Below are positions 1 to 64,000 of a DNA stretch of 64,000 nucleotides, piece by piece. The position numbers and the translations under genes are program-made. The notes beneath the pieces were generated by a model, which saw nothing but the letters and a program-made list of their open reading frames with translations, was not told the DNA's origin and ran no database searches. How positions within the stretch are numbered: the stretch's first letter is position 1; each line of letters opens with the position of its first letter. This DNA comes from Methanolobus zinderi (GTDB lineage: Archaea; Halobacteriota; Methanosarcinia; Methanosarcinales; Methanosarcinaceae): assembly GCF_013388255.1 (NCBI RefSeq), contig NZ_CP058215.1, positions 1,240,001 to 1,304,000 on the forward strand. The letters are read 5' to 3'.

Positions 1-1
1 T

Positions 2-856
2 ACATCACCCGAGGATAAATCAAGGATAGTGCGTCTGCTACAGGATAAAGAGAATGTTGTAGCTGTAACAGGTGATGGCATCAATGATGCACCGGCCCTT
101 AAAAAAGCTGACATAGGAATAGCCATGGGAAGATCGGGCACTGAGGTTGCCAAGGAAGCTTCGGATATGGTACTTACGGACGATAACTTTGCTTCCATCG
201 TCAATGCCATAGAGGAAGGCAGGGATGTCTACGATAAGATACAGAAGGTAATCCTATGGACACTTCCCACCAACACTTCTGAAGCGCTTATAATTATCAC
301 TGCCGTTTTCCTCGGGTTCACAGATCCTCCACTGCTACCTATTCATATTTTATGGATCAATACTGTGACCGCCATAGGACTGGGTGTTCCTATCGTATTT
401 GAACCGAAGGAAAAACAACTTCTGATGAGGCAACCTCGTCCTCCTGATGAACCTTTGCTTCTCCCCATAATAAAACGCAGGATAGTGACTGTAGCCCTGC
501 TGATAGTAATAGCAAGCTTCCTGCTTTATTTCTTTGAAATAGAGAGCACGCAGGGAAACGTATCAAAGGCACAGACGATTGTTCTGAACACGATAGTCTT
601 CTTTGAGATATTCTATCTTTTCAACTCGAAATCCATTTATGAGAACGTCATCACGAGAATATTCTCTAACCGCATAATGCTGGGCGGAGTATTTCTGGTA
701 ATTCTATTGCAGCTCTTTATAACCTACAATGGTTTCATGAATGGAGTTATGAGCACGGCTCCTCTGGAGATCACTGACTGGATGGTAATTATACTGATAT
801 CAAGCTCCGTATTCTTCCTGGTGGAAGCAGAGAAACTGTTCCATAAAAAATTTTAA
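2..856 (+). CDS. P-type cation-transporting ATPase, C-terminal part (cut by window edge)
   Basis: The reading frame is open to the left edge and encodes a SPEDK..IV..LQ stretch before the first possible start codon, so the gene begins outside the window. The visible 284 residues hold the end of the P domain, with the hinge motif TGDGINDAPAL and the following IGIAMG and EVAKEASD motifs, then the C-terminal membrane segments. The segment with LPTNTSEA and the loop ILWINTVTAIG resemble P2-type (calcium/sodium-like) pumps, which move cations across the cytoplasmic membrane at the cost of ATP. The ion cannot be decided because the N-terminal transport helices are missing. Confidence 0.9.
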   Translation, partial: TSPEDKSRIVRLLQDKENVVAVTGDGINDAPALKKADIGIAMGRSGTEVAKEASDMVLTDDNFASIVNAIEEGRDVYDKIQKVILWTLPTNTSEALIIITAVFLGFTDPPLLPIHILWINTVTAIGLGVPIVFEPKEKQLLMRQPRPPDEPLLLPIIKRRIVTVALLIVIASFLLYFFEIESTQGNVSKAQTIVLNTIVFFEIFYLFNSKSIYENVITRIFSNRIMLGGVFLVILLQLFITYNGFMNGVMSTAPLEITDWMVIILISSSVFFLVEAEKLFHKKF

Positions 857-930
857 TAATCGAACCTCAGGATAAACATATAAAGTTACAGACCAAATCG
901 AATATTGAAATAAATTTGGTGGGGTTGTAG

Positions 931-1671
931 TTGTCACAAGAAAATTCGAACAATAAACTATACTATCTGGTAATTGCGCTCTCAGTTGCTCTTATATTCA
1001 TGGCAGCATCGCAGTATGCCAGTTCGCAGGAAGCGATACAGGAAGATATTGAACACACCATTCATACCAGCGGATATGCGGAAAAAAGGGTTGTGCCCGA
1101 TACTGCAACAATGAACATAGGTGTGGTAGTGCAGGCTGAAACTGCAGATGAAGCATCAAACGACAATGCTGCTATTATGAGTGATGTTATTGCAGAACTC
1201 AAGGCCATCGGTCTGGAGGATAATGAGATCCAGACATCTTTCGTGTCTGTGAATCCGGTCTATAATTATGATGGTACACGAAGCATAGAGGGATATTCGG
1301 CTTCCAACAGTGTACAGGTAAGAACCACGAACCTCGATAACCTGAGCGAGATTATTGACAGGTCTGCAGATGCGGGAGCAAACAATATAGGAAGTATCTC
1401 CTTTTCGGCATCAGATGAGCTGCAAGAGGATTTCAGGGAAGAACTGATCGCATCAGCGGTCGAAGATGCATCTTCAAAAGCCACTATACTTGCCGAAAAC
1501 CTGAATGTTGAAGTAATTGGTGTACAGTCCTCGTCACTAAATGACAACAACGGACCGATAGTCTATTATGATGCAGCGGAAGTTCCGACCGAGGAAGCAG
1601 CATCCACTCCCATTCAGCCGGGTGAGTCAACTGTTTCCATCTCCGTCGAGGTTACATATCTTATTGAATAA
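931..1671 (+). CDS. SIMPL domain (DUF541) protein, exported or membrane-anchored
   Basis: A 246-residue protein of the SIMPL/DUF541 family. Residues about 9-30 form one hydrophobic segment (uncleaved anchor or signal peptide); the rest is a hydrophilic domain starting with the family pattern TSGYAEKRVVPDTATMNIGV and ending in a beta-rich VSISVEVTYLIE stretch. The start is a TTG 8 bases after GGTGGGG. SIMPL proteins are periplasmic or surface proteins of poorly defined function in bacteria and methanogens; no enzymatic role can be read here. It stands alone between the ATPase and a sensor kinase, on the same strand as both. Confidence 0.85.
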   Translation: MSQENSNNKLYYLVIALSVALIFMAASQYASSQEAIQEDIEHTIHTSGYAEKRVVPDTATMNIGVVVQAETADEASNDNAAIMSDVIAELKAIGLEDNEIQTSFVSVNPVYNYDGTRSIEGYSASNSVQVRTTNLDNLSEIIDRSADAGANNIGSISFSASDELQEDFREELIASAVEDASSKATILAENLNVEVIGVQSSSLNDNNGPIVYYDAAEVPTEEAASTPIQPGESTVSISVEVTYLIE

Positions 1672-1863
1672 AATCAACGATAGATTTTGACTCTGCACAG
1701 GCAGGCATGACAGCCGGTTGTTGGTTGTGCATGCTTTCACATTTTCTTCGGATAAAAACAGACTCTTCCTTCTGTAAATTAAAGTCTTTACTGGTCTGAA
1801 TAAATTCAAGTGCACAAAATACAGGTAGTTTTATATAAAATTGAAATTATACTATAAAATCAT

Positions 1864-3342
1864 ATGACGCCTGCGACCAGGAACAAAATACTCGTAGTTG
1901 ACGATGAGGTATTAAACGTTGAGCTTATGCGCGCGTACCTTAGTAATGAGTATGATGTCATTTCCGCATATAATGGTAAAGATGCGCTGGAAAAGGTGAA
2001 GAATGAGAATCCCGATCTGATCCTGCTGGATGTGATGATGCCCGAGATGGACGGTTACGAGGTCTGCCGTGTCATCAGAAACGACTATAAAATGAATTTC
2101 ATCCCCATTATCATGGTCACTGCACTGACTTCCAAGGATGATCATAATAAGGGTATTGAAGCTGGAGCAGACGATTTTCTGAAAAAACCCGTGGGAAAGT
2201 TCGAGCTCGATAAGAAGATATCTTCACTTTTGAGGATCAAGCAGCAGCATGATGATCTGCTCACAGACCGTAACAAGGCCTATGATTATCTGGATTATGT
2301 GGGTGTGCTTATAGCTGTCCTTGATAAAAACTACAATCTTATTCATATTAACAAAAAAGGTTCGGATTTTCTTGAATACAGAAAGGACAGGGTGCTCAAC
2401 ACTAACTGGATAAGTTCTTTTGTACCGGAAAATTTCGCTGATCATGTAAGAAAGACTTATGATGAACTCATGAGGGGCATGATCAGGGTTGACGAATATC
2501 ATGAGTACCCTCTTATCATCGGTAGTGGTGAAGAAAGGTATTTCATGTGGTATGATTCCGTACTCAGGGATGAAGACGGAAATATCACGCACATCCTTAT
2601 TTCAGGTGAGGATATAACCGAACGGCGGGAAGCTGAGATCAAGCTACAGGACTATGCCAGCCAGCTGGAACGTTCCAATGAGCTCAAGGATCTTTTCACC
2701 GATATCATGCGCCATGATCTCCTGAATCCTGCAGGTCTTATCAGGTCGTTCACTGAGATCCTGATAGAGCTTGAGATGGATGAAAGGAAGAAGCATATAA
2801 TAAACAATATCAACGAGTCAACCACCAAGCTAATTGATCTGATCGAGGGTGCTGCCCAGCTTGCAAAACTGGAATCTATGGAAGAGATCGGATTCGTGAG
2901 AGTGAATCTTGCGTCTCTGCTGGAGGAGTCCATTGAGAACTTTGCTCTTGATATAGATCATAAGAGTCTTGAGATGGATACTTCCTTTGCGGAGGAATAT
3001 CCTGCCATGGCAAATCCTTTGATAGAGCGGGTATTCAGTAACTTGCTTTCAAATGCAGTCAAGTACACTGCTGATGATAGTCAGGTAAGGATATGTATCG
3101 ATGATACAGGTGACAAGTGGAAGGTCAGTTTCATAGACCAGGGCGATGGCATACCTGACAAGGACAAACTGGCGGTTTTCGAGCGTTTCAAGCGCCTGCA
3201 CAAGGAAAACATTAGGGGCAGCGGTATTGGTCTTGCCATTGTCAAGAGAATAGTGGATCTGCATAATGAGCAGGTCGGTGTTATCGACAACCCTGATGGT
3301 CAGGGGAGTGTTTTCTGGCTCACGCTCAAAAAAGCCCAGTAA
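1864..3342 (+). CDS. Hybrid sensor: response-regulator receiver + PAS + histidine kinase
   Basis: A 492-residue soluble signalling protein. Residues 8-125 are a receiver domain with the acidic pair D13/D14, phosphoacceptor D56 (LLDVMMP), T86 and K108. Residues about 140-260 are a PAS domain (ending in GEDITERREAE). A dimerisation/phosphotransfer helix has the H-box histidine H284 in DIMRHDLLNP, and the C-terminal HATPase has N-box NLLSNAVKYT and G-boxes DQGDGIPD and GSGIGLAIVK. No membrane segment is visible, so it probably senses a cytoplasmic cue. A receiver placed before the kinase is common in methanogen kinases and suggests it sits inside a phosphorelay. No partner is adjacent. Confidence 0.9.
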   Translation: MTPATRNKILVVDDEVLNVELMRAYLSNEYDVISAYNGKDALEKVKNENPDLILLDVMMPEMDGYEVCRVIRNDYKMNFIPIIMVTALTSKDDHNKGIEAGADDFLKKPVGKFELDKKISSLLRIKQQHDDLLTDRNKAYDYLDYVGVLIAVLDKNYNLIHINKKGSDFLEYRKDRVLNTNWISSFVPENFADHVRKTYDELMRGMIRVDEYHEYPLIIGSGEERYFMWYDSVLRDEDGNITHILISGEDITERREAEIKLQDYASQLERSNELKDLFTDIMRHDLLNPAGLIRSFTEILIELEMDERKKHIINNINESTTKLIDLIEGAAQLAKLESMEEIGFVRVNLASLLEESIENFALDIDHKSLEMDTSFAEEYPAMANPLIERVFSNLLSNAVKYTADDSQVRICIDDTGDKWKVSFIDQGDGIPDKDKLAVFERFKRLHKENIRGSGIGLAIVKRIVDLHNEQVGVIDNPDGQGSVFWLTLKKAQ

Positions 3343-3412
3343 TCCGGAACCCTGCGGAAGCTATTTTTGCGATATAAGTAAAATATTGCTTACTATCGAC
3401 TCTATTTTCGAA

Positions 3413-3422
3413 ACTTATATAT
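3413..3422 (+). promoter_or_regulatory. TATA box of mch
   Basis: ACTTATATAT lies about 50 bases before the mch start, preceded by the palindrome TTTCGAAA (3406-3413), which could serve as a BRE. Transcription would start near 3443, giving a leader of about 27 bases with the ribosome site GAGTGAT. An inverted repeat AGTAA-N8-TTACT lies just upstream (about 3377-3395). Confidence 0.55.
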
Positions 3423-3469
3423 TCTCCCCTGCCTAATGACACTCGATTAACTGCATAAGAGTGATAAAC

Positions 3470-4432
3470 GTGATAAGTGTCAACGAAAAGGGACTTGCTA
3501 TTATTGATGAGATGCTCGACTGGGAAGAGGACCTTAAGGTAAAATCCACAGAACTTGAAAATGGTGCAACCATCATTGACTGTGGTGTAAACATGGAAGG
3601 TGGCTATGATGCAGGAATGTATCTGTCACGTCTTTGTCTTGCAGACCTTGCAGACCTCAGCTACACCAAGTTCGATCTCGACGGACTTCCTGTTCCTGCA
3701 ATACAGGTAGCAACAGACCACCCCACAATTGCATGTATGGCATCACAGTATGCCGGATGGAGAATTGCAGTAGGCAAGTACTTCGGAATGGGTTCAGGTC
3801 CTGCAAGGGCTCTTGGTCTCAAGCCAAAGGAGCTCTATGAAGAGATAGGTTACAAGGATGATTCCGAGTTCGCTGTACTTATAATGGAATCCAGTGAGCT
3901 TCCGAACGAGGAAGTAGTCGAGTACATCGCAAAGCACTGCAGTGTAGACACTGAGAATGTTTACATTGCTGTTGCACCTACAGCTTCCATTGCAGGCAGT
4001 GTACAGATCTCCGCCCGTATCGTTGAGACCGGTATCCACAAGCTCGAATCCATCGGCTACGATATCAACACAATCCAGAGTGGTTTCGGAGTTGCACCGA
4101 TCGCACCTATTGTAGGAGATGACACAAAGTGCATGGGTTCAACCAACGACTGTATCATCTACTGCGGTGAGACCTACTACACCGTTGAGTACGGAGATGC
4201 AGACAAGCTTGAAGACTACGTTAAGAAAGCACCATCCACAACCTCAAGGGATTTCGGAAAACCATTCTATACCACATTCAAGGAAGCAGGATTCGACTTC
4301 TTCAAGGTGGATGCAGGAATGTTCGCACCCGCAAAGATCACCATCAACGACAGGAAGACCAAGAAGTCATTCACAAGCGGAAGGATCAACCCTGGCATTC
4401 TGCTCGAATCCTTTGGTGTCAAGGAAGTCTGA
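3470..4432 (+). CDS. mch: Methenyltetrahydromethanopterin cyclohydrolase
   Basis: Catalyses the reversible hydrolysis of methenyl-H4MPT to N5-formyl-H4MPT, a cytoplasmic step of the C1 pathway of methanogenesis (oxidative direction in methylotrophic growth). The 320-residue sequence matches the family throughout: [73 protein letters not shown] and DAGMFAPA. I chose the second GTG (3470) because GAGTGAT sits 4 bases before it and the product then begins MISVNEKG like Methanosarcina Mch; a GTG at 3461 would add three residues. It has its own promoter and is followed by a hairpin with a T-run. Confidence 0.97.
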
Positions 4433-4455
4433 TTTTAAAAAAGTATATTCTCAAC

Positions 4456-4485
4456 GTACAACCAATAGGTTGTACTCTTTTTTCT
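4456..4485 (+). terminator. Hairpin plus T-tract after mch
   Basis: Perfect 8-bp inverted repeat GTACAACC (4456-4463) and GGTTGTAC (4468-4475) with loop AATA, followed by TCTTTTTTCT. It lies 23 bases after the mch stop. It looks like an intrinsic terminator or an mRNA 3'-end stabiliser that separates mch from the next gene. Confidence 0.65.
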
Positions 4486-4504
4486 AGTTTTTTTGGGTGG
4501 AATA

Positions 4505-4978
4505 ATGAAAACGATTAATACCTCACAAGGCATTGGCGGTCAGCTGACCGAGTTCAGAAAACTTGTCGATAAATCCGGGAAGATAACTTTTGTAGGAACT
4601 GCCGGTTTCTGTACTCCCTTTGCAGAGCTGATGGCATTTGTTCTGAGAAAAACCGATAAAAAAATGGCATTCATCCCTGACCTGAAATTCGAGGAAGCAA
4701 GATCAATTGTTTCAACATCACATGGAATGCAGGTTGGTGATTCCACTAATCCTCATGCAGATACTGTTGTACTCCTGGGAGGGTTGGCAATGCCAAAAAC
4801 CGGAATAGAAGCCGAACAGATGAAGGAGATGACAGATCGGATACTTGATGGTTCAGATGAAAAGCTCATAATCGGTGTCTGCTTCCAGTCTGTTTTCCAG
4901 AAGATGAACTGGACTGAAACCATCGATTTTGATTACATTATCGATGCTGATCTGACAAATGAGTTGCTGGAAGTTTAA
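4505..4978 (+). CDS. DUF2124 family protein
   Basis: A 157-residue cytoplasmic protein of the methanogen family DUF2124. Recognisable parts are KITFVGTAGFCTPFAEL near the N-terminus, a central ADTVVLLGGLAMPKTG and the end segment IGVCFQSVFQKMNW. The alternating beta/alpha pattern and glycine-rich turns suggest a Rossmann-like fold, but no function is known. The ATG at 4505 follows GGGTGG by 5 bases; an in-frame TTG at 4493 is less likely. It lies downstream of mch across a terminator-like hairpin and may be read in part from the mch promoter. Confidence 0.85.
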   Translation: MKTINTSQGIGGQLTEFRKLVDKSGKITFVGTAGFCTPFAELMAFVLRKTDKKMAFIPDLKFEEARSIVSTSHGMQVGDSTNPHADTVVLLGGLAMPKTGIEAEQMKEMTDRILDGSDEKLIIGVCFQSVFQKMNWTETIDFDYIIDADLTNELLEV

Positions 4979-5011
4979 TTCTTTGTACAGATCATATTTT
5001 TTTATTTTAAT

Positions 5012-6034
5012 CTAATTTATCCACGCATCCACAACAACATGCCAGACCCCAGGCGAATACTTCTTGACCCTGCGACAATCCTTTATCTCAACCCGTCTCC
5101 CCTCACTTAAAGCCGCCTCTTTTATACGGGACACCGGCCTGTCAAATACAAGGGATTCAGGTGTTGTCTCATGATAATGCAGCATCCCTCCTTTCTGTTT
5201 GATAGCACGAAGGCCGTATTCAAGATAATGGTGTGTTGTGCCCACATAGCCCATGATTACCCTGTCTGCGACATTTTCCGGCGTAAGCTCGGCACAGTCC
5301 CCGTTTCTGGCTTCAATAATGTCGTCTGCATGATTCAGTGAAACATTTTCCTTTAGATATGCGAAAGATTCCGGATTCAGTTCAATGGAGATTATCTTAC
5401 GCGGCTTTGCATGCACTGCGATGGGAATTGAAAAGTATCCTATGCCAGCGAACATATCAACTATCGTTTCGTCGGAACCCACGCTGCTCATAAGCTTTTT
5501 CTCGTAAAGGTTTCCCTTTGAGAACATTACCTTCGTGACATCAAGCTTGAACAAACATCCATTTTCTTTATGTACGGTTTCAGTGGACGAGCCTGCAAGT
5601 ATCTCTCTTTTCGGTTGTCTGAGCTGCCCCTCTATACCGAGGTCTCTTACAACGGTGTTGGATGAAGGATAGAACTCGAGTAACTTCTCAGCGATCAGAT
5701 GTTTATGATTCTCAATACGGGCATCAATACTGACAACGATGATATCCCCGAGTATCTGCCATCCTGACGGTGCCAGCTTGATATACTCAGGAGGCATCAG
5801 TCCGCATAGTGTTTCTTTGAAGGATTTTGTTTTCCTGTAGTATTCGGGGTCTTCCTGCTCGAAGGTTTCTATTCCTCTTACCTGATCTTTCACCGGGATT
5901 TCGAGGAAGAGTTGTCCGTTGATCGTCTTTTTCTTTATCTTGCGATCAAGGTCAATCAGGCCGTTTTCCAGAAGATCCTGCCTGAGGTCCTCCGCCGCAT
6001 CTGCGCGCACACTGACAACTTTTGTCATGCTCAT
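5012..6034 (-). CDS. taw2: tRNA(Phe) 4-demethylwyosine aminocarboxypropyltransferase (Taw2/TYW2)
   Basis: Transfers the 3-amino-3-carboxypropyl group of S-adenosylmethionine to imG-14 at position 37 of tRNA-Phe, the third step of wyosine synthesis. About 340 residues. The SAM-binding motif is DMFAGIGYFSIP, followed by IISIELNPESF. At motif IV the Trm5-type NxP signature is replaced by VIMGYVGTTHHYL, followed by MLHYHETTPE and YSPGVWHVVVD; this combination is typical of the archaeal TYW2 branch rather than the Trm5 m1G37 methyltransferase. Starts possible at ATG 6034 or ATG 6028. It is divergent from the MsvR-like gene, with about 105 bases between. Confidence 0.82.
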   Translation of the reverse strand: MSMTKVVSVRADAAEDLRQDLLENGLIDLDRKIKKKTINGQLFLEIPVKDQVRGIETFEQEDPEYYRKTKSFKETLCGLMPPEYIKLAPSGWQILGDIIVVSIDARIENHKHLIAEKLLEFYPSSNTVVRDLGIEGQLRQPKREILAGSSTETVHKENGCLFKLDVTKVMFSKGNLYEKKLMSSVGSDETIVDMFAGIGYFSIPIAVHAKPRKIISIELNPESFAYLKENVSLNHADDIIEARNGDCAELTPENVADRVIMGYVGTTHHYLEYGLRAIKQKGGMLHYHETTPESLVFDRPVSRIKEAALSEGRRVEIKDCRRVKKYSPGVWHVVVDAWIN

Positions 6035-6090
6035 CAATTAGATCCGAATTGTGTTTTTTAAGGTAGGTTTAAATGCTTTTCAAGTATTTA

Positions 6091-6106
6091 TTCGTTAGGC
6101 AGCGAA
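6091..6106. promoter_or_regulatory. Imperfect palindrome upstream of the msvR-like gene
   Basis: TTCGTTAGGCAGCGAA: outer arms TTCG/CGAA are perfect and the next pair TT/AG matches at one of two positions. It lies three bases before the TATA box of the MsvR-like gene. Known MsvR proteins bind TTCG...CGAA-type boxes in their own promoters, so this is a likely autoregulatory site. That role is inferred from position and sequence. Confidence 0.55.
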
Positions 6107-6108
6107 CA

Positions 6109-6116
6109 TTTATATA
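6109..6116 (+). promoter_or_regulatory. TATA box of the msvR-like gene
   Basis: TTTATATA matches the archaeal consensus. A transcription start 22-27 bases downstream would fall at about 6136-6141, practically at the ATG (6141), so the mRNA is probably leaderless; no Shine-Dalgarno is seen before the ATG. Confidence 0.6.
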
Positions 6117-6140
6117 CATTGTCTATTAATTAAGTACTGC

Positions 6141-6875
6141 ATGAATAATGGAGACAGTACTGCAATCTTTTCCACAGAAGCGGGTTTCATTGCGTTGAAC
6201 GGTTCTGTCAAGATACAGATTCTGGAATTTTTGAAAAACGGATCAAAGTCCTTTGATGAAATAGTTAACCACACCGGGAAGGCTAAAGCTACTATCTCTG
6301 TTCATCTCAAAGACCTCAGATCCTGCAGCCTGCTGAATGAGCAGGTGGATCCTGATGACAGGCGCAAGAAGATATATTCTCTGAAATGTCACTATGTTGC
6401 GTGCTCACAGGAACCAGGGCTCAAACACTATCTTGACATGCTGGATCTAATATCTTCCACCGATTTCCCGAAATTCGGCAGTCTCTTATGCGTTTTCCAT
6501 GCAGTACAGTACGGTTTTCTCGCCAACGGGATAAACTGCGATCCAATCATGCGCAATATCGGCCGGGACATTGGCAAGAGTTTTGCGCATAATTTAAAAT
6601 CAACGGAACCTGATGAGCTTTTTGAGGAAATGGAAGAGTTCTGGGAAAAAAATGACATCGGTAAATTTTCTGTTTTGAGTAAAGAACCCCTGAAGCTTGA
6701 GGTTCACGATTTCTTTGGATGCAGGTCACTTCCGATCAAAACCAAAGTCCTGTGCACCTTCGTAAAAGGTGTCTTTGAAGGAGTTTTCAGTGACAAGTTC
6801 GCAATAGATTGCACCATGGAAAACTTATCTTCCTGCAATCACAACTGCGATCCCTGTATACTTATAATGAAATAG
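6141..6875 (+). CDS. MsvR-type redox-responsive regulator (wHTH + V4R)
   Basis: A 244-residue methanogen regulator. Residues about 15-85 are an ArsR-like winged helix (ATISVHLKDLRSCSLL, wing DDRRKKIYSL). Residues about 110-240 are a V4R domain with many cysteines: C194, C205, C224, C232, C236 and C239. In characterised MsvR proteins, V4R cysteines at nearly the same positions form disulfides on oxidation and change DNA binding at the protein's own promoter. The cluster CNHNCDPC could also bind a metal. The gene is divergent from taw2 and convergent with the DUF2110 gene. Redox sensing is inferred from the family; the gene symbol is withheld because V4R paralogues exist. Confidence 0.82.
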   Translation: MNNGDSTAIFSTEAGFIALNGSVKIQILEFLKNGSKSFDEIVNHTGKAKATISVHLKDLRSCSLLNEQVDPDDRRKKIYSLKCHYVACSQEPGLKHYLDMLDLISSTDFPKFGSLLCVFHAVQYGFLANGINCDPIMRNIGRDIGKSFAHNLKSTEPDELFEEMEEFWEKNDIGKFSVLSKEPLKLEVHDFFGCRSLPIKTKVLCTFVKGVFEGVFSDKFAIDCTMENLSSCNHNCDPCILIMK

Positions 6876-6876
6876 T

Positions 6877-7560
6877 TCAGGAAGCCTTTATTACTCCCAG
6901 CTCTCCACTGACAAAACTTCCGATAGCTGAAACTATGCCCGGTCCCTCTGTATCTTCACGGCAGGTGATGATATGCTCCATGAGACCAAGACGTTCGATC
7001 CCGAAGATATCCCTGGCATGGCCTGTTCTTTTTATTGCAGCCTTGAGTTCCGAACGGGTAACGGCATTTGCAATAACATGGTCATAGCCGGATTTCTTCC
7101 AGTCCCACAGGGTGTCCACCTGTTTTTTTGTGAATGTTCCAAGAAGTTCGTCAACATTCTCGATCTCGATCTCAACAGGCAGATGACCGATCAGGCCAAA
7201 ACGTGCTGCTATCTGACGGGTATTGCCTGTTCCTAATACCCCTAGCCTGTTTTCAGGTATGGTTATAAGTTCGCCGATATCAATCACTATGCGATCATCC
7301 TCTATCCGGCGTATAAAGCCTTTGCAGACATCTCCTGATTTTACTTCTTTTACAGGTCTGCCATACTTGTCTGCAAGAAAATTTGCTGCGAACTCCTCAT
7401 CCTCACCGGAGATCTCCAGAGCCAGCCAGCCGTCTTCAGAAACAGAATAAGTGGCTGATGCATCGAGGTCCTTTAGTTCATTATCTATAAGAACCTGTGC
7501 CGAATGTATTGCACGTTCCGTATTGCCGTAGATCTTGATAAGTAATTGTAAGCCTATCAT
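6877..7560 (-). CDS. DUF2110 family protein
   Basis: A 227-residue archaeal conserved protein (DUF2110) of unknown function. It is soluble, with a central segment (GDVCKGFIRRIEDDRIVIDIG) that reads like a small beta-barrel of the S1/OB kind, flanked by alpha/beta regions. The ATG at 7560 starts two bases after the TGA of the upstream MarR-like gene, with GGTTGATC before it, so the two are almost certainly co-translated. An in-frame TTG at 7566 would overlap the upstream gene. The partner suggests a regulatory role, but nothing in the sequence proves it. Confidence 0.83.
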   Translation of the reverse strand: MIGLQLLIKIYGNTERAIHSAQVLIDNELKDLDASATYSVSEDGWLALEISGEDEEFAANFLADKYGRPVKEVKSGDVCKGFIRRIEDDRIVIDIGELITIPENRLGVLGTGNTRQIAARFGLIGHLPVEIEIENVDELLGTFTKKQVDTLWDWKKSGYDHVIANAVTRSELKAAIKRTGHARDIFGIERLGLMEHIITCREDTEGPGIVSAIGSFVSGELGVIKAS

Positions 7561-7562
7561 GA

Positions 7563-8144
7563 TCAACCGGTTTTGACTTTCTGCTTCATAACACTGTCGA
7601 ACATATCCTGCATCTCGGACAATTTGTCCAGTGAATCATCGTCTATGTCATCTTCGGACTGTTCGATGGCACTGATGAGAAGCTGGATGTCACGACTGAA
7701 AGGCCCTATCTTCCTTTGTACGGAAGCAAAGTCAGAACCGTTGTTCTGCACTTCATTATAGATCGAGCTTATGCTGGTGTACAGCCTTTCTATCCTGTCG
7801 TGTATGGTGTCTGAATCAATATCTGCTGACGGATCGTTCTCTGCTTCAGCTTCTTCCAGGCTCTCTGACATCTCGCCTTCGAGTGCAATGATCAGATCCT
7901 TTAATGCGTCTACAACTTTGTAGCCATGTTCGGTCAGCTCCACGTATTTTACGCGACCTTCGACTGAGAACTGAACAAGACCATGATCTTCCATTTTTGA
8001 CAGGATCTTTGTTGTATGGGCAAAAGTCGAATTTATTTCCTTGGTTATAACAGATGCATATGTCTTCTGGAAAGACCATATCGCAAGGAGTGCAAGAACC
8101 GGTTTCTCTTGCAAAAAAAGTTGTTCTGCATATTCTTTTGTCAT
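7563..8144 (-). CDS. MarR/PadR-like winged-helix regulator with acidic C-terminal helix region
   Basis: A 193-residue DNA-binding protein. Residues about 10-85 form a winged helix (ALLAIWSFQKTYASVITKEI, KILSKMEDHGLV, wing EGRVKYVELTEHG). The rest is an acidic alpha-helical region, probably for oligomerisation. I use the ATG at 8144, after GGGG, rather than the upstream TTG at 8159. The gene forms a two-gene unit with DUF2110 and lies downstream of trm1 on the same strand. Its promoter region (about 8150-8256) is very AT-rich with overlapping TATA-like stretches, so I cannot single out one box. Target genes unknown. Confidence 0.8.
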   Translation of the reverse strand: MTKEYAEQLFLQEKPVLALLAIWSFQKTYASVITKEINSTFAHTTKILSKMEDHGLVQFSVEGRVKYVELTEHGYKVVDALKDLIIALEGEMSESLEEAEAENDPSADIDSDTIHDRIERLYTSISSIYNEVQNNGSDFASVQRKIGPFSRDIQLLISAIEQSEDDIDDDSLDKLSEMQDMFDSVMKQKVKTG

Positions 8145-8256
8145 CGTTTTCCCCTTCAATCCTAAAATAGGAAATAATGTAATTAGTTTATAATGATAAT
8201 TAGATCCTCTATTATATATTAATGTATATATCTATACCTAAAAATAGTATATATGT

Positions 8257-9420
8257 CTATCGGAGCATGGAAATTATACTTTCAATTTCATCGAGCTCTG
8301 CATCGGTCTTAAAAGAAGTACCACTGAAATGTGTCCTTGAAGCAGCAAATCCGCAGCTTCTGAGAGTATCTATGAGCTCATTGATGCCCGATGCGGAAAC
8401 ACCCAGCCTCTTGCACAGAAGATGTTGCTCATAGAAAACAGGTATATCCAGTTCATCCCTGCACAGTTCAATGATCTTCTTTGCCTGTTCTTTTGTTCCT
8501 GATTCCGTTTTTTCAAGCTCCTTCAGAATATCACCACAAAAATCCGTCTCATGCAACTTACCAAGCCATAGGGGACCTGCGAGCTGTGTTTCGGATGAGC
8601 ACCGTGGACATTCACTGGCAATGTGTACAGCAATACCTGCATGAGTTTCCCTGAAGTCACAGGATGGACAATGTGAGATGTATCCCACCTGCTCCAGCAT
8701 CCTGTCAGCTTTTTTCGCACCGTTGCCGATTTCCAGGTAAGTACGTACGTAATGTCTGGTAGCATGTGAAAGCAGTGGTCTCATGAATCTGTCCCTGGCT
8801 GCAAGCTCCCGTGCGATCTTACCAAGCAGTATACGCACTGCCATCTCTGCATGGTATTCGTTATTCAGAGGTACTGCGGAGTACTTGCGAATGCCGGAAT
8901 TCAGATGGGCACCACAGAGAGGAGCCGTATCCGTTGCTGTCACAGCAAGAAGATGAACTGCAGAGCGTGCAGCAGCTGCCAGGAAAGGAGCAGGTGTTCC
9001 AAACGGGTCTATATCCACAATATTGAACCGCTCTTCATGCATCAGAACATTTGCATTCTTACGGCTTGCATTAATCCTGTCATGTAAACCGAGATATTCG
9101 ATGTTACGCTCAATAAGCTCAAAGGCATCCTCACTCCAGTCATTCAAGGTCGTATGGACTCCCACCTCATTCGCAATCCTCAAACCTCTTATACCGGAAG
9201 CTGCAAGTGCATCAAGATACCTGATATTCTCAACAGGAATATTGCGCCTTTCACTAAGTATTTTTGCAAAAACAGAAATTGCAGCCACGGAAATATCACG
9301 GTTGAGTTCCATGGCCGGATTATAGAAAACTGGGGCTGCCGAGGGAGGGAATGAGACTCCTTCCTCATGTACCGGGACCAGCACCTCGGTTTTTCCTTCT
9401 TTCACAGCCCGTATATTCAT
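8257..9420 (-). CDS. trm1: tRNA (guanine(26)-N(2))-dimethyltransferase
   Basis: Forms m2G/m2,2G at position 26 of tRNA using SAM. The 387-residue protein has the usual archaeal layout: N-terminal EVLVP and [16 protein letters not shown] motif I region [14 protein letters not shown], the catalytic [18 protein letters not shown], and a C-terminal zinc-finger-like region CPSC...CPRC followed by a helical domain. Length and motifs are complete. It starts with ATG and is followed on the same strand by the MarR-like/DUF2110 pair. Confidence 0.95.
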
Positions 9421-9441
9421 GCGGTCTCAGAAGGTGCTTTT

Positions 9442-9981
9442 TTATTTAACTGTAATGGTCCCCTTCATCCTCTCTTCCCAGCCCAGTATATGGTAATTGT
9501 AGGTGCCGGTTTCATTGAATTTGTACGTGAAGCTGCTTCTGTAGGTCAGAGGCTTGTTTTCCCACAGACCTTCTTCACTTACCAGAGTGAAAGTCCGTGT
9601 GGGCTGGTTCATATTGATCCAGAAAACACTATCTTCCTGGTTTATGGTCAGATTGCCGGGCTGTGCCAGGAAATTCTTGAGCGTCACAGTATATGTCTTC
9701 GGGCCTGTGGATTCGATAACAGTGACTCCGCTGCCTTCCTCGGTTTCTGTGTCTGTTTCATCAACAACCGGCGTTTCATTATCCATGTCGGTTGTCTCAT
9801 TGTCCATGACATCGGTCTCATCATCCATGTCATTGGTCGCATTATCTTCTCCGTTTGCATCGGTCTGGTTATCGCCTGAGATGTTCTCATCATCAACTCC
9901 GCCATTCTCTTCGTCTGTAACACAACCTGCAACGATCAGAGAAGCCAGTAAAAGAAATATAACAAATATCCTGAGATTCAT
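9442..9981 (-). CDS. Lipoprotein with acidic linker and cupredoxin-like domain
   Basis: A 179-residue surface protein. Residues 1-20 are a lipoprotein signal ending in the lipobox LIVAGC (C20). Residues 21-85 are a low-complexity Asp/Glu/Asn/Thr linker with repeated (M)DNET units and several N-glycosylation sequons. Residues 90-179 look like a small cupredoxin fold (YTVTLKNFLAQPGNLTI, SFTYKFNETGTYNYHI, MKGTITVK). Of the type-1 copper ligands only H164 and M172 are in place; the cysteine is absent and the first histidine site seems to be asparagine, so copper binding is doubtful. Function unknown. Confidence 0.8.
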   Translation of the reverse strand: MNLRIFVIFLLLASLIVAGCVTDEENGGVDDENISGDNQTDANGEDNATNDMDDETDVMDNETTDMDNETPVVDETDTETEEGSGVTVIESTGPKTYTVTLKNFLAQPGNLTINQEDSVFWINMNQPTRTFTLVSEEGLWENKPLTYRSSFTYKFNETGTYNYHILGWEERMKGTITVK

Positions 9982-10028
9982 GATATCACCATTTTAAAAT
10001 AGATTTGTAAAGTTATAACAATTTCCAA

Positions 10029-10682
10029 TCAGACATCAAGAAAACTGACATCGATATTAAGTCCTTCTTCCTGCATCCGTAATTCGACCAGAGCAGCAAA
10101 GCCGTTTGCCGCCATTCCGGGGTTCACTACGACGGTTCCGTCGACTGTTTCAGTACCCCTGGCCTCATGTATATGTCCACAGACTATCAGGTCCACTTTG
10201 CCCAGGTAGTCTGCAATGGACTTGCATCCCACATGCGCATCCCCAACCATATCCAGTGTTCCGTATGGGGGTGCATGGGTCAGCAGCACGACAGGATTCT
10301 CGCCTTTTTGGGCTTTAGCCATTGTTTCTTCCAGTCCCTTCCCGATATCACATTCCTCTATCTCGAACGGAGTGCAGAAAGGTGTCGGGTTGGATCCGCC
10401 AATCCCCACAAAAGTTACCCCATCAAATGTCATTGAACGGTTATGCAGGTTGATGGCAGGTGAGTTCTCCAGTACTTCTAGTATCTCCGCAGGATCACAG
10501 TTTCCAGGAACTGCCATGACCTCGCTGTCAAAGATGTCGATCAGATCATGTGCCTTTTCAACAGGTCCGAAGTTTGTCAGGTCCCCTGCTATCATCACAG
10601 CGTCAACTTTCCCGGCTTTCTCCAGTAGGGTTCTGATCGCTGAATAGTTACCATGTGGGTCTGAAATTGCAAATATTCTCAT
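10029..10682 (-). CDS. Calcineurin-like metallophosphoesterase
   Basis: A 217-residue cytoplasmic phosphoesterase with all two-metal motifs: SDPHGN (DxH), AGDLTN (GD), GNCDP (GNxD), LTHAPPYG and CGHIHEA (GHxH). The small size and lack of extra domains place it with YfcE/MJ0936-like phosphodiesterases. The natural substrate is not predictable. The ATG follows AGGTTAG. It lies 38 bases after the AIM24-type gene on the same strand and the two may be cotranscribed. Confidence 0.9.
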   Translation of the reverse strand: MRIFAISDPHGNYSAIRTLLEKAGKVDAVMIAGDLTNFGPVEKAHDLIDIFDSEVMAVPGNCDPAEILEVLENSPAINLHNRSMTFDGVTFVGIGGSNPTPFCTPFEIEECDIGKGLEETMAKAQKGENPVVLLTHAPPYGTLDMVGDAHVGCKSIADYLGKVDLIVCGHIHEARGTETVDGTVVVNPGMAANGFAALVELRMQEEGLNIDVSFLDV

Positions 10683-10720
10683 ATGCTAACCTGCATTTTC
10701 CGTCAATATGAATTTTGTCC

Positions 10721-11494
10721 TCAGAAGGAATTATCCCCGCCAAGTAGTGAGCCCAGCGCATTCTCACCTATTCCGGCTGCACCTTTTGATTCACCCCTGT
10801 TCTGGAAGTTTGCTGCGGCAACCACCCTGTCTGCAAGGCGTGAGAACGGCAGGCTTTGCAGATAGACGGTTCCGGGTCCCCTCAGGACTGCAAGCACAAG
10901 GCCCTCTCCTCCGAACAGCGCATTCTTAAAACCGCCTGTCATCTGTATGTCGTAATCGATACTGTCCGAGAATGCTGCAAGACAGCCGGTATCCACCCTG
11001 AGTGTCTCTCCTGCCTGAAGCTCTTTCTCAATGATTGTACCACCGGCATGAACAAATGCCAGTCCGTCACCCGTGAGTCTTTGCAGGATAAAGCCTTCTC
11101 CACCGAACAGACCTGCACCTATTTTTCTTGTCAGGGCAACCTCAATCTCTATTCCCTTGGCTGCGCAAAGGAAAGAGTCTTTCTGGCACAGGAAACGTCC
11201 GCCATGTTTTGCCAGATCTATCGGGATGACCTTGCCGGGATACGGAGCACTGAAGGCCACGTATCCCTTACCCTGTCCTTCGTGCGTGAAGCTGGTAATA
11301 AAGAAACTCTCACCGCTGAAAGCACGTTTCAGACCTTTAAGCAGCCCTCCTCCTGTCGAGGTCTGCATCTTTACTCCGGGTCCCATGTATAACATGGCAC
11401 CTGCTTCAGCCCTGACAGACTCGCTTGGATCAAGTTCGATCTCCACGATCTGCATATCATTACCTATTATCTCATAGTCAATCTCATCTGCCAT
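10721..11494 (-). CDS. AIM24 / TIGR00266 family protein
   Basis: A 257-residue protein of the TIGR00266/AIM24 family, a glycine-rich beta-helix-like fold of unknown function. Diagnostic parts are [40 protein letters not shown] and [22 protein letters not shown]. The ATG at 11494 has GGAG 10 bases upstream; a longer reading from 11554 lacks a ribosome site and adds residues not typical of the family. It ends in a low-complexity glycine/serine tail. Confidence 0.85.
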
Positions 11495-11632
11495 TCCTTT
11501 TTTCTCCGGATCTGTTTTTAGAACTGAGACTAAAACAATTATTCTGTTGGTCATTCACTGTAATTAATTTATCTGCGATACAAACAATAATTTCGTGCAA
11601 AACTCTTTTCTTTTATCAAAGCGCAACTGAAC

Positions 11633-11654
11633 TTGAATAAATTAATATAGGTCC
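11633..11654 (+). promoter_or_regulatory. Promoter element of first cobD copy (shared with second copy)
   Basis: A 22-base stretch containing TTAATATAGGTCC that recurs before the second cobD copy with 20 of 22 identical bases (13200-13221). TTAATATA is a plausible TATA box; the start of transcription would lie just before the GTG start. Confidence 0.5.
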
Positions 11655-11679
11655 TTTGCATACACAGTTGTTGATTATT

Positions 11680-13170
11680 GTGTCTGAAGATGATAAAAAG
11701 CTTCCAGTTAAACGTTATCTGCTGGATATGTCCACCTGTGAGCACGGAGGGCAGCTTGATAAAGCCTCAGAAGAACTGGATATTGCGGAATCAGATATTC
11801 TTGATTTCAGCTCATGCCTCAATCCGATTGGAAACCCTTTCAACTATGAAGGAAGCGGCCTTGATATCGAAAATCTTCGTAATATAGCTGCAGCGAAGCT
11901 GGAACAGTACCCTGATAACCGTTATATTGAACTCAGGTCAGCTGCCGCAGCTTTCCTCGGAAAAGGCATAGCTTATGCCAACATAGTTCCGGGTAATGGT
12001 ACATGCGAACTGCTCCGGCTTATACTTGAGTGTACGCTGGAGGAAGGGGAAAAGGTAATAGTCCCTCTGCCATGCCCGCTTGAATATCATCACTCATGCA
12101 GGACATTCGGAACAGTTCCCCAGAAGATGGCACTGGATGAGATGCTACGGATTCCTAAAAGGACGATTGAGAGATCAAAGCTGATCTTCTTCTCGAATCC
12201 TAACAATCCTGCCGGGAAGCTTGCATCCCGGGAAGAGATGCGGGAATTTGCCTCAAAATGCGCAGAACATCAGACCCTCCTGATAGTTGACGAATCCTTT
12301 ATCGAACTCTCGGATCCCGCGCAAAGTGTTGCGGATCTTGCCCTTGATAATGACTATCTGATCGTACTTCGCTCGGTAACGAATGCTTTTTCCATGCCCG
12401 GAATCAGGTTCTCCTATGGGATAGCTTCAAAGGCCATGGCTGATAGGCTGAACTCCGCCAGGCTCTCATGGAATATCGGTGCACTGACCGAGTCTGTTGC
12501 AACAGGTGTTCTGAGTATGGAGGGCGGCCCTGAAAGCAGCTATCTTCAGAGATCACGGGAATTCATAAGTAAAGAAAGAGAATACATTGCAGGGCGTATT
12601 TCTGCCCTTTATGGTTTTAAAGTCCTTGAAAGCAGTGCCAATTATATACTTGTGGACATGGACGGGCATTTCATGGACTCTGAGCGTTTCGTGGATCGCT
12701 TTTCAAAGCATGGGGTACTGATACGTGAATGCAGTGATTTCTTTGGAGGAGAAAAGCGCTATTTCCGTCTGTCAGTACGTTCAAGGGAGGATTTTGAAAA
12801 ACTAATCGGAAACCTTGATGACGTATACGCCGAATCCAGCAGGGAAGCTGCAAGGGAACAGCTTGAGGAAACCATAGAGCATCCTGAAAAAACGGTATCA
12901 AGCCGGGGAACATGCAGCTACTATCCATGTCATTTCCAGGGTCAGGACTGCACCTTCTGCTTCTGTCCCTTCTATGCCTGCGAGGACGAGAAAACAGGCG
13001 GTTTCTGGATAGACAGCGCCACAGGCGGTAAGGTCTGGAGCTGTGAGAACTGTACTCTCCTGCACCAGCCAAAGACAGCAAAGAAGATACTTGATGTCCT
13101 CATGGATGAGGGGGACACCGACGAGAATATCCTGAAGGCCTGGAGAGAAGTGATCAAACCACTCCTCTAG
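11680..13170 (+). CDS. CobD paralogue lacking the PLP lysine, with Cys-rich C-terminal domain
   Basis: A 496-residue relative of threonine-phosphate decarboxylase. Residues about 20-385 have the class-I aminotransferase fold with most cofactor motifs intact (GNGTCELLRL, SNPNNPAG, VDESFIEL, GIRFSYG, YFRLSVR). The Schiff-base lysine is replaced by asparagine N235 (codon 12382-12384; SVTNAFSMPGIR versus SLTKAFAIPGIR in the next gene). Residues 412-458 form a Cys-rich module with eight cysteines (CSYYPC, CTFCFC, CENC) plus H. In Methanosarcina mazei a CobD with such a tail was reported to be both L-threonine kinase and decarboxylase. This copy can hardly decarboxylate by PLP chemistry; it may keep kinase or structural roles. 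GTG 11680 matches the paralogue's start. Confidence 0.85.
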   Translation: MSEDDKKLPVKRYLLDMSTCEHGGQLDKASEELDIAESDILDFSSCLNPIGNPFNYEGSGLDIENLRNIAAAKLEQYPDNRYIELRSAAAAFLGKGIAYANIVPGNGTCELLRLILECTLEEGEKVIVPLPCPLEYHHSCRTFGTVPQKMALDEMLRIPKRTIERSKLIFFSNPNNPAGKLASREEMREFASKCAEHQTLLIVDESFIELSDPAQSVADLALDNDYLIVLRSVTNAFSMPGIRFSYGIASKAMADRLNSARLSWNIGALTESVATGVLSMEGGPESSYLQRSREFISKEREYIAGRISALYGFKVLESSANYILVDMDGHFMDSERFVDRFSKHGVLIRECSDFFGGEKRYFRLSVRSREDFEKLIGNLDDVYAESSREAAREQLEETIEHPEKTVSSRGTCSYYPCHFQGQDCTFCFCPFYACEDEKTGGFWIDSATGGKVWSCENCTLLHQPKTAKKILDVLMDEGDTDENILKAWREVIKPLL

Positions 13171-13199
13171 TCGCCAGACTCCCTTTACATATCATTTAA

Positions 13200-13221
13200 T
13201 TGATTAAGTTAATATAGGTCC
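13200..13221 (+). promoter_or_regulatory. Promoter element of second cobD copy (repeat of 11633-11654)
   Basis: Same TATA-containing element as before the first copy, 25 bases upstream of the GTG start and 30 bases after the stop of the first copy. It indicates that the promoter was duplicated with the gene, and that the second copy can be transcribed on its own. Confidence 0.5.
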
Positions 13222-13245
13222 AATAAACTACAGTTTGTGATTATC

Positions 13246-14739
13246 GTGTCCGAAAATACAGCACCTATCCCGGTAAAAGAATATCTCCTTGCACTTGAGC
13301 CAGGCGCTCACGGAGGACTGATCCGAAAAAGCTCCCAGGAATATTGCATTCCTGAGGATGAGATACTTGACGCAAGCGCAAGCCTGAATCCTTTTGGCAC
13401 GCCTTTCGAATATCCTTATACCGGACTTGATCTTAACCTGTTACTTGACAGGGGACTTGAAAAAATGGAGCAGTACCCTGACAATCGTTATCTTGAGTAC
13501 AGAAAAGCTGCTGCGGAATTTACTGGTATGGGTGTAGTTCCCGAAAATATCATTCCCGGAAACGGATCCACCGAGATAATCCGGCTTGTTACGGAATGTG
13601 TGATCGAGGAAGGGGACTCTGTCCTTATTCCCCAGCCCACCTTCAGTGAGTATGAGGTACAGTGCAGGGTGCTTGGTGCTAATATAAAATATATCCGTCA
13701 ACAGGATCTTCTTTCTCTTAACGGAGATATCCTTGGGGATGCAAAGATCTTGTTCGTCTGTAATCCCAATAATCCCACAGGGCAGCTTTTTACCAGGGAG
13801 CAGATAGCAGATATAGCAGAAAAATGTGCCCGAAATGATACGCTGCTGTTTGTGGACGAGGCTTTCATAGAACTTGCAGACCCGGACCAGAGTGTTGCGG
13901 ACATGGTCGAAGCCAACAATTATCTTTTCATACAGCGATCCCTTACAAAGGCATTTGCAATTCCAGGTATCAGAATGGGTTTCGGTATAGCTTCCACCTC
14001 CTTTGCAAAGGTTTTGAACAACGCAAGACTTTCATGGAATCTTGGCTCAATTGCGGATAATGTTGCAACCGCACTCTTGAAAATGGAAGGTGGTGTTAAC
14101 AGCAGATATTTAGTTGAGTCAAGGGAACTTATCGAGACAGAAAGGGATTATCTTACTCAGAAGCTTAACCGTCGCGGATTCAAGCCCTTTAAGAGCAGTG
14201 TCAATTATATTTTCGTAGATATTTCGGAATTCTCCATGAACTCCACCGAACTGGCACAACGCATGGCATCACATGGAGTGCTTATACGTGACTGCAGTTC
14301 CTTCCAGGAGATCGGTGATGATTATATCAGGGTTGCTGTCAGGACACGGGAAGAGAATGATCGTATACTGCAGACTATAAAGCAGGTAATAAGCGAATGG
14401 GGAAGGGAACAGGCCGAAGCCATGCTCGATGCCAACCTTGAAAAGGCCGCTGATTGCGGAAGGCTTGGCAGCAATACAGATTGTGATTATTATCCCTGTC
14501 ACTTTGAGGGTCAGGACTGCACTTTATGTTTCTGTCCTTTCTATCCGTGCGAAGATGAACGTACCGGAGGCCAGTGGATCGAGAGTTCCTCGGGAGGTAA
14601 GGTATGGAGCTGCCTCTATTGTGATATAGTACATAAGCCGGAAGTGGTTGATGATGTGCTCTCTGTTCTTGTTAAAGAAGGACGGAATGAAAAGAGCATA
14701 AAGAAAGCCTGGAAAAACGCCCTGGAGACCAGGTTATGA
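13246..14739 (+). CDS. cobD: Threonine-phosphate decarboxylase (CobD) with Cys-rich C-terminal domain
   Basis: PLP enzyme converting L-threonine-O-3-phosphate to (R)-1-aminopropan-2-ol phosphate, which CbiB attaches to the corrin ring. 497 residues. Complete active site: GNGSTEIIRL, CNPNNPTG, VDEAFIEL, K235 in SLTKAFAIPGIR (13948-13950) and the substrate-binding arginine in YIRVAVR. The C-terminal tail (about residues 415-465) has the same eight cysteines as the upstream copy (CDYYPC, CTLCFC, CLYC); in M. mazei this tail type goes with L-threonine kinase activity. GTG 13246 follows GTGAT by 4 bases. The stop overlaps the cbiB start by four bases. Confidence 0.92.
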   Translation: MSENTAPIPVKEYLLALEPGAHGGLIRKSSQEYCIPEDEILDASASLNPFGTPFEYPYTGLDLNLLLDRGLEKMEQYPDNRYLEYRKAAAEFTGMGVVPENIIPGNGSTEIIRLVTECVIEEGDSVLIPQPTFSEYEVQCRVLGANIKYIRQQDLLSLNGDILGDAKILFVCNPNNPTGQLFTREQIADIAEKCARNDTLLFVDEAFIELADPDQSVADMVEANNYLFIQRSLTKAFAIPGIRMGFGIASTSFAKVLNNARLSWNLGSIADNVATALLKMEGGVNSRYLVESRELIETERDYLTQKLNRRGFKPFKSSVNYIFVDISEFSMNSTELAQRMASHGVLIRDCSSFQEIGDDYIRVAVRTREENDRILQTIKQVISEWGREQAEAMLDANLEKAADCGRLGSNTDCDYYPCHFEGQDCTLCFCPFYPCEDERTGGQWIESSSGGKVWSCLYCDIVHKPEVVDDVLSVLVKEGRNEKSIKKAWKNALETRL

Positions 14740-15731
14740 TCCTGCCAGTGCAGCTTGTACCAGAAGAACTTGCGGTAATCCTTTTTCTTGCCTTTTTCCT
14801 GGACCTGGCTCTGAACGAACCACCTTTTGCGGTCCATCCGGTCGTGTGGATGGGAAACCTGATAGGAAAACTAAAAAAGGCTGCACCTTCTGAATACCGG
14901 AAAGCCTATGGGGTTTTGATGGCACTGGTAACTATCACCTTTGCCGCAGCCATAGCATATGCAGTCCTGCTGCTGTTCAGCATTGAAGCAATACCCAGGA
15001 TAATAAGCATCTTTATAGCAGCCTATTTCCTAAAGGCAACTTTTTCTGTAAGATGTCTTTTTGAGGCTGCCCAGGAGATCAGAGGCAAGCTGGAGACTGG
15101 TAAAATGGACGAAGCCCGTCAGGGCCTGTCAATGTATGTAAGCCGGAACACCTCAAAACTTGATGAGAACCATATATCCTCTGCAATAATAGAAACCGTC
15201 TCCGAGAATTTTGTGGACGGCATCCTTACACCATTATTGTTCTATGCGGTTTTCGGTCCCTATGGACTGATTGCAGCTTATATTTTCAAAGCCACCAGCA
15301 CGCTTGATTCCATGGTCGGATATAAGGATGAACGCCATCTTCAGATGGGCTGGTTCTCTGCAAGACTGGATGATGTGTTCAACTGGATACCTGCACGTCT
15401 TTCCATGTTCTTTATCTTCCTGGGATCTGTTATAGTAGGTTTTTCTTTGAAGTCCTACAAAAGGGTGAATCCCGCAGGTGCAATACAGCTTGCACTGAGT
15501 GATGGTCTGAAAACACCTTCCCCGAATTCCGGTTATCCTATGTCTTCGGTTGCAGGGGCATTGAGGATAAGGCTTGAGAAGCCGAACACATACGTGCTTG
15601 GAGAGAATTATGTTTATCCCGTATATGAGGATGTAAGGCTTACAGCCTGGATAGTTATGGCATCTTCCTTTGTAGCGGTCGCTGCATCCGCATTGATTAT
15701 TTATGGTATAGACTTTCTTACATTAGGCTAA
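14736..15731 (+). CDS. cbiB: Adenosylcobinamide-phosphate synthase
   Basis: Integral membrane protein (331 residues) that joins adenosylcobyric acid to aminopropanol phosphate. Four to five hydrophobic segments are visible. Family motifs include LDLALNEPP, HPVVWMGN, MYVSRNTSKLDE, SAIIETVSENFVDG, ATSTLDSMVGYKDER, GWFSARLDDVFNWIPARL and SPNSGYPMSSVAGAL. The ATG overlaps the cobD stop (ATGA), and the CbiB substrate is the CobD product, so the two steps are translationally coupled. Confidence 0.95.
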   Translation: MILPVQLVPEELAVILFLAFFLDLALNEPPFAVHPVVWMGNLIGKLKKAAPSEYRKAYGVLMALVTITFAAAIAYAVLLLFSIEAIPRIISIFIAAYFLKATFSVRCLFEAAQEIRGKLETGKMDEARQGLSMYVSRNTSKLDENHISSAIIETVSENFVDGILTPLLFYAVFGPYGLIAAYIFKATSTLDSMVGYKDERHLQMGWFSARLDDVFNWIPARLSMFFIFLGSVIVGFSLKSYKRVNPAGAIQLALSDGLKTPSPNSGYPMSSVAGALRIRLEKPNTYVLGENYVYPVYEDVRLTAWIVMASSFVAVAASALIIYGIDFLTLG

Positions 15732-15765
15732 GTTATACGAATTATTTGAATCCAGAGTGATGGCA

Positions 15766-16380
15766 ATGAAATTATCGGACATAGAATCTGAAGACCTTAA
15801 AAAGGACCAGTCAAAAGAGCTGGAAGGAGAGATCACCCACAGCATCCTTGAAATACTCGAGGACGAAGGCATTACTGTAGACATGCTCATTGATTCGGCG
15901 ATGGCGTTATATGCACCGCATCCGGGACTTGAGACAAGGGAAATTGCCGAAAAACGCTTTCTTGAAGAACTCGACATCGCCCTTTCCGATCCGAATCTGT
16001 GTCTGCTCATCTACGCAGGAGTACTCCTTGAGAGAGAAGGAAAAACCGGTACTCTGCCTGATATAAGTAAGAGTTCCTACGAGAAGGACCTGACCTTCAT
16101 AATAGCTGACGAAGTACTGGGGATGAGCATTTCGAAGTACATCAGTGGTGATAAGGGGATGTTCGAGTTTGTAAGGTTCGATAAGCAAAAGCCCGGTATC
16201 CTGTCAAAGCTCGGTCCGTTCATGGACGATGTAATAGGTGGCCTTATCGGAGGAGTATCTGCCAATATGTATACAAGAGGCATGGCAGAAGCCAGTAATT
16301 CCTCCAGAAAAAAGAAGAAGGAGTCTAAAGAGAAAAAGAAGGGATCAGACAGTGATCTGGGCGGTGTGATCGCAGGATGA
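15766..16380 (+). CDS. cobZ: Alpha-ribazole-phosphate phosphatase (CobZ), with lysine-rich tail
   Basis: 204 residues. It fits the archaeal CobZ phosphatase that removes the 5'-phosphate of alpha-ribazole phosphate or adenosylcobalamin phosphate, first described in Methanosarcina mazei in the same gene neighbourhood. Support: DSAMALYAPHPGLETREIAEKRF, a middle FIIADEVLGMSISKYI and the glycine-rich VIGGLIGGVSANMYTRG near the end. The last ~30 residues are an extra tail of lysine, serine and glutamate (KKKKESKEKKK) that could interact with membrane lipids or RNA. ATG 15766 follows GAGTGAT by 4 bases. The stop overlaps cobS. Confidence 0.85.
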   Translation: MKLSDIESEDLKKDQSKELEGEITHSILEILEDEGITVDMLIDSAMALYAPHPGLETREIAEKRFLEELDIALSDPNLCLLIYAGVLLEREGKTGTLPDISKSSYEKDLTFIIADEVLGMSISKYISGDKGMFEFVRFDKQKPGILSKLGPFMDDVIGGLIGGVSANMYTRGMAEASNSSRKKKKESKEKKKGSDSDLGGVIAG

Positions 16381-17204
16381 ATAACTTTTTACTGGCAGTA
16401 CGTTCAAGCTTTGGATTCCTCTCTACAATCCCGGTGGGTATTACCATGGAAGGACTCGATGAGTTCTTCAAAAGAACCTACCTGCATATACTTGTAGGGA
16501 TCGTGCTTGGCCTGATAATAGGTGCCGTGGCCTTTGTCCTGGAACTGTTCCTTTCAGCACAACTGAGTGCCGTTTTCATTGTTATATTCGTATATTATCT
16601 GACAGGACTGAACCATCTTGACGGCATAGCGGATCTTGGTGACGGTATGACAGCCCATGGCTCCCGGGAGAAGAAACTGAAGGCATTAAAGGATATGTCA
16701 CTGGGTATAGGAGGCGTTGCCTTTACCGTGCTCACATTACTGGCATTCTATGCAGCTCTGGTATCATTACAGGCGGAGGCTGCACTTTCAAGCACTTCTG
16801 TAACCAATATGGCTGTTATTATCTTTATATCGATGTTTGTTGCCGAGGTCAGTGCCATGCAGTCAATGCTGACAACTGCCGCATTCGGTAAGTCCATACA
16901 CGAAGGACTTGGTTCGATCCTTGTGGACAATACAACCATGCTAAAATATCTGCTTGGATTTGTGATGGGAATAATTGCCTGCACGATTGCATTCTGGATT
17001 ATCGGAATTCCGCTTGCGGGAGTTATAGCCTTCCTTGCAGCCATCCTTGCAACATTTGTTCTGCTCAATATAAGTAATCGGCATTTCGGTGGTGTGAACG
17101 GGGATGTCATCGGTTCATCCAACGAGGTCGGCAGGGTCATTGCATTGATAGCTATCTATCTTGTTTTAAAATATGATATCGGAGGAATTGTTTGGACGCT
17201 ATAA
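16377..17204 (+). CDS. cobS: Adenosylcobinamide-GDP ribazoletransferase
   Basis: Membrane enzyme (275 residues) that condenses adenosylcobinamide-GDP with alpha-ribazole or its phosphate in the last step of cobamide assembly. The metal-binding motif HLDGIADLGDG with the following LKALKDMSLG is present, and the C-terminal ISNRHFGGVNGDVIGSSNEVGR is diagnostic. Six to seven hydrophobic helices. The ATG overlaps the cobZ stop by four bases and the 3' end overlaps cobY by 13 bases. Confidence 0.95.
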   Translation: MNNFLLAVRSSFGFLSTIPVGITMEGLDEFFKRTYLHILVGIVLGLIIGAVAFVLELFLSAQLSAVFIVIFVYYLTGLNHLDGIADLGDGMTAHGSREKKLKALKDMSLGIGGVAFTVLTLLAFYAALVSLQAEAALSSTSVTNMAVIIFISMFVAEVSAMQSMLTTAAFGKSIHEGLGSILVDNTTMLKYLLGFVMGIIACTIAFWIIGIPLAGVIAFLAAILATFVLLNISNRHFGGVNGDVIGSSNEVGRVIALIAIYLVLKYDIGGIVWTL

Positions 17205-17839
17205 TCATGGCAGGGGGGTTTGGAAGCAGGCTTGGCATGGGTGAGAAACCCGTAGTCGAACTTCTTGGTAAACCACTTATCTCATACGTGATCGACGCAC
17301 TTGAGAACACGGAAAGCATAGGAAAGATATATGTCGCGGTCTCGCCTGCAACACCAACAACCGGCAGTATCGTACAGAACCGCTACGATGGCAGGGTCGA
17401 GGTAATTGACACAATGGGAGGCAACTATGTGGCCGATATGGTCTATGCAGTAAAAGCAGCAAAGATAACCGAGCCTGTGATGATACTGATGTCCGATATA
17501 CCACTGCTGAATCCTGAGCTTATTGAGCAAATAATTGAGGAATATAATAACTGCGGGACACCTGCAATGTCTGTTTTCTCTCCTATATATGTATGTAAAG
17601 GACTCGGGATTAGGCCTGATACCGTCTTCAACTGGAAGGGTAAGCTCATTGTCCCTGCGGGCATCAACATACTCGATGGCAAGGATGTAGAGAATGAACA
17701 ACCGTATGTCAGCCTGATACGGGAAGACCTCGAACTTGCCCTGAACATAAATACCGTAGCAGAACTTCAAAAGTGCAAGGAGATGCTTTCGGAAATCAGC
17801 AATGAGTCAACTGCACAAAGTAAAGTGTCCTCAGACTAG
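17192..17839 (+). CDS. cobY: Adenosylcobinamide-phosphate guanylyltransferase (archaeal type)
   Basis: GTP:adenosylcobinamide-phosphate guanylyltransferase, the archaeal replacement for CobU; it supplies the CobS substrate. 215 residues with the nucleotidyltransferase motif MAGGFGSRLGMGEKP at the N-terminus and LMSDIPLLNPELI as the metal-binding aspartate motif. The TTG start is 7 bases after GGAGG and lies inside the end of cobS. It closes the compact cob operon; the last ~20 residues are a polar tail. Confidence 0.93.
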   Translation: MDAIIMAGGFGSRLGMGEKPVVELLGKPLISYVIDALENTESIGKIYVAVSPATPTTGSIVQNRYDGRVEVIDTMGGNYVADMVYAVKAAKITEPVMILMSDIPLLNPELIEQIIEEYNNCGTPAMSVFSPIYVCKGLGIRPDTVFNWKGKLIVPAGINILDGKDVENEQPYVSLIREDLELALNINTVAELQKCKEMLSEISNESTAQSKVSSD

Positions 17840-17869
17840 TTTCGGTTTAAAGTAAGCGAGGGTGATTGA

Positions 17870-18235
17870 ATAGATCATTATATTACCATAAATAAAAGAA
17901 ACTACTCGGTTGAGACCCTTAAACTGCTTACCGGCAGGACTATACTTAAAGAGTCTGTTAAAGGTCTGCCGGAGGAGCTACTTCTGTTATGTGAGGTAAT
18001 CGATAATCCTCATTTGCTGCCATTTTATATTGAAACTTTTTACAGAATGAAAATAACTGATGAGGAGGCATTCCGTTTTTCGCTTATCAGAGTTCAGATC
18101 GATTCGGACCTTCGGGTAAATGAGGACATACAGAAGCACCAGCAAAGGAAATATGTTGTCAGGACCATTGAGAAACTTCTTTACTCTGACCTCTTGCTTG
18201 AGGACATACATGAACTGATTCTGGAGAGTGAATGA
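17870..18235 (+). CDS. Small helical protein of unknown function; start codon unresolved
   Basis: A continuous frame of about 121 codons follows cobY. The part from TTG 18014 is unambiguous, but the frame upstream also reads like protein (YSVETLKLLTGRTIL, LPEELLLLCEVIDNPHLLPFYIE) back to a stop at 17867. No ATG, GTG or TTG occurs between that stop and 18014. A strong ribosome site GAGGGTGAT (17858-17866) is placed 3 bases before ATA at 17870. The TTG at 17866 is in another frame that stops after nine codons. So either a rare ATA start, a one-base frame error near 17885-17895, or a start at 18014. The product looks helical and soluble; I do not recognise it. Confidence 0.5.
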   Translation: MDHYITINKRNYSVETLKLLTGRTILKESVKGLPEELLLLCEVIDNPHLLPFYIETFYRMKITDEEAFRFSLIRVQIDSDLRVNEDIQKHQQRKYVVRTIEKLLYSDLLLEDIHELILESE

Positions 18236-18442
18236 AGACCTTTTGGTTTTGATACGTGAACCTGACAGTCTCAATATGAATTGAAGAAAAAAATCTAAGT
18301 CACTATTGAAACTGATTATTTTGGTAAGTATTTTTCTTAAGGATGATATTGCCACAAAGGTTTTACATCCTCAGGTTATAATTGTTTTAAATAATACAAA
18401 AAAACGATCTTTCAAATCCAATATCGTTTTTGATGTATTGCC

Positions 18443-19036
18443 ATGAAGATAGTTCCCGAAGACCTTGCTGAGAAAGTAACCCTTTTCCGGAAAAAACCTG
18501 TGAGGGTATTTGAGTTATTTATAGGAATTCTTTTTGTCAGGAACTGGATAAAGCTTGAAGATCATAAAATAGCAAACCTTAGTGATGAGCTTGCTGATGA
18601 TGTGTTGCAGATATATAAGGAAAATTTCACGGAGATCCATGAGGACAGATTCCTGAAGTATGCTCAGTATTTCAACAACATCTGTTATGTCTACAGGGAT
18701 GATGAAGCCGTTAAAGGATATTGTTTCTTTTTTGCAGAACCCGTATTCTCTTCCGGGGGGATGAAAAAGTTATGTACGGTTTACTCCATTGCCGTTGATG
18801 ACAGATACAGGAGACAGGGTGTTGCTGAGAGTTTGTTGCGTAAAGGTATCCGTGAGATGAAAATGAACGGTATTGACAGGATCATGCTCTATGTTGAGAT
18901 CAATAATCAATCGGCAATACGACTCTATATGAAACTGGGTTTCAGGACAATAGGTGAAGTAAGGGATATATGCTCTCCGGGAGACAGGTGTTACGAGATG
19001 GCACTGGACCTGAAAAGAACTATGCGTCTTCAATAA
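18443..19036 (+). CDS. GNAT family N-acetyltransferase
   Basis: A 197-residue acetyltransferase. The first ~45 residues are an extra segment before the domain; residues about 45-190 are the GNAT fold with acetyl-CoA motif A IAVDDRYRRQGVAESLL and the RimI-like motif B NNQSAIRLYMKLGF. Sequence around motif B resembles ribosomal-protein/N-terminal acetyltransferases (RimI), but the acceptor is not predictable. It stands alone, 207 bases after the cobY-associated gene. Confidence 0.85.
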   Translation: MKIVPEDLAEKVTLFRKKPVRVFELFIGILFVRNWIKLEDHKIANLSDELADDVLQIYKENFTEIHEDRFLKYAQYFNNICYVYRDDEAVKGYCFFFAEPVFSSGGMKKLCTVYSIAVDDRYRRQGVAESLLRKGIREMKMNGIDRIMLYVEINNQSAIRLYMKLGFRTIGEVRDICSPGDRCYEMALDLKRTMRLQ

Positions 19037-19208
19037 CGAGCAGGCAGCCTGCAGCCCTGAAGCAGCAAAACTTCTTCAAGTTAATTTTCGGTGTATTGAA
19101 ATCTGGTGAGCTATGAAATAATAATGACAGGCTCATTTTTGCTTGTATTGAAATTTTTAAAGCAAGGTAAAATTAAACGACATATAGTTTATATCTGTAA
19201 AAATTAAT

Positions 19209-19310
19209 ATGGTTACAATGCAGGTTGGTTTCATGTATTGGGTGGTGGACATCATCGGGCACCTCACAACGGTGCCCTTCACGTTCCCATTACAACTTTT
19301 TTCAGAATAA
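19209..19310 (+). other. Possible 33-codon ORF overlapping a 7-bp hairpin
   Basis: In the 296-base gap between the GNAT gene and pncB an ATG at 19209 opens a 33-residue frame, hydrophobic in the middle (MYWVVDIIGHL). A TATA-like GTTTATAT (19186-19193) lies upstream. Inside the frame is a perfect inverted repeat GGGCACC (19257-19263) / GGTGCCC (19271-19277) with a 7-base loop. It could be a tiny membrane peptide, a small RNA, or chance. Confidence 0.2.
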
Positions 19311-19332
19311 GCTGAAAGCAGGAATCTGTTTT

Positions 19333-20538
19333 TTATTCATCAAGTCCTTTTCTTCCGAATGTATAGTTCGCAACCCTGATCGCATCAGGATCACCGGTTT
19401 CCTTACCCTCGTCATCACTTAATTTTACAACAGGAATCCCGTTTACTGAATGCAGTTTAATTACCATGTTCAGTGGAGGACTTGTGCTGAAAAAATCAGG
19501 GTTGTTCGTAAGACTTGTACCAATCCCGAAACTACAGTTAATCTTTCCCTCACAGTATTCTTTTATTTTTATAGCATCCCTGGCGTGGAGTGAATCACTG
19601 AAAACAATTAGTTTCTTCATGGGGTCGATACCTGCTTTTGTATAATGTTCTATGACCCTGTCAGCAAAAGTAAAAGGGTCTCCGCTGTCATGCCGGACAC
19701 CATCATAGAGTTTGGATAACTTGAGGTTGAAATTATCGAAGAAAGGTCCGGAGCCGAATGTGTCCGAGAGTGCTATCCCCAGGTCACCTTTATAGATCTC
19801 AGCCCAGTTCTCAAGTGCGAAAAGATTTGCATTGCGCAAACCAATCAGCGCGGAAATTCCCATTATCCACTCATGTCCGATAGTACCAATGGCACGCAGG
19901 CCGTATTCTTTTGCAAAAAAGACGTTACTTGTTCCTGAAAAAGTTTCCAGTCCGGACAGTGAGGCAATTACTGTGTCATGCAGTTCAAAGCTCCTGCGCC
20001 TTCGGGTCCCGAATTCGGAAAAAGCACACTTTTCGGATTCCAGTTCACGGCCTATATCATCCATGAATGAAGCATATCCTTTGAGCAGGGAGTCACGGCC
20101 TGAACCGCTTTCTCTTTTATTCTTCCAGTCCGATTCAACGGTATCAAAGTAAAGCTCTGAGATGATGGCCATGAGCACGATCTCCCAGAGAATGCTGCTA
20201 TGCCACGGACCTTTTATTCTCAGGTCAAGATCCTTATCTTCGCTCAGGTTCACACTTACCTCAGACGGGTCAAAGCGATAATTTTTGAGATATTCAAGAT
20301 ACATGGGCTTAAAGAAAGGACAGGATCCTTTCAGCCAGGTATATTCATCATCCGTAAGAATGATCTTCGGAGTTTCCTCATTGATTATCCTTCTCAGTTC
20401 CCTGACAAAGTCCTCATTGAAACGCTGTGCTCCGCGATTGGTAAAACGATACTCTGCCACAACGTCGGGAAAAAGCTCCAGAACAGCCATCTGCATGGTG
20501 AACTTATAAAGGTCGTTGTCAAGAATTGAACGAATCAT
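19333..20538 (-). CDS. pncB: Nicotinate phosphoribosyltransferase
   Basis: Salvages nicotinate to nicotinate mononucleotide with PRPP and ATP in NAD synthesis. The 401-residue protein has the N-terminal [19 protein letters not shown], the middle [10 protein letters not shown] and [13 protein letters not shown], the phosphohistidine region GTIGHEW (H in the autophosphorylation position), [23 protein letters not shown] and the C-terminal [10 protein letters not shown]. The ATG follows AAGGAAGG. Complete by length and motifs. Confidence 0.95.
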
Positions 20539-20696
20539 CTGGTCCTTCCTTTTTTATCCCGGTACACAGGATTAAATTGCGTCTATATGCGTACGGCCTT
20601 CCACTATTTACAATTTTGCTTAAGTTCATTCTACGGAGCCATGTCAGGGTGAAATGTCCCCTTGAAAATAACGACAAAAGCAGATTCAGATTGATA

Positions 20697-21530
20697 TTAT
20701 TCGCTAGTTCCCGTCTGTTCTGTTAAGTTCTTTCGGACCTTCAGATAACAGTTTTCCACAATATCCGTATTTCCTTTGAGTTCAACTACCTCAGCATTGA
20801 ACTTTCGGGCCAGTTCCTTGATTCTGGAATCGAAATCCTTTTCAAATTCCAGGCCTGTGTCAAGCCTGGCAACACGTCCTATTCTGAAAGAGTACCTGTA
20901 CTCGGATATTTTTTCGGCATCAGCAGGGATATCTTTCATATCTTTCCAGCTGGATGCCCAGAGGGGAGTAAAATAAAGGGTTGCAGTGTCATTATACCTT
21001 TCAAGTTCCTCTTCATATCTCCTGTTACCACCAAGCGCTATACTGATGCAATCATCAACATGTTCCCCGTTCTTGTCCTTCAGGACATAGAGAGGAACAG
21101 AAATGTCCTCTGAGTTACCTATATCCTTCAGGGCGTTTCCGCAAAGTCCGTAAAAAAGCAAGACCCCGTCCGAGAACTCTGACATAAGATTTATCTGCCC
21201 GGCTACGATCTCTCTGAGTTTGTTACTGTCCACATGGAGACCCAGGGGCATTATCTTTATGATGACTATCATCTCATCCTTATACTTTTTACCTAAAAGT
21301 GACATGAACTTTTTCTTAACAGGACCCGGCTCAGATGATGTTATGAAATCCCGTATCCTGTCTATGGGAGCCAGTGAGAAAGGCGTATCCTGTGATTTGA
21401 GTTTTCTTGCAAGGTCTATGGACTCCCTGTCGTCTATAAGAATTACCCTGGTATTTTCATTATATCTGGACAGAACATGTGTGATCTCGTCTTCAAGTAT
21501 CTTGCATCCTATTAGGCTGAGTACGGGCAT
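20697..21530 (-). CDS. DUF1638 family protein
   Basis: A 277-residue soluble protein of DUF1638, common in methanogens and anaerobes that use corrinoid methyltransferases. Supporting parts: LSLIGCKILEDEI at the N-terminus, LLFYGLCGNAL in the middle and the long DDCISIALGG loop. The two conserved cysteines (GCKI and GLCGN) could form a metal or substrate site. No function can be assigned from sequence; no methyltransferase is adjacent here. It has 158 bases to pncB, with no obvious shared operon. Confidence 0.8.
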   Translation of the reverse strand: MPVLSLIGCKILEDEITHVLSRYNENTRVILIDDRESIDLARKLKSQDTPFSLAPIDRIRDFITSSEPGPVKKKFMSLLGKKYKDEMIVIIKIMPLGLHVDSNKLREIVAGQINLMSEFSDGVLLFYGLCGNALKDIGNSEDISVPLYVLKDKNGEHVDDCISIALGGNRRYEEELERYNDTATLYFTPLWASSWKDMKDIPADAEKISEYRYSFRIGRVARLDTGLEFEKDFDSRIKELARKFNAEVVELKGNTDIVENCYLKVRKNLTEQTGTSE

Positions 21531-21662
21531 TTGCTTACTCCGGTTTCTTACTGCGATTCTATTTAAGTCAGGTTTGGATATGAATTTAGTGAAGTGTAAA
21601 GTTATATTAATATAGTTTAATGTTATTTTTCTGTATTATAAGCTCTAACAGAAGGCCTGGAA

Positions 21663-22508
21663 ATGAAAGAAAGACCTGCAGATTCACATAAAATGAACAC
21701 GGAAGCTTATCAGGATAGGAATAACTATCTTGATGAGCTGGCTGAGATCAAGGCCGAGATCTCATCATTGAACAGGGCGGTTTCAAGGGTTCTTGAACAC
21801 TCCGGTAATCAGCAAATGAACATGATGTTCTCGGATATTAAAAATGACCTATCAGGTCCGTTAATAAACTACATGATGCATGATGCCAGGAATACTTTGA
21901 ACAACAGTATGCCCGAGGACTGCGAGCAGAAGCAGGTATGTAAATCCGCTTTTGAGAAACTTTTCCAGGAAATGTCACTGCTCCTGCTGGACAGGAATAT
22001 GGACGAAGAAAAACTTCTTCAATTCCAGGAGCGTTTCGATGAACTCAAAGAGTTTGCGTCTACCGAGAATTGTGATTCCTGTACAACCCATGCATCTACC
22101 ATGTTCAACAAGCAACTGGGATTGCTTCGTACCATGAGCGGTTCTGTAGGCCAGAGATCTGAAACCGGAGATGCCACAAGTATAGTAGATCTTCCTGATG
22201 ATGTGGTGAGCAGCATATGCGAGCCCCTTGCAAACAAACAGAGACTCCTTATACTAAAATCACTGAGTACGGAGACCCGGAGTTTTTCCGAGCTTTCAAA
22301 GATCACAGGCCTTCGGGGAGGAAATCTTCTCTTCCATCTGCAGAAACTGCTGGACACGGATATGATCCTTCAAAGGACAGAGCGTGGTGACTACCTGTTA
22401 ACAAATAAAGGCTACAGGATATTGCAGGGGATCGCAGACCTGTATGAGGCAACAGAAAAAGTAAGCGGGGAACAAATCTTACTTGAAAGTGATCAGGTCA
22501 TCGGTTGA
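21663..22508 (+). CDS. Winged-helix regulator with N-terminal coiled coil and CxxC
   Basis: A 281-residue regulator. Residues 15-60 are a predicted coiled coil, residues about 60-160 are helical and contain cysteines C88 and C94 and a CDSC pair near residue 140, and residues about 180-260 are an ArsR-like winged helix (ANKQRLLILKSL, GGNLLFHLQKL, wing TERGDYLLTNKG). The cysteines may sense redox state or metal. Its 3' end overlaps the convergent gene at 22479 by 30 bases. Confidence 0.8.
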   Translation: MKERPADSHKMNTEAYQDRNNYLDELAEIKAEISSLNRAVSRVLEHSGNQQMNMMFSDIKNDLSGPLINYMMHDARNTLNNSMPEDCEQKQVCKSAFEKLFQEMSLLLLDRNMDEEKLLQFQERFDELKEFASTENCDSCTTHASTMFNKQLGLLRTMSGSVGQRSETGDATSIVDLPDDVVSSICEPLANKQRLLILKSLSTETRSFSELSKITGLRGGNLLFHLQKLLDTDMILQRTERGDYLLTNKGYRILQGIADLYEATEKVSGEQILLESDQVIG

Positions 22509-22847
22509 GCATTCCTGGCCTGCCATGTAGATTCCCATGATCTCCTCGGCGGTTTTCGTATCAAGTCTTTCTTCTATGAAGTTGAGGAAAATCTCCATAG
22601 AATGAGGCTGCACACATCCCAGACTTTCCTCTCCGCTTTTGATCAGTGAGAGCAGGTAAAGGAGTTCTTCATCGTCAAGAACAGCTATGCGCTTTGTAAA
22701 GTCTTCCGCATCAGTTGCGAAATGGTTTGACAGAGGAGGAAGTATGGATTTGTATGGTGCCCTGGATCCTGCACATTCAAGGCCTGCACATTCAGGTGCA
22801 AGCTTTTTCAGAATTTCTATATCTTTTGAGGATAGTTCACGTGCCAA
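22479..22847 (-). CDS. Hypothetical helical protein, convergent with the HTH gene
   Basis: A 122-residue acidic, mostly helical protein with four cysteines, two of them close together near the N-terminus (APECAGLECAG). The TTG start has GGTGAT three bases before it, the ribosome site pattern common in this window, which supports a real gene. I do not recognise the family. The last 30 bases overlap the end of the opposite-strand regulator, so convergent transcripts would form antisense pairs there. Confidence 0.65.
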   Translation of the reverse strand: MARELSSKDIEILKKLAPECAGLECAGSRAPYKSILPPLSNHFATDAEDFTKRIAVLDDEELLYLLSLIKSGEESLGCVQPHSMEIFLNFIEERLDTKTAEEIMGIYMAGQECSTDDLITFK

Positions 22848-22948
22848 ATTATCACCGTTTGCAGATATGAATGGTTTCAGGACAGATATACTTCAAACCA
22901 CATGTACTTATCCGTGAAAAAGTAAAATAAAAAAGTGTAGTCCCGGGT

Positions 22949-23812
22949 TCACATGACGGGCCTTGTCCGGACATGCTGGAGATCGATATTGGACTCCAGT
23001 ATCTCTGAGCATATGGACATCTCTTTTAGCTCTGATATTGCGGTTTCGAGTTTTAATGTGGTTTCCAGGAGCTCGTCTTCAAGTCCCTTGATATAATCAG
23101 CTTGCTGCTCTATCCTGGCATCAAGTTTTTTGATCTCAAGGTTCTGCCTGTGAATAGTGACATGTTTTCCGATCTCATTCTCAGTCTTTTGCTCGAGCCC
23201 ATTAAGTTCGTCTTTGCGTGACTCGAGCTCATTCTCCCTGGACCTGATTATCTCATTCTGGTGTTCCAGATATTTGCGCTTGCGCTCAACCTTTTCGCTT
23301 TCCACATCGATATCCATTTCCTGGGATACGATGTCTGCTTTCTGGGAAGCTATCAAAGCGGATTTCTTGTCGAGCCTTTCCTTGATCCGGCTTAAGCGCT
23401 TCTCTTTTCTGCGTGTACTTAGTTCCTCTTCTAACTGGGCTCTCTGAATCCTGTAGTTTTCACATTTACGTTCTTCCAGAGATTCCAGGTTAAGCTTATA
23501 CCTGTCCATCCGGGAACCAAGATCTTTCTCTTTTTTAGAGAAATCCTCCCTCTTTTTCTCATACTCCTTTTTTGCCAGCTTGAGTTCGTCATTCTTGATG
23601 ACAAGTTCTTCGTATTCCATGGAGATGAGCTTCTTTGCTTCCCGAATCCTCTCGTATTCTTCGATAAGCAATGATTCCTCTTTCTTGATCTCCTCTTTTC
23701 CGATAGCGATCTCTGCCCTTTTCTTTTCTACCTCATCAAGCTGACGGAAATAGGTATTCTTTATATCCTCCAGGGCCTGGAGTTGATTTTGATAATAGAG
23801 TTGTTCACTCAT
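22949..23812 (-). CDS. Long coiled-coil protein
   Basis: A 287-residue protein that is nearly all heptad-repeat coiled coil from residue 5 to 265, rich in E, K, R and L, with no signal peptide or membrane segment. Such proteins serve as scaffolds or filaments; nothing here shows which. It is a single gene with its own upstream region of 190 bases holding a repeated octamer (see 23918-23961). Confidence 0.75.
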   Translation of the reverse strand: MSEQLYYQNQLQALEDIKNTYFRQLDEVEKKRAEIAIGKEEIKKEESLLIEEYERIREAKKLISMEYEELVIKNDELKLAKKEYEKKREDFSKKEKDLGSRMDRYKLNLESLEERKCENYRIQRAQLEEELSTRRKEKRLSRIKERLDKKSALIASQKADIVSQEMDIDVESEKVERKRKYLEHQNEIIRSRENELESRKDELNGLEQKTENEIGKHVTIHRQNLEIKKLDARIEQQADYIKGLEDELLETTLKLETAISELKEMSICSEILESNIDLQHVRTRPVM

Positions 23813-23917
23813 ACTGACATCGCCACACTTTAACTGATACTTCCATGGTTTGACTCTGAACTTTATACATATCTTCCGTTGTGACTGAACGTTTGTCGAT
23901 ACGGCGGATTATTCTTG

Positions 23918-23961
23918 TATATGAATTACATTTTCATGTATATGTATAAGAGATTCATGTA
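23918..23961. promoter_or_regulatory. Cluster of TTCATGTA octamers upstream of the coiled-coil gene
   Basis: TATATGAA (23918-23925), TTCATGTA (23933-23940) and TTCATGTA (23954-23961): two direct copies and one inverted near-copy within 44 bases. They lie 106-149 bases before the start of the minus-strand coiled-coil gene, next to a TATA-like CTTATACATATAC. Looks like an operator. Confidence 0.4.
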
Positions 23962-24003
23962 CATAGAATCAACAATCTATGGACGCAGTTTGTGTCAGGA
24001 AGC

Positions 24004-26484
24004 TTACAGGACCCCTTCAAAGTAGTGACCTTTTGTGAGAACCTCATTTTTCCTCTTAATGGTTTTAGGCCTCTTGCCATGGATTACATTCCTGTAGGCC
24101 AGTATGGTATCCCTTATATAATTTTGATTGTTCAGGGAAAGGTCAAGACGCAGAATGTCTACACCGCTCTCACGCAGAGCTTCCAAATCTTCAAGCATAC
24201 TGAGGACCCTGGAATGATAGATGAGTGTACGCGTACCCTGTCTTTTAACAGGGAAACTTTCTTCTCTGCGGTCGACAAGTTTCACATCACTGTCCTTTTT
24301 CAGCATGGACCTGTCAGCCAGAGGTTTGAGCAGGTCGTTCTCTGTTATGAGCAATAGTTCACGGCCATGTACAAGCAGCTCGATATGGCATTTGACTCCT
24401 TCTCCGGCCAGCGCATCGGACACATCCTTTATTTCATCCAGGTTCAGCTCGCTCGAGAGTGTCACAACCGATGCACCTTCTGTGTGGTAGAATCCTGCGG
24501 ACAGGGAATTGAAGATATTCAGTTCTTTCTGGGCCCCAAAATCAATACCCATCTCAGAAGCAATTTTCACCGTACCCGGGTTTGAACATGCCAGACCAAA
24601 ACCTGCACTGTGAACATCTTCCATGGTCTGTTTAACATTTGCAAGCTCATGATCGAATGTCACCTGAGGAGTCATAACTATGATCTGTGTGCCTTTTTTC
24701 TGCAGATGCTGTATCACATTTTTGTTTTCAGGCTCCATCAGGCGGTCAGCCTCATCCGCAGGCAGGTATATGATATCCGCTCCTGCTTTTGCGGCGATAA
24801 AAAGGCCGTCAATATCGCTGACCTCTACACTCAGAAGCATATTGTCCTCAGGGGCGGCTTTCCTGTCAGAATGGGTTTTTATGATTTCTTCAAGCAGAGG
24901 ATTCTTCTGATCTCGTTTGTAGAGTTCCCTTATTCTATTCTCCAGCAGTGAGATTGCTTCACGCCTGGCAGCGGTTATAACACCAATTGGGATGAATATA
25001 TTCTCGTCAGCCTCAATATTGATATTGTCGGCATAGTAGGATGTATCCCCCAGCTTTTCGACCACTTCAGATATCTTTTCCGGGGTCGTGGGTGAACTCT
25101 TTGCATCCTGAATTATATATTCGTCAGTAAACTCTGCATCCGCCCTGCTTTCGTTTACTTCTATCCTGAGAGCTTCTCCTTTCCTGACTGTGACCACGAT
25201 GTTCACAGGAACTCTACGGAGATCCTTTTTTTGCAGGGAGTCTATCAATTGCCTGTCAGTTGAGAGGAATACTTCATCATTGGGTCTGACTGCTTTTCCT
25301 GTTTTGGGGCTTATCCAGAGAACAACTTCGTCTCCTTTTGAAGCCCTTTCAACTTTTTTCCCGTCCTTGAGGATGGCATCAACCCGGCTTCCAAGCATCC
25401 GCATTCTGGTAAGGATCGAGATTCCGTCTTTTGAACTTATATCCTGATTCAGTTTGAGTTGCAGGTCAGCATGATGCTTAGAACGCGATATTTTCCTGAC
25501 CTTCCCGAGGAAAAGTCCATAGCTTGAACTGTATTTCTGGTGTGTGACATCACTTTCACCTGAAACAAAACCTTTTGTAAAGCCTCTGTAGAAAAGTTTG
25601 GCAAGCTCTGCTTCATATTGTTGGATCTCTTCTTTGTTGAGTTTATTGCCTGCACATATTTTCTCGACAGCTTTTTTGTAGATCGTTGAGCTGGCTGTCA
25701 CATATTCGGGTTTTTTCATCCTTCCTTCTATTTTCAGGCTCTTAACACCGGCCTTGACTATGCTGTCAAGCTCAGGAAGTGTACAGAGTTCGGCGCAACT
25801 GATTGGATATTCTCCGATAAGTTTCCCGCTAACCTCTTTACCGTCAATTGTCAGTTTATAGGGCCTGCGACATGGCTGGGTGCAGGCACCCCTGTTTGCA
25901 CTGCGGTTGCCCAGGAAACTGCTGAACAGACATCTGCCGGAATACGAATAACACAAAGCACCATGAACAAAGAGTTCGATATCAATGTTACTGTTTTTTA
26001 CGATGTTCTTTACCTGACCGGAGTTAAGTTCCCTGGAAAGTATAACCCTTGAAGCGCCGGCCTTTTCGATCAGGTCGACACCTTCTTTGTTATGGATGGT
26101 CATCTGTGTACTTGCGTGAAGCGGGAGGTCAGGATATATTTCACTCAGCAGCTTCATAAGCCCGATGTCTTCCAGGATGAGGGCATCGACACCATATGCA
26201 TAGGCTCTGTCGATTATGTTCAGTACATCCTGCAGTTCCTTCTGTTTAACAGGGATATTCAAGGCAAGGAATACCCTGACATCCAGTGAGTGTGCAAGGT
26301 CTATGGCTTTTTCAAGCTCTTCAAGACTGAAGTTCTCGGCTCCCTGTCTTGCATTAAAATCCGAGACTCCAAGGTAGACAGCATCAGCTTCTCCTTTTAA
26401 GGCACCAAGCAAAGCCTGCATGTCGCCGGCAGGTGCAAGTATCTCAGGAGGATGGCAGATATTATGGTTATTTTGATTATGCAT
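24004..26484 (-). CDS. U32 family peptidase / RlhA-like protein with DUF3656 region
   Basis: An 826-residue protein. The N-terminal half is a U32 domain (PEILAPAGDMQALLGAL, ASTQMTIHN) with the U32 signature ELFVHGALCYSYSGRCLFS, followed by cysteines in CTQPC and CAELC that in related RlhA/TrhP proteins bind an Fe-S cluster used in RNA hydroxylation. The middle is a DUF3656-type beta region; the C-terminal ~270 residues form a second, degenerate U32-like half (ELLVHGRELLLIT without the cysteines). Old annotation as collagenase is not supported by function in this family; an RNA-modifying role is inferred. Length is typical for archaeal members. Confidence 0.85.
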   Translation of the reverse strand: MHNQNNHNICHPPEILAPAGDMQALLGALKGEADAVYLGVSDFNARQGAENFSLEELEKAIDLAHSLDVRVFLALNIPVKQKELQDVLNIIDRAYAYGVDALILEDIGLMKLLSEIYPDLPLHASTQMTIHNKEGVDLIEKAGASRVILSRELNSGQVKNIVKNSNIDIELFVHGALCYSYSGRCLFSSFLGNRSANRGACTQPCRRPYKLTIDGKEVSGKLIGEYPISCAELCTLPELDSIVKAGVKSLKIEGRMKKPEYVTASSTIYKKAVEKICAGNKLNKEEIQQYEAELAKLFYRGFTKGFVSGESDVTHQKYSSSYGLFLGKVRKISRSKHHADLQLKLNQDISSKDGISILTRMRMLGSRVDAILKDGKKVERASKGDEVVLWISPKTGKAVRPNDEVFLSTDRQLIDSLQKKDLRRVPVNIVVTVRKGEALRIEVNESRADAEFTDEYIIQDAKSSPTTPEKISEVVEKLGDTSYYADNINIEADENIFIPIGVITAARREAISLLENRIRELYKRDQKNPLLEEIIKTHSDRKAAPEDNMLLSVEVSDIDGLFIAAKAGADIIYLPADEADRLMEPENKNVIQHLQKKGTQIIVMTPQVTFDHELANVKQTMEDVHSAGFGLACSNPGTVKIASEMGIDFGAQKELNIFNSLSAGFYHTEGASVVTLSSELNLDEIKDVSDALAGEGVKCHIELLVHGRELLLITENDLLKPLADRSMLKKDSDVKLVDRREESFPVKRQGTRTLIYHSRVLSMLEDLEALRESGVDILRLDLSLNNQNYIRDTILAYRNVIHGKRPKTIKRKNEVLTKGHYFEGVL

Positions 26485-26623
26485 TTTCCAACTCTCAAAG
26501 GTGGCTGTTATATGAATTTTTTATGTTAATGGTTCTCTATAATTTTCGGTAATAATAAATAGATAGGCATTTAACACTATTATTGGGTAATGTGCGGAAT
26601 CCGTTATTTATAGTGGTGGTCAT

Positions 26624-26815
26624 GTGAAAATTACAAAGGTCAGTTTACAATTATTGGGCTTTCTGTTGTTCTCATTATCATATCTTCCTCTTATAAACCT
26701 GTATTATATGTACTCAGGCTCCGATAGAGTGGTTTTTGTACCCGGGACATTGTTGTTCGGACTTGTTGGTTACTGGTTGGGCGGTTATCTCTATACTCAT
26801 TATTTTGAATCCTGA
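26624..26815 (+). CDS. Small two-helix membrane protein
   Basis: 63 residues with two hydrophobic stretches (residues about 7-29 and 37-58) and short polar ends. The start is GTG preceded by GGTGGTCAT, a good ribosome site, which is the main reason to accept it. No family recognised and no neighbour gives a hint. Confidence 0.5.
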   Translation: MKITKVSLQLLGFLLFSLSYLPLINLYYMYSGSDRVVFVPGTLLFGLVGYWLGGYLYTHYFES

Positions 26816-27011
26816 AATAAGTGGGATGTGTGGTTCTGAGTGCTAATCATTAGGTATGTTATCTAATATAATAAGTTGTGTTATTATTTGCGTATGACTT
26901 ATATACTTCAAGTTACTATATGTATTCTTGTTCATGCAAATTAAACAATTATACTTGATTTTACTCCAGAAGCACGCTCATAAGATGGTTAAAAACGAAT
27001 ATTATTTACAA

Positions 27012-27050
27012 GCATGATTAATTAATTGCATGCACAAGCTATATATAATA
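27012..27050 (+). promoter_or_regulatory. Palindrome and TATA box of the truncated corrinoid gene
   Basis: A 22-base near-palindrome with outer arms GCATG (27012-27016) and CATGC (27029-27033) around an ATTAATTAATT core, directly followed by the TATA box GCTATATATAATA (27038-27050). Transcription would start near 27070, about 25 bases before the ATG, with AGGTG as ribosome site. Confidence 0.5.
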
Positions 27051-27094
27051 CTTTATTAATATCAAATTTGAATTATAATAAAAGGTGTTATTAA

Positions 27095-27412
27095 ATGACT
27101 GATCCAAAACTTAGCTGTCAGGATATCATCGAAATGGCCAGACATTCCATCATAACCCTTGATGACAAAGAGGCAGAATTTGCTGCGCAGGAGGCACTTG
27201 ATGCAGGTCTGGACCCGGTTGACTTTATCGAGAAGGGTTTTGTTGAAGGGATGAGAGAAATAGGGGACCGTTTCGAAGAAGGAAAAGCGTCTCTTGTGCA
27301 GATATTTGCGGCTTCTAGAATAATGGATGCAGGCATGAATGTCCTCAAACCACGATTGAGTAAAAAAGACAAGGGTTTTTGCTTTTTTGGCAATATTGCA
27401 ATGAATGCCTGA
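27095..27412 (+). CDS. Corrinoid-protein N-terminal helical domain only (truncated MtaC/MtbC-like)
   Basis: 105 residues matching the four-helix cap domain of methyltransferase corrinoid proteins: EFAAQEALDAGLDPVDFIEKGFVEGMREIGDRFEEG, then LVQIFAASRIMDAGMNVLKP. A normal member continues for ~110 more residues with the cobalamin-binding domain (GTVxGDIHDIGK, histidine ligand to cobalt). Here it ends 12 residues after the linker (LSKKDKGFCFFGNIAMNA). Neither alternative frame downstream encodes the missing domain, so it is not a single frameshift. It may be a remnant or a stand-alone cap protein. No methyltransferase gene is adjacent. Promoter and ribosome site look intact. Confidence 0.75.
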   Translation: MTDPKLSCQDIIEMARHSIITLDDKEAEFAAQEALDAGLDPVDFIEKGFVEGMREIGDRFEEGKASLVQIFAASRIMDAGMNVLKPRLSKKDKGFCFFGNIAMNA

Positions 27413-27593
27413 ATCAACTTTCATAAAGCAGAGCATTATACAACTTAGTTGAAACTCTCCATTTCCGCTAATTAAAAATCTTTAGCCAACTTATCCAGAT
27501 TTTTCCCGCTGAACTGGATCCGGGAATGACTTTTATATGAGCCAATAATAATCTTTATAGTGGCGATGCTGATATCATTCTGGATGTGACATC

Positions 27594-28055
27594 ATGGAAA
27601 AAGATACCGGATGGGAAGAAGATGATGAGCTGATCGACGGGGACACACAGATCGATAAGCAAAGCATGGAAGATATCGAGCTGTTGAAAAGAGAAGCTGA
27701 CAATCTTGTCTTTGAAGAAAGATACGAGGAAGCCATCGGATGTCTTAACAGGATACTGGCCATAAATCCCGATAATGAGGAAATAATGGCAAGTAAAGGT
27801 TTTACATTTTGTCTTCTTGGTGATTTTGATGAAGGCTTTTTTTACCTGGAAGAAGCTTCCAGAATAAATCCTGCTTCTAAAAGCGTACTCATCATGACCG
27901 CTGATGCGTATCTGCGTTACAAGAGACCTGATATCTCCGTACAGGTACTGGATCAGGCAATTGATATGTATCCTGATGACGACGGACTTGTCATGCTCAA
28001 GGAAATCATCCTTATGACCAAGTTCAGGAAAAAAGAATATTTTTCACTTAATTGA
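27594..28055 (+). CDS. TPR-repeat protein
   Basis: A 153-residue soluble protein with an acidic N-terminal tail (residues 1-30) and three to four tetratricopeptide repeats (residues about 32-145), e.g. ADNLVFEERYEEAIGCLNRILAINP and KGFTFCLLGDFDEGFFYLEEASRINP. These would bind a partner protein; none is evident next to it. Confidence 0.75.
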   Translation: MEKDTGWEEDDELIDGDTQIDKQSMEDIELLKREADNLVFEERYEEAIGCLNRILAINPDNEEIMASKGFTFCLLGDFDEGFFYLEEASRINPASKSVLIMTADAYLRYKRPDISVQVLDQAIDMYPDDDGLVMLKEIILMTKFRKKEYFSLN

Positions 28056-28151
28056 TCTGCATGCTTCTGATAGCGGCTAATCGAGTTTGTCTGAAAAACG
28101 CTTTCGTATCAAATCACTAATTATTTATCCTAACACTTACCAGTTTTATAC

Positions 28152-29222
28152 ATGAGCTGGTATGTAGTAGACGCAGTTGATAGGGCATTTGAGCGGACCA
28201 AAAAGTGCCTGATCGAGCCTTTTGATTTCTGGAAATGGATGAAACTCACGATTATCGTCCTTCTTGTGGGCGGTGGAATGAATTTCAATACCGGAGGGGG
28301 CAACTACTCCTTTGACGAAACGGATATGCCGGTATCTCAGGACTTCCCGACAGGCGCGGAGAACGTTTTTGAAAATATCTATGATACCGTTTCGATGAAT
28401 GCTTTAGCATACATGGTAGGAGCCATACTGCTTATTATTCTGCTTGCGCTTATATTTGCATATATTTCAAGTGTTATGGAATTCGTTCTCGTGGAATCCC
28501 TGGTAAGTAATGATGTCAGGTTCTGGGAATATTCGAGAAGTTTTCTGGGAAAGGGTTTCGGTCTATTCCTGTTCCGTCTATTGCTTGGTATACTGTACCT
28601 GTTGATTATTGCTATAGTTGCCCTGCCTTTTATCTACTACCTGACCGGCCAGACAGATGCAAGTCTTGAAAGTTCAATGCTTGCAAACATAGTCTATCTG
28701 ATATTCCTGCTGATCTTCATATTCTTTGTACTCGGGGTGATAGGCGGGATCATAGGCTCATTTGTAAATCTCGCCATACCTGTAAGCCTGTATGCCGGAT
28801 CAGGTATATTCGGTGCTTTCTCCATGGTAGTGAAAAAGTTCAGGCAGGACTGGAAGCAGATTATTATTTACTGGATAGGACGTATCGTGCTTAACATTGC
28901 GGTGGCCATTGTTGTCGGTATTGCCGTTCTGATAATGTCCGCCATTGCTCTATTGCTCTTCCTTGTCTTTGATGGGGCAGTGTACTTCGTTCTCTCGGCA
29001 CTTACAGCATCAGATACGCTTGTCTGGATAATACTTGCACCTGTGGTCTTCATCCAGTTGATTATATTCGTGCTTGCAATTGCTTTTGTCAGTATGCCTG
29101 CCAGGGTGTTTGTAAAATATCATATGCTTACCTTCCTGCAGATGTGGTATCCGGAAATCGAAGTCCCCATATTTGACAGGTATAAGGGCTCTCCGATGGA
29201 GGACACGGCAACATCACTTTAA
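28152..29222 (+). CDS. Polytopic membrane protein of unknown function
   Basis: A 356-residue protein with six or so membrane segments, beginning with an amphipathic N-terminus (AVDRAFERTKKCLIEPFDFWKWMKL) that is typical of an uncharacterised archaeal family (DUF7544-like, not certain). Glycine-rich VGGGMNFNTGGGNYS forms a short external loop. No transport or enzymatic motif is visible. Single gene with 96 bases upstream. Confidence 0.72.
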   Translation: MSWYVVDAVDRAFERTKKCLIEPFDFWKWMKLTIIVLLVGGGMNFNTGGGNYSFDETDMPVSQDFPTGAENVFENIYDTVSMNALAYMVGAILLIILLALIFAYISSVMEFVLVESLVSNDVRFWEYSRSFLGKGFGLFLFRLLLGILYLLIIAIVALPFIYYLTGQTDASLESSMLANIVYLIFLLIFIFFVLGVIGGIIGSFVNLAIPVSLYAGSGIFGAFSMVVKKFRQDWKQIIIYWIGRIVLNIAVAIVVGIAVLIMSAIALLLFLVFDGAVYFVLSALTASDTLVWIILAPVVFIQLIIFVLAIAFVSMPARVFVKYHMLTFLQMWYPEIEVPIFDRYKGSPMEDTATSL

Positions 29223-29389
29223 GGTAGCTTCCAATCTATCGTAATGTAGCTTTGTGATTATATATGAGCATCAAGAGGTCTTTCAGGTGAGCTTCTTCCC
29301 TGTTGACAACTATTTTTTTTATTTTCCCTCGATCCATAAGAAAGGCTTTTCTACATCGGATTTCTACAAAACCCAACAAAAGATCAGAT

Positions 29390-29965
29390 ATGACCAAAAT
29401 CATCCTTGCTTCGGCTTCCCCGAGAAGAAAAGAATTACTGAAACAACTCATAGGAGATAATTTTCAGGTCTTTACGAGCTCTTATGGTGAAGAAAGAGTT
29501 GAAAGGGTCACTCCGGAAGAACTTGTCACACATCATTCACTGGAAAAAGCCAGGGATGTTGCAGGCAATTTCAGGGACGGTGTTATCATCGCTGCGGATA
29601 CTGTTGTTGTCTGCGGAGATGAAGTGCTCGGAAAACCGGAAAATGAGAATGCTGCCAGGGAAATGCTACGCAGGATAAGCGGACAGCAGATACAGGCTAT
29701 CACAGGAATAACTGTATTTGATATAGGCAGAGATCGAGAGCTCACTCAGTATGAGACTACCAGGATATGGATCAGCGATCTTACTGAAAAGGAAATTGAC
29801 TCCTATGTGGGCACAGGTGAGCCATTTGGTAAAGCAGGATCCTTTGCTATTCAGGGAAAAGGTGCAGATTTCGTGGAAAGAATTGAAGGTGATCTCTCCA
29901 ATGTAGTCGGCCTTCCATTACCAGTTCTCAAAGAGATGCTTGTGGAATTGGATAAGGAAAATTAA
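29390..29965 (+). CDS. Maf-like nucleoside triphosphate pyrophosphatase
   Basis: 191 residues of the Maf family, house-cleaning enzymes that hydrolyse non-canonical NTPs to NMP and diphosphate. Motifs: ILASASPRRKELL at the N-terminus, IIAADTVVVC (catalytic aspartate), LGKPENENAAREMLRRISG and the C-terminal GSFAIQGKGADFVERIEGDLSNVVGLP. The ATG at 29390 gives the standard N-terminus; an in-frame extension to 29303 has no family match. Confidence 0.92.
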   Translation: MTKIILASASPRRKELLKQLIGDNFQVFTSSYGEERVERVTPEELVTHHSLEKARDVAGNFRDGVIIAADTVVVCGDEVLGKPENENAAREMLRRISGQQIQAITGITVFDIGRDRELTQYETTRIWISDLTEKEIDSYVGTGEPFGKAGSFAIQGKGADFVERIEGDLSNVVGLPLPVLKEMLVELDKEN

Positions 29966-30003
29966 TTTGACGTCAATCTTATATATTTTTCGATCAGATA
30001 ATG

Positions 30004-30045
30004 ATATTTATATATCAGTTTAATAGATTACCAATATTTATATAT
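30004..30045 (+). promoter_or_regulatory. Two identical TATA boxes upstream of phnD-like gene
   Basis: ATATTTATATAT occurs at 30004-30015 and again at 30034-30045, exactly 30 bases apart. The distal start would give a leader of about 75 bases and the proximal one about 47 bases before the ATG at 30113. Confidence 0.5.
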
Positions 30046-30112
30046 ATATCTCACACTATTCATATACATTACACTTTGAATATATGGTCATAGCAGATCA
30101 GGTTGTTGAAAA

Positions 30113-31048
30113 ATGAATTATATCCTTGGTTCCAATAAAAAAGGCTGCTTTTCAGTTCTCACGATTTTGACCATTTTAATCCTTGCTTCCGGGTGTGCAG
30201 CAAAAGATGAAAATGTAATTCAGACTGATGAGGTACAAAAAGAGCTCAGGATCGGGCTGATATTATGGGACGAACCTGTAAAGGTGTCACAACAGTTCAG
30301 TGGTGTTGAAAATTACCTGGGTTCAGAGCTTGGAATGGAGATAAGGACAATAAAAAGCAGTGATTATTATGTTATAATCGATGCCATGGAAGCAGGAGAA
30401 CTGGATATGGCTTTCTTTGGACCCTTTTCTTCTGTGATCGCAGCTGAGAGGGCAGGATCTGAGATCATAATAGCAGGAGCAAATGACGAAGGGAAACTTG
30501 ATACCTATAACAGTTATATCATTGTCAACAGGAACACGAGAATCAACAGCACTGATGAACTGGCAGAGAACTCGCACAACGTGACCTTCTCTTTCGTAGA
30601 TCCGGCATCCACCTCCGGTAATCTGGTTCCCCGCGGATATCTGCTGTCACAGGATATTGACCCGGAAACAGATTTTGGGTCAGTCATATTTTCCGGTGGA
30701 CATGACATTACTATAAAGTCCGTAATATCCGGTAACATTGTTGATGCGGGTGCCGTAGCTTCAACGGCCTACGGTCGTTATTTTGAAGATGACAATTCTT
30801 CGGAGAACGATATTCTGATAATCTGGGAATCTGGCCCTATACCACCCAATCCCATTGCCGTAAGAGGTGACATGGACCCTGTGCTCAGAGAAAATATCAA
30901 AAATGCCTTCCTCGATATGAAAACAAAATCACCTGAAACATTCGAGAGCTTCATGGAGGTACGCGATAATCATGCATCTTATATCGAAGCCAACAACAGT
31001 GATTATGCGTTCATCCGTGAGATGGCTCAGGCAATGGATTACATTTAG
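30113..31048 (+). CDS. PhnD-type substrate-binding lipoprotein (phosphate/phosphonate-like), orphan
   Basis: A 311-residue periplasmic-binding-type protein. Lipobox LASGC (C28), then a PhnD fold: LRIGLILWDEPVKVSQQF, YYVIIDAMEAGELDMAFFGPFSS and the phosphate-loop-like FSFVDPASTSGNLVPRGYL. In ABC importers this lipoprotein delivers phosphonate, phosphite or related ligands to PhnE/PhnC. Neither is present near it, so the ligand is unknown; it may serve a distant transporter or act as a sensor input. Two tandem TATA boxes precede it. Confidence 0.85.
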   Translation: MNYILGSNKKGCFSVLTILTILILASGCAAKDENVIQTDEVQKELRIGLILWDEPVKVSQQFSGVENYLGSELGMEIRTIKSSDYYVIIDAMEAGELDMAFFGPFSSVIAAERAGSEIIIAGANDEGKLDTYNSYIIVNRNTRINSTDELAENSHNVTFSFVDPASTSGNLVPRGYLLSQDIDPETDFGSVIFSGGHDITIKSVISGNIVDAGAVASTAYGRYFEDDNSSENDILIIWESGPIPPNPIAVRGDMDPVLRENIKNAFLDMKTKSPETFESFMEVRDNHASYIEANNSDYAFIREMAQAMDYI

Positions 31049-31096
31049 AACAGATTGAATTTCGGTCTTAACACAAAAATAAGAAAGGAAGAATGA

Positions 31097-32023
31097 TCAG
31101 CTAGTTTTCTTCCTTTTGAAAATTCCAAATGCCAGAATTGCAGCAAGACCGGCTATAATCAAAGTGAATCCAGGTGCAGGTTCTTCTTCTGCAGTTTCGT
31201 CAACTGGTTCCTCGACAGGTGCTCCTTCTTCTATGAGCAGGTATGTGACAGGGTTATCCGTTTTCAGGTCATGGAGTTTTATGAAATCACTTGATCTGGC
31301 ACTTGTCAGTACATCTCCTTCTGACTGAACAGCGATCTCGAACTGATATTCATCATCTGCAGGCACTGTCATCCGCAAGCTTCCCCTTGTTCTCCGGTTA
31401 GCCTCGACATTCGAGATGATTGTACTGCCTGTGTATCTCGTGTAGGGGTCAGAAATTGCTGTAATGACAAGTGTAAGTTTGCTGAGCTCTTCACCCTGGT
31501 TCAAAATTCCGGGGGATACATCCACTATTATGTCTTTTCCATAGTTGGTGACCTGTTTCGTTTCAATTACCAGGTCTGTGAGCATAATGCTGGGTTCCTC
31601 ATCTTTCTTTTCAGCAACAAGCTGCACTGGTGTTGAATAACTGTCTGTCAGTATGTCGTTTTCAAACAACTCTGCTTCGATCATCTGCTTTCCGCCCTTT
31701 GGAACCGTGAATGTCATACTCTTATACGTGTGAGTTCTTGCTTTGAGATAACCGATTTCCGCCACATTCTCTGCGCCTATCAGATTTGTTTCAGGATTCC
31801 TTGTTTTGACCTTCAGGGACAATGATTCTGTATCAGTGTCCTGTGGGTTCTGAACATAGACAGTAACCTTGAGTTCAAAATCCTCATCAGAGGATAATGT
31901 CATCACATCCACACTGCTGATAAGAGGCTCTGGGCTCTCCTCCTGCAGATCATCGTTTATACAGCCACTACCTATGGAAAACAAAAGAATAGAAAAGAAA
32001 AAAAGAAAGGTTAGGGGTTTCAT
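31097..32023 (-). CDS. Surface protein with both a lipobox and a PGF-CTERM-like anchor
   Basis: A 308-residue exported protein. N-terminal signal ends in FSIGSGC (C21), a lipobox. Residues about 30-265 are beta-rich and form two CARDB/Ig-like modules. The C-terminus has an acidic proline-containing spacer, APGF, a hydrophobic helix and the basic tail FKRKK, i.e. a PGF-CTERM signal that archaeosortase A processes. It lies 9 bases downstream of the next lipoprotein gene and is probably cotranscribed with it. Function unknown; likely part of the cell envelope. Confidence 0.78.
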   Translation of the reverse strand: MKPLTFLFFFSILLFSIGSGCINDDLQEESPEPLISSVDVMTLSSDEDFELKVTVYVQNPQDTDTESLSLKVKTRNPETNLIGAENVAEIGYLKARTHTYKSMTFTVPKGGKQMIEAELFENDILTDSYSTPVQLVAEKKDEEPSIMLTDLVIETKQVTNYGKDIIVDVSPGILNQGEELSKLTLVITAISDPYTRYTGSTIISNVEANRRTRGSLRMTVPADDEYQFEIAVQSEGDVLTSARSSDFIKLHDLKTDNPVTYLLIEEGAPVEEPVDETAEEEPAPGFTLIIAGLAAILAFGIFKRKKTS

Positions 32024-32031
32024 TTTCCGAC

Positions 32032-32838
32032 CTACAGCTTGACTTTCAGTACGAGGGTCTGCTCATCTACAATCATGTCCCCGTACATCAGTTTAACAAT
32101 AACATCAGTCTCGCCGTTTGGTGCGTCCCCGTTAATTGGGATCTGCAAGCCCTTTGTGTAGGAGGTACCCTTTCTTGCCATTGACTGGTTGATCGGGACT
32201 GATGCCTGGTCTGCTATAAGCTTGTTATCAACATCAGCTACAACAGTCAGGACGCCTCCGGGTATGGTGGTTTCACCATCGTTTCTTACAGAGAACTTAA
32301 TGGTTGCATTCTCTCCCTTGCGCAACTCCCAGCTTTCTGCAGCAGGTGTGCTCAGGGAATCCATGTCCTCAACAAAGCCAACGAACTGCAGTTTGGCATC
32401 AGGAAGTATGGTCACCGGAACGGTGATTGATTTTGTTCCAGTGGACTGTTTCCCGTTACTGTCGCTTCCTGACAGATAGCTAATTGTCAGAGCGGAATCG
32501 TTCTGATCGGTTTCAAAGGAAGGAGCACTTACTTTGGCATTCAGACTTGACTGCATGGGTTCGGTGCCTGTCCTGCCTTCAATGTTCACTGACTCTGCTC
32601 CGACCACAGATAAAGGCGTAAAACCTGTGACCTTCACAGCTTCAAGTGCCTGTGTGGCATTATTGGTTACAATGATCGAGATGTCCTGTTCCTGGAATTC
32701 CTTCAGGATCACTGGTGAAGCTTCAAGAAATACGTTTTCAGAATCAACAGGTTCGGTAGTGGTATCAGTACAGCCTGATATCAGGACCAATGCCGCCAGC
32801 AAAGAGAATGTCATTAATTTTTTAACCACAATATGCAT
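32032..32838 (-). CDS. Lipoprotein with beta-sandwich repeats
   Basis: 268 residues. Signal peptide with lipobox LISGC near residue 22, then a Thr/Glu-rich stretch and two beta-sandwich modules resembling CARDB domains (ISIIVTNNATQALEAVKV; ATIKFSVRNDGETTIPGGVLTV). No anchor at the C-terminus. It is the first gene of a two-gene unit with the PGF-CTERM protein and shares its domain type, so the two may form a surface complex or come from a duplication. Function unknown. Confidence 0.75.
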   Translation of the reverse strand: MHIVVKKLMTFSLLAALVLISGCTDTTTEPVDSENVFLEASPVILKEFQEQDISIIVTNNATQALEAVKVTGFTPLSVVGAESVNIEGRTGTEPMQSSLNAKVSAPSFETDQNDSALTISYLSGSDSNGKQSTGTKSITVPVTILPDAKLQFVGFVEDMDSLSTPAAESWELRKGENATIKFSVRNDGETTIPGGVLTVVADVDNKLIADQASVPINQSMARKGTSYTKGLQIPINGDAPNGETDVIVKLMYGDMIVDEQTLVLKVKL

Positions 32839-33083
32839 AATTTTACCTCATAAGCTAAATTGCTTTGGAGTTTAAAAATTTATGTATTATACCTATATTT
32901 TTAAAAGCTGATTTTATTTTTAGAACAAGCAAGCTATAATCACGAATATGAAAAAACTCAGACCATTATTTTGCTTTTTAAATCGCAACTTTAAAGTAAG
33001 TCATGAAGGCAGATATTCATTGATAACTGACCGGAAATCATAGTTTTCTTTTAGATTATAGTACATCAAGTGGAGGATGCGTC

Positions 33084-34121
33084 ATGGAAGATTTAACCCT
33101 AAAAGAGCGTTTTGTACGCTCTGTGAAAGGAAAAGAGGTTGATAAAGTACCAGTATGTTCGGTTACACAAACAGGAACTGTTGAGCTCATGGAAGCCTGC
33201 GGAGCTTTCTGGCCGGAGGCAAATTACGATGCTGAAAAGATGGCAACACTAGCCATCGCAGGTCATGAAGTTGCCGGCCTTGAAGCAGTGCGTTTGCCCT
33301 TTTCCACAACTGTTATTGCAGAGACCCTGGGATGCACAATAGCTGAGGGTTCTGTCGATGTCCAGCCATATGAGCTTGACTTTCCATGCAAGACTACAGA
33401 TGATGCAAAGAAACTGGAAATTCCCGGGAATCTTCTGGAAAGTGAAGGGATAAGAACTGTCATCGAAGCTACTGGAATCATAAAGGAAAAGGTGGGTGAT
33501 GATGTCCCGATAATAGCCGGAATGATCGGACCTGCTGCCACTGCCTTTTATGTGGCGGGTGCAAACAATTACCTGCGCTGGTGCATCACCGAACCTGAAG
33601 TATTCCAGGAGTTGCTCGCAATCGGTGAGGCTGTTTGCGGAGAATATGCCAACGCACTTTATGAGAATGGAGCAGATGCGGTCATAATCATTGACTCTGA
33701 AGCCGGTCCTGATCTTCTCCCACCTCCTCTATTCGAATCTATTGTACTTCCCATGTACCGTTCATTAACATCGAAGATGAAAGGACTGAAATTGCTTCAC
33801 ATATGCGGAGATGCCACGGATATACTTGAAGGGCTGGCTGTGTCCGGGTTCCAGGCACTCAGTCTGGAGGAGAAGGTGGATGCAAGATATGCAAAGGAGA
33901 TCATAGGCAAAAGAGCCTGCCTTATTGGTAACATCTCACCTGCGGCAACACTGCTTGCAAAGTCCCATGAGAATATAAAAAAGGAAGCAAAACAGTGCAT
34001 TGAAGACGGAGTGGATATCCTTGCCCCGGGTTGTGGTATAGCACCACGTACACCAACATCCAATATCCAGGCACTTGTGGATGCGAGGGATGAATACTAT
34101 ATTGAGAAAGGGTTGTTGTGA
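33084..34121 (+). CDS. Methylcobamide:CoM methyltransferase, MtaA-like
   Basis: 345 residues of the uroporphyrinogen-decarboxylase-like methyltransferase family that moves the methyl group from a methylated corrinoid protein to coenzyme M. The zinc site is H and C in LHICGDA and C in APGCGIAPRTP. The N-terminus (VDKVPVCSVTQTGTVELM, GLEAVRLPF) and end (LVDARDEYY) are closer to MtaA (methanol pathway) than to MtbA (methylamines); assignment is from recall of these sequences, so I do not give a symbol. GGAGG lies 7 bases before the ATG. No corrinoid or substrate methyltransferase gene is next to it. Confidence 0.88.
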   Translation: MEDLTLKERFVRSVKGKEVDKVPVCSVTQTGTVELMEACGAFWPEANYDAEKMATLAIAGHEVAGLEAVRLPFSTTVIAETLGCTIAEGSVDVQPYELDFPCKTTDDAKKLEIPGNLLESEGIRTVIEATGIIKEKVGDDVPIIAGMIGPAATAFYVAGANNYLRWCITEPEVFQELLAIGEAVCGEYANALYENGADAVIIIDSEAGPDLLPPPLFESIVLPMYRSLTSKMKGLKLLHICGDATDILEGLAVSGFQALSLEEKVDARYAKEIIGKRACLIGNISPAATLLAKSHENIKKEAKQCIEDGVDILAPGCGIAPRTPTSNIQALVDARDEYYIEKGLL

Positions 34122-34145
34122 AGTGAACAGGAATGGGGCGGTAAC

Positions 34146-34667
34146 GTGGGAAAAGTAAATCTATTCATTGCAGCAAGTCTCGATGGCTATATCTCCCGCC
34201 CCGATGGCAGTGTGGACTGGCTTTTTACGGATGGGGATTATGGATATCAGGAGTTCTATGATTCCATAGGGACAGTACTCATGGGAAGAAAGACATACGA
34301 TAAGGTGCTGGAATTCGGAGACTATCCCTATAAAGACAAGAGATCGATCGTTTTCACAAGACAAGATCATCCTTTCCAGGATATCGATAAGCTGGAGTTT
34401 GTATCAGGAGATATTGGAAAATTCACAGATTCTCTGCGCCTGTCTGAAAGCGATGGAATCTGGCTTGTAGGTGGCTCGCAAATAATCAGACTTTTTCTTG
34501 AGCAGGATCTTATCGATGAAATCATCCTTTCGATCCATCCGATCATTCTGGGAAATGGAATCCCTCTTTTTGACCGTATAAAAAAAGAAGTTCATATGGA
34601 ACTTATTAACAATGCCAGTTTTGAAAGCGGGCTTGCACAATTGCACTACAGGATATTGAAAAAATAG
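34146..34667 (+). CDS. Dihydrofolate-reductase-fold protein (RibD C-terminal type)
   Basis: 173 residues with the RibD-C/DHFR-like fold: VNLFIAASLDGYISRPDGSVDWL, VLMGRKTYD and the cofactor turn LVGGSQIIR. Such proteins reduce pterin- or pyrimidine-like substrates with NADPH; the real substrate is unknown. GTG start 24 bases after the MtaA-like gene, so probably cotranscribed with it. Confidence 0.85.
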   Translation: MGKVNLFIAASLDGYISRPDGSVDWLFTDGDYGYQEFYDSIGTVLMGRKTYDKVLEFGDYPYKDKRSIVFTRQDHPFQDIDKLEFVSGDIGKFTDSLRLSESDGIWLVGGSQIIRLFLEQDLIDEIILSIHPIILGNGIPLFDRIKKEVHMELINNASFESGLAQLHYRILKK

Positions 34668-34688
34668 TCCGATCAGGAGCTCAACTTC

Positions 34689-34982
34689 CTATTCGGCATC
34701 TTTCAGTATACTGTCATACACATCCGTCCAGTGAAGCTGGGAACCTCCGGCAATGAACATTGCAACTGAAATAGCCTCAGCAATCTCATCTTTTGTGGCT
34801 CCGTTGTCCAGAGCCCTCTGAGAATGTATCTCCACACACTTCTCACATCTCATCAGTACGGCGGATGCAATGGCAATTAATTCCTTTGTCTTCACATCAA
34901 GGGCACTGTCTTTGAATATGCTTGATCTCAACTGGGAAAAGGCGTCAATCGTTTCCGGTAATTTGTCAGATATTATTGGCAT
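34689..34982 (-). CDS. Carboxymuconolactone decarboxylase / AhpD-like protein
   Basis: A 97-residue all-helical protein with the AhpD-type redox motif C46-E-K-C49-x3-H53 (RCEKCVEIH) and the family end AISVAMFIAGG. In related proteins this CxxC reduces peroxidase partners or serves as a disulfide reductase. It starts with ATG and is convergent with the reductase gene. An antioxidant role is likely but not proven. Confidence 0.88.
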   Translation of the reverse strand: MPIISDKLPETIDAFSQLRSSIFKDSALDVKTKELIAIASAVLMRCEKCVEIHSQRALDNGATKDEIAEAISVAMFIAGGSQLHWTDVYDSILKDAE

Positions 34983-35086
34983 AATAATTTCTCCGTTTTA
35001 TCATACGATTTCAAAAATAAAAGCTTATAGATAAAGAGGTGAAATACATAACTTCGGATTCCGATATATTGACTGAACTCTCAAAT

Positions 35087-35486
35087 CTATTCAATATCTT
35101 CTTGCACTTCCATGGTATTTTCCGGATTTTTTCGGTGTATCTTCCTTCTTCTGCTTACTCTTTCCTTCTGTCTTCTCCTGAAATACTCGGCACTGGCGTT
35201 AACAAAGCCCAGAAGTATCCCAAGACCAATGAATACATAGATGATGGTGAAGACCTTACCCAGGTCGGTGCTGGGCGCAAAATCCCCAAAACCTATGGTC
35301 GTAAGAGCTATCACAGAAAAAATAAAAGGAATCAAGCCAGCTCCATCCCTCTATAAAGTGGTAGGCTACACTGCCAAAAATAAGAGTCATGAGTACGAGT
35401 GCAAAAAAACTCCTGAACTCAGGTTGCTTGAGCATTTTGTAAAGCGAGCCCAGAAATATCAGAAGTGGTACGATTAACGGAATCAT
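35087..35486 (-). pseudogene. Two-helix potassium-channel gene with a frameshift
   Basis: Read leftward from the ATG at 35486, frame 1 gives the first membrane helix and half of the pore helix (HFIEGWSWLDSFYF), then runs into unrelated residues. A second frame from 35335 to the stop at 35087 gives SVIALTTIGFGDFAPSTDLG, i.e. the selectivity filter TIGFGD, the second helix and a basic tail. Removing one base from a run of six (A at 35317-35322 on the plus strand) joins them into a 132-residue Ion_trans_2 channel: WLDSFYFSVIALTTIGFGD. The break could be real, a programmed slip or a sequence error. Confidence 0.8.
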
Positions 35487-35683
35487 AATTCTTCCACATT
35501 ACATACTTTCTGTCTTCACATGCAAATAGCAATCGCTAAAATTGTCATATTTGTCGTTAGATTCTCAATTTCACTTTCCTGAGGGATTGTATGTAAACAT
35601 ATGAGTATTTATTCTGAACAAAGTTTCTCAAATTTTTAAATGTTCCGGGTCATAATATTTACACAAGGAAATGGTGGGAAATC

Positions 35684-36094
35684 TTGGAGTTGTTCTCAGG
35701 ATCTGATAGTGCTTACTTTAAGTTATTTTCATTGCTGAAGAATGTGGATTTCGGCGAATTCTTCCACGATCTGAGGTATGTTCTTATCTTTTATGTTCTG
35801 GGCGATCTGCTTACAACCGTATTTGCTATTGAAAACGGAATGGGCTATGAAGCGAATTTTCTGATTGCAGTACTCCTTGATTATTTCGGATACTATAGCA
35901 TTGTAATACTGAAATTGATCTTCATTTCCTTTTGTTTTCTAGACTACCTGTATCTTAAAAGACGTGGTTATCGTTCCATGTGGGATATTACAAGACATAT
36001 GATAACCCTGCTGGGCATACTGGTGGTCATTAATAATCTGCTGGTAATCAGCGGTCTGTGGGTTCCGATATATAGTTTTATTTATAGTATATAA
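35684..36094 (+). CDS. Polytopic membrane protein (DUF5658-like)
   Basis: 136 residues with four membrane segments. Starts with TTG after GGTGGG. The helix beginning YVLGDLLTTVFAIENGMGYEANFL has the D-x-x-T-T ... E-x-N pattern of the DUF5658-like family. No function known. It lies upstream of, but separate from, the symporter gene. Confidence 0.65.
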   Translation: MELFSGSDSAYFKLFSLLKNVDFGEFFHDLRYVLIFYVLGDLLTTVFAIENGMGYEANFLIAVLLDYFGYYSIVILKLIFISFCFLDYLYLKRRGYRSMWDITRHMITLLGILVVINNLLVISGLWVPIYSFIYSI

Positions 36095-36159
36095 AAATCC
36101 TGAATCTACGGTTTTTTACACCAAAAACGCCTTTAATAATGAGTTGAACACTCAATAAC

Positions 36160-37605
36160 ATGTCAGGAAGATACAACTTACGCGACCCCCTATCTATTGT
36201 ACATCCCCGATCATTAAAACATCTGCATTATCAACTGAACGCACTTGTTGAAGGCAGACTATGGCTTAAGATCCTTCTCGGTATGTTCCTTGGAATTGTC
36301 ACAGGTCTTGTACTCGGTCCTTCCGCAGGCCTGATAGATCCACAGACCTCATACGTCATAGGAGAATGGCTGGCACTTCCGGGATATATCTTCCTTGCCC
36401 TGCTACAGATGATAGTCGTGCCTCTGGTGGTTGCCTCGATCATACTGGGTATTGCCGCCGGTGAGGATATGGAGCAGCTAAAAAAAGTGGGTCTGCGTAC
36501 TGTAGCATACTTCCTTGTGACCACGGCCATCGCCATAATGATCGGTCTGGGACTGGCCATGACGATCGATCCGGGTACCTACATCAGTACAGACACGGTT
36601 CAGCAGACCATGGGTTCCGAGACCGTACAGGTAGCCGAAGAAACCTTCAGCACTCCTGAAGTTGCTGACGTTCCGGGGATGATATCAACCATATTGCCTA
36701 CAAACCCTCTCGGAGCACTTGCCACGGGACAGATGCTTCAGGTTGTGATATTTTCAATAATAATAGGTGTGGCCCTGATCTCCATGGCGCCAAAGCAATC
36801 AAAGCCCTTGCTGGAACTACTTGGCTCGTTACAGGAAGTGAGCATGACGGTTGTGCGCTGGAGCATGTTGCTTGCACCAATAGCCGTATTCGGGCTAATA
36901 TGCAAGTTCACGATCAACCTTGGAGTTGAAGCATTGCTTGGAATGCTGGTATATGTAGGGACAGTACTGCTTGGACTTTTGATGTTACTGCTGTTCTATA
37001 TGCTGATAGTGGCTACCGTGGCAAGAAAGAATCCTATCAGCTTTCTCCAGTCATCCAGGGACGTATTACTGCTTGCCTTCTCCACATCAAGTTCTGCCGC
37101 TGTGATGCCCTTGTCAATCAAGACAGCTGAGGAGAAGCTTGGTGTCAGATCATCCATATCCCAGTTCGTGGTACCTCTGGGAGCAACGATAAACATGAAT
37201 GGTACGGCTCTATACCAGAGTATTGCAGCAGTCTTCCTTGCACAGGTTTTCGGAGTGGACCTTGGTTTTGGTGCACTGCTACTCCTGATGGTGACTGTTG
37301 TGGGAGCTTCCATAGGAACACCGTCTACTCCGGGAGTCGGTATTGTCATCCTGGCAATGATCTTGAGTACCGTGGGTGTGCCTACCGCCGGAATAGCTCT
37401 GATAATCGGTGTGGACAGGATTCTTGACATGAGCCGTACGGCTGTGAACGTGATAGGGGATATCGTTACCTGTGTTGTAATGGACAAATGGGTGGACGGA
37501 AAAGAGACTGCATTCGAAGAGCCTGCTGAGTTTACAAGACATGAAATGCCAAGACCTTCCATCGGGGAAGACATTGCTGTAAGTCATGCAGATCAGCAGG
37601 CATGA
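36160..37605 (+). CDS. Dicarboxylate/amino acid:cation symporter (DAACS family)
   Basis: A 481-residue secondary transporter of the glutamate/aspartate type. Signature parts: serine-rich loop FSTSSSAAVMPLS, NMNGTALYQ in TM7, the second hairpin region GTPSTPGVGIVIL and DRILDMSRTAVNVIGD in TM8, where the aspartate binds the substrate amino group and the arginine the side-chain carboxylate in GltPh/EAATs. Both residues present favour an acidic amino acid. An N-terminal ~30-residue polar extension precedes the first helix. Substrate remains a guess. Confidence 0.92.
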   Translation: MSGRYNLRDPLSIVHPRSLKHLHYQLNALVEGRLWLKILLGMFLGIVTGLVLGPSAGLIDPQTSYVIGEWLALPGYIFLALLQMIVVPLVVASIILGIAAGEDMEQLKKVGLRTVAYFLVTTAIAIMIGLGLAMTIDPGTYISTDTVQQTMGSETVQVAEETFSTPEVADVPGMISTILPTNPLGALATGQMLQVVIFSIIIGVALISMAPKQSKPLLELLGSLQEVSMTVVRWSMLLAPIAVFGLICKFTINLGVEALLGMLVYVGTVLLGLLMLLLFYMLIVATVARKNPISFLQSSRDVLLLAFSTSSSAAVMPLSIKTAEEKLGVRSSISQFVVPLGATINMNGTALYQSIAAVFLAQVFGVDLGFGALLLLMVTVVGASIGTPSTPGVGIVILAMILSTVGVPTAGIALIIGVDRILDMSRTAVNVIGDIVTCVVMDKWVDGKETAFEEPAEFTRHEMPRPSIGEDIAVSHADQQA

Positions 37606-37714
37606 TCTTACTTTTTTATCACTTCTGTTGATTGATTAATCAGGAAACACTTATAAAACACAACTATATTCTTCTTATGGTACTTTCATCAAAATAACAG
37701 ACCGAGATGTGAAA

Positions 37715-38587
37715 ATGATAGATATAGCTCTCCCCAAAGGCAGTTTAGAGGAACAGACCTTCCTTTTGTTCAAGCAGGCGGACCTCGAGATTAAAAAGAC
37801 GGACAGGGATTACAATCCTAAGATAAATGATCCCAGGATCGATAAGATCAAGATACTCAGGCCACAGGAAATTCCCGGCTATATTGCAGAGGGTTACTTC
37901 GATCTTGGAATCTCGGGACTGGACTGGGTTACCGAATCCGATTCCGATGTCGTGGAAGTGGCTGATCTGCCATACAGCAAGCAGGGTGCGGGTAACGTGA
38001 AGATCGTCATAGCAGTGCCCAAGGATGCACCAATTGAAAGTGCGAGGGATGTAAAACCCAACAGCAGGGTGACCACAGAATACCCGAAGATGACAAAGAA
38101 ATTCTTCGAAGAACGTGGCATTCCGGTGGATATACATTTCTCCTACGGTGCAACAGAGGCAAAAGTACCCGATCTCATGGATGTTGTTGTGGATCTCACA
38201 GAGACAGGATCTACCCTGCGCAAGAACGGCCTTAAGATAGTGGATATTATCATGGAATCATCCTCCAAGCTTATAGCAAACAAAAAGAGCTGGGAAGACC
38301 CTGTGAAAAGACAGGAAATAGAAGAGATAAAGACACTTCTGCTCTCTGTGATCAAGGCAAGGGGGAAGGTGCTCATTGACATGAACGTTCCTGCAGATAA
38401 GCTGGATGCGGTTATTGAGGCTCTGCCTTCCATGAAAAGGCCGACAGTATCACAACTCTACAAATCAGATTTCTATGCTGTGGAAACTGTTGTAAACAAA
38501 AATGAAGTAAACCTATTGATACCCAAACTCAAATCCCTGGGAGCCGAGGATATACTTGAGATGGATATCTCAAAGATAGTTTACTAG
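37715..38587 (+). CDS. hisG: ATP phosphoribosyltransferase (long form)
   Basis: First enzyme of histidine biosynthesis, joining ATP and PRPP. 290 residues, the long homohexameric form with the catalytic two-domain part (IALPKGSLEEQTF, GYFDLGISGLDWV, ATEAKVPDLMDVVVDLTETGSTL) and a C-terminal ACT-like regulatory domain (about residues 215-290) that in this form allows feedback by histidine. The ATG at 37715 with GAGATG upstream gives the family N-terminus; a GTG at 37709 adds two residues. It stands apart from other his genes. Confidence 0.95.
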   Translation: MIDIALPKGSLEEQTFLLFKQADLEIKKTDRDYNPKINDPRIDKIKILRPQEIPGYIAEGYFDLGISGLDWVTESDSDVVEVADLPYSKQGAGNVKIVIAVPKDAPIESARDVKPNSRVTTEYPKMTKKFFEERGIPVDIHFSYGATEAKVPDLMDVVVDLTETGSTLRKNGLKIVDIIMESSSKLIANKKSWEDPVKRQEIEEIKTLLLSVIKARGKVLIDMNVPADKLDAVIEALPSMKRPTVSQLYKSDFYAVETVVNKNEVNLLIPKLKSLGAEDILEMDISKIVY

Positions 38588-38588
38588 A

Positions 38589-38801
38589 ATGATTGAAATC
38601 TGTAAAAGAAAGGGAAAGCAAAAAGAAGTGCTTTCCTTATATTTTGACAATAACCCTGTTTTGACAATCACCCGTCCTGAAAAGGACATAACCCCACTCG
38701 CTCATACTCCATTAAAGATGAATGCTGAAAAGTGGAACGTTAATCTGCCAGTTTTTCTTGAGGGAATGAGGCAAATATGGGACAAATTAACGCTCCCATA
38801 A
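38589..38801 (+). CDS. Doubtful 70-residue ORF after hisG
   Basis: An ORF that starts one base after the hisG stop. 70 residues, basic at the N-terminus, no recognisable domain and no clear ribosome site beyond the hisG end. Composition is protein-like but evidence is weak. It could be a small translated gene of the hisG transcript or chance. Confidence 0.3.
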   Translation: MIEICKRKGKQKEVLSLYFDNNPVLTITRPEKDITPLAHTPLKMNAEKWNVNLPVFLEGMRQIWDKLTLP

Positions 38802-39088
38802 TTCTGATTTATTTTTCAGCATTTCCGGCTGGTTTATATCATACCGGATCGTTTTTTGACCGTTTTTCATTCGATCAGGTTTTTGACCTTTGAACGCAAA
38901 TTCTAGTATTAATTTGCACTATATAAATATATCTATCTTTCTATATATGTTAAGAATGATGATGATGAGGTTTAGCATTCAGTTCAATGTCTGAATTAAA
39001 AATAGAGATATATTCATCTACCTGCTCTCGGATCAAATTCATAATCAATATTCTTAAATTAAGTATTAACATTTGGAAAAAGGATATT

Positions 39089-39730
39089 ATGACCGCAGAA
39101 AGTACAAACCGGCCTGACATCAGTTATCAAAACATTGCAGGCGCACTGCTGTTTATTGCAGGTGTGATAGTATTTTTAGGGATAACCACGGCAGAGGCAG
39201 TATATCCCAGTTACAGTACATCGCAGAACATGATAAGTGATCTTGGAGCCACTGTACCACCCAACAGCATCATAGTCCAGCCTGCGGCAAGCATATTCAA
39301 TTCCACCATGATACTATCCGGTCTATGCATAATCTTTTCCGCATATTTTTTGTATCGCTCATCCGGGATGGATATATTCACCACCACATTGGCTCTTTTC
39401 GGAATTGGCGTGTTTGGTGTGGGTATATTCCCCGGAAACTTTGGCGCGATTCATGCAATATTCGCTTTGCTGGCATTTCTCTCTGGAGGTATTGCCGCAA
39501 TTGTGAGTTACAGACAGAGTTCATCTCCGCTCAATTATTTCTCGGTTATACTTGGACTTATAGCGCTTCTTGATCTGCTTCTGTACTATATCCTTGGTAT
39601 GGAAAGCCCCTTTGCCGTTCTTGGTCCCGGAGGACTTGAACGCTGGATAGCATATCCTATAGTTCTGTGGATGATCGGTTTTGGAGGATATCTGATGGGA
39701 CTGTCACAGTCACATTTTTCCGGGGAGTAA
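39089..39730 (+). CDS. DUF998 family membrane protein
   Basis: 213 residues from the ATG at 39089, which has AAAGGA just upstream; the frame is open to 38987 but the extra residues look non-coding. Six membrane segments with family parts YPSYSTSQNMISDLGA and FGVGIFPGNFGAIHAIFA. DUF998 proteins are of unknown function. The 287 bases before it are AT-rich promoter-like sequence (TATA-like ACTATATAAATATA near 38920). Confidence 0.8.
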   Translation: MTAESTNRPDISYQNIAGALLFIAGVIVFLGITTAEAVYPSYSTSQNMISDLGATVPPNSIIVQPAASIFNSTMILSGLCIIFSAYFLYRSSGMDIFTTTLALFGIGVFGVGIFPGNFGAIHAIFALLAFLSGGIAAIVSYRQSSSPLNYFSVILGLIALLDLLLYYILGMESPFAVLGPGGLERWIAYPIVLWMIGFGGYLMGLSQSHFSGE

Positions 39731-39847
39731 GAAACTCAATATCTTTTTTTCAGTTTTAACTTACGATCCGTATGCTCCCAAAATTCGAAGAGTATAAAAG
39801 CATTTAAAGCATATATAAACTGAATTTATCTTGAGGGGATAGATGAA

Positions 39848-40318
39848 ATGCCAGACGGAAAAACACATGAGATGATCAATATGGCAGTATTGATAGTTGC
39901 AGTTTCAGGACTTCTGTATCTTGCAACACTGAAAGAAGCACTTCTTATCGCCGGTTACCTGAATACATATACAATAATGACTTTTGCCGTTGCATACCTT
40001 TTTGCAACGTTCTTCCTCAGCCCGGACCTGGATATCGAGAGCAGTTCTTACAAAAGATGGGGGATATTCAGGATACTATGGTGGCCCTATAAGGTTATAT
40101 TCAAGCACAGGGGCTTCTCTCACAACCTGATACTTGGCCCGCTTTCCATAGTGATGAACCTTGCATTGATAGCCATACCTGTGCTGTTGCTTGCAGGTGT
40201 ACAACCGCAGAGTCTTCCACCTGACTTTATCATAGCCGCTGTTGCAGGAATGGTGCTATCCATGGAAGTCCATATAATTTCAGATAACTTCATATCAGGT
40301 ATAAAAGGAGCCTTCTGA
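39848..40318 (+). CDS. DUF2227 putative metal-binding membrane protein
   Basis: 156 residues with a family pattern of metal-ligand-like residues: H at the N-terminus (DGKTHEMIN), SPDLDIES, KHRGFSHNL and HIISD near the end, among three hydrophobic helices. DUF2227 relatives resemble the YdjM-like metal-dependent membrane hydrolases, so a hydrolase role is possible. ATG after GAGGGGATAGATGAA. Confidence 0.85.
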   Translation: MPDGKTHEMINMAVLIVAVSGLLYLATLKEALLIAGYLNTYTIMTFAVAYLFATFFLSPDLDIESSSYKRWGIFRILWWPYKVIFKHRGFSHNLILGPLSIVMNLALIAIPVLLLAGVQPQSLPPDFIIAAVAGMVLSMEVHIISDNFISGIKGAF

Positions 40319-40329
40319 GATTTAGGCTT

Positions 40330-40968
40330 TCAATTTTTTGGATCTTTGAAACCGACTTCAAAGTGGCTGCCATCACAGAATGGCTTATTTTTTGAAGCTC
40401 CGCATCTGCAAAGAGTGTAATGATCCTCTGTTTCGGGTTTTGAACCATCGGGATCATTTAATTTTATCCCGCCGACAACATGATAGGCACTGTCCTTTGA
40501 AACAAATATCTCCGGTTCATGTGGATAATCCCTGTAGTGTACATCGTCGATGGTATAGCTCAGAGCCCCTGAAGGACACATTCTGATCAACTTTGCTATC
40601 TCTTCAGCTTCGGCATCATTTGGATCGATTCTCGGTTCTTTTCCCTTCCTGAATACCGAAGGCAGAATCTCGACACAGTGGGCCGCATGGCTGCATACTC
40701 CCCTGTTACTGTGAATGGTAATATTCTTCCCATGGAAGGTTTCAATTCTGTCCGGGACACGATCATCTTTCTTTTCCCCTGAGAAATCGTTCTTCAGGTG
40801 TGAACCGTCGCAAAAAGGCATTTTTTTTGATTTTCCACATCTACACAGTGCCATGACCGGACCTGTCTCGATAAAGATTCCCTTTGAATTGCGAAGTGTC
40901 TTAAGATCTCTCACAATATACGGCCCGTTCTTTGAGACTTCTATAATCGGTTTATCCTGCTTATCCAC
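40330..40968 (-). CDS. Fe-S protein with two CDGSH domains around a ferredoxin-like domain
   Basis: 212 residues. First CDGSH iron-sulfur site C42, C44, C53, H57 (LCRCGKSKKMPFCDGSH); a central Fer4_19-type region with C92, C98 and C131 (GVCSHAAHC ... CPSGAL); second CDGSH site C187, C189, C198, H202. Each CDGSH motif binds a 2Fe-2S cluster by three Cys and one His. Such three-part proteins are cytoplasmic electron or cluster carriers; partners unknown. GTG start with GGGGAGATATT upstream. Convergent with the DUF2227 gene. Confidence 0.9.
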   Translation of the reverse strand: MDKQDKPIIEVSKNGPYIVRDLKTLRNSKGIFIETGPVMALCRCGKSKKMPFCDGSHLKNDFSGEKKDDRVPDRIETFHGKNITIHSNRGVCSHAAHCVEILPSVFRKGKEPRIDPNDAEAEEIAKLIRMCPSGALSYTIDDVHYRDYPHEPEIFVSKDSAYHVVGGIKLNDPDGSKPETEDHYTLCRCGASKNKPFCDGSHFEVGFKDPKN

Positions 40969-41221
40969 AATATCTCCCCTTTGAGATACTCTGTAGGCAT
41001 CGGATTTCTAGTTTTGCTCAAAATTATTGGTCTATAGATTCGATTTAGTATTACTATAATTACTATAATCCGTTTTTTAACCCATATCACTTTAACCAAA
41101 ATATATAAGTTCAATAGATTCTAATACATTATTATTAGCTTTAAAACTTATTTCATATAATAATAATCTTTAAAACTAATACTTTAAATATAATATATAT
41201 TCATCCGGTCAGGTGGAGCTT

Positions 41222-41929
41222 TTGGTCAATAGAAATACTTTGTATGCTGTTATAACAGGAGACCTTGTCGGCTCATCCGAGATAGATTATGCTTGCAGGA
41301 AGGCGGTCCTTTCATACATGCATGACTCCTTCAGGTTCCTGGAAAAAGAGATGAATTTAAAGGATGATATTCTTCTGTCTTTTGAGATATTCAGAGGTGA
41401 CAGTTTTCAGGCCGTGCTTAACCCACAGCATGCGTTGCTGGCTTCTGTGATCCTTTATCTGAAGCTGGGTATCTTTGATAGGAAAGGAGCGGACCTGTCA
41501 GTAAGGATATCGATCGGTATTGGCTCGATCGACTATCTTCCTGAATCCGGGAATATCGGAGAAGCAGACGGCATGGCTTTCCGTTTATCCGGAAAAGCCC
41601 TGGACAGCATGAAAAAAAACAATCAGTATCTGATGATAACCAGTCCTGAACCTGCACTGGATCTGCTGTTCGAATCCCAGTGTGCGTTCTTTGATTTAAC
41701 AGCAAGCAGGTGGACGGATATACAGAAAGAGATATTGCTTGGAAAACTCTCAGGTCTTACACAGGAAGAGATAGCAGCCATGAAGGGAAAGACCCAGTCT
41801 TCCGTATCACAGAGTCTCAAGGCCGCTGGATTTGATGCAATAAAGACTTTCCTTGACAACTACGAAAGCTTATTTGCGTATCCCGGTATATTCATGCAGA
41901 GTGATAAAAATGGACCCGAGCATTTTTGA
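41222..41929 (+). CDS. SatD family protein: class III cyclase-like domain + HTH
   Basis: 235 residues. Residues 7-145 are a SatD domain that I read as a class III nucleotidyl cyclase-like palm fold: ITGDLVGSS (D14), FRGDSFQAVL (D60), VRISIGIGS and GMAFRLSGKAL follow the order of the cyclase motifs. Residues about 165-205 are a sigma-70 region-4/XRE-like helix-turn-helix (LSGLTQEEIAAMKGKTQSSVSQSLK). TTG start chosen because AGGTGG lies 5 bases upstream; the GTG at 41213 sits inside that site. Its last 20 bases overlap the DUF3307 gene. The cyclase reading is an inference; the family has no established activity. Confidence 0.8.
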   Translation: MVNRNTLYAVITGDLVGSSEIDYACRKAVLSYMHDSFRFLEKEMNLKDDILLSFEIFRGDSFQAVLNPQHALLASVILYLKLGIFDRKGADLSVRISIGIGSIDYLPESGNIGEADGMAFRLSGKALDSMKKNNQYLMITSPEPALDLLFESQCAFFDLTASRWTDIQKEILLGKLSGLTQEEIAAMKGKTQSSVSQSLKAAGFDAIKTFLDNYESLFAYPGIFMQSDKNGPEHF

Positions 41930-42638
41930 TATATCCCTGCTGGCACGACTAATCCTGGCTCATTTGCTCGCTGACTTCGTGTTCCAGACCAGGTCCATGG
42001 TGGACGACCGTTTTGAAAACAGGTGGCTTTCACACTGGCTTTACATTCACGGCCTGCTTGCAGGCCTGCTTGCATATTTGCTCTCAGGTCATTATGCTTA
42101 CACAGGGCTGTTTATTGCTTACACTATCGTCCATATACTGATAGACGGCTTTAAATCAACCCGCAATGACGATCTGAAATGGTTTGTTCTGGATCAAACG
42201 GTCCATATGATCACGATTATCGCACTCTGGTCAGCAATAACAGGTCCTGAAATACTCCTGACAGGTCTCCGGTCTGCAACACTTAACATCGAGAATGTAT
42301 GGATACTAGTCGTTGCCTACACAATAGCCATCTGGCCAAGTGGTATTCTAATAGGCAAGTTTACAGAGCCCTGGCATCAGGAAAAGGACGGCACAGAAGG
42401 TGAAGGCCTGCCCAACGCCGGACTCTGGATCGGTCGTCTGGAGAGATTCCTTCTCCTGACATTTGTCCTGCTCAGCCAGTATCAGGCAATAGGTTTGCTT
42501 GTCACTGCAAAATCCATATTCAGATTCACAACTGACAGAAAGGTAAGTGAATATATTCTCATAGGCACCTTTCTAAGTTTTACTATCGCGGTTCTTGTGG
42601 GCATTGTTACAAAATGGATAATTGGCTCTGATTTCTAG
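41910..42638 (+). CDS. DUF3307 membrane protein, partner of SatD
   Basis: 242 residues with six to seven membrane segments. The N-terminus LLARLILAHLLADFVFQTRSM is the DUF3307 signature, followed by histidines and aspartates in HWLYIHG and IVHILIDG that could bind a metal. ATG at 41910 after GAGTGAT, inside the end of the satD gene, so translation is coupled. DUF3307 genes usually pair with satD. Function unknown. Confidence 0.85.
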   Translation: MDPSIFDISLLARLILAHLLADFVFQTRSMVDDRFENRWLSHWLYIHGLLAGLLAYLLSGHYAYTGLFIAYTIVHILIDGFKSTRNDDLKWFVLDQTVHMITIIALWSAITGPEILLTGLRSATLNIENVWILVVAYTIAIWPSGILIGKFTEPWHQEKDGTEGEGLPNAGLWIGRLERFLLLTFVLLSQYQAIGLLVTAKSIFRFTTDRKVSEYILIGTFLSFTIAVLVGIVTKWIIGSDF

Positions 42639-42655
42639 ATTTACTAAAATTAAGC

Positions 42656-44825
42656 CTAATATTTTCCTTCACCTTTTCTGATGGTTACAATTCCCAGATA
42701 GCCATCAACCGTAACTTCGTCTTTGTTTGCAATTATTTTTGTTGCATCAGGTATTCCGGTTACACAGGGAATCCCGTATTCACGTGCAATAATAGCACCG
42801 TGTATCAGCATTCCGCCCCTGCGCTCGACTATACCGCTGACCAATGGCACAACAAAGGTCATATTCGGATCTATGGAATCGCAGACCATGATCTCTCCGG
42901 ACTTAATGTCGAAGAGATCCTGTTTTTCGTCAATAACCCGTGCTCTTCCGGTAACTATCCCCTCACCTGCCGGCTGTCCCTGAATCTGCCTGACATTTTT
43001 CTTTTCATGCAGGGTCACATCCTCTCTGCTTATCCTCATTTTCTTTTCAGGAATGTATGCACTGTCCCTGAGCGCCTTTACAAGTTCTTCCAGTTCAAAA
43101 TTATCTTCTGGGTCAAGTTTGTCGGATCTTGCTGCTATTCTCATCTTTGCCTCGTTCAGGCTTAGGAGATACTGATGCTCTATCCTTCCCAGATGGATGT
43201 TGTCGTCATCCCTCAGGCGATAGCTGATACGTGCGATATCAAGTAATTCCTCGGCAAAGCCTTTTTCCTCTTCCTCAAAAGCGGAAATAAAAGACCTTTC
43301 CAGTTCACTGCTGTCTTCTTGATCTTGCTTTTCCTTTTCAGGATTTGAGGCCAGCTTTATTATGTGACCAAGCAGGTCTTTCCTGGTTTTGAAGATTCCC
43401 GAATGACCGAAATCCCTGAACAGCTTTTCAAGGCCTTCTGCAAAATCTCCCTCAACAACCCCATTTTTTGCTTTGTCCATGAGAGATGCATCATTTCTGA
43501 GTATACCTGCAAGTCTGTTGATACCTTCATTCCTTTTTATACTCAGCATCTCAGAACCCGAAAGCAGATCCATGAATTCGTAGGGGTTTGACGGTTTAAC
43601 CCTATCATTGTAGACCTGACCGAAGAGTCTCATGCCATGTGCAAATGGGATGAACTCGTCGGTGTAACGCTTATTCCATTCTTCATAAAGTTTTTTCCTT
43701 CGGATTATCTCTTCGGCGAGCTTATTGTCGTCCATTAATGCAGGATTGATGGATTGCAGTAATTTTGCATCACTTATCATCTCCGGGATTAATTTATCCT
43801 CTATTTTTTTGCGAAGGGTGTGTAAATTATCAATATTTCTCCTGAGTGAGAGATACCAGAGCTTTTCACTGTTCTGAGAGATTGTCACGGGTCTTGACTG
43901 CAGCACATAAATATCATCATCCCTTTTAGTCCACTCAATATCCTGAGCCAGCCCGAATTTTTTTTTCCAGTTCAAGGGCAATATAATGTATTTCCAGAAC
44001 ATCCTTTTCTTTCAGTGGAATGGTATCTGATAAGTTCTCAGGTAGTTTTTCCAGCGCCGTACCGGTCTCCTTTAATCGTACGATCTTACCCCGGACGGAC
44101 GGGCCAGAATGTCTGATTATGGATTTTTTTTCTCTGTCAACCAGCCATCTGTCTGGTTCCACATCACCATCCACCAGTCCCTTGTTCAAACCATGAACAG
44201 CTTCTATCACCATCTGGTTGTTGTTCTCAGGACCCTTGCTAAAAACAATACCCGATACTTCCCCTGCCACAAGTTCCTGGACAAGTACGGCCATACTGCT
44301 GTGATTGATATCCAGTCCCAGCTCTTCCCTGTACAGCAGAGCAGCATCCGACCAGAGAGACGCCCACACGAGCCTTATGTGTTCCATAATGGAATCAATT
44401 CCCCGAACATTGACATAGGATTCGTGAAGTCCTGCAAAGGATGTTTTTTCTGAATCCTCTCCGGGTGCAGAGGACCTGACAACAACAGCTGTATCTGAAA
44501 AGTATTTGATCAACTGCTCACGGATACCCCGGTCAAGTTCTTCAGGGATTGGTGTGTTCAGGAACATATTCCTTATTCTCAGAGATGTGTCCCACATCTC
44601 CTCCCAGCGCATGTCCTTGATATCCTTTCTTGAGAGTTCCAGTATTATCCTGCCTTTGATGGAGGTGGATTCAAGATATCTTTCATAGGCTTCCGTGGTG
44701 ATGCAGATAAAAGGAGGAACCTTCAATTCTTCTCCGGTGATCGTGTGTAATGAAAATGCCTTTGAGCCGATTAGTTTCCCGTCATTTTCCCGTATTTCTT
44801 CCATGGAAATGACAAAACCTCTCAT
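42656..44825 (-). pseudogene. PEP-utilising dikinase / rifampin-phosphotransferase-like gene, frameshifted
   Basis: Two frames on the minus strand. 44825-43935 encodes the ATP-grasp (PPDK N-terminal) domain (GSKAFSLHTI, VVVRSSAPGEDSEKTSFAG, VQELVAGEVSGIVFS) and then stops; 44002-42656 continues from DIEWTKRDDDIYVLQSRPVT through a helical middle region to the swivelling phosphohistidine domain (GGMLIHGAIIAREYGIPCVTG). Removing one A from the run of nine (T at 43958-43966 on the plus strand) gives one ~722-residue protein, reading ...LELEKKFGLAQDIEW. There is no C-terminal PEP-binding barrel, so the layout is that of rifampin phosphotransferase-like antibiotic-modifying dikinases rather than PEP synthase. 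The start overlaps the upstream oxidase-like gene (ATGA). Confidence 0.8.
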
Positions 44826-45262
44826 CTCATTTTCAACTCCACTACATTCTGGAAGCTGCTTGCAATAATATAGCTTCTGACTTCCATTCTCATAAGGGCT
44901 GAAGAGGGAGATTTTATGAAATCTCTGAGATGTGGGTGTTTTTCAAGGTAAAGTGACACGACATCATGTGTTTTCTCAATCTCAATGACGTTACCGTTTG
45001 CATTTGCAGCTATTGCATCCTTGAAATCATCTTCCTTATTGGATCTGTTATCTATCATCATGGATGCTGTCCCGGAGGAACTGAGATAGGAATATTTTCT
45101 TGTGGAAACAGGGGTCACAAAGAAGATATATCTGAGGTCAGCACTGGCTACGAATGCCACCAGATTGGTATATGGTTCATTTTTATGACAACTTGCAAGA
45201 ACTGCAAGATTCTGTTCTGTAAACAAAGTTTCAAGACTTTTTTTCAGATCACCGGCTGACAT
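44822..45262 (-). CDS. Pyridoxamine-phosphate-oxidase-like flavin protein
   Basis: 146 residues with the split-barrel fold of the PNPOx-like family (LAVLASCHKNEPYTNLVAFVAS, IFFVTPVSTRKYSYL). Members bind FMN or F420 or serve as heme-binding proteins; which is unclear. The stop overlaps the start of the PEP-utilising gene by four bases, so the two are a cotranslated pair. Confidence 0.8.
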   Translation of the reverse strand: MSAGDLKKSLETLFTEQNLAVLASCHKNEPYTNLVAFVASADLRYIFFVTPVSTRKYSYLSSSGTASMMIDNRSNKEDDFKDAIAANANGNVIEIEKTHDVVSLYLEKHPHLRDFIKSPSSALMRMEVRSYIIASSFQNVVELKMR

Positions 45263-45398
45263 TCCATACCACCTGTAATTTCTTATCCCCCAATTTCCCC
45301 TATTTTCAGATTCATTTTAGTGTATTTATCTTTTCTTGAATTCCAATCTAAAATTATTTCAGTCTGAACTTTCATATTACTATCAGGATTGGGGAATC

Positions 45399-47120
45399 AT
45401 GGGGTCTTTTGGGAAACTTGCAGACCTGTATTCTAAGATTGAAAAGATAAGTTCTCACAAGCAAATAGTTGAAACTCTGGCATCCTTTTTGACCGGGCTC
45501 GAGCCTGAGGATGTCAGGGTTGCCGCTTATCTTGCCCTTGGAGATATTGGTCCTAAGTTCGAGGATATCGATCTCGGACTCGGGGAAAAGCTCTGTATCA
45601 GGGCAATCTCCCTTGCATATGATATTCCAGAAGAGGATGTATCCGGTATTTTTTCCCGGCTTGGTGATCTTGGAGATGTGGCTTTCAAACTGGATGAAAG
45701 AAAGAGAAGCTCGGTGAGCATGCAGGATGTTTTTGAGCAGATGGTCAGGATAAGGGATAGCTCCGGTCCTGGCAGTCAGGGTGAAAAGGTATCTGTCCTG
45801 TCACAGCTTCTTGAGAAGTCCACATCCCTTGAGGCTAAATATGTTGTACGGATAGCCCTTGGGCAGCTAAGACTCGGATTCGGGGAGCAGTTCCTCATTG
45901 AAGCTCTGGCACTGGCCTTTACAGGCGACAGGAAGAATGCAAAAAAGATAGATGATAGCTACAACATATGCACGGATATCGGTGAACTTGCCGGATCACT
46001 TGCAGAACATGGGATCAATTCCCTTGGAAGTTTCTCAATAAAACCCGGTAGGCCTGTGAAAATGATGCTTGCAAAAAGAGTGGATAGCATTGAAGAGCTG
46101 AACAGGAAGTTCCGGGGTGAGATGGCAGCCGAGGAGAAGTATGACGGCGAGCGGGTGCAGATACATGTTGACGGGAAAGAGATCATGGCATTTTCCAGAA
46201 GACTGGAAAATATCTCAGAACAGTTTCCCGATGTGATAGAAGCCTTTCATGAAAGTGTCCAATCCCGGAAGATGGTCATCGACGGGGAGATCGTTGCATA
46301 CCGGGATTCGAATATACAGCCCTTTCAGGAACTTATGCAAAGAAGAAGGAAACACAATGTAGAAAAATACATGGAAAAAATACCGGTAGCTGTTTTTTGC
46401 TTTGACCTGATCTATCTTGACGGCAGATCCATGTTAAATGTTCCGTACTCTGAAAGAAGAAGATTACTTGAGAAGAACCTGCAGGAAACAGAGAGGATAA
46501 AACTCTCACGCAGGATAATAAGTTCCAATCTGGGTGAGATACAGGAGTTTTTTGACAGAACCGTTGATAAAGGACTTGAAGGTATAATCATCAAATCAGT
46601 TTCTGAAAAATCCATATACCAGCCCGGCAAAAGGGGCTGGCTCTGGGTAAAGTGGAAAAAAGAATATGCAAAAGGTATCAGGGAAACCTTTGATCTGGTG
46701 GTTGTGGGAAGTTATTACGGAAGAGGACGAAGGCATGGATCATTCGGTGCACTCCTGTGTGCGGTATTAAATGAAGAAGAGAACCGCTTTGAGACCTTCA
46801 CAAAGGTTGGGACAGGATTTACCGACGAGGATTTTGATGAGATGAACTCCTTGCTCGAAAACCATCTTATCGACAAAGCTCCTGCAAATGTAGTTATCAG
46901 TAAGGATATGGAACCTGATCTGTATGTGGACCCGTCTGTAGTCATAGAGGTACTGGGTTCGCAGATAACAAAAAGTCCGGCGCATACAGCCGGAAATGAT
47001 AACACTGAAAAAGGTTTTGCGCTCAGGTTCCCGAGGTTTTTGAGGATCAGGTATGATAAGGGACCTTCAGAAGCCACGACAGTTGAGGAAATAAAGGATA
47101 TGGAAGAGGAGTTTACATGA
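45399..47120 (+). CDS. lig: ATP-dependent DNA ligase
   Basis: Archaeal replicative/repair ligase, 573 residues from the ATG at 45399 (GGGG four bases before it); an upstream TTG at 45336 would add 21 unlikely residues. N-terminal DNA-binding domain, then the nucleotidyltransferase motif with the adenylated lysine K247 in EEKYDGERVQIH, motif III-IV region VDGEIVAYRD and GLEGIIIKS, motif V WVKWKKEY, and an OB-fold at the C-terminus. Stop overlaps polX by four bases. Confidence 0.95.
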   Translation: MGSFGKLADLYSKIEKISSHKQIVETLASFLTGLEPEDVRVAAYLALGDIGPKFEDIDLGLGEKLCIRAISLAYDIPEEDVSGIFSRLGDLGDVAFKLDERKRSSVSMQDVFEQMVRIRDSSGPGSQGEKVSVLSQLLEKSTSLEAKYVVRIALGQLRLGFGEQFLIEALALAFTGDRKNAKKIDDSYNICTDIGELAGSLAEHGINSLGSFSIKPGRPVKMMLAKRVDSIEELNRKFRGEMAAEEKYDGERVQIHVDGKEIMAFSRRLENISEQFPDVIEAFHESVQSRKMVIDGEIVAYRDSNIQPFQELMQRRRKHNVEKYMEKIPVAVFCFDLIYLDGRSMLNVPYSERRRLLEKNLQETERIKLSRRIISSNLGEIQEFFDRTVDKGLEGIIIKSVSEKSIYQPGKRGWLWVKWKKEYAKGIRETFDLVVVGSYYGRGRRHGSFGALLCAVLNEEENRFETFTKVGTGFTDEDFDEMNSLLENHLIDKAPANVVISKDMEPDLYVDPSVVIEVLGSQITKSPAHTAGNDNTEKGFALRFPRFLRIRYDKGPSEATTVEEIKDMEEEFT

Positions 47121-48850
47121 TCAATCGTGAGATCGCAGATATTCTGAACGAAGCAGCGGATATTCTCGAGTTCAACGGGGTTGAATGGAAGCCCCGTGCC
47201 TACAGAAGAGCTGCAAGAAAGATCGAGGACCTGAGTGAGGATATAAGGAATATCTACCGGAAAAGTGGAAAAAAGGGACTCGAGGATATACCAGGTGTAG
47301 GAAGCGGTATTGCGAATCACATTATCGAATATCTCGAAACCGGTAGAGTTGAAAAATTTGAAAGACTCAAAGAAGAATCACCAGGTGGTACCGGCGAGCT
47401 GGTGGAGATCAGAGGGCTTGGTCCGAAGAAGGTGAAAAAGCTGGTTGAGGAGCTGAATATCAAAACAGTCTCAGATCTTCGGGAAGCGGTGGAGGAACAT
47501 GAGATCAGGGAACTGGAGGGTTTCGGGGAAAAGACAGAAGAGAATATCCTCAAATCCATAATCCTGTTTGAGAAAAGTCATGAACGCATGCTTCTTGGAA
47601 AGGCCATGGGCCTGGCAGAGGATGTCCTGTTCTATATGCAGGAGAACAGTGAACTTGAGAAGATCGATTACGCGGGTTCCCTGCGCAGGATGAAGGAAAC
47701 CATTGGTGATATCGATATGCTGGTAATTTCCAGTGATCCTGAAAATGTCATGAAGACTTTTGTCAACATGGAAGATGCCGACAGGGTGGAATCCAGAGGT
47801 CTTACAAGAAGTACTGTGATTCTCAGGGGAGGGATACATGTTGACCTGAGGGTGGTCCCGGCAGAAAGTTACGGGGCAGCAATGCAGTATTTTACAGGTT
47901 CGAAGGATCATAACATTGCAATGAGGGATCTTGCCATATCAAAGGGCTATAAGCTGTCAGAATACGGTCTGTTCAGGAAGGATTCCGGTAAAATGGTAGA
48001 GGGTGCGGATGAAAAAAGTATCTACTCTAGACTTGGTCTGCAGTATATCCCGCCGGAACTCAGGGAGAACAGGGGAGAGATCGCTGCTGCCGGGAAGAAT
48101 GAGCTGCCGGAACTGTTAGAGCTCGGTGATATCAGGGGTGATCTGCATATCCACACGACTTTCAGTGAAGGAAGCGACAGTCTTGAGGAGATGGTAAAAG
48201 CTGCGGAAAATATGGGGTATGAGTATATTGCGATAACAGATCATTCAAGATCCCAGAGAATTGCCAGTGGTATGCAGATCGATGAACTGAGGCAGCAATG
48301 GGAGGAAATAGACAGGGTCGCAGGAGAATATGATATCCGGATTCTCAAAGGTGCCGAGGTTGACATTCTAAAAGACGGAAGCCTGGACTATCCGGATGAT
48401 ATCCTGGCTGAGCTGGATATTGTTGTGGGTTCTGTCCATTCTGGATTCAAGTCCCCGAAGGAGGAGATGACTGAAAGGATAGTGGCAGCACTTGAACACA
48501 GGTATATGGATATCCTGGGTCACCCATCCGGCAGGCTGATAGGTAAAAGGGAATCATATGAGGCTGATTTTGATACTGTATTTGAGACCGCAGTCAATAA
48601 CGGTAAAATTCTGGAGATAAACGCCCATCCTGAAAGACTTGATTTAAACGACAGGTTAATACTAAAAGCAAAGGAGTATGGCGTAAAGTTCAGCATCAAT
48701 ACAGACAGCCACTCGACATCCAATCTTTCTTTCATGAAGTTCGGAGTGGGACAGGCACGCAGGGGCTGGCTCACAAAGGATGATGATATTAATACATATT
48801 CCTATGACAGGCTCAGGCAATTGCTTGAAGATATAAGAAAAAGAAAATGA
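47117..48850 (+). CDS. polX: DNA polymerase/3'-5' exonuclease PolX
   Basis: 577 residues with the full PolX layout: N-terminal helix-hairpin-helix repeats (DIPGVGSGIANHI, EIRGLGPKKVKKLV), the polymerase palm (DYAGSLRRMKETIGDIDMLV with the catalytic D-x-D, HVDLRVVP with the third acidic residue), and a C-terminal PHP exonuclease domain (GDLHIHTTFSEGSD, EYIAITDHS, GSVHSGF, INTDSHS). Gap-filling repair polymerase. Coupled to the ligase by a 4-base overlap, a sensible base-excision repair pair. Confidence 0.95.
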   Translation: MINREIADILNEAADILEFNGVEWKPRAYRRAARKIEDLSEDIRNIYRKSGKKGLEDIPGVGSGIANHIIEYLETGRVEKFERLKEESPGGTGELVEIRGLGPKKVKKLVEELNIKTVSDLREAVEEHEIRELEGFGEKTEENILKSIILFEKSHERMLLGKAMGLAEDVLFYMQENSELEKIDYAGSLRRMKETIGDIDMLVISSDPENVMKTFVNMEDADRVESRGLTRSTVILRGGIHVDLRVVPAESYGAAMQYFTGSKDHNIAMRDLAISKGYKLSEYGLFRKDSGKMVEGADEKSIYSRLGLQYIPPELRENRGEIAAAGKNELPELLELGDIRGDLHIHTTFSEGSDSLEEMVKAAENMGYEYIAITDHSRSQRIASGMQIDELRQQWEEIDRVAGEYDIRILKGAEVDILKDGSLDYPDDILAELDIVVGSVHSGFKSPKEEMTERIVAALEHRYMDILGHPSGRLIGKRESYEADFDTVFETAVNNGKILEINAHPERLDLNDRLILKAKEYGVKFSINTDSHSTSNLSFMKFGVGQARRGWLTKDDDINTYSYDRLRQLLEDIRKRK

Positions 48851-48882
48851 AGATGCAGGAAATGAAAATTAAATTTTTGTTT

Positions 48883-49422
48883 TTACTTCCTGTACCAGTA
48901 AATGGCTGATAGTACTCCGAGTCCTGTCAGAATGGCACCGAATCCCGGAGCCTGTTCCTCGGATATCGGGCTTTCTACAGGTTCGTCAGTGGTTTCCTGT
49001 TCCGGACTGTTATTTGCGGATTCGCTTGTGTTTTCAGCAACCTGCTCACCTGCAGGATCGCTTTCATTCACCACAGTCACATCGGATGGATCAATATCCT
49101 GTGTTCCGGGATTATCTTCCGGATCTCCCGGGAATGTCAGAGAATTGATTTCCTCAAGGTTTGTAAAGCCGTCCTCATCGGAATCCAGGCTTTCAATGGA
49201 AGCGAAATCCATGCCACTTTCCTGATAGGCTATTCCGTAAGGATTCCTGGTACCTCCTCCATTAGGATTGACATGACAGGTATTGCATGTATCAAGTTTT
49301 GTGTCTTCGGTACCGTATTGATCGTTGAAATTCGCAAGATATGCAGGTCTTGCTGATACGATCAATGAGCCCAGTAATAGTATTGTCACTAATAAGGAAA
49401 CGACAATTATTTTGTTTCTCAT
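48883..49422 (-). CDS. Surface protein with c-type heme motif, EF-hand and PGF-CTERM anchor
   Basis: 179 residues. Signal peptide at 1-24; a single CxxCH heme motif C46-N-T-C49-H50 in a short domain; a calcium-loop D80-x-D82-x-D84-G85 ... E91 of the EF-hand/dockerin type; a long Glu/Asp/Asn/Ser spacer with N-glycosylation sequons; and a C-terminal PGF-CTERM signal APGF + helix + WYRK. The layout puts one heme outside the membrane on a flexible stalk in the S-layer. No other cytochrome gene is near. Electron transfer is inferred from the heme motif. Confidence 0.8.
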   Translation of the reverse strand: MRNKIIVVSLLVTILLLGSLIVSARPAYLANFNDQYGTEDTKLDTCNTCHVNPNGGGTRNPYGIAYQESGMDFASIESLDSDEDGFTNLEEINSLTFPGDPEDNPGTQDIDPSDVTVVNESDPAGEQVAENTSESANNSPEQETTDEPVESPISEEQAPGFGAILTGLGVLSAIYWYRK

Positions 49423-49610
49423 AGATCCACCACACTTCCAGTAAGGATACTTATTCGTTATGTATTTAAGTGTTTTTGTCCGTGCAGGAAAATTGCCTGG
49501 CGTGTTCCGTAACGGGACGATATTAACTATGTCATAATTATTTTGAGTTAATAAAATATTTGTATTATGTGTGATTTATTAAAAGTGTATTATTTGAAGG
49601 AAACTTGGTC

Positions 49611-50315
49611 ATGAGACTGATAAATCGTATCTTGATGTGTATCATGCTAGTGATTATCGTTATAATACCTGCGCATGCTGACATAATGCCACCTGGAATG
49701 AAATCTTTCGACAGGTGTGTGAAAATATCGAATATTGAAGAGTTTCCCGATGTGGTTTTCATAGGTTACATTACAGGCCCTGTGATCCGGTGTGAGAATC
49801 CATATATCATTTCGTCCGATGAATGTTTGACACAGTTCTACAAAGCCAATGACCTGACAATTTATGCTGTTGATAGGGATTATCTTGATAAAACAGGACT
49901 GGAGAATATCGATTTTGAAACAGATCCCAATATTTTGGGTTATACACTGGAGATAAATCCTGATTGGGAGTATACGATAATAGCAAATCCACTGGTCAAA
50001 GAAGAGATATATTATTCAATAGCAGGTTTCAATGATACTGAGTTAATACTTTATGAATCAAAAAAGATATCAAGATATGTTGGGTTACCTGACAGAACTG
50101 AAATCTTCGAAGAACCCGAAGTGAATGATCTGAGATTGACTATTAATTCATCTTTGCCGGATTCACAAGAGAATTCACCGGATCTGCGAAAATCGGAGAA
50201 CTTCACTGAAGATTTAGACCTCTCCTCTCCACGTGAAACGGAGACTGCTCAAAGTTCGATCCTTGATGAAGTGGTATGCTATTTCAAGGACTTGTTTGGT
50301 GCAGTTCGGGGATGA
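49611..50315 (+). CDS. Exported hypothetical protein
   Basis: 234 residues. Hydrophobic N-terminal segment (residues 5-22) with a signal-peptidase-like end AHADI, then a soluble alpha/beta region with four cysteines (FDRCVKI, VIRCENP, SDECLTQ, DEVVCYF) and a Ser/Asp/Pro-rich C-terminal part. No family recognised. Its stop codon overlaps the next start (ATGA), so the two are cotranslated. Confidence 0.65.
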   Translation: MRLINRILMCIMLVIIVIIPAHADIMPPGMKSFDRCVKISNIEEFPDVVFIGYITGPVIRCENPYIISSDECLTQFYKANDLTIYAVDRDYLDKTGLENIDFETDPNILGYTLEINPDWEYTIIANPLVKEEIYYSIAGFNDTELILYESKKISRYVGLPDRTEIFEEPEVNDLRLTINSSLPDSQENSPDLRKSENFTEDLDLSSPRETETAQSSILDEVVCYFKDLFGAVRG

Positions 50316-50683
50316 CGGTGATGAATTATGAATATAGTTTCTTGCTGTCTTTGTTTCTTACAGTTATTGTCGAAACCTCGGTTTTGTTCATTGTTGCCAG
50401 ATGTTTTCTCATTAGAGATACGTCCCATCTAAGTAATGGCCTTCTCTTATTTGCAGGCATTTTTGCATCTTTTTCGACCCTACCTTATCTATGGTTCATA
50501 TTGCCTGTGTTCATCAAACCTTACTATCTGTATGCTGCAGTCGGAGAATTCCTGGTTGTTCTGATTGAATGCGTATTCTATTATTTTGTATTGAGAATTG
50601 GTTCCAGAAAAGCTCTTTTTTTATCATTTGTATGTAACCTTGCATCATTTCTGACAGGTTTGATGTTGAATCTTATTTATTGA
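50312..50683 (+). CDS. Small polytopic membrane protein
   Basis: 123 residues with four hydrophobic helices and no charged motif. ATG at 50312 overlaps the preceding stop; alternative ATG at 50321. Coupling suggests it forms a complex with the exported protein before it. Function unknown. Confidence 0.6.
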   Translation: MTVMNYEYSFLLSLFLTVIVETSVLFIVARCFLIRDTSHLSNGLLLFAGIFASFSTLPYLWFILPVFIKPYYLYAAVGEFLVVLIECVFYYFVLRIGSRKALFLSFVCNLASFLTGLMLNLIY

Positions 50684-50748
50684 AGAATAAGCTAATCAGA
50701 TATCTTAAATGGCAAAGTTATTAATGAAATTCAGACACTTTTTTGTTT

Positions 50749-51267
50749 ATGGAATTTGAGGACGAAGGATTTGAAGAGGAAACTTTTGAAGGTCTCGATC
50801 TTACAGGCGTATCCTTTAAAAATTCAAAGTTTGTGGACTGTATTTTTAAGAACTGCAATCTATCTAATGTGAATCTGAACAATACCAAATTCCAGAATGT
50901 GAAATTCATAAACTGCAAGGTCATGGGACTGGATTTTTCAACATGTAACGATTTCATACTCACGATCGGATTAGAAGATTCCTTCATCTCCTATTCCGTG
51001 TTCTCCGACATGAAATTTGAAAACACTGATTTTATCAACTGCCGGATAAATGGCTGTGATTTTGTGAACACAGGTCTTAAAGGTGCCAGTTTTGAAAATT
51101 CGGATCTTGAGGACAGCATTTTCAGGAACAGCAACCTAAGTTTTGCATCTTTCAGAAATGCAAGGAATTATGATATTGACCCCAACGAGAATTTCCTTAA
51201 AAAGACCAAATTCTCGGTTCCTGAGGTCATCTCTCTTCTGAATTCTTTTGATATTGAGATTGTTTGA
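50749..51267 (+). CDS. Pentapeptide-repeat protein
   Basis: 172 residues. Residues about 10-140 are tandem A(D/N)LXX-like five-residue repeats with phenylalanine or leucine in the core position (FEGLDLTGVSFKNSKFVDC, NLSNVNLNNTKFQNVKF), forming a right-handed beta-helix; the C-terminal ~35 residues are different. Such proteins may mimic DNA or bind partners; no target can be named. No ribosome site is seen, so it may be leaderless. Confidence 0.8.
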   Translation: MEFEDEGFEEETFEGLDLTGVSFKNSKFVDCIFKNCNLSNVNLNNTKFQNVKFINCKVMGLDFSTCNDFILTIGLEDSFISYSVFSDMKFENTDFINCRINGCDFVNTGLKGASFENSDLEDSIFRNSNLSFASFRNARNYDIDPNENFLKKTKFSVPEVISLLNSFDIEIV

Positions 51268-51367
51268 ATTATTTAACAAAAGGTTGCCTTGGGATGGATT
51301 TTAATCTCATTTACTTAACTGTGATGCGAAGGCCAATAGTTTTGGCATTTGATAATCTTTTATTTTT

Positions 51368-53752
51368 TCAGGAGTTTGTAGAAATAGGCCGGAGGACGCA
51401 GGCAATCCAGTTCAGTCCCGGATATTCCCTATATCCCTTGGTCCGGCATGCGCCATAGATGTATTTCTGGTCATTGAATTCAAAAATGCCGGAAACCTTC
51501 TCTCCTGACTGCAGAGCTAAAACTTCAGTCGGAAGAGTAAGGACAGAACCAACAGAAAAATCCACCTCGTCTGTTGTCTCGATTACTTCAAAATCCCTGT
51601 TAACGTAAACAGCAACACTGCCGGAGATTACATTTCCGTTCCTGTCCTTGGGAAGACATGTTGACAATATCGTTTTTGCTTCAGTGTCCCAATCGAACAG
51701 GATGCCCAATACTCCAATAGCTTCACCTTCCCGGTTTCCATTTTCGCGAATGCCGCCGGCATAGGTCAGAGACCGGTGCTTATCCTTTTCCAGAGGGGAG
51801 TTCATGACGTCCTGAACAACATATTGATTTGACTGTGAAGTAAGGGCTCCTTCCTGGAACCAGATATGATCAGACACATCAAGTCCACCAAGTTCACTCA
51901 TTAATTCTGTATCAGAACAGGCTTTGATAATACCATTCGAATCTGCCAGAACCAGATTCCTGTACATGGTATAACTGCCATTGATAACTTTTAGCCGATT
52001 ACTTGCTTTCATAAATTCCTTTTCAGATGGATTTAGAAGCGCTTTCCAGAAATATTCATCAGTTGACCACCAGCGAATATCAGCCGACCTTTCAAAGAGG
52101 TTTCTGTCAATCAGATCGATTGCCTGCTTGGCAAAGTTTTCCAGTGTCCTTAAATTCAATTGCAGTTCGACGGCTGCCATTTCCTGCAGCAGTTCTTCCA
52201 TTTTCGACGTAATGAAATTGCTGGATTGAGTTATCTGTTTGAAGATTGGTCCCAGCTGTTCACCACGTTTTCCCATTTTTGAGGCATATATGGTCCCGTT
52301 AAGCGATATCAATTGAATTTCATTTTTATCATTCTGTATTTTTGCATAGGTCTGCTTGTTTATTTCCGGATTGATATTGGAATTCATTAACTCCTTTGAT
52401 TCGATATAATATTCATCAGCCTGAACCGTGTCCGCAAAAATATGAGATTTGGGAAGAATGACATGCGAACTCCAGCCAAGCCCGCGATATTCCAGATATC
52501 CATCTGTTCTGGATGAAAAGATAGCGGAGTCGACTCCTTCAAAAGCCATATAGGTATTAACCTGTTCGCCATCAGCTAAGGCACGGTTATTTCTGGGGAT
52601 ATGCGCTCTTTTCCCAACCTCGAGTATGTCTTCATCTGTTGAGGCGATAATTTTTCCGTCACTGCTGGTAAACATCGAATAACAGCCATCCTGTATGATT
52701 CCCGCCTGAGTCAAAGGCATATACTCATCCAGGATGATCTTTGCTTCTCCCTGAAAATCAAAAAAGATGCCCATGGCTCCAAGCACGTTACCATTCTCAT
52801 CGCTGTCTTCACGAACAGCAGTCGAATATACCAGGGAAAGCTGCTCCTCCACGCTGGATGGACAAATATCCTGGGCAATATATTCTGTTCCGTTATGGGT
52901 TTTCAAAGCTCTGGTAAACCAATCTTCATCGTTTACTCTTATACCTAAAAATTCTGATCTTCTAAGGCTGTTCGAGTTGGCGATGATATATCCTTCGGAA
53001 TCGGCAATGACCAGGTCCCGATAAAGTGTATAGGAATTCTTGATATCTTCCAGCCGATAACATGCAAAAGAGATCCTGGAATCCAGGTCCACCAGATTCT
53101 GCAAAAAATCCTCCAGATCCTTTCGATCTTTTTCACCACCCTGAAATTCAAGGCAATGGTGTTTGAATCTTTCGATAAAGTCTTTTAATGCTCCATCTCT
53201 TAATAAGCCTGAAAAATTTCTGAGATTATCGGCGATTGAAAGAGAGGCATTCTTTCCCTCAGTAGTTGTCGGTTCATGAGGTTCAGACCGACTTGGGTAT
53301 TCCTCCAGAATTTGCAAAATAGATACCGCGTTTTGTTTGGTATTTTCGTAAAATGAAATACATTCGCTAAAAGCTGTTTCCAGTGCCCACCATCTCACAT
53401 CGCAAGTCCGCTCCAGAAGATTCCTGTCAATGGTGTTGATCTTATTATAGGCAGTAGTATGAAGAATCGATTCATGTTGTTCTTCTTTAGCGATATAGTA
53501 TTGATCAAATAGCTTCTTTGTGATCTGCAATAATTGTCTTGAAAAATTTTCCACACTTTTCATTAGTTCTGTGATCTGATCCCTTTCAGTTGAATTCTCA
53601 CTAACCGCAACAGCTATGGCCTCTCCATAAAAACATACCGGAATAATAACATTCAATTCACTGACGATTTCTTCATAGAACTCTCGATGTTCAAAACGTA
53701 TTGAAGGATCAAAGACACTAAAACTTTTTTTCTCACCAATCTCAATTACCAT
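51368..53752 (-). CDS. Soluble protein with two repeated helix-Cache modules
   Basis: A 794-residue protein without signal peptide or membrane helix. It contains two copies of one module: a helix with the motif DRNLLERTCDVRWW (residue ~110) or DRNLFERSADIRWW (~570), followed by a Cache-like sensor domain (SYTLYRDLVIADSEGYIIANS ... VLGAMGIFFDFQGEA; SYTMYRNLVLADSNGIIKACS ... VLGILFDWDTEA). ATG 53752 has GGGGTGA 6 bases upstream. Cache domains usually face outside; here they must sense a cytoplasmic ligand. There is no output domain such as MCP or kinase. Divergent from the MarR-like gene. Confidence 0.78.
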   Translation of the reverse strand: MVIEIGEKKSFSVFDPSIRFEHREFYEEIVSELNVIIPVCFYGEAIAVAVSENSTERDQITELMKSVENFSRQLLQITKKLFDQYYIAKEEQHESILHTTAYNKINTIDRNLLERTCDVRWWALETAFSECISFYENTKQNAVSILQILEEYPSRSEPHEPTTTEGKNASLSIADNLRNFSGLLRDGALKDFIERFKHHCLEFQGGEKDRKDLEDFLQNLVDLDSRISFACYRLEDIKNSYTLYRDLVIADSEGYIIANSNSLRRSEFLGIRVNDEDWFTRALKTHNGTEYIAQDICPSSVEEQLSLVYSTAVREDSDENGNVLGAMGIFFDFQGEAKIILDEYMPLTQAGIIQDGCYSMFTSSDGKIIASTDEDILEVGKRAHIPRNNRALADGEQVNTYMAFEGVDSAIFSSRTDGYLEYRGLGWSSHVILPKSHIFADTVQADEYYIESKELMNSNINPEINKQTYAKIQNDKNEIQLISLNGTIYASKMGKRGEQLGPIFKQITQSSNFITSKMEELLQEMAAVELQLNLRTLENFAKQAIDLIDRNLFERSADIRWWSTDEYFWKALLNPSEKEFMKASNRLKVINGSYTMYRNLVLADSNGIIKACSDTELMSELGGLDVSDHIWFQEGALTSQSNQYVVQDVMNSPLEKDKHRSLTYAGGIRENGNREGEAIGVLGILFDWDTEAKTILSTCLPKDRNGNVISGSVAVYVNRDFEVIETTDEVDFSVGSVLTLPTEVLALQSGEKVSGIFEFNDQKYIYGACRTKGYREYPGLNWIACVLRPISTNS

Positions 53753-53929
53753 GGACATTCACCCCTTTTATTCTTTGGTTCCAGATTTTAGCCTGTTTTT
53801 TAAATCAAAGACAAGTATTTTTCATATGTAAAATACCAGAAGTAGCCTTCCTATATATTGTATATAAGTATTTGTATATATTATTTTTGAATTAATTTTC
53901 TTCAGGAGGTAGTTGCAAAAGCTTTATAA

Positions 53930-53948
53930 TTAGGAAAAGCCTAACTAA
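53930..53948. promoter_or_regulatory. Operator-like element before the marR gene (copy 1)
   Basis: TTAGGAAAAGCCTAACTAA, with inverted arms TTAGG/CCTAA. It lies just after a TATA-like CTTTATAATT (about 53922-53931) and before the MarR ATG at 53966. A related sequence precedes lon (54403-54421), 15 of 19 bases the same. Probable MarR binding site. Confidence 0.55.
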
Positions 53949-53965
53949 CTATCCGGACAGGGAGC

Positions 53966-54385
53966 ATGAAAGAAAAAAGAGAGCATTTGTACGTAATTTT
54001 TGATAATCTGTTGCGGATTAAAAGTGAATGCTCTACTGAGGTCTTCTCCGGATGTCAGTTGTCGGACATTAGTGTGAAGCAGATAGAATACCTGAAGATT
54101 ATAGATGAACACGGAAAAGTGACATTCAGCGGTCTTGCCAGAATAACCAGCAATTCCAAACCCACGATTACGGAGATGGTCAACAAGTTCGTAAAAATGG
54201 ATTGCGTGTATCGGGAAAGGTCTCCCGATGATGGCAGGATGTTCTATATACGTCTGACAGAGAAAGGACAGACGATAGCCCGCGCCGAAGAGAAAGCCCT
54301 GATGCAGTTAATTGAGAAAATGACAGATTCACTTGACGAAAGAGAAATGGATGTTCTGATAAGCATCCTGAGAAAAGTGAGATAA
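53966..54385 (+). CDS. MarR family regulator
   Basis: 139 residues with the MarR winged helix: VKQIEYLKIIDEHGKVTFSGLARITSNSKPTITEMVNKF and the wing SPDDGRMFYIRLTEKG, flanked by dimerisation helices. ATG after GGGAG. It sits upstream of lon on the same strand with a shared 19-base element before both genes, so it probably represses itself and lon in response to a small molecule or stress. Ligand unknown. Confidence 0.88.
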   Translation: MKEKREHLYVIFDNLLRIKSECSTEVFSGCQLSDISVKQIEYLKIIDEHGKVTFSGLARITSNSKPTITEMVNKFVKMDCVYRERSPDDGRMFYIRLTEKGQTIARAEEKALMQLIEKMTDSLDEREMDVLISILRKVR

Positions 54386-54402
54386 TTTTTTTCTGTCTAT
54401 AG

Positions 54403-54421
54403 TTAGGCAAAACTGAACTAA
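54403..54421. promoter_or_regulatory. Operator-like element before lon (copy 2)
   Basis: TTAGGCAAAACTGAACTAA, similar to the element before the marR gene (53930-53948). It sits 18 bases after the MarR stop and 30 bases before the Lon ATG. Confidence 0.5.
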
Positions 54422-54450
54422 ATATTTACGATAATCACGAGTGACAAATA

Positions 54451-56847
54451 ATGTATACACAAAGAACCACCGATACCAGAGAGAACAAAGAGAATATTAT
54501 AACCCCTCTCTTTGAAACAGTGGCATATCCCGGAAGCCAGACAAAATTTATCACTGATAAGGCCACCGGAGAACTCCTTCTGGAAGAAGTAAAGGACAGC
54601 GGACCTGCATATGCGGTCGGACTGACTGTAAAAAGCGGTACAAAGCCTGCTGAACTTTCAGAGGAAACGATGTACACAACAGGCAGTCTTTTGAAGGTCA
54701 TGATGGTACAGCCTGCCGATAAAGGATACATGGTATCTGCAAAGTCAATACAGAGGGTGAAAGCTGTCTCTGTGCAGAATAAAGAAGGAGTGTTCTACGC
54801 AGAATATGAAACGGTTCCTGATATCCGCGATATTGATGAAGAGCTGCAGGAAAGTATCAGGAAGGATATTAAAAAGACCATTCATGAGATAAGTGATCGC
54901 TTCCAGAGCTCTGAGCAGTTTGTCAGACCGATTGAAAAGATGGACTCCGTTGACCAGATCATAGGCTACGTGATGCCTTTTATCCCAATCGAGCTCAAAG
55001 ACAAACAGGACCTTATGGAAACTGTCTCCGTCCGTGAACGTTACCTTACATTCCTCTTTGTGCTTACAAAGCAGAAGGAGAATATCAATATCCAGATCGA
55101 GCTTGCAAAAAAGGTTGCTGAAAAGGTGAACAAATCACACCGTGAGGCAATGCTGCGTGAACAGCTAAAGCTGATCCAGGAAGAACTTAACGAGAACGAT
55201 GACCCGATTTCAGGTGAGGGAGGTTACAGGGAAAGGATCGAGAACTCGGCAATGCCTGAGGATGTTAAGAAAAAGGCACTTGGAGAGCTAAAGAAACTCG
55301 AGACCGGGGGAGATCATAACCCGGAAAGCCATGTCATCCGGAACTATCTGGATCTTCTGATCGACCTTCCGTGGGTTGTAGAGGAGAAAAAGAGCATTGA
55401 CATTGAAGAAGCCCGTGATGTACTTGAAAGCAACCATAACGGACTTGAAAAGGTCAAGGAAAGGATAATCCAGCATCTTGCCGTAATGAAACTCAAGAGT
55501 GAGAAACAGGGCTCGATCATCCTGTTCACGGGACCACCGGGCACCGGAAAAACAAGCCTTGGAAAAAGCATTGCCGATTCCCTTGGAAGAGAGTATGTCC
55601 GTGCAAGCCTTGGAGGTGTCAGGGATGAAGCTGAGATCAGGGGTCACAGGAGAACCTATGTAGGATCCATGCCCGGAAGGATCATACAGGGTATAAGGAA
55701 GGCAGGTACCAAGAATCCGGTCTTCATTCTCGATGAGATAGACAAGCTTTCAGCTTCCTATTCAGGTGACCCTGCAAGTGCCCTTCTGGAAGTCCTTGAT
55801 CCTGAACAGAACAGTTCATTCTCGGACCACTATCTGGAAGTTCCCTACGACCTGTCAGAGGTATTGTTCATAGCAACAGCAAACTCCCTGTCAACCATAC
55901 CGGGACCACTTCTTGACAGAATGGAAATTATCGAGATATCAGGCTACACCAGAAATGAGAAGCTTGATATCGCAAAGGACCACATACTCCCGGCGATACT
56001 GGAGGATCACGGGCTTGATGAGGATAAGCTCAGGGTAGAAGACGACGCTCTTAACATGATCATTGAAAAGTACACCCGTGAAGCAGGTGTCAGGGGACTC
56101 AAGAAGCAACTTGCAAGAACTGCAAGGTTCGTGTCCGAAAAGATCGTATCAGGAAAAGCTCAAACACCTTTCGTGGTAAAGACGGATATGCTCAAGGAGG
56201 TACTCGGTAAGGAGCTGATCAGACAGGATGAGGCCAGAAAGGATAACGTACCGGGTGTTGTCACAGGACTTGCCTGGACACCTGTGGGCGGAGATATCCT
56301 CTTTATAGAAGGTACCTTCATGCCCGGAAAGGGTAACCTGACACTGACGGGCCAGCTTGGTGATGTGATGAAGGAGTCGGCGCAGATCTCCCGGAGTCTG
56401 GTCAGGTCAAGGCTTGCAACTATCGCAAGCAGCTTTGATTTCGCTGCCAACGATATCCATATACACGTACCGTCAGGTGCTACTCCGAAGGACGGTCCTT
56501 CTGCGGGCATAACTCTCTTTACGGCGCTGGCGTCCCTGATCATAGACAGGCCTGTTGATCCAAAACTTGCCATGACAGGCGAGGTAACGCTGAGTGGTGC
56601 CGTACTGCCTGTTGGAGGTATCAAGGAAAAAGTGCTTGCAGCACACAGAGCGGGTATCAGAAAGGTGCTTCTGCCAGAGGAGAACAAGAAGGATCTGGAA
56701 GATGTACCGGAGGAAGTCAGGAATGAGCTTGAATTCATACCTGTGGAAACCATTGAAGAGGTTCTGAAAGAGGCTCTTGATATTGATCTGCCAAGGCCGA
56801 TGGTATCATTTGCCGGAAGTAACTGTGCTTCTGCACACCATCTCTGA
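54451..56847 (+). CDS. lon: ATP-dependent Lon protease, bacterial-type LonA
   Basis: A 798-residue soluble protease. N-terminal LAN domain (residues ~15-215), coiled coil, AAA+ domain with Walker A GPPGTGKT and Walker B FILDEIDKL, and the protease domain with catalytic S684 in KDGPSAG and the lysine in GGIKEK. Unlike typical archaeal LonB it has no membrane segments in the AAA+ domain and carries the full LAN domain, so it is bacterial-type LonA, as found in some Methanosarcinales, probably by transfer. It ends in an unusual tail (FAGSNCASAHHL). Upstream MarR and its operator suggest stress control. Confidence 0.93.
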   Translation: MYTQRTTDTRENKENIITPLFETVAYPGSQTKFITDKATGELLLEEVKDSGPAYAVGLTVKSGTKPAELSEETMYTTGSLLKVMMVQPADKGYMVSAKSIQRVKAVSVQNKEGVFYAEYETVPDIRDIDEELQESIRKDIKKTIHEISDRFQSSEQFVRPIEKMDSVDQIIGYVMPFIPIELKDKQDLMETVSVRERYLTFLFVLTKQKENINIQIELAKKVAEKVNKSHREAMLREQLKLIQEELNENDDPISGEGGYRERIENSAMPEDVKKKALGELKKLETGGDHNPESHVIRNYLDLLIDLPWVVEEKKSIDIEEARDVLESNHNGLEKVKERIIQHLAVMKLKSEKQGSIILFTGPPGTGKTSLGKSIADSLGREYVRASLGGVRDEAEIRGHRRTYVGSMPGRIIQGIRKAGTKNPVFILDEIDKLSASYSGDPASALLEVLDPEQNSSFSDHYLEVPYDLSEVLFIATANSLSTIPGPLLDRMEIIEISGYTRNEKLDIAKDHILPAILEDHGLDEDKLRVEDDALNMIIEKYTREAGVRGLKKQLARTARFVSEKIVSGKAQTPFVVKTDMLKEVLGKELIRQDEARKDNVPGVVTGLAWTPVGGDILFIEGTFMPGKGNLTLTGQLGDVMKESAQISRSLVRSRLATIASSFDFAANDIHIHVPSGATPKDGPSAGITLFTALASLIIDRPVDPKLAMTGEVTLSGAVLPVGGIKEKVLAAHRAGIRKVLLPEENKKDLEDVPEEVRNELEFIPVETIEEVLKEALDIDLPRPMVSFAGSNCASAHHL

Positions 56848-56862
56848 AAAAATAATATATTC

Positions 56863-56880
56863 TGGCCCATGATCGGGCCA
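56863..56880. terminator. Hairpin between the convergent lon and clc genes
   Basis: TGGCCC (56863-56868) and GGGCCA (56875-56880) form a perfect 6-bp stem with a 6-base loop between two converging genes. It is followed by an AT-rich stretch on both sides. Likely a two-way terminator. Confidence 0.5.
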
Positions 56881-56919
56881 CATTTCTTTAATCGTGTATT
56901 TTTCGTTTTTTCTTTGATA

Positions 56920-58188
56920 TCATTCTTGTGTGGGAAATGATGATTCTGTTTTTTCTTCTTTTTTGATCAGCAGTCCGTGTGTGACACTGAAGGCCACAAG
57001 TGCTGCGACCAGGACCGGAAGTGCATTTGTCAGAGATATTCCTATTATCACAATTCCTATAACTGCCAGTGACACCGGTATTGGTACAATGGATGCAGGC
57101 ACTGCGACTATCATACAACCCAGGGCCAGGCCCAGCGGAAGCTGTGGAAATATCAAATGTATGGCCGATCCAACAGATGATCCGACAAACAGGAGTGGGA
57201 AAATTGGCCCTCCTATAAAACCGAATGATAGTGCCCCGCTCAGGGCCAGCAATTTTGCCAGGGCGAATATAATTAGAAGAAATACTCCGATCTCTGCTGC
57301 CTGTTGAGTGACGGTGACCATTTCATTTGTACCCAGGCCGACAGTTGTAGGCAATGCCACGGACAGCAGTCCAAGCAGCAGTCCGCCTACTGTACTGCGT
57401 AATATGGGCTGCCCGTTAAGTGGCATCACAAGCCGACTCAGGATCTTGTTCATTATCGGGAAGAGCAGGCCAAAGGGAACTGCCAGGATGCCTAACAGAA
57501 CCGCTGCTGCCAGATGCCAGATCCTCAGATCATATGAGGGTGGTGCCAGAAGATCCAGTAGTAGTGAAAATGAATCCCCGCCCAGCCAGTAAAAGAGACT
57601 GAAACCAACAACTCCGGAGATTGCAGCGATCAGCAGGGTTCCATAGTAGACCAGATTCTGCTGATGTCTGGATTCAAAAAGCATCAATAGTACCGCGAAT
57701 GGTGACGAAAACAGGCCGCTGTAGGCAGATGAGACTGAACTGAGGACATTGGTCCGTGTTGTTCCGGTGTCCATCTTGCGTCGGTCAGATATCCAGGTTC
57801 CAAGACCAGCTGAGAGCATACCTGTGGGGACTTCAGGTCCGAGACTGAAACCGCTTATAAGTGATAACAGTGATGCCAGTAGTGAAGAGGGTACAGGTTT
57901 TGGATCCATACGACCTTCATCCACGGCCTCAAATACGTCGAGTTCTGTCGCCGAACTGTAATGATGGACCAGACCTACCAGAAACCCTATAGATGTCATG
58001 ATGACTACCATTAGCCAGGATCCTGAAAACGGGGTCCAGTCCGTAAGATCAGGCAGGATCAGGCTCTGTCCAGCGTTCATTAGGCCGATGAAAATAAATG
58101 CTCCCATGGCACTGATCAATCCTAAGAACAGACCCCAGAACATGCGCAGCCAGTATTCCCTGGATCTAAGATCAAAATCCTCTGACAT
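56920..58188 (-). CDS. ClC family chloride channel/antiporter
   Basis: A 422-residue polytopic protein with ClC motifs: GFSLGPEVPTGMLSAGLG in the place of GREGP (with the gating glutamate) and GFIGGPIFPLLFVG for GxFxP. Ten or more hydrophobic helices. The glutamate favours an H+/Cl- exchanger-like mechanism, but the substitutions around it (PEVP) make gating and anion uncertain. No CBS domain follows. Convergent with lon. Confidence 0.88.
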   Translation of the reverse strand: MSEDFDLRSREYWLRMFWGLFLGLISAMGAFIFIGLMNAGQSLILPDLTDWTPFSGSWLMVVIMTSIGFLVGLVHHYSSATELDVFEAVDEGRMDPKPVPSSLLASLLSLISGFSLGPEVPTGMLSAGLGTWISDRRKMDTGTTRTNVLSSVSSAYSGLFSSPFAVLLMLFESRHQQNLVYYGTLLIAAISGVVGFSLFYWLGGDSFSLLLDLLAPPSYDLRIWHLAAAVLLGILAVPFGLLFPIMNKILSRLVMPLNGQPILRSTVGGLLLGLLSVALPTTVGLGTNEMVTVTQQAAEIGVFLLIIFALAKLLALSGALSFGFIGGPIFPLLFVGSSVGSAIHLIFPQLPLGLALGCMIVAVPASIVPIPVSLAVIGIVIIGISLTNALPVLVAALVAFSVTHGLLIKKEEKTESSFPTQE

Positions 58189-58408
58189 ATGAAATTCCCA
58201 CCCTGACTATTGATATCAATTGCTATTTTGCCAGTATGACCCGTAGCATATCAATTAGCATATGTTCTGCCGAAGCAGCAATCATACCGTCTCCCAGTCT
58301 TATTTATTTGATATACATTGCATGCATTTCAAAATTGTGAACAAAGGCTCGATAATTCTGTTTAGAAGTATACTGTCAATAGATAATTTATACGAAATCG
58401 AAAACCAG

Positions 58409-58427
58409 TATAGTTATATATACTATA
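58409..58427. promoter_or_regulatory. Palindrome overlapping the promoter of the FilR1 regulator
   Basis: TATAGT (58409-58414), seven bases TATATAT, then ACTATA (58422-58427). The TATA box of the downstream regulator seems to lie in the centre, so a bound dimer would block transcription. A self-repression site is likely by position. Confidence 0.45.
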
Positions 58428-58472
58428 ATAGTCAGTTTTTTATGTCATCTGAATTCGAATTGATGTAGAGGA

Positions 58473-59270
58473 GTGGTCAATATATTAAGAAAAAAGTTAC
58501 TTGATGTGATGTTCTCTTCGGAGAAAAGAAAGAACGTACTTCTTTTTCTAAAAGATGGTTCACGGGGAATGGAGGAAATACTCCGTCATCTGGAAACCAC
58601 CAGACAGGCCCTACTCCCACAGATGCGTATACTTGAAGACCATCACCTGATTACTGATTCGGATGATACATATAGCCTCACAGTCCTCGGTGAACTTGTA
58701 GTTGATAAAGCTAGTCCGCTACTCAAAACTGTTGACCTTCTTGACGTGGATATTGATTACTGGGGAACACGCAATCTTGAGTTTCTTCCACCTGCCTTGC
58801 TTGAAGGATTGAACGGGATCAGTGTATGCAGGGTTATAACACCTCCTCTTACGGACCTGTATGAGGTACATAAGGACTTCCACAATGAAAGCAAGAACCC
58901 CGGAGCCACATATGCGGTAACTGCATTCCTGTATCCTAATTACAACCAGATATTCACAGAATTACTTGCCAGCGGTGTAGAGGTGAATTTTATTGTCTCA
59001 AAGGAGCTGTTTGAGAAAATCCGGGCCAATCACAGGGAAAATTTTCAAAGGCTTCTTGAAAACGAGTCCTTTAGAATGTATGTATACAACAAAGACATGG
59101 ATTTTCTGTTTTTCACCTATGATGATTTCCATATCCTGATCAACCTGCTCAAAAAAGACGGCACTTTCGATAATAAACATGTTCTGTGCGATAGTATGGA
59201 TTCTCTGGAATGGGGAAGTGAATTCTTTGAATACTGTCGGGAGAACTCCACTCCTGTAACTGAAATCTAA
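58473..59270 (+). CDS. HTH regulator with FilR1/DUF1724 domain
   Basis: 265 residues of a methanogen family. Residues 12-85 are a winged helix (KRKNVLLFLKDGSRGMEEILRHL, RQALLPQMRILEDHHLI), the remainder a FilR1 (DUF1724) domain (DYWGTRNLEFLPPALLEGL, GVEVNFIVSKELFEKI, MDFLFFTYDDFHILINLL). FilR1-type regulators occur in many copies in Methanosarcinales; FilR1 itself takes part in quorum-like morphology control. GTG start inside AGGAGTGG. Its own promoter holds a palindrome. Confidence 0.85.
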   Translation: MVNILRKKLLDVMFSSEKRKNVLLFLKDGSRGMEEILRHLETTRQALLPQMRILEDHHLITDSDDTYSLTVLGELVVDKASPLLKTVDLLDVDIDYWGTRNLEFLPPALLEGLNGISVCRVITPPLTDLYEVHKDFHNESKNPGATYAVTAFLYPNYNQIFTELLASGVEVNFIVSKELFEKIRANHRENFQRLLENESFRMYVYNKDMDFLFFTYDDFHILINLLKKDGTFDNKHVLCDSMDSLEWGSEFFEYCRENSTPVTEI

Positions 59271-59419
59271 TCTTTCTTTAAATGCCAGAGAGGCAACAGG
59301 GAAAGAAAAACAAACTTAAAATGTCCTTATCAGGATAGAAGAATCACAATTTAGAACGACTTTTATATTATAAGTCACGTTTTGCCAGTAATAAGTTTCA
59401 CAGAAACAAAATAATGAGT

Positions 59420-59534
59420 GTCAGGGAGGCGCCGATAAAACCACCACGCTTTGGCGCCTCTTTCCTTACGAATCCGAGATATCCCCATATCCCGTAAATT
59501 TCGGTCTAAAACGTGCGAGCGACCCATGCTCGCA
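59420..59534 (-). ncRNA. Candidate structured small RNA (or 50-codon leaderless gene)
   Basis: In a 413-base gap with no other gene. On the minus strand a TATA box (GTTATATAC, 59563-59555) would start a transcript near 59533. The transcript would fold into three hairpins: TGCGAGC/GCTCGCA (59534-59514), GGGATAT-GGGG-ATATCTC (59493-59476, one G-U pair) and an 8-bp GAGGCGCC/GGCGCCTC stem with 19-base loop (59460-59426), then an AT-rich end. An ATG at 59527 opens a 50-residue basic frame down to 59375, so a small protein is also possible. I recognise no RNA family. Confidence 0.4.
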
Positions 59535-59683
59535 ATGTATAATAGGCTATTTTTGTATATAACCCAAACCGTTCTTAACAACACGAACTATACTATCTTT
59601 TGCTTGCAACATGAATTATCATGACATTATAATTTCAGTCCGGTCCATAATCAGTAAAAGCACATTTAGAGGAATTATTATTT

Positions 59684-60253
59684 TTAATCTGTAGGACTCC
59701 GGGTCAGGTCTGAAAAAAAATTCTTTTTGTTTATCATGTATAAAACGTGCCTACTTAAACTACTATCCATTGGCACTTCAGGATGATCGAATTCTGCGAT
59801 TCTGATCATTCCGATCCTTTTCATCACCATTTCAGATCTTGTGTTCTCAACTGCTGTAAAGGAGTAGATATCACTGAAACCGAGATCTTCAAAGCCAAAC
59901 CTCAAACACCGCTTTGCACCCTCAGTAGCAAATCCTTTGCCCCATGCTTCACTTTTCAGTCTCCAGACAATCTCTATACATGGTGTGAAAAAAGCCCTGA
60001 AATCTGCATTATTAAAGCCGATAAAACCAATGAAATCGCCACTTTTCTTTATTTCTACAGCCCACAACCCATAGCCTTTTTCTGCCATATTCTTTCTGAT
60101 CCTGTCAAACAGCAGATCACTTTCTTCATGGGACAGGACATCGGGAAAGTACTTCATAACTTCCTGATCTGCATTCAGTTTTCTGAATTCATCCTTATCT
60201 TCCTGTGTCCAGGATCTGAACACAAGCCGTTCTGATTCAAAGAAATTATTCAT
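59684..60253 (-). CDS. GNAT family acetyltransferase (RimJ/RimL-like)
   Basis: 189 residues with the RimJ-type start (ESERLVFRSWTQEDKDEFRKL), acetyl-CoA motif EAWGKGFATEGAKRCLRFGFEDLG and the motif NTRSEMVMKRIGM. This subfamily acetylates N-termini of ribosomal proteins or small molecules; acceptor unknown. Single gene. Confidence 0.88.
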   Translation of the reverse strand: MNNFFESERLVFRSWTQEDKDEFRKLNADQEVMKYFPDVLSHEESDLLFDRIRKNMAEKGYGLWAVEIKKSGDFIGFIGFNNADFRAFFTPCIEIVWRLKSEAWGKGFATEGAKRCLRFGFEDLGFSDIYSFTAVENTRSEMVMKRIGMIRIAEFDHPEVPMDSSLSRHVLYMINKKNFFSDLTRSPTD

Positions 60254-60394
60254 CTTCTTCCTGTTTTAATCGCTAGTGTGGAATATGGATTATTATTGCA
60301 ACCATGTATGTATAGAAGCAGTATAATGCTATGGTCCGGAAAAAGTAAGAAAAACTATATATCCACACAAATAAAAGGAAAATTGGGGGTTTAA

Positions 60395-61192
60395 ATGAAA
60401 GCATTATTTCTTTGTCTTTTGATGATATTAATCGTCGGCTTATCCGGCTGTGTAAGTGACACAGATGAGACCACCGGCGAAGAAACGGATGTCAACACAA
60501 GTACAGCGGAATCTGAGGTAAACCTGAGCCAGGTGGAAATAGTTAGTGACGGTCAGACCTATCCGGCTTATGTGGCCGCACCCACAACGGAAGGTGAGAA
60601 ACCTGCAGTGGTCCTGATACACTCATTCAACGGGATGGAACCCGGTTACGTAGATCTCACTGAAGATCTTGCTTCGGAAGGGTATGTGGTGATATCTCCC
60701 GAATGGCAGACCTTTGAACAGTCACCGGCTGATGCAACTGTCCAGCAGTTGATACTTGACTCGGTTGACTATCTTGGAACAAGGTCTGATGTGGACACTG
60801 AGCGACTCGGTCTCACAGGTTTTTGTGCAGGAGGACGCTATACAATGCTCTTCCTACCTCAGATGCAGGAGTTTGCATCCGGGGTTGCCTGGTATGGTTT
60901 CCCGTACTCAGGAGGTACTGAGGCTCAGCCCGAGCAACCCGCTGAACTCATTGACCAGCTTGAAGCACCGATACTGATAATTCACGGGACAAGTGATGAG
61001 GCAAGCAGCATATCTGACATATATGCATATGCAACTGAGCTGGATGCCGAGGATAAGTACTTTGAAATGAAAATATATCAGGGACAACCACATGGTTTCA
61101 TGATCGAGGACGGAGAACTGTCTGATAGTTTTGAAGCACAGGATGCATACTGGCAGATGGTCACATTCTTTGACCGTACACTGAAACAATGA
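60395..61192 (+). CDS. Dienelactone hydrolase family lipoprotein
   Basis: 265 residues. Lipobox GLSGC (C19), a Thr/Glu spacer, then an alpha/beta-hydrolase with a cysteine nucleophile in LTGFCAGGRY, aspartate in IHGTSDEAS and histidine in QPHGFM, the dienelactone hydrolase triad C-D-H. Located on the outer face of the membrane. The substrate is unknown; an extracellular ester or lactone is likely. Confidence 0.87.
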   Translation: MKALFLCLLMILIVGLSGCVSDTDETTGEETDVNTSTAESEVNLSQVEIVSDGQTYPAYVAAPTTEGEKPAVVLIHSFNGMEPGYVDLTEDLASEGYVVISPEWQTFEQSPADATVQQLILDSVDYLGTRSDVDTERLGLTGFCAGGRYTMLFLPQMQEFASGVAWYGFPYSGGTEAQPEQPAELIDQLEAPILIIHGTSDEASSISDIYAYATELDAEDKYFEMKIYQGQPHGFMIEDGELSDSFEAQDAYWQMVTFFDRTLKQ

Positions 61193-61255
61193 GAAAATTT
61201 AAGCAGCAATAAAGAATGGTAAGAACAGGCAGAGATGAGATTTTGATACAGAGGA

Positions 61256-62041
61256 CTATCCTTCATCCTCTTCATTTGATTCGTCCTTGTCTTCGATCTG
61301 TTCTTCCATCATCTTCTTTTGTTTTATTATAGCCCTTTCATGCTCAACTTCACCGATAATTCCTTTGCGCCTTACATCGAGTGAGTGTATGGATTTTCCG
61401 CTTCCATAAAGAAGCAGGATGTCACCGATCCTGATCTTTGTAGAGGCATGCGGAGTGCCGTTGTATTCTCCGTTGGGTTTCTGGATACCGAGTATAAGTA
61501 CTCCTTCATCGGGCAGGTTCATTTCTGCAAGTGTTTTATCTGCCAGCCAGTCCTCGGGTTCGATTTCAAGTTCGGAAACCTGGTATTCCCCTCCAAGATA
61601 GATAAGACTTGCAGTATCCGTTGTTTCGATACTGGTCCATTTCATAAGTGCAAAGTTAATGAGCCGGGTCAGGTTTTTGTCCACCCACCTGCTTTGTGTC
61701 AGTGCAAGAAGTATCATCAACCCGGCAGCGATAATAGTTATCTGACCAAGCCAGCTTGTACTTCCGATATTAACGGAAACAAGGATAATAGAAGCTATCA
61801 CTGTGACTATCCCTGCATTACCTACCAGCATGAGTGTCATGATTATCCTGCGACGGATAGGATGGCTCATCATGGTTTCGGATTCACTGGTGGTAAAACC
61901 GGCACCAGTCAATGCCGATCGTGCCTGAAAACGTGCCACTTCGCTGGACATTCCTGTAAGTGTCAGTGCTATTGTAGCTATTCGGGTTACGATTAGTGAC
62001 AGGATCACAATCGCAAAAAGTGTTACTAAAGCTGCTGCCAT
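61256..62041 (-). CDS. Membrane protein with TrkA-C (RCK_C) domain
   Basis: 261 residues. Three to four N-terminal membrane segments contain SEVARFQARSALTGAGFTTSESE, similar in style to the pore-loop region of TrkH-type transporters; residues about 165-235 are a TrkA-C domain (YLGGEYQVSELEIEPEDWLADKTLAEMNLP, GDILLLYGSG); the tail is acidic. TrkA-C domains bind nucleotides or c-di-AMP-like ligands to control ion transport. It is too short to be a full TrkH, so a regulatory or small channel role is inferred. Confidence 0.8.
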   Translation of the reverse strand: MAAALVTLFAIVILSLIVTRIATIALTLTGMSSEVARFQARSALTGAGFTTSESETMMSHPIRRRIIMTLMLVGNAGIVTVIASIILVSVNIGSTSWLGQITIIAAGLMILLALTQSRWVDKNLTRLINFALMKWTSIETTDTASLIYLGGEYQVSELEIEPEDWLADKTLAEMNLPDEGVLILGIQKPNGEYNGTPHASTKIRIGDILLLYGSGKSIHSLDVRRKGIIGEVEHERAIIKQKKMMEEQIEDKDESNEEDEG

Positions 62042-62219
62042 CCAGTTTTACTCCCTGGACATTTTCGTTCCAGTATTAAAACATTTATGTGTGAAATTCA
62101 CAATACATACGTTAAACTCTTCCGGTTGGTATATCCGGCCAATTATTGTCTGCTTGTATTAAAAAAAGTGTTGCTGAGCTGAAACTATCGTTTATTAAAA
62201 AAAAGAAGAAGTGTCAGTT

Positions 62220-62504
62220 TCAGTCTTCAAGACTTGCTATGTCTTCTTCTTCGCTGAAAAGATAGTCTTTAAGTTCGTCTGCAAAATTCTCATCATGCTG
62301 TCTTATCCACTCGATAAGCATGGCAGCATGTTCTTTTTCTTCATTCGCGTTGTGGATCAGTATCTTTTTCAGATTCTCATCGGTACATGCATCAGCTCTC
62401 TGGTTATACCAGTCTACTGCTTCAAGTTCCTCTTTGAGTGAGTCGATTGCTCTCTTGAGGTCCAGTGTCTTTTCTGATAATTTACTTCTTTCTTCATGTA
62501 TCAT
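62220..62504 (-). CDS. Encapsulated-ferritin-type (EncFtn-like) protein
   Basis: 94 residues from the ATG at 62504, which has GGTGGT upstream. The two-helix ferritin-like domain matches EncFtn: E26 in SLKEELEAVDW, W32, and E56-x-x-H59 in ANEEKEHAAMLIEWI, the same spacing as the ferroxidase residues E32, W38, E62, H65 of Rhodospirillum EncFtn. These proteins oxidise Fe(II) and normally sit inside an encapsulin shell. No encapsulin gene is in the window and the C-terminal tail (EEEDIASLED) lacks the usual targeting motif. Divergent from the UPF0182 gene. Confidence 0.82.
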   Translation of the reverse strand: MIHEERSKLSEKTLDLKRAIDSLKEELEAVDWYNQRADACTDENLKKILIHNANEEKEHAAMLIEWIRQHDENFADELKDYLFSEEEDIASLED

Positions 62505-62696
62505 TTTTACCACCACCCTCATATGGACTTTTGATAGTATAAGTCTTTTGGAAAATACTAATATGTACATAGATCCAATCTAAAGGAGATCCTTATACGG
62601 AAACCCCGCTTATGGCAAAAGGATTTATTGAACCGTAACTTATATCCTATATTGGATTTAGAAATATTTCCAGGTTCTTCAGGGTTAGTTGTTATT

Positions 62697-64000
62697 ATGA
62701 AAGCTACAAAAATACTTTTCCTCTTAATACTGGTATTATTTTTAGGTATGGGAAGTCTCATTGGAATATACACGGACTATCTGTGGTTTGAGATGATCGG
62801 ATATACATCCGTTTTCACCACAATATTACAGTGGAGACTGCTCACAATAATACCCGGTTTTATAATTGCGTTCGTATTTCTTTATCTGAATGCAAAGATC
62901 GCAAGGGATTCTATAAGCAAGATACTTGCTGAGAAAAACATTCCTTATGAAAAAATAGATAATCTCTCCGTTTTAATCGGTATCGCAGCTTTTTCGGCCT
63001 TCTTTGGTCTGATCTTCAGTGGCAACTGGAGAACCATTCTGCTATACCTGAACGGCACTTCTTTCGGAATAGAGGACCCCATCCTTATGAATGATATAGG
63101 GTTCTACGTATTCGAGCTTCCGTTCCTTCATATGATCAGGGGTGTGCTGTTCGGACTGACCATTATATCTCTTGTACTGGTCCTTGTTCTTTACATATAC
63201 AGGCTTGAACCTGTATTTCAGGACGAGAGCTCTAGTGCAGCAGACGATGAAGACTTTTATAGCCTGAAAAGTGGTCCGAGTGCAGGCGAAGTCCTTGAAA
63301 AGCTGCCTGCAAAGGTTCTCATTCACCTATCCGCACTGCTTGCTTTGCTGCTTGCATTGATTGCCTTTGGATTTTTCCTTGACAGGTATGATATATTGTT
63401 CTCCCAGCAGGGAGTGGTAGCCGGAGCGGGTTATACAGATGTGCATATAAGGCTACCGATATTAAACATACTGACGATACTCTCACTACTCACAGCAGTA
63501 GCCCTGCTGGCAAATGTGAAACTCAAGAATATCAAGATCCCGGTTATCGGTGTTGTGCTGATCGTGGTGTTCTTCCTGGCAAGTTCATTCGTACCGAATG
63601 TATACCAGCAATTCAGGGTGGAACCCACGGAGTTCCAGCTTGAGGAACCTTACCTTGAGTACAATATCAACTACACTAGGATGGCCTTTGGCTTATCAGA
63701 CATAGAGGAACGCTCCTTTGATGTGAATTCGGACCTGACACTATCTGAACTGGAGAATAACAGCGAGGTGACGGAAAACATTAGAATATGGGACCGGCGC
63801 GCCCTTGAGCAGACCTATCGGCAGCTTCAGCAGATCAGGACCTATTACACGTTTGATAATGTGGACACCGACCGCTATCACACCGAGGATGGATACAGGC
63901 AGTATATGATATCGGCAAGGGAACTGGATACCACTCAGCTCGCACCTGAGGCCAGGACCTGGGTAAACGAACGTCTTGTGTATACCCATGGATTCGGTGT
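62697..64000 (+). CDS. UPF0182 family membrane protein, 5' part (cut by window edge)
   Basis: The frame starts at ATG 62697 and runs off the right edge (434 codons visible). N-terminal part with seven hydrophobic segments (IYTDYLWFEMIGYTSVF, DIGFYVFELPFLHMIRGVLF), then a soluble extracellular region starting VPNVYQQFRVEPTEFQLEEPYLEYNINYTRMAFGL, which is diagnostic for UPF0182/COG1615. Function unknown; the family is widespread in actinobacteria and some methanogens. Confidence 0.9.
   Translation, partial: MKATKILFLLILVLFLGMGSLIGIYTDYLWFEMIGYTSVFTTILQWRLLTIIPGFIIAFVFLYLNAKIARDSISKILAEKNIPYEKIDNLSVLIGIAAFSAFFGLIFSGNWRTILLYLNGTSFGIEDPILMNDIGFYVFELPFLHMIRGVLFGLTIISLVLVLVLYIYRLEPVFQDESSSAADDEDFYSLKSGPSAGEVLEKLPAKVLIHLSALLALLLALIAFGFFLDRYDILFSQQGVVAGAGYTDVHIRLPILNILTILSLLTAVALLANVKLKNIKIPVIGVVLIVVFFLASSFVPNVYQQFRVEPTEFQLEEPYLEYNINYTRMAFGLSDIEERSFDVNSDLTLSELENNSEVTENIRIWDRRALEQTYRQLQQIRTYYTFDNVDTDRYHTEDGYRQYMISARELDTTQLAPEARTWVNERLVYTHGFG

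What the first reader, a model, noticed from the sequence alone, without database searches (positions are those of the whole stretch)
11633..14739. Tandem CobD copies; the first has lost the PLP lysine but kept everything else
Seen: two adjacent genes share the aminotransferase fold, an eight-Cys C-terminal module and a 22-base promoter element (20/22). In copy 1 the Schiff-base lysine is asparagine (codon 12382-12384), while the phosphate-cup, NPNNP and VDE motifs remain. Known: a Methanosarcina CobD with such a tail was reported as a threonine kinase plus decarboxylase. Inference: the two activities may be split, copy 1 as kinase-only or scaffold, copy 2 as decarboxylase.
Basis: partly seen in the sequence, partly recalled or inferred. 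Interest (0 to 1): 0.75.

Follow-up and report, generated by a model that had tools for sequence, protein, structure and literature searches.

The report
Conserved decarboxylase-dead CobD twin
Next to the vitamin B12 gene cobD, a group of methane-making archaea keeps a second copy that has lost the lysine needed for its known chemistry yet is strictly preserved by selection, so it almost certainly has another job, as a partner of the working copy or as a stand-alone threonine kinase.

Summary
Copy 1 (TTG 11671-13170) and copy 2 (13237-14739) are adjacent CobD paralogues, 47% identical, each with an aminotransferase domain and a Cys8/His2 PF04071 tail. The Schiff-base lysine is AAG at 13948-13950 in copy 2 and Asn (AAT, 12382-12384) in copy 1. 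It is neither an error nor decay. All 27 genomes of the genus (Methanolobus by record titles) and six of a second genus carry the same adjacent pair. All 33 copy-1 orthologues lack the lysine (N 24, H 6, R/D/G 1 each) and form one clade; copy-1 dN/dS is 0.08-0.16; the eight tail cysteines and two histidines are invariant. 'Kept everything else' is too strong: 25 of 81 conserved catalytic-domain positions are relaxed in the genus, PLP-site ones prominently. Two further lysine-less CobD lineages occur in the family. Copy 2 keeps nearly all positions conserved in single-copy enzymes, so a clean split (copy 1 kinase, copy 2 decarboxylase only) gets no support from copy 2. Best reading: a selected, decarboxylase-dead CobD acting as partner subunit of copy 2 (like LCB1 of serine palmitoyltransferase); kinase-only copy 1 is a close rival. 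No activity or interaction could be tested.

The parts
11633..11654 (+). Promoter element of copy 1 with TATA-like TTAATATA (11642-11649), about 25-30 bases before the start codon; recognisable upstream of copy 1 across the genus
11671..13170 (+). Copy 1: CobD paralogue without the PLP lysine, 499 aa from TTG 11671 (the ORF tool's longer start is TTG 11656)
11887..12810 (+). Copy 1 aminotransferase class I/II domain (PF00155)
   Evidence: model best matches S. enterica CobD 1lkc
12382..12384 (+). AAT, Asn in place of the Schiff-base lysine (aligned to S. enterica CobD K216)
12901..13110 (+). Copy 1 cysteine-rich tail (PF04071), 8 Cys + 2 His
13200..13221 (+). Promoter element of copy 2 (20/22 like that of copy 1)
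13237..14739 (+). Copy 2: CobD with PLP lysine and the same tail; above the NCBIfam TIGR01140 cut-off
13948..13950 (+). AAG, PLP Schiff-base lysine of copy 2
14467..14670 (+). Copy 2 cysteine-rich tail (PF04071)
14736..15731 (+). cbiB, adenosylcobinamide-phosphate synthase, overlaps the end of copy 2
15757..16380 (+). PgpA-like gene in the position of archaeal cobZ
   Evidence: name cobZ from own knowledge
16377..17204 (+). cobS
17192..17839 (+). cobY-like guanylyltransferase
   Evidence: below the NCBIfam cut-off

Best explanation
Copy 1 is an ancient paralogue of the tailed archaeal CobD (L-threonine kinase / L-threonine-phosphate decarboxylase) that lost the PLP lysine before Methanolobus and its partner genus (g11) split. 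It is maintained as a non-decarboxylating partner of copy 2. It most likely pairs with copy 2, as LCB1 pairs with LCB2 in serine palmitoyltransferase: it keeps the dimer-forming fold, the tyrosine that fold-type-I enzymes lend to the neighbouring active site, a substrate-binding arginine and a second metal-binding tail, while copy 2 carries the only complete PLP site. Shown here: loss of the lysine in all orthologues, selection, linkage to the cobamide operon, intact tail. Inferred: loss of decarboxylase activity, pairing with copy 2, what the tail does.
For: All 33 orthologues lack K, one clade, support 100. Copy-1 dN/dS 0.08-0.16, copy 2 0.03-0.12. Eight Cys and two His 33/33, Y80 33/33, D207 33/33, R365 33/33. 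In the genus, relaxed sites lie in the catalytic domain (25 of 81), hardly in the tail (1 of 28). Order copy1-copy2-cbiB-cobZ-cobS-cobY in every genome of the two genera as far as the contig reaches. Conserved promoter. Parallel losses at T135, F136, C175, A209, T237, K238, G248, A367 in another lysine-less lineage. In one other family of the class the tail is a separate ORF next to cobD, so it can presumably act in trans. Precedent for a lysine-less partner: PMC3794620.
Against: No direct evidence of a copy 1-copy 2 complex. Y80, R365 and the fold could also be kept for another reason, such as a kinase site. The third lysine-less lineage (two genomes) has lost the YPDNRY motif, so lending a tyrosine to a partner cannot explain it.
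Confidence: 0.42

Rival explanations
1. Copy 1 is a dedicated L-threonine kinase: it lost decarboxylation but kept the second activity reported for MmCobD, feeding L-threonine phosphate to copy 2.
For: A bifunctional single-copy homologue is reported for M. mazei (title cited in PMC9986279; details from own knowledge). The genome has four GHMP kinases; their best NCBIfam matches are mevalonate kinase, archaeal shikimate kinase, pantoate kinase (below its cut-off) and beta-RFAP synthase, none a threonine kinase. Only the decarboxylase lysine region is lost repeatedly while R365 and the tail stay.
Against: Copy 2 shows no matching release of sites. No ATP-binding motif was identified in the family. 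The third lysine-less lineage has lost 48 of 81 conserved catalytic-domain positions.
Confidence: 0.33
2. Copy 1 has a new reaction, for example PLP/PMP chemistry without a lysine as in ColD-type dehydratases (which use His; own knowledge), or a metal-related or regulatory role outside the CobD step.
For: His is fixed (6/6) in the second genus and Asn dominates (24/27) in Methanolobus. The PLP-phosphate Arg (R246) and GNG cup largely remain in Methanolobus.
Against: R246, N109 and N178 are lost in the second genus; T135, F136, T237 and G248 are lost or mostly lost in both. Tight linkage with the nucleotide-loop genes.
Confidence: 0.13
3. Recent decay, pseudogene or sequencing error.
For: One relative (G051) has a frame break near the N terminus of copy 1. 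Copy 1 evolves faster than copy 2.
Against: 33 orthologues, none with K; dN/dS about 0.1; conserved promoter and tail.
Confidence: 0.01

Closest known systems
Methanosarcina mazei CobD (MM2060), L-Thr kinase/L-Thr-P decarboxylase with metal-binding tail
   Same: Same two-domain layout, same genomic slot before cbiB-cobZ-cobS-cobY in the single-copy genomes of the Methanosarcina-like genus g13, whose CobDs are about 44-50% identical to copy 1
   Different: It has the PLP lysine (in the g13 homologues read here) and is a single gene; copy 1 lacks the lysine and several PLP-site residues
Salmonella enterica CobD (1LC5/1LC7/1LC8/1LKC)
   Same: Best structural match of the copy 1 model; counterparts of its R323/R337 kept in Methanolobus copy 1
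   Different: No Cys-rich tail; K216 is Asn in copy 1
Serine palmitoyltransferase LCB1/LCB2
   Same: Pair of related PLP-fold proteins of which one lacks the lysine (PMC3794620)
   Different: Not the same family or reaction; pairing in the archaeal case is only inferred
Second, lysine-less CobD of Methanohalophilus (g10)
   Same: K lost, tail intact, in the cobamide operon
   Different: Groups with lysine-bearing second copies of another genus (99.7 support), so probably an independent loss (AU test borderline)

Membership tests
Threonine-phosphate decarboxylase CobD (TIGR01140) | Score above curated cut-off 290.55 | tested here: not met
   Copy 1 scores 247.4, copy 2 scores 299.4
Threonine-phosphate decarboxylase CobD (TIGR01140) | PLP Schiff-base lysine | tested here: not met
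   Asn in copy 1; absent in all 33 orthologues. Met in copy 2
Threonine-phosphate decarboxylase CobD (TIGR01140) | Fold-type-I aminotransferase fold | tested here: met
   PF00155; 1lkc top Foldseek hit, TM 0.86 by target
Threonine-phosphate decarboxylase CobD (TIGR01140) | Decarboxylase activity | not testable with these tools
   Needs an assay
Tailed archaeal CobD (MmCobD type) | C-terminal PF04071 module with 8 Cys | tested here: met
Tailed archaeal CobD (MmCobD type) | L-threonine kinase activity | not testable with these tools
   Needs an assay; kinase site unknown
Tailed archaeal CobD (MmCobD type) | Nested among tailed CobDs in a rooted tree | tested here: met
   Copy 1 lies inside lysine-bearing tailed CobDs of the family
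LCB1-like pseudo-subunit (works like) | Physical heterodimer with the active paralogue | not testable with these tools
   Only adjacency and co-inheritance shown

The most novel reading that the evidence does not exclude
Methanosarcinaceae have repeatedly turned a CobD duplicate into a lysine-less, metal-tail-carrying subunit that forms a two-gene aminopropanol-phosphate synthase with the active copy: a PLP pseudoenzyme partner in vitamin B12 synthesis, evolved more than once.
Probability: 0.3. Interest if true: 0.75.

Novelty: new variant of a known kind. Interest (0 to 1): 0.6.

Why it matters
The archaeal L-threonine kinase of cobamide synthesis is known (to my knowledge) only as a second activity of a CobD whose kinase site and metal tail are not understood. 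Nature has made separation-of-function variants here: proteins with an intact tail and substrate arginine but no decarboxylase lysine. Comparing copy 1, copy 2 and their pair makes it directly testable where the kinase lies and what the metal tail does. Annotation by similarity could also miscount these genes as active decarboxylases.

Tried and rejected
Sequencing error or decay: rejected by 33 orthologues and dN/dS. A reciprocal split (copy 2 decarboxylase only): looked for sites kept in copy 1 and relaxed in copy 2; only T202, R413 and G444. A separate PduX-type kinase: the four GHMP kinases best match other families. One origin for all lysine-less CobDs: AU p 0.041 with all, 0.0485 without the third lineage, so only weakly rejected. 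The two key Biochemistry papers on MmCobD are not in the library; I looked for the 2018 one under two ids. Searches for literature on tandem or lysine-less CobD gave nothing relevant. The tail was modelled at low confidence, so no fold search was made for it alone. The copy 2 model was not searched.

Full report
WHAT IS THERE. The window holds two adjacent CobD-like genes, copy 1 (TTG 11671-13170) and copy 2 (13237-14739), followed by cbiB, a PgpA-like gene in the cobZ position, cobS and cobY. Each protein has an aminotransferase class I/II domain and a cysteine-rich PF04071 tail. They are 46% identical over the catalytic domain and 65% over the core of the tail. The lysine that forms the Schiff base with PLP (K216 in S. 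enterica CobD by alignment) is AAG 13948-13950 in copy 2 and Asn AAT 12382-12384 in copy 1. The shared promoter element is real: 20 of 22 bases, against a best of 18 in 300 mononucleotide shuffles. It holds a TATA-like box about 25-30 bases before the aligned start codons TTG/GTG; leaderless transcription is an inference. The promoter of copy 1 is recognisably conserved across the genus.

NOT AN ERROR, NOT DECAY. In every one copy 1 lacks the lysine: Asn 24, Arg 1, Asp 1, Gly 1, and His 6 in the second genus. The 33 copy-1 proteins form one clade and the 33 copy-2 proteins another, each with support 100. In a tree rooted on another family of the class, copy 1 lies inside the lysine-bearing CobDs of the family, so the lysine was lost, not never gained. 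Pairwise dN/dS (Nei-Gojobori) is 0.08-0.16 for copy 1 and 0.03-0.12 for copy 2. The order copy1-copy2-cbiB-cobZ-cobS-cobY is kept wherever the contig is long enough. One relative, G051, has a frame break near the N terminus of copy 1, which may be an assembly error.

WHAT WAS LOST AND WHAT WAS KEPT. I took 109 positions conserved in 24 lysine-bearing relatives from genera and families without the pair. Copy 1 of the genus is relaxed at 26 (25 of 81 in the catalytic domain, 1 of 28 in the tail); g11 copy 1 at 32 (31 and 1); copy 2 at 9 (6 and 3). The relaxed set includes the neighbours of the lysine and the PLP pocket: T135, F136, C175, A209, T237, K238, G248 (copy 2 numbering; pocket roles from established knowledge of fold type I). 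Kept in all 33: eight Cys and two His of the tail, Y80 of YPDNRY, D207, R365. The GNG cup and R246 are kept in Methanolobus (with single exceptions) but lost in g11. So 'kept everything else' is too strong. The window copy differs at 16 of the 109, copy 2 at 5.

IT HAPPENED MORE THAN ONCE, PROBABLY. A second CobD, diverged like copy 1, is found in all eight genomes of g10 (Methanohalophilus by a record title) covered. I read the residue at the lysine position (D 3, T 2, N 1, Y 1) in the seven sequences kept; the eighth, G031, was left out of that alignment. In the four genomes whose flanks I read, it sits directly before cbiB while the lysine-bearing copy is elsewhere. It groups with the lysine-bearing second copies of another genus (99.7 support). 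Third, strongly eroded copies with Asn and Asp in place of Lys occur in G064 and G069. All keep the tail; dN/dS is 0.11-0.24 (the G064/G069 pair is saturated at synonymous sites). A single origin for all is only weakly rejected (AU p 0.041 and 0.0485), and long branches are involved, so I call independent loss probable, not proven.

HOW IT MAY WORK. A protein without the lysine cannot form the internal aldimine, so decarboxylase activity is very unlikely (established chemistry). Two models remain close. In the partner model, copy 1 pairs with copy 2, keeping the dimer fold, the tyrosine that such enzymes lend to the neighbouring site (own knowledge of AAT and HisC), a substrate arginine and a second metal tail. 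Serine palmitoyltransferase LCB1/LCB2 is the precedent (PMC3794620). In the kinase model, copy 1 keeps the L-threonine kinase activity reported for M. mazei CobD (Tavares 2018, 2019; titles seen in PMC9986279; the papers themselves are not held). The genome's four GHMP kinases best match other named families, so the kinase must come from elsewhere, possibly from either copy. Against a clean split, copy 2 has kept nearly all conserved positions; only T202, R413 and G444 are kept in copy 1 and relaxed in copy 2. The tail can presumably act in trans, since in one family of the class it is a separate ORF beside cobD, and in a Methanomassiliicoccaceae contig it is fused to a CobQ/CbiA-like protein. 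The copy 1 model is good in the catalytic domain and best matches S. enterica CobD; the tail is modelled poorly.

VERDICT. Observation confirmed, interpretation partly supported: a conserved decarboxylase-dead CobD paralogue, a new variant of a known kind, with partner subunit slightly favoured over kinase-only.

Noticed in passing
L212:4509-5999 (G034), L211, L213, L214: Genomes of g10 (Methanohalophilus) keep the lysine-less CobD in the operon slot before cbiB, while the lysine-bearing CobD lies elsewhere.
   Followed up: yes
L216:4157-5665 (G064), L215 (G069): Third, strongly eroded lysine-less CobD copies with the Cys-rich tail intact; no cbiB, cobZ, cobS or cobY found in the flanks read.
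   Followed up: partly
L207:4675-4965, L208, L209, L210, L218: In one family of the class (f5) the PF04071 tail is a separate ORF of about 95 codons next to or overlapping cobD.
   Followed up: partly
L046:4690-6489: PF04071 module at the N terminus of a CobQ/CbiA-like protein in a Methanomassiliicoccaceae contig.
   Followed up: no
L131 (G051) and L217 (G024): Frame breaks in single genomes: N terminus of copy 1 in G051, second cobD in G024; could be assembly errors.
   Followed up: no
L135-L140: In genus g7 two lysine-bearing cobD copies flank an extra cobY-like gene.
   Followed up: no
PMC8305020 (paper, not a locus): Haloferax volcanii is listed with two cobD genes and a gap at L-threonine kinase (EC 2.7.1.177); whether cobD2 keeps the lysine was not checked.
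   Followed up: no
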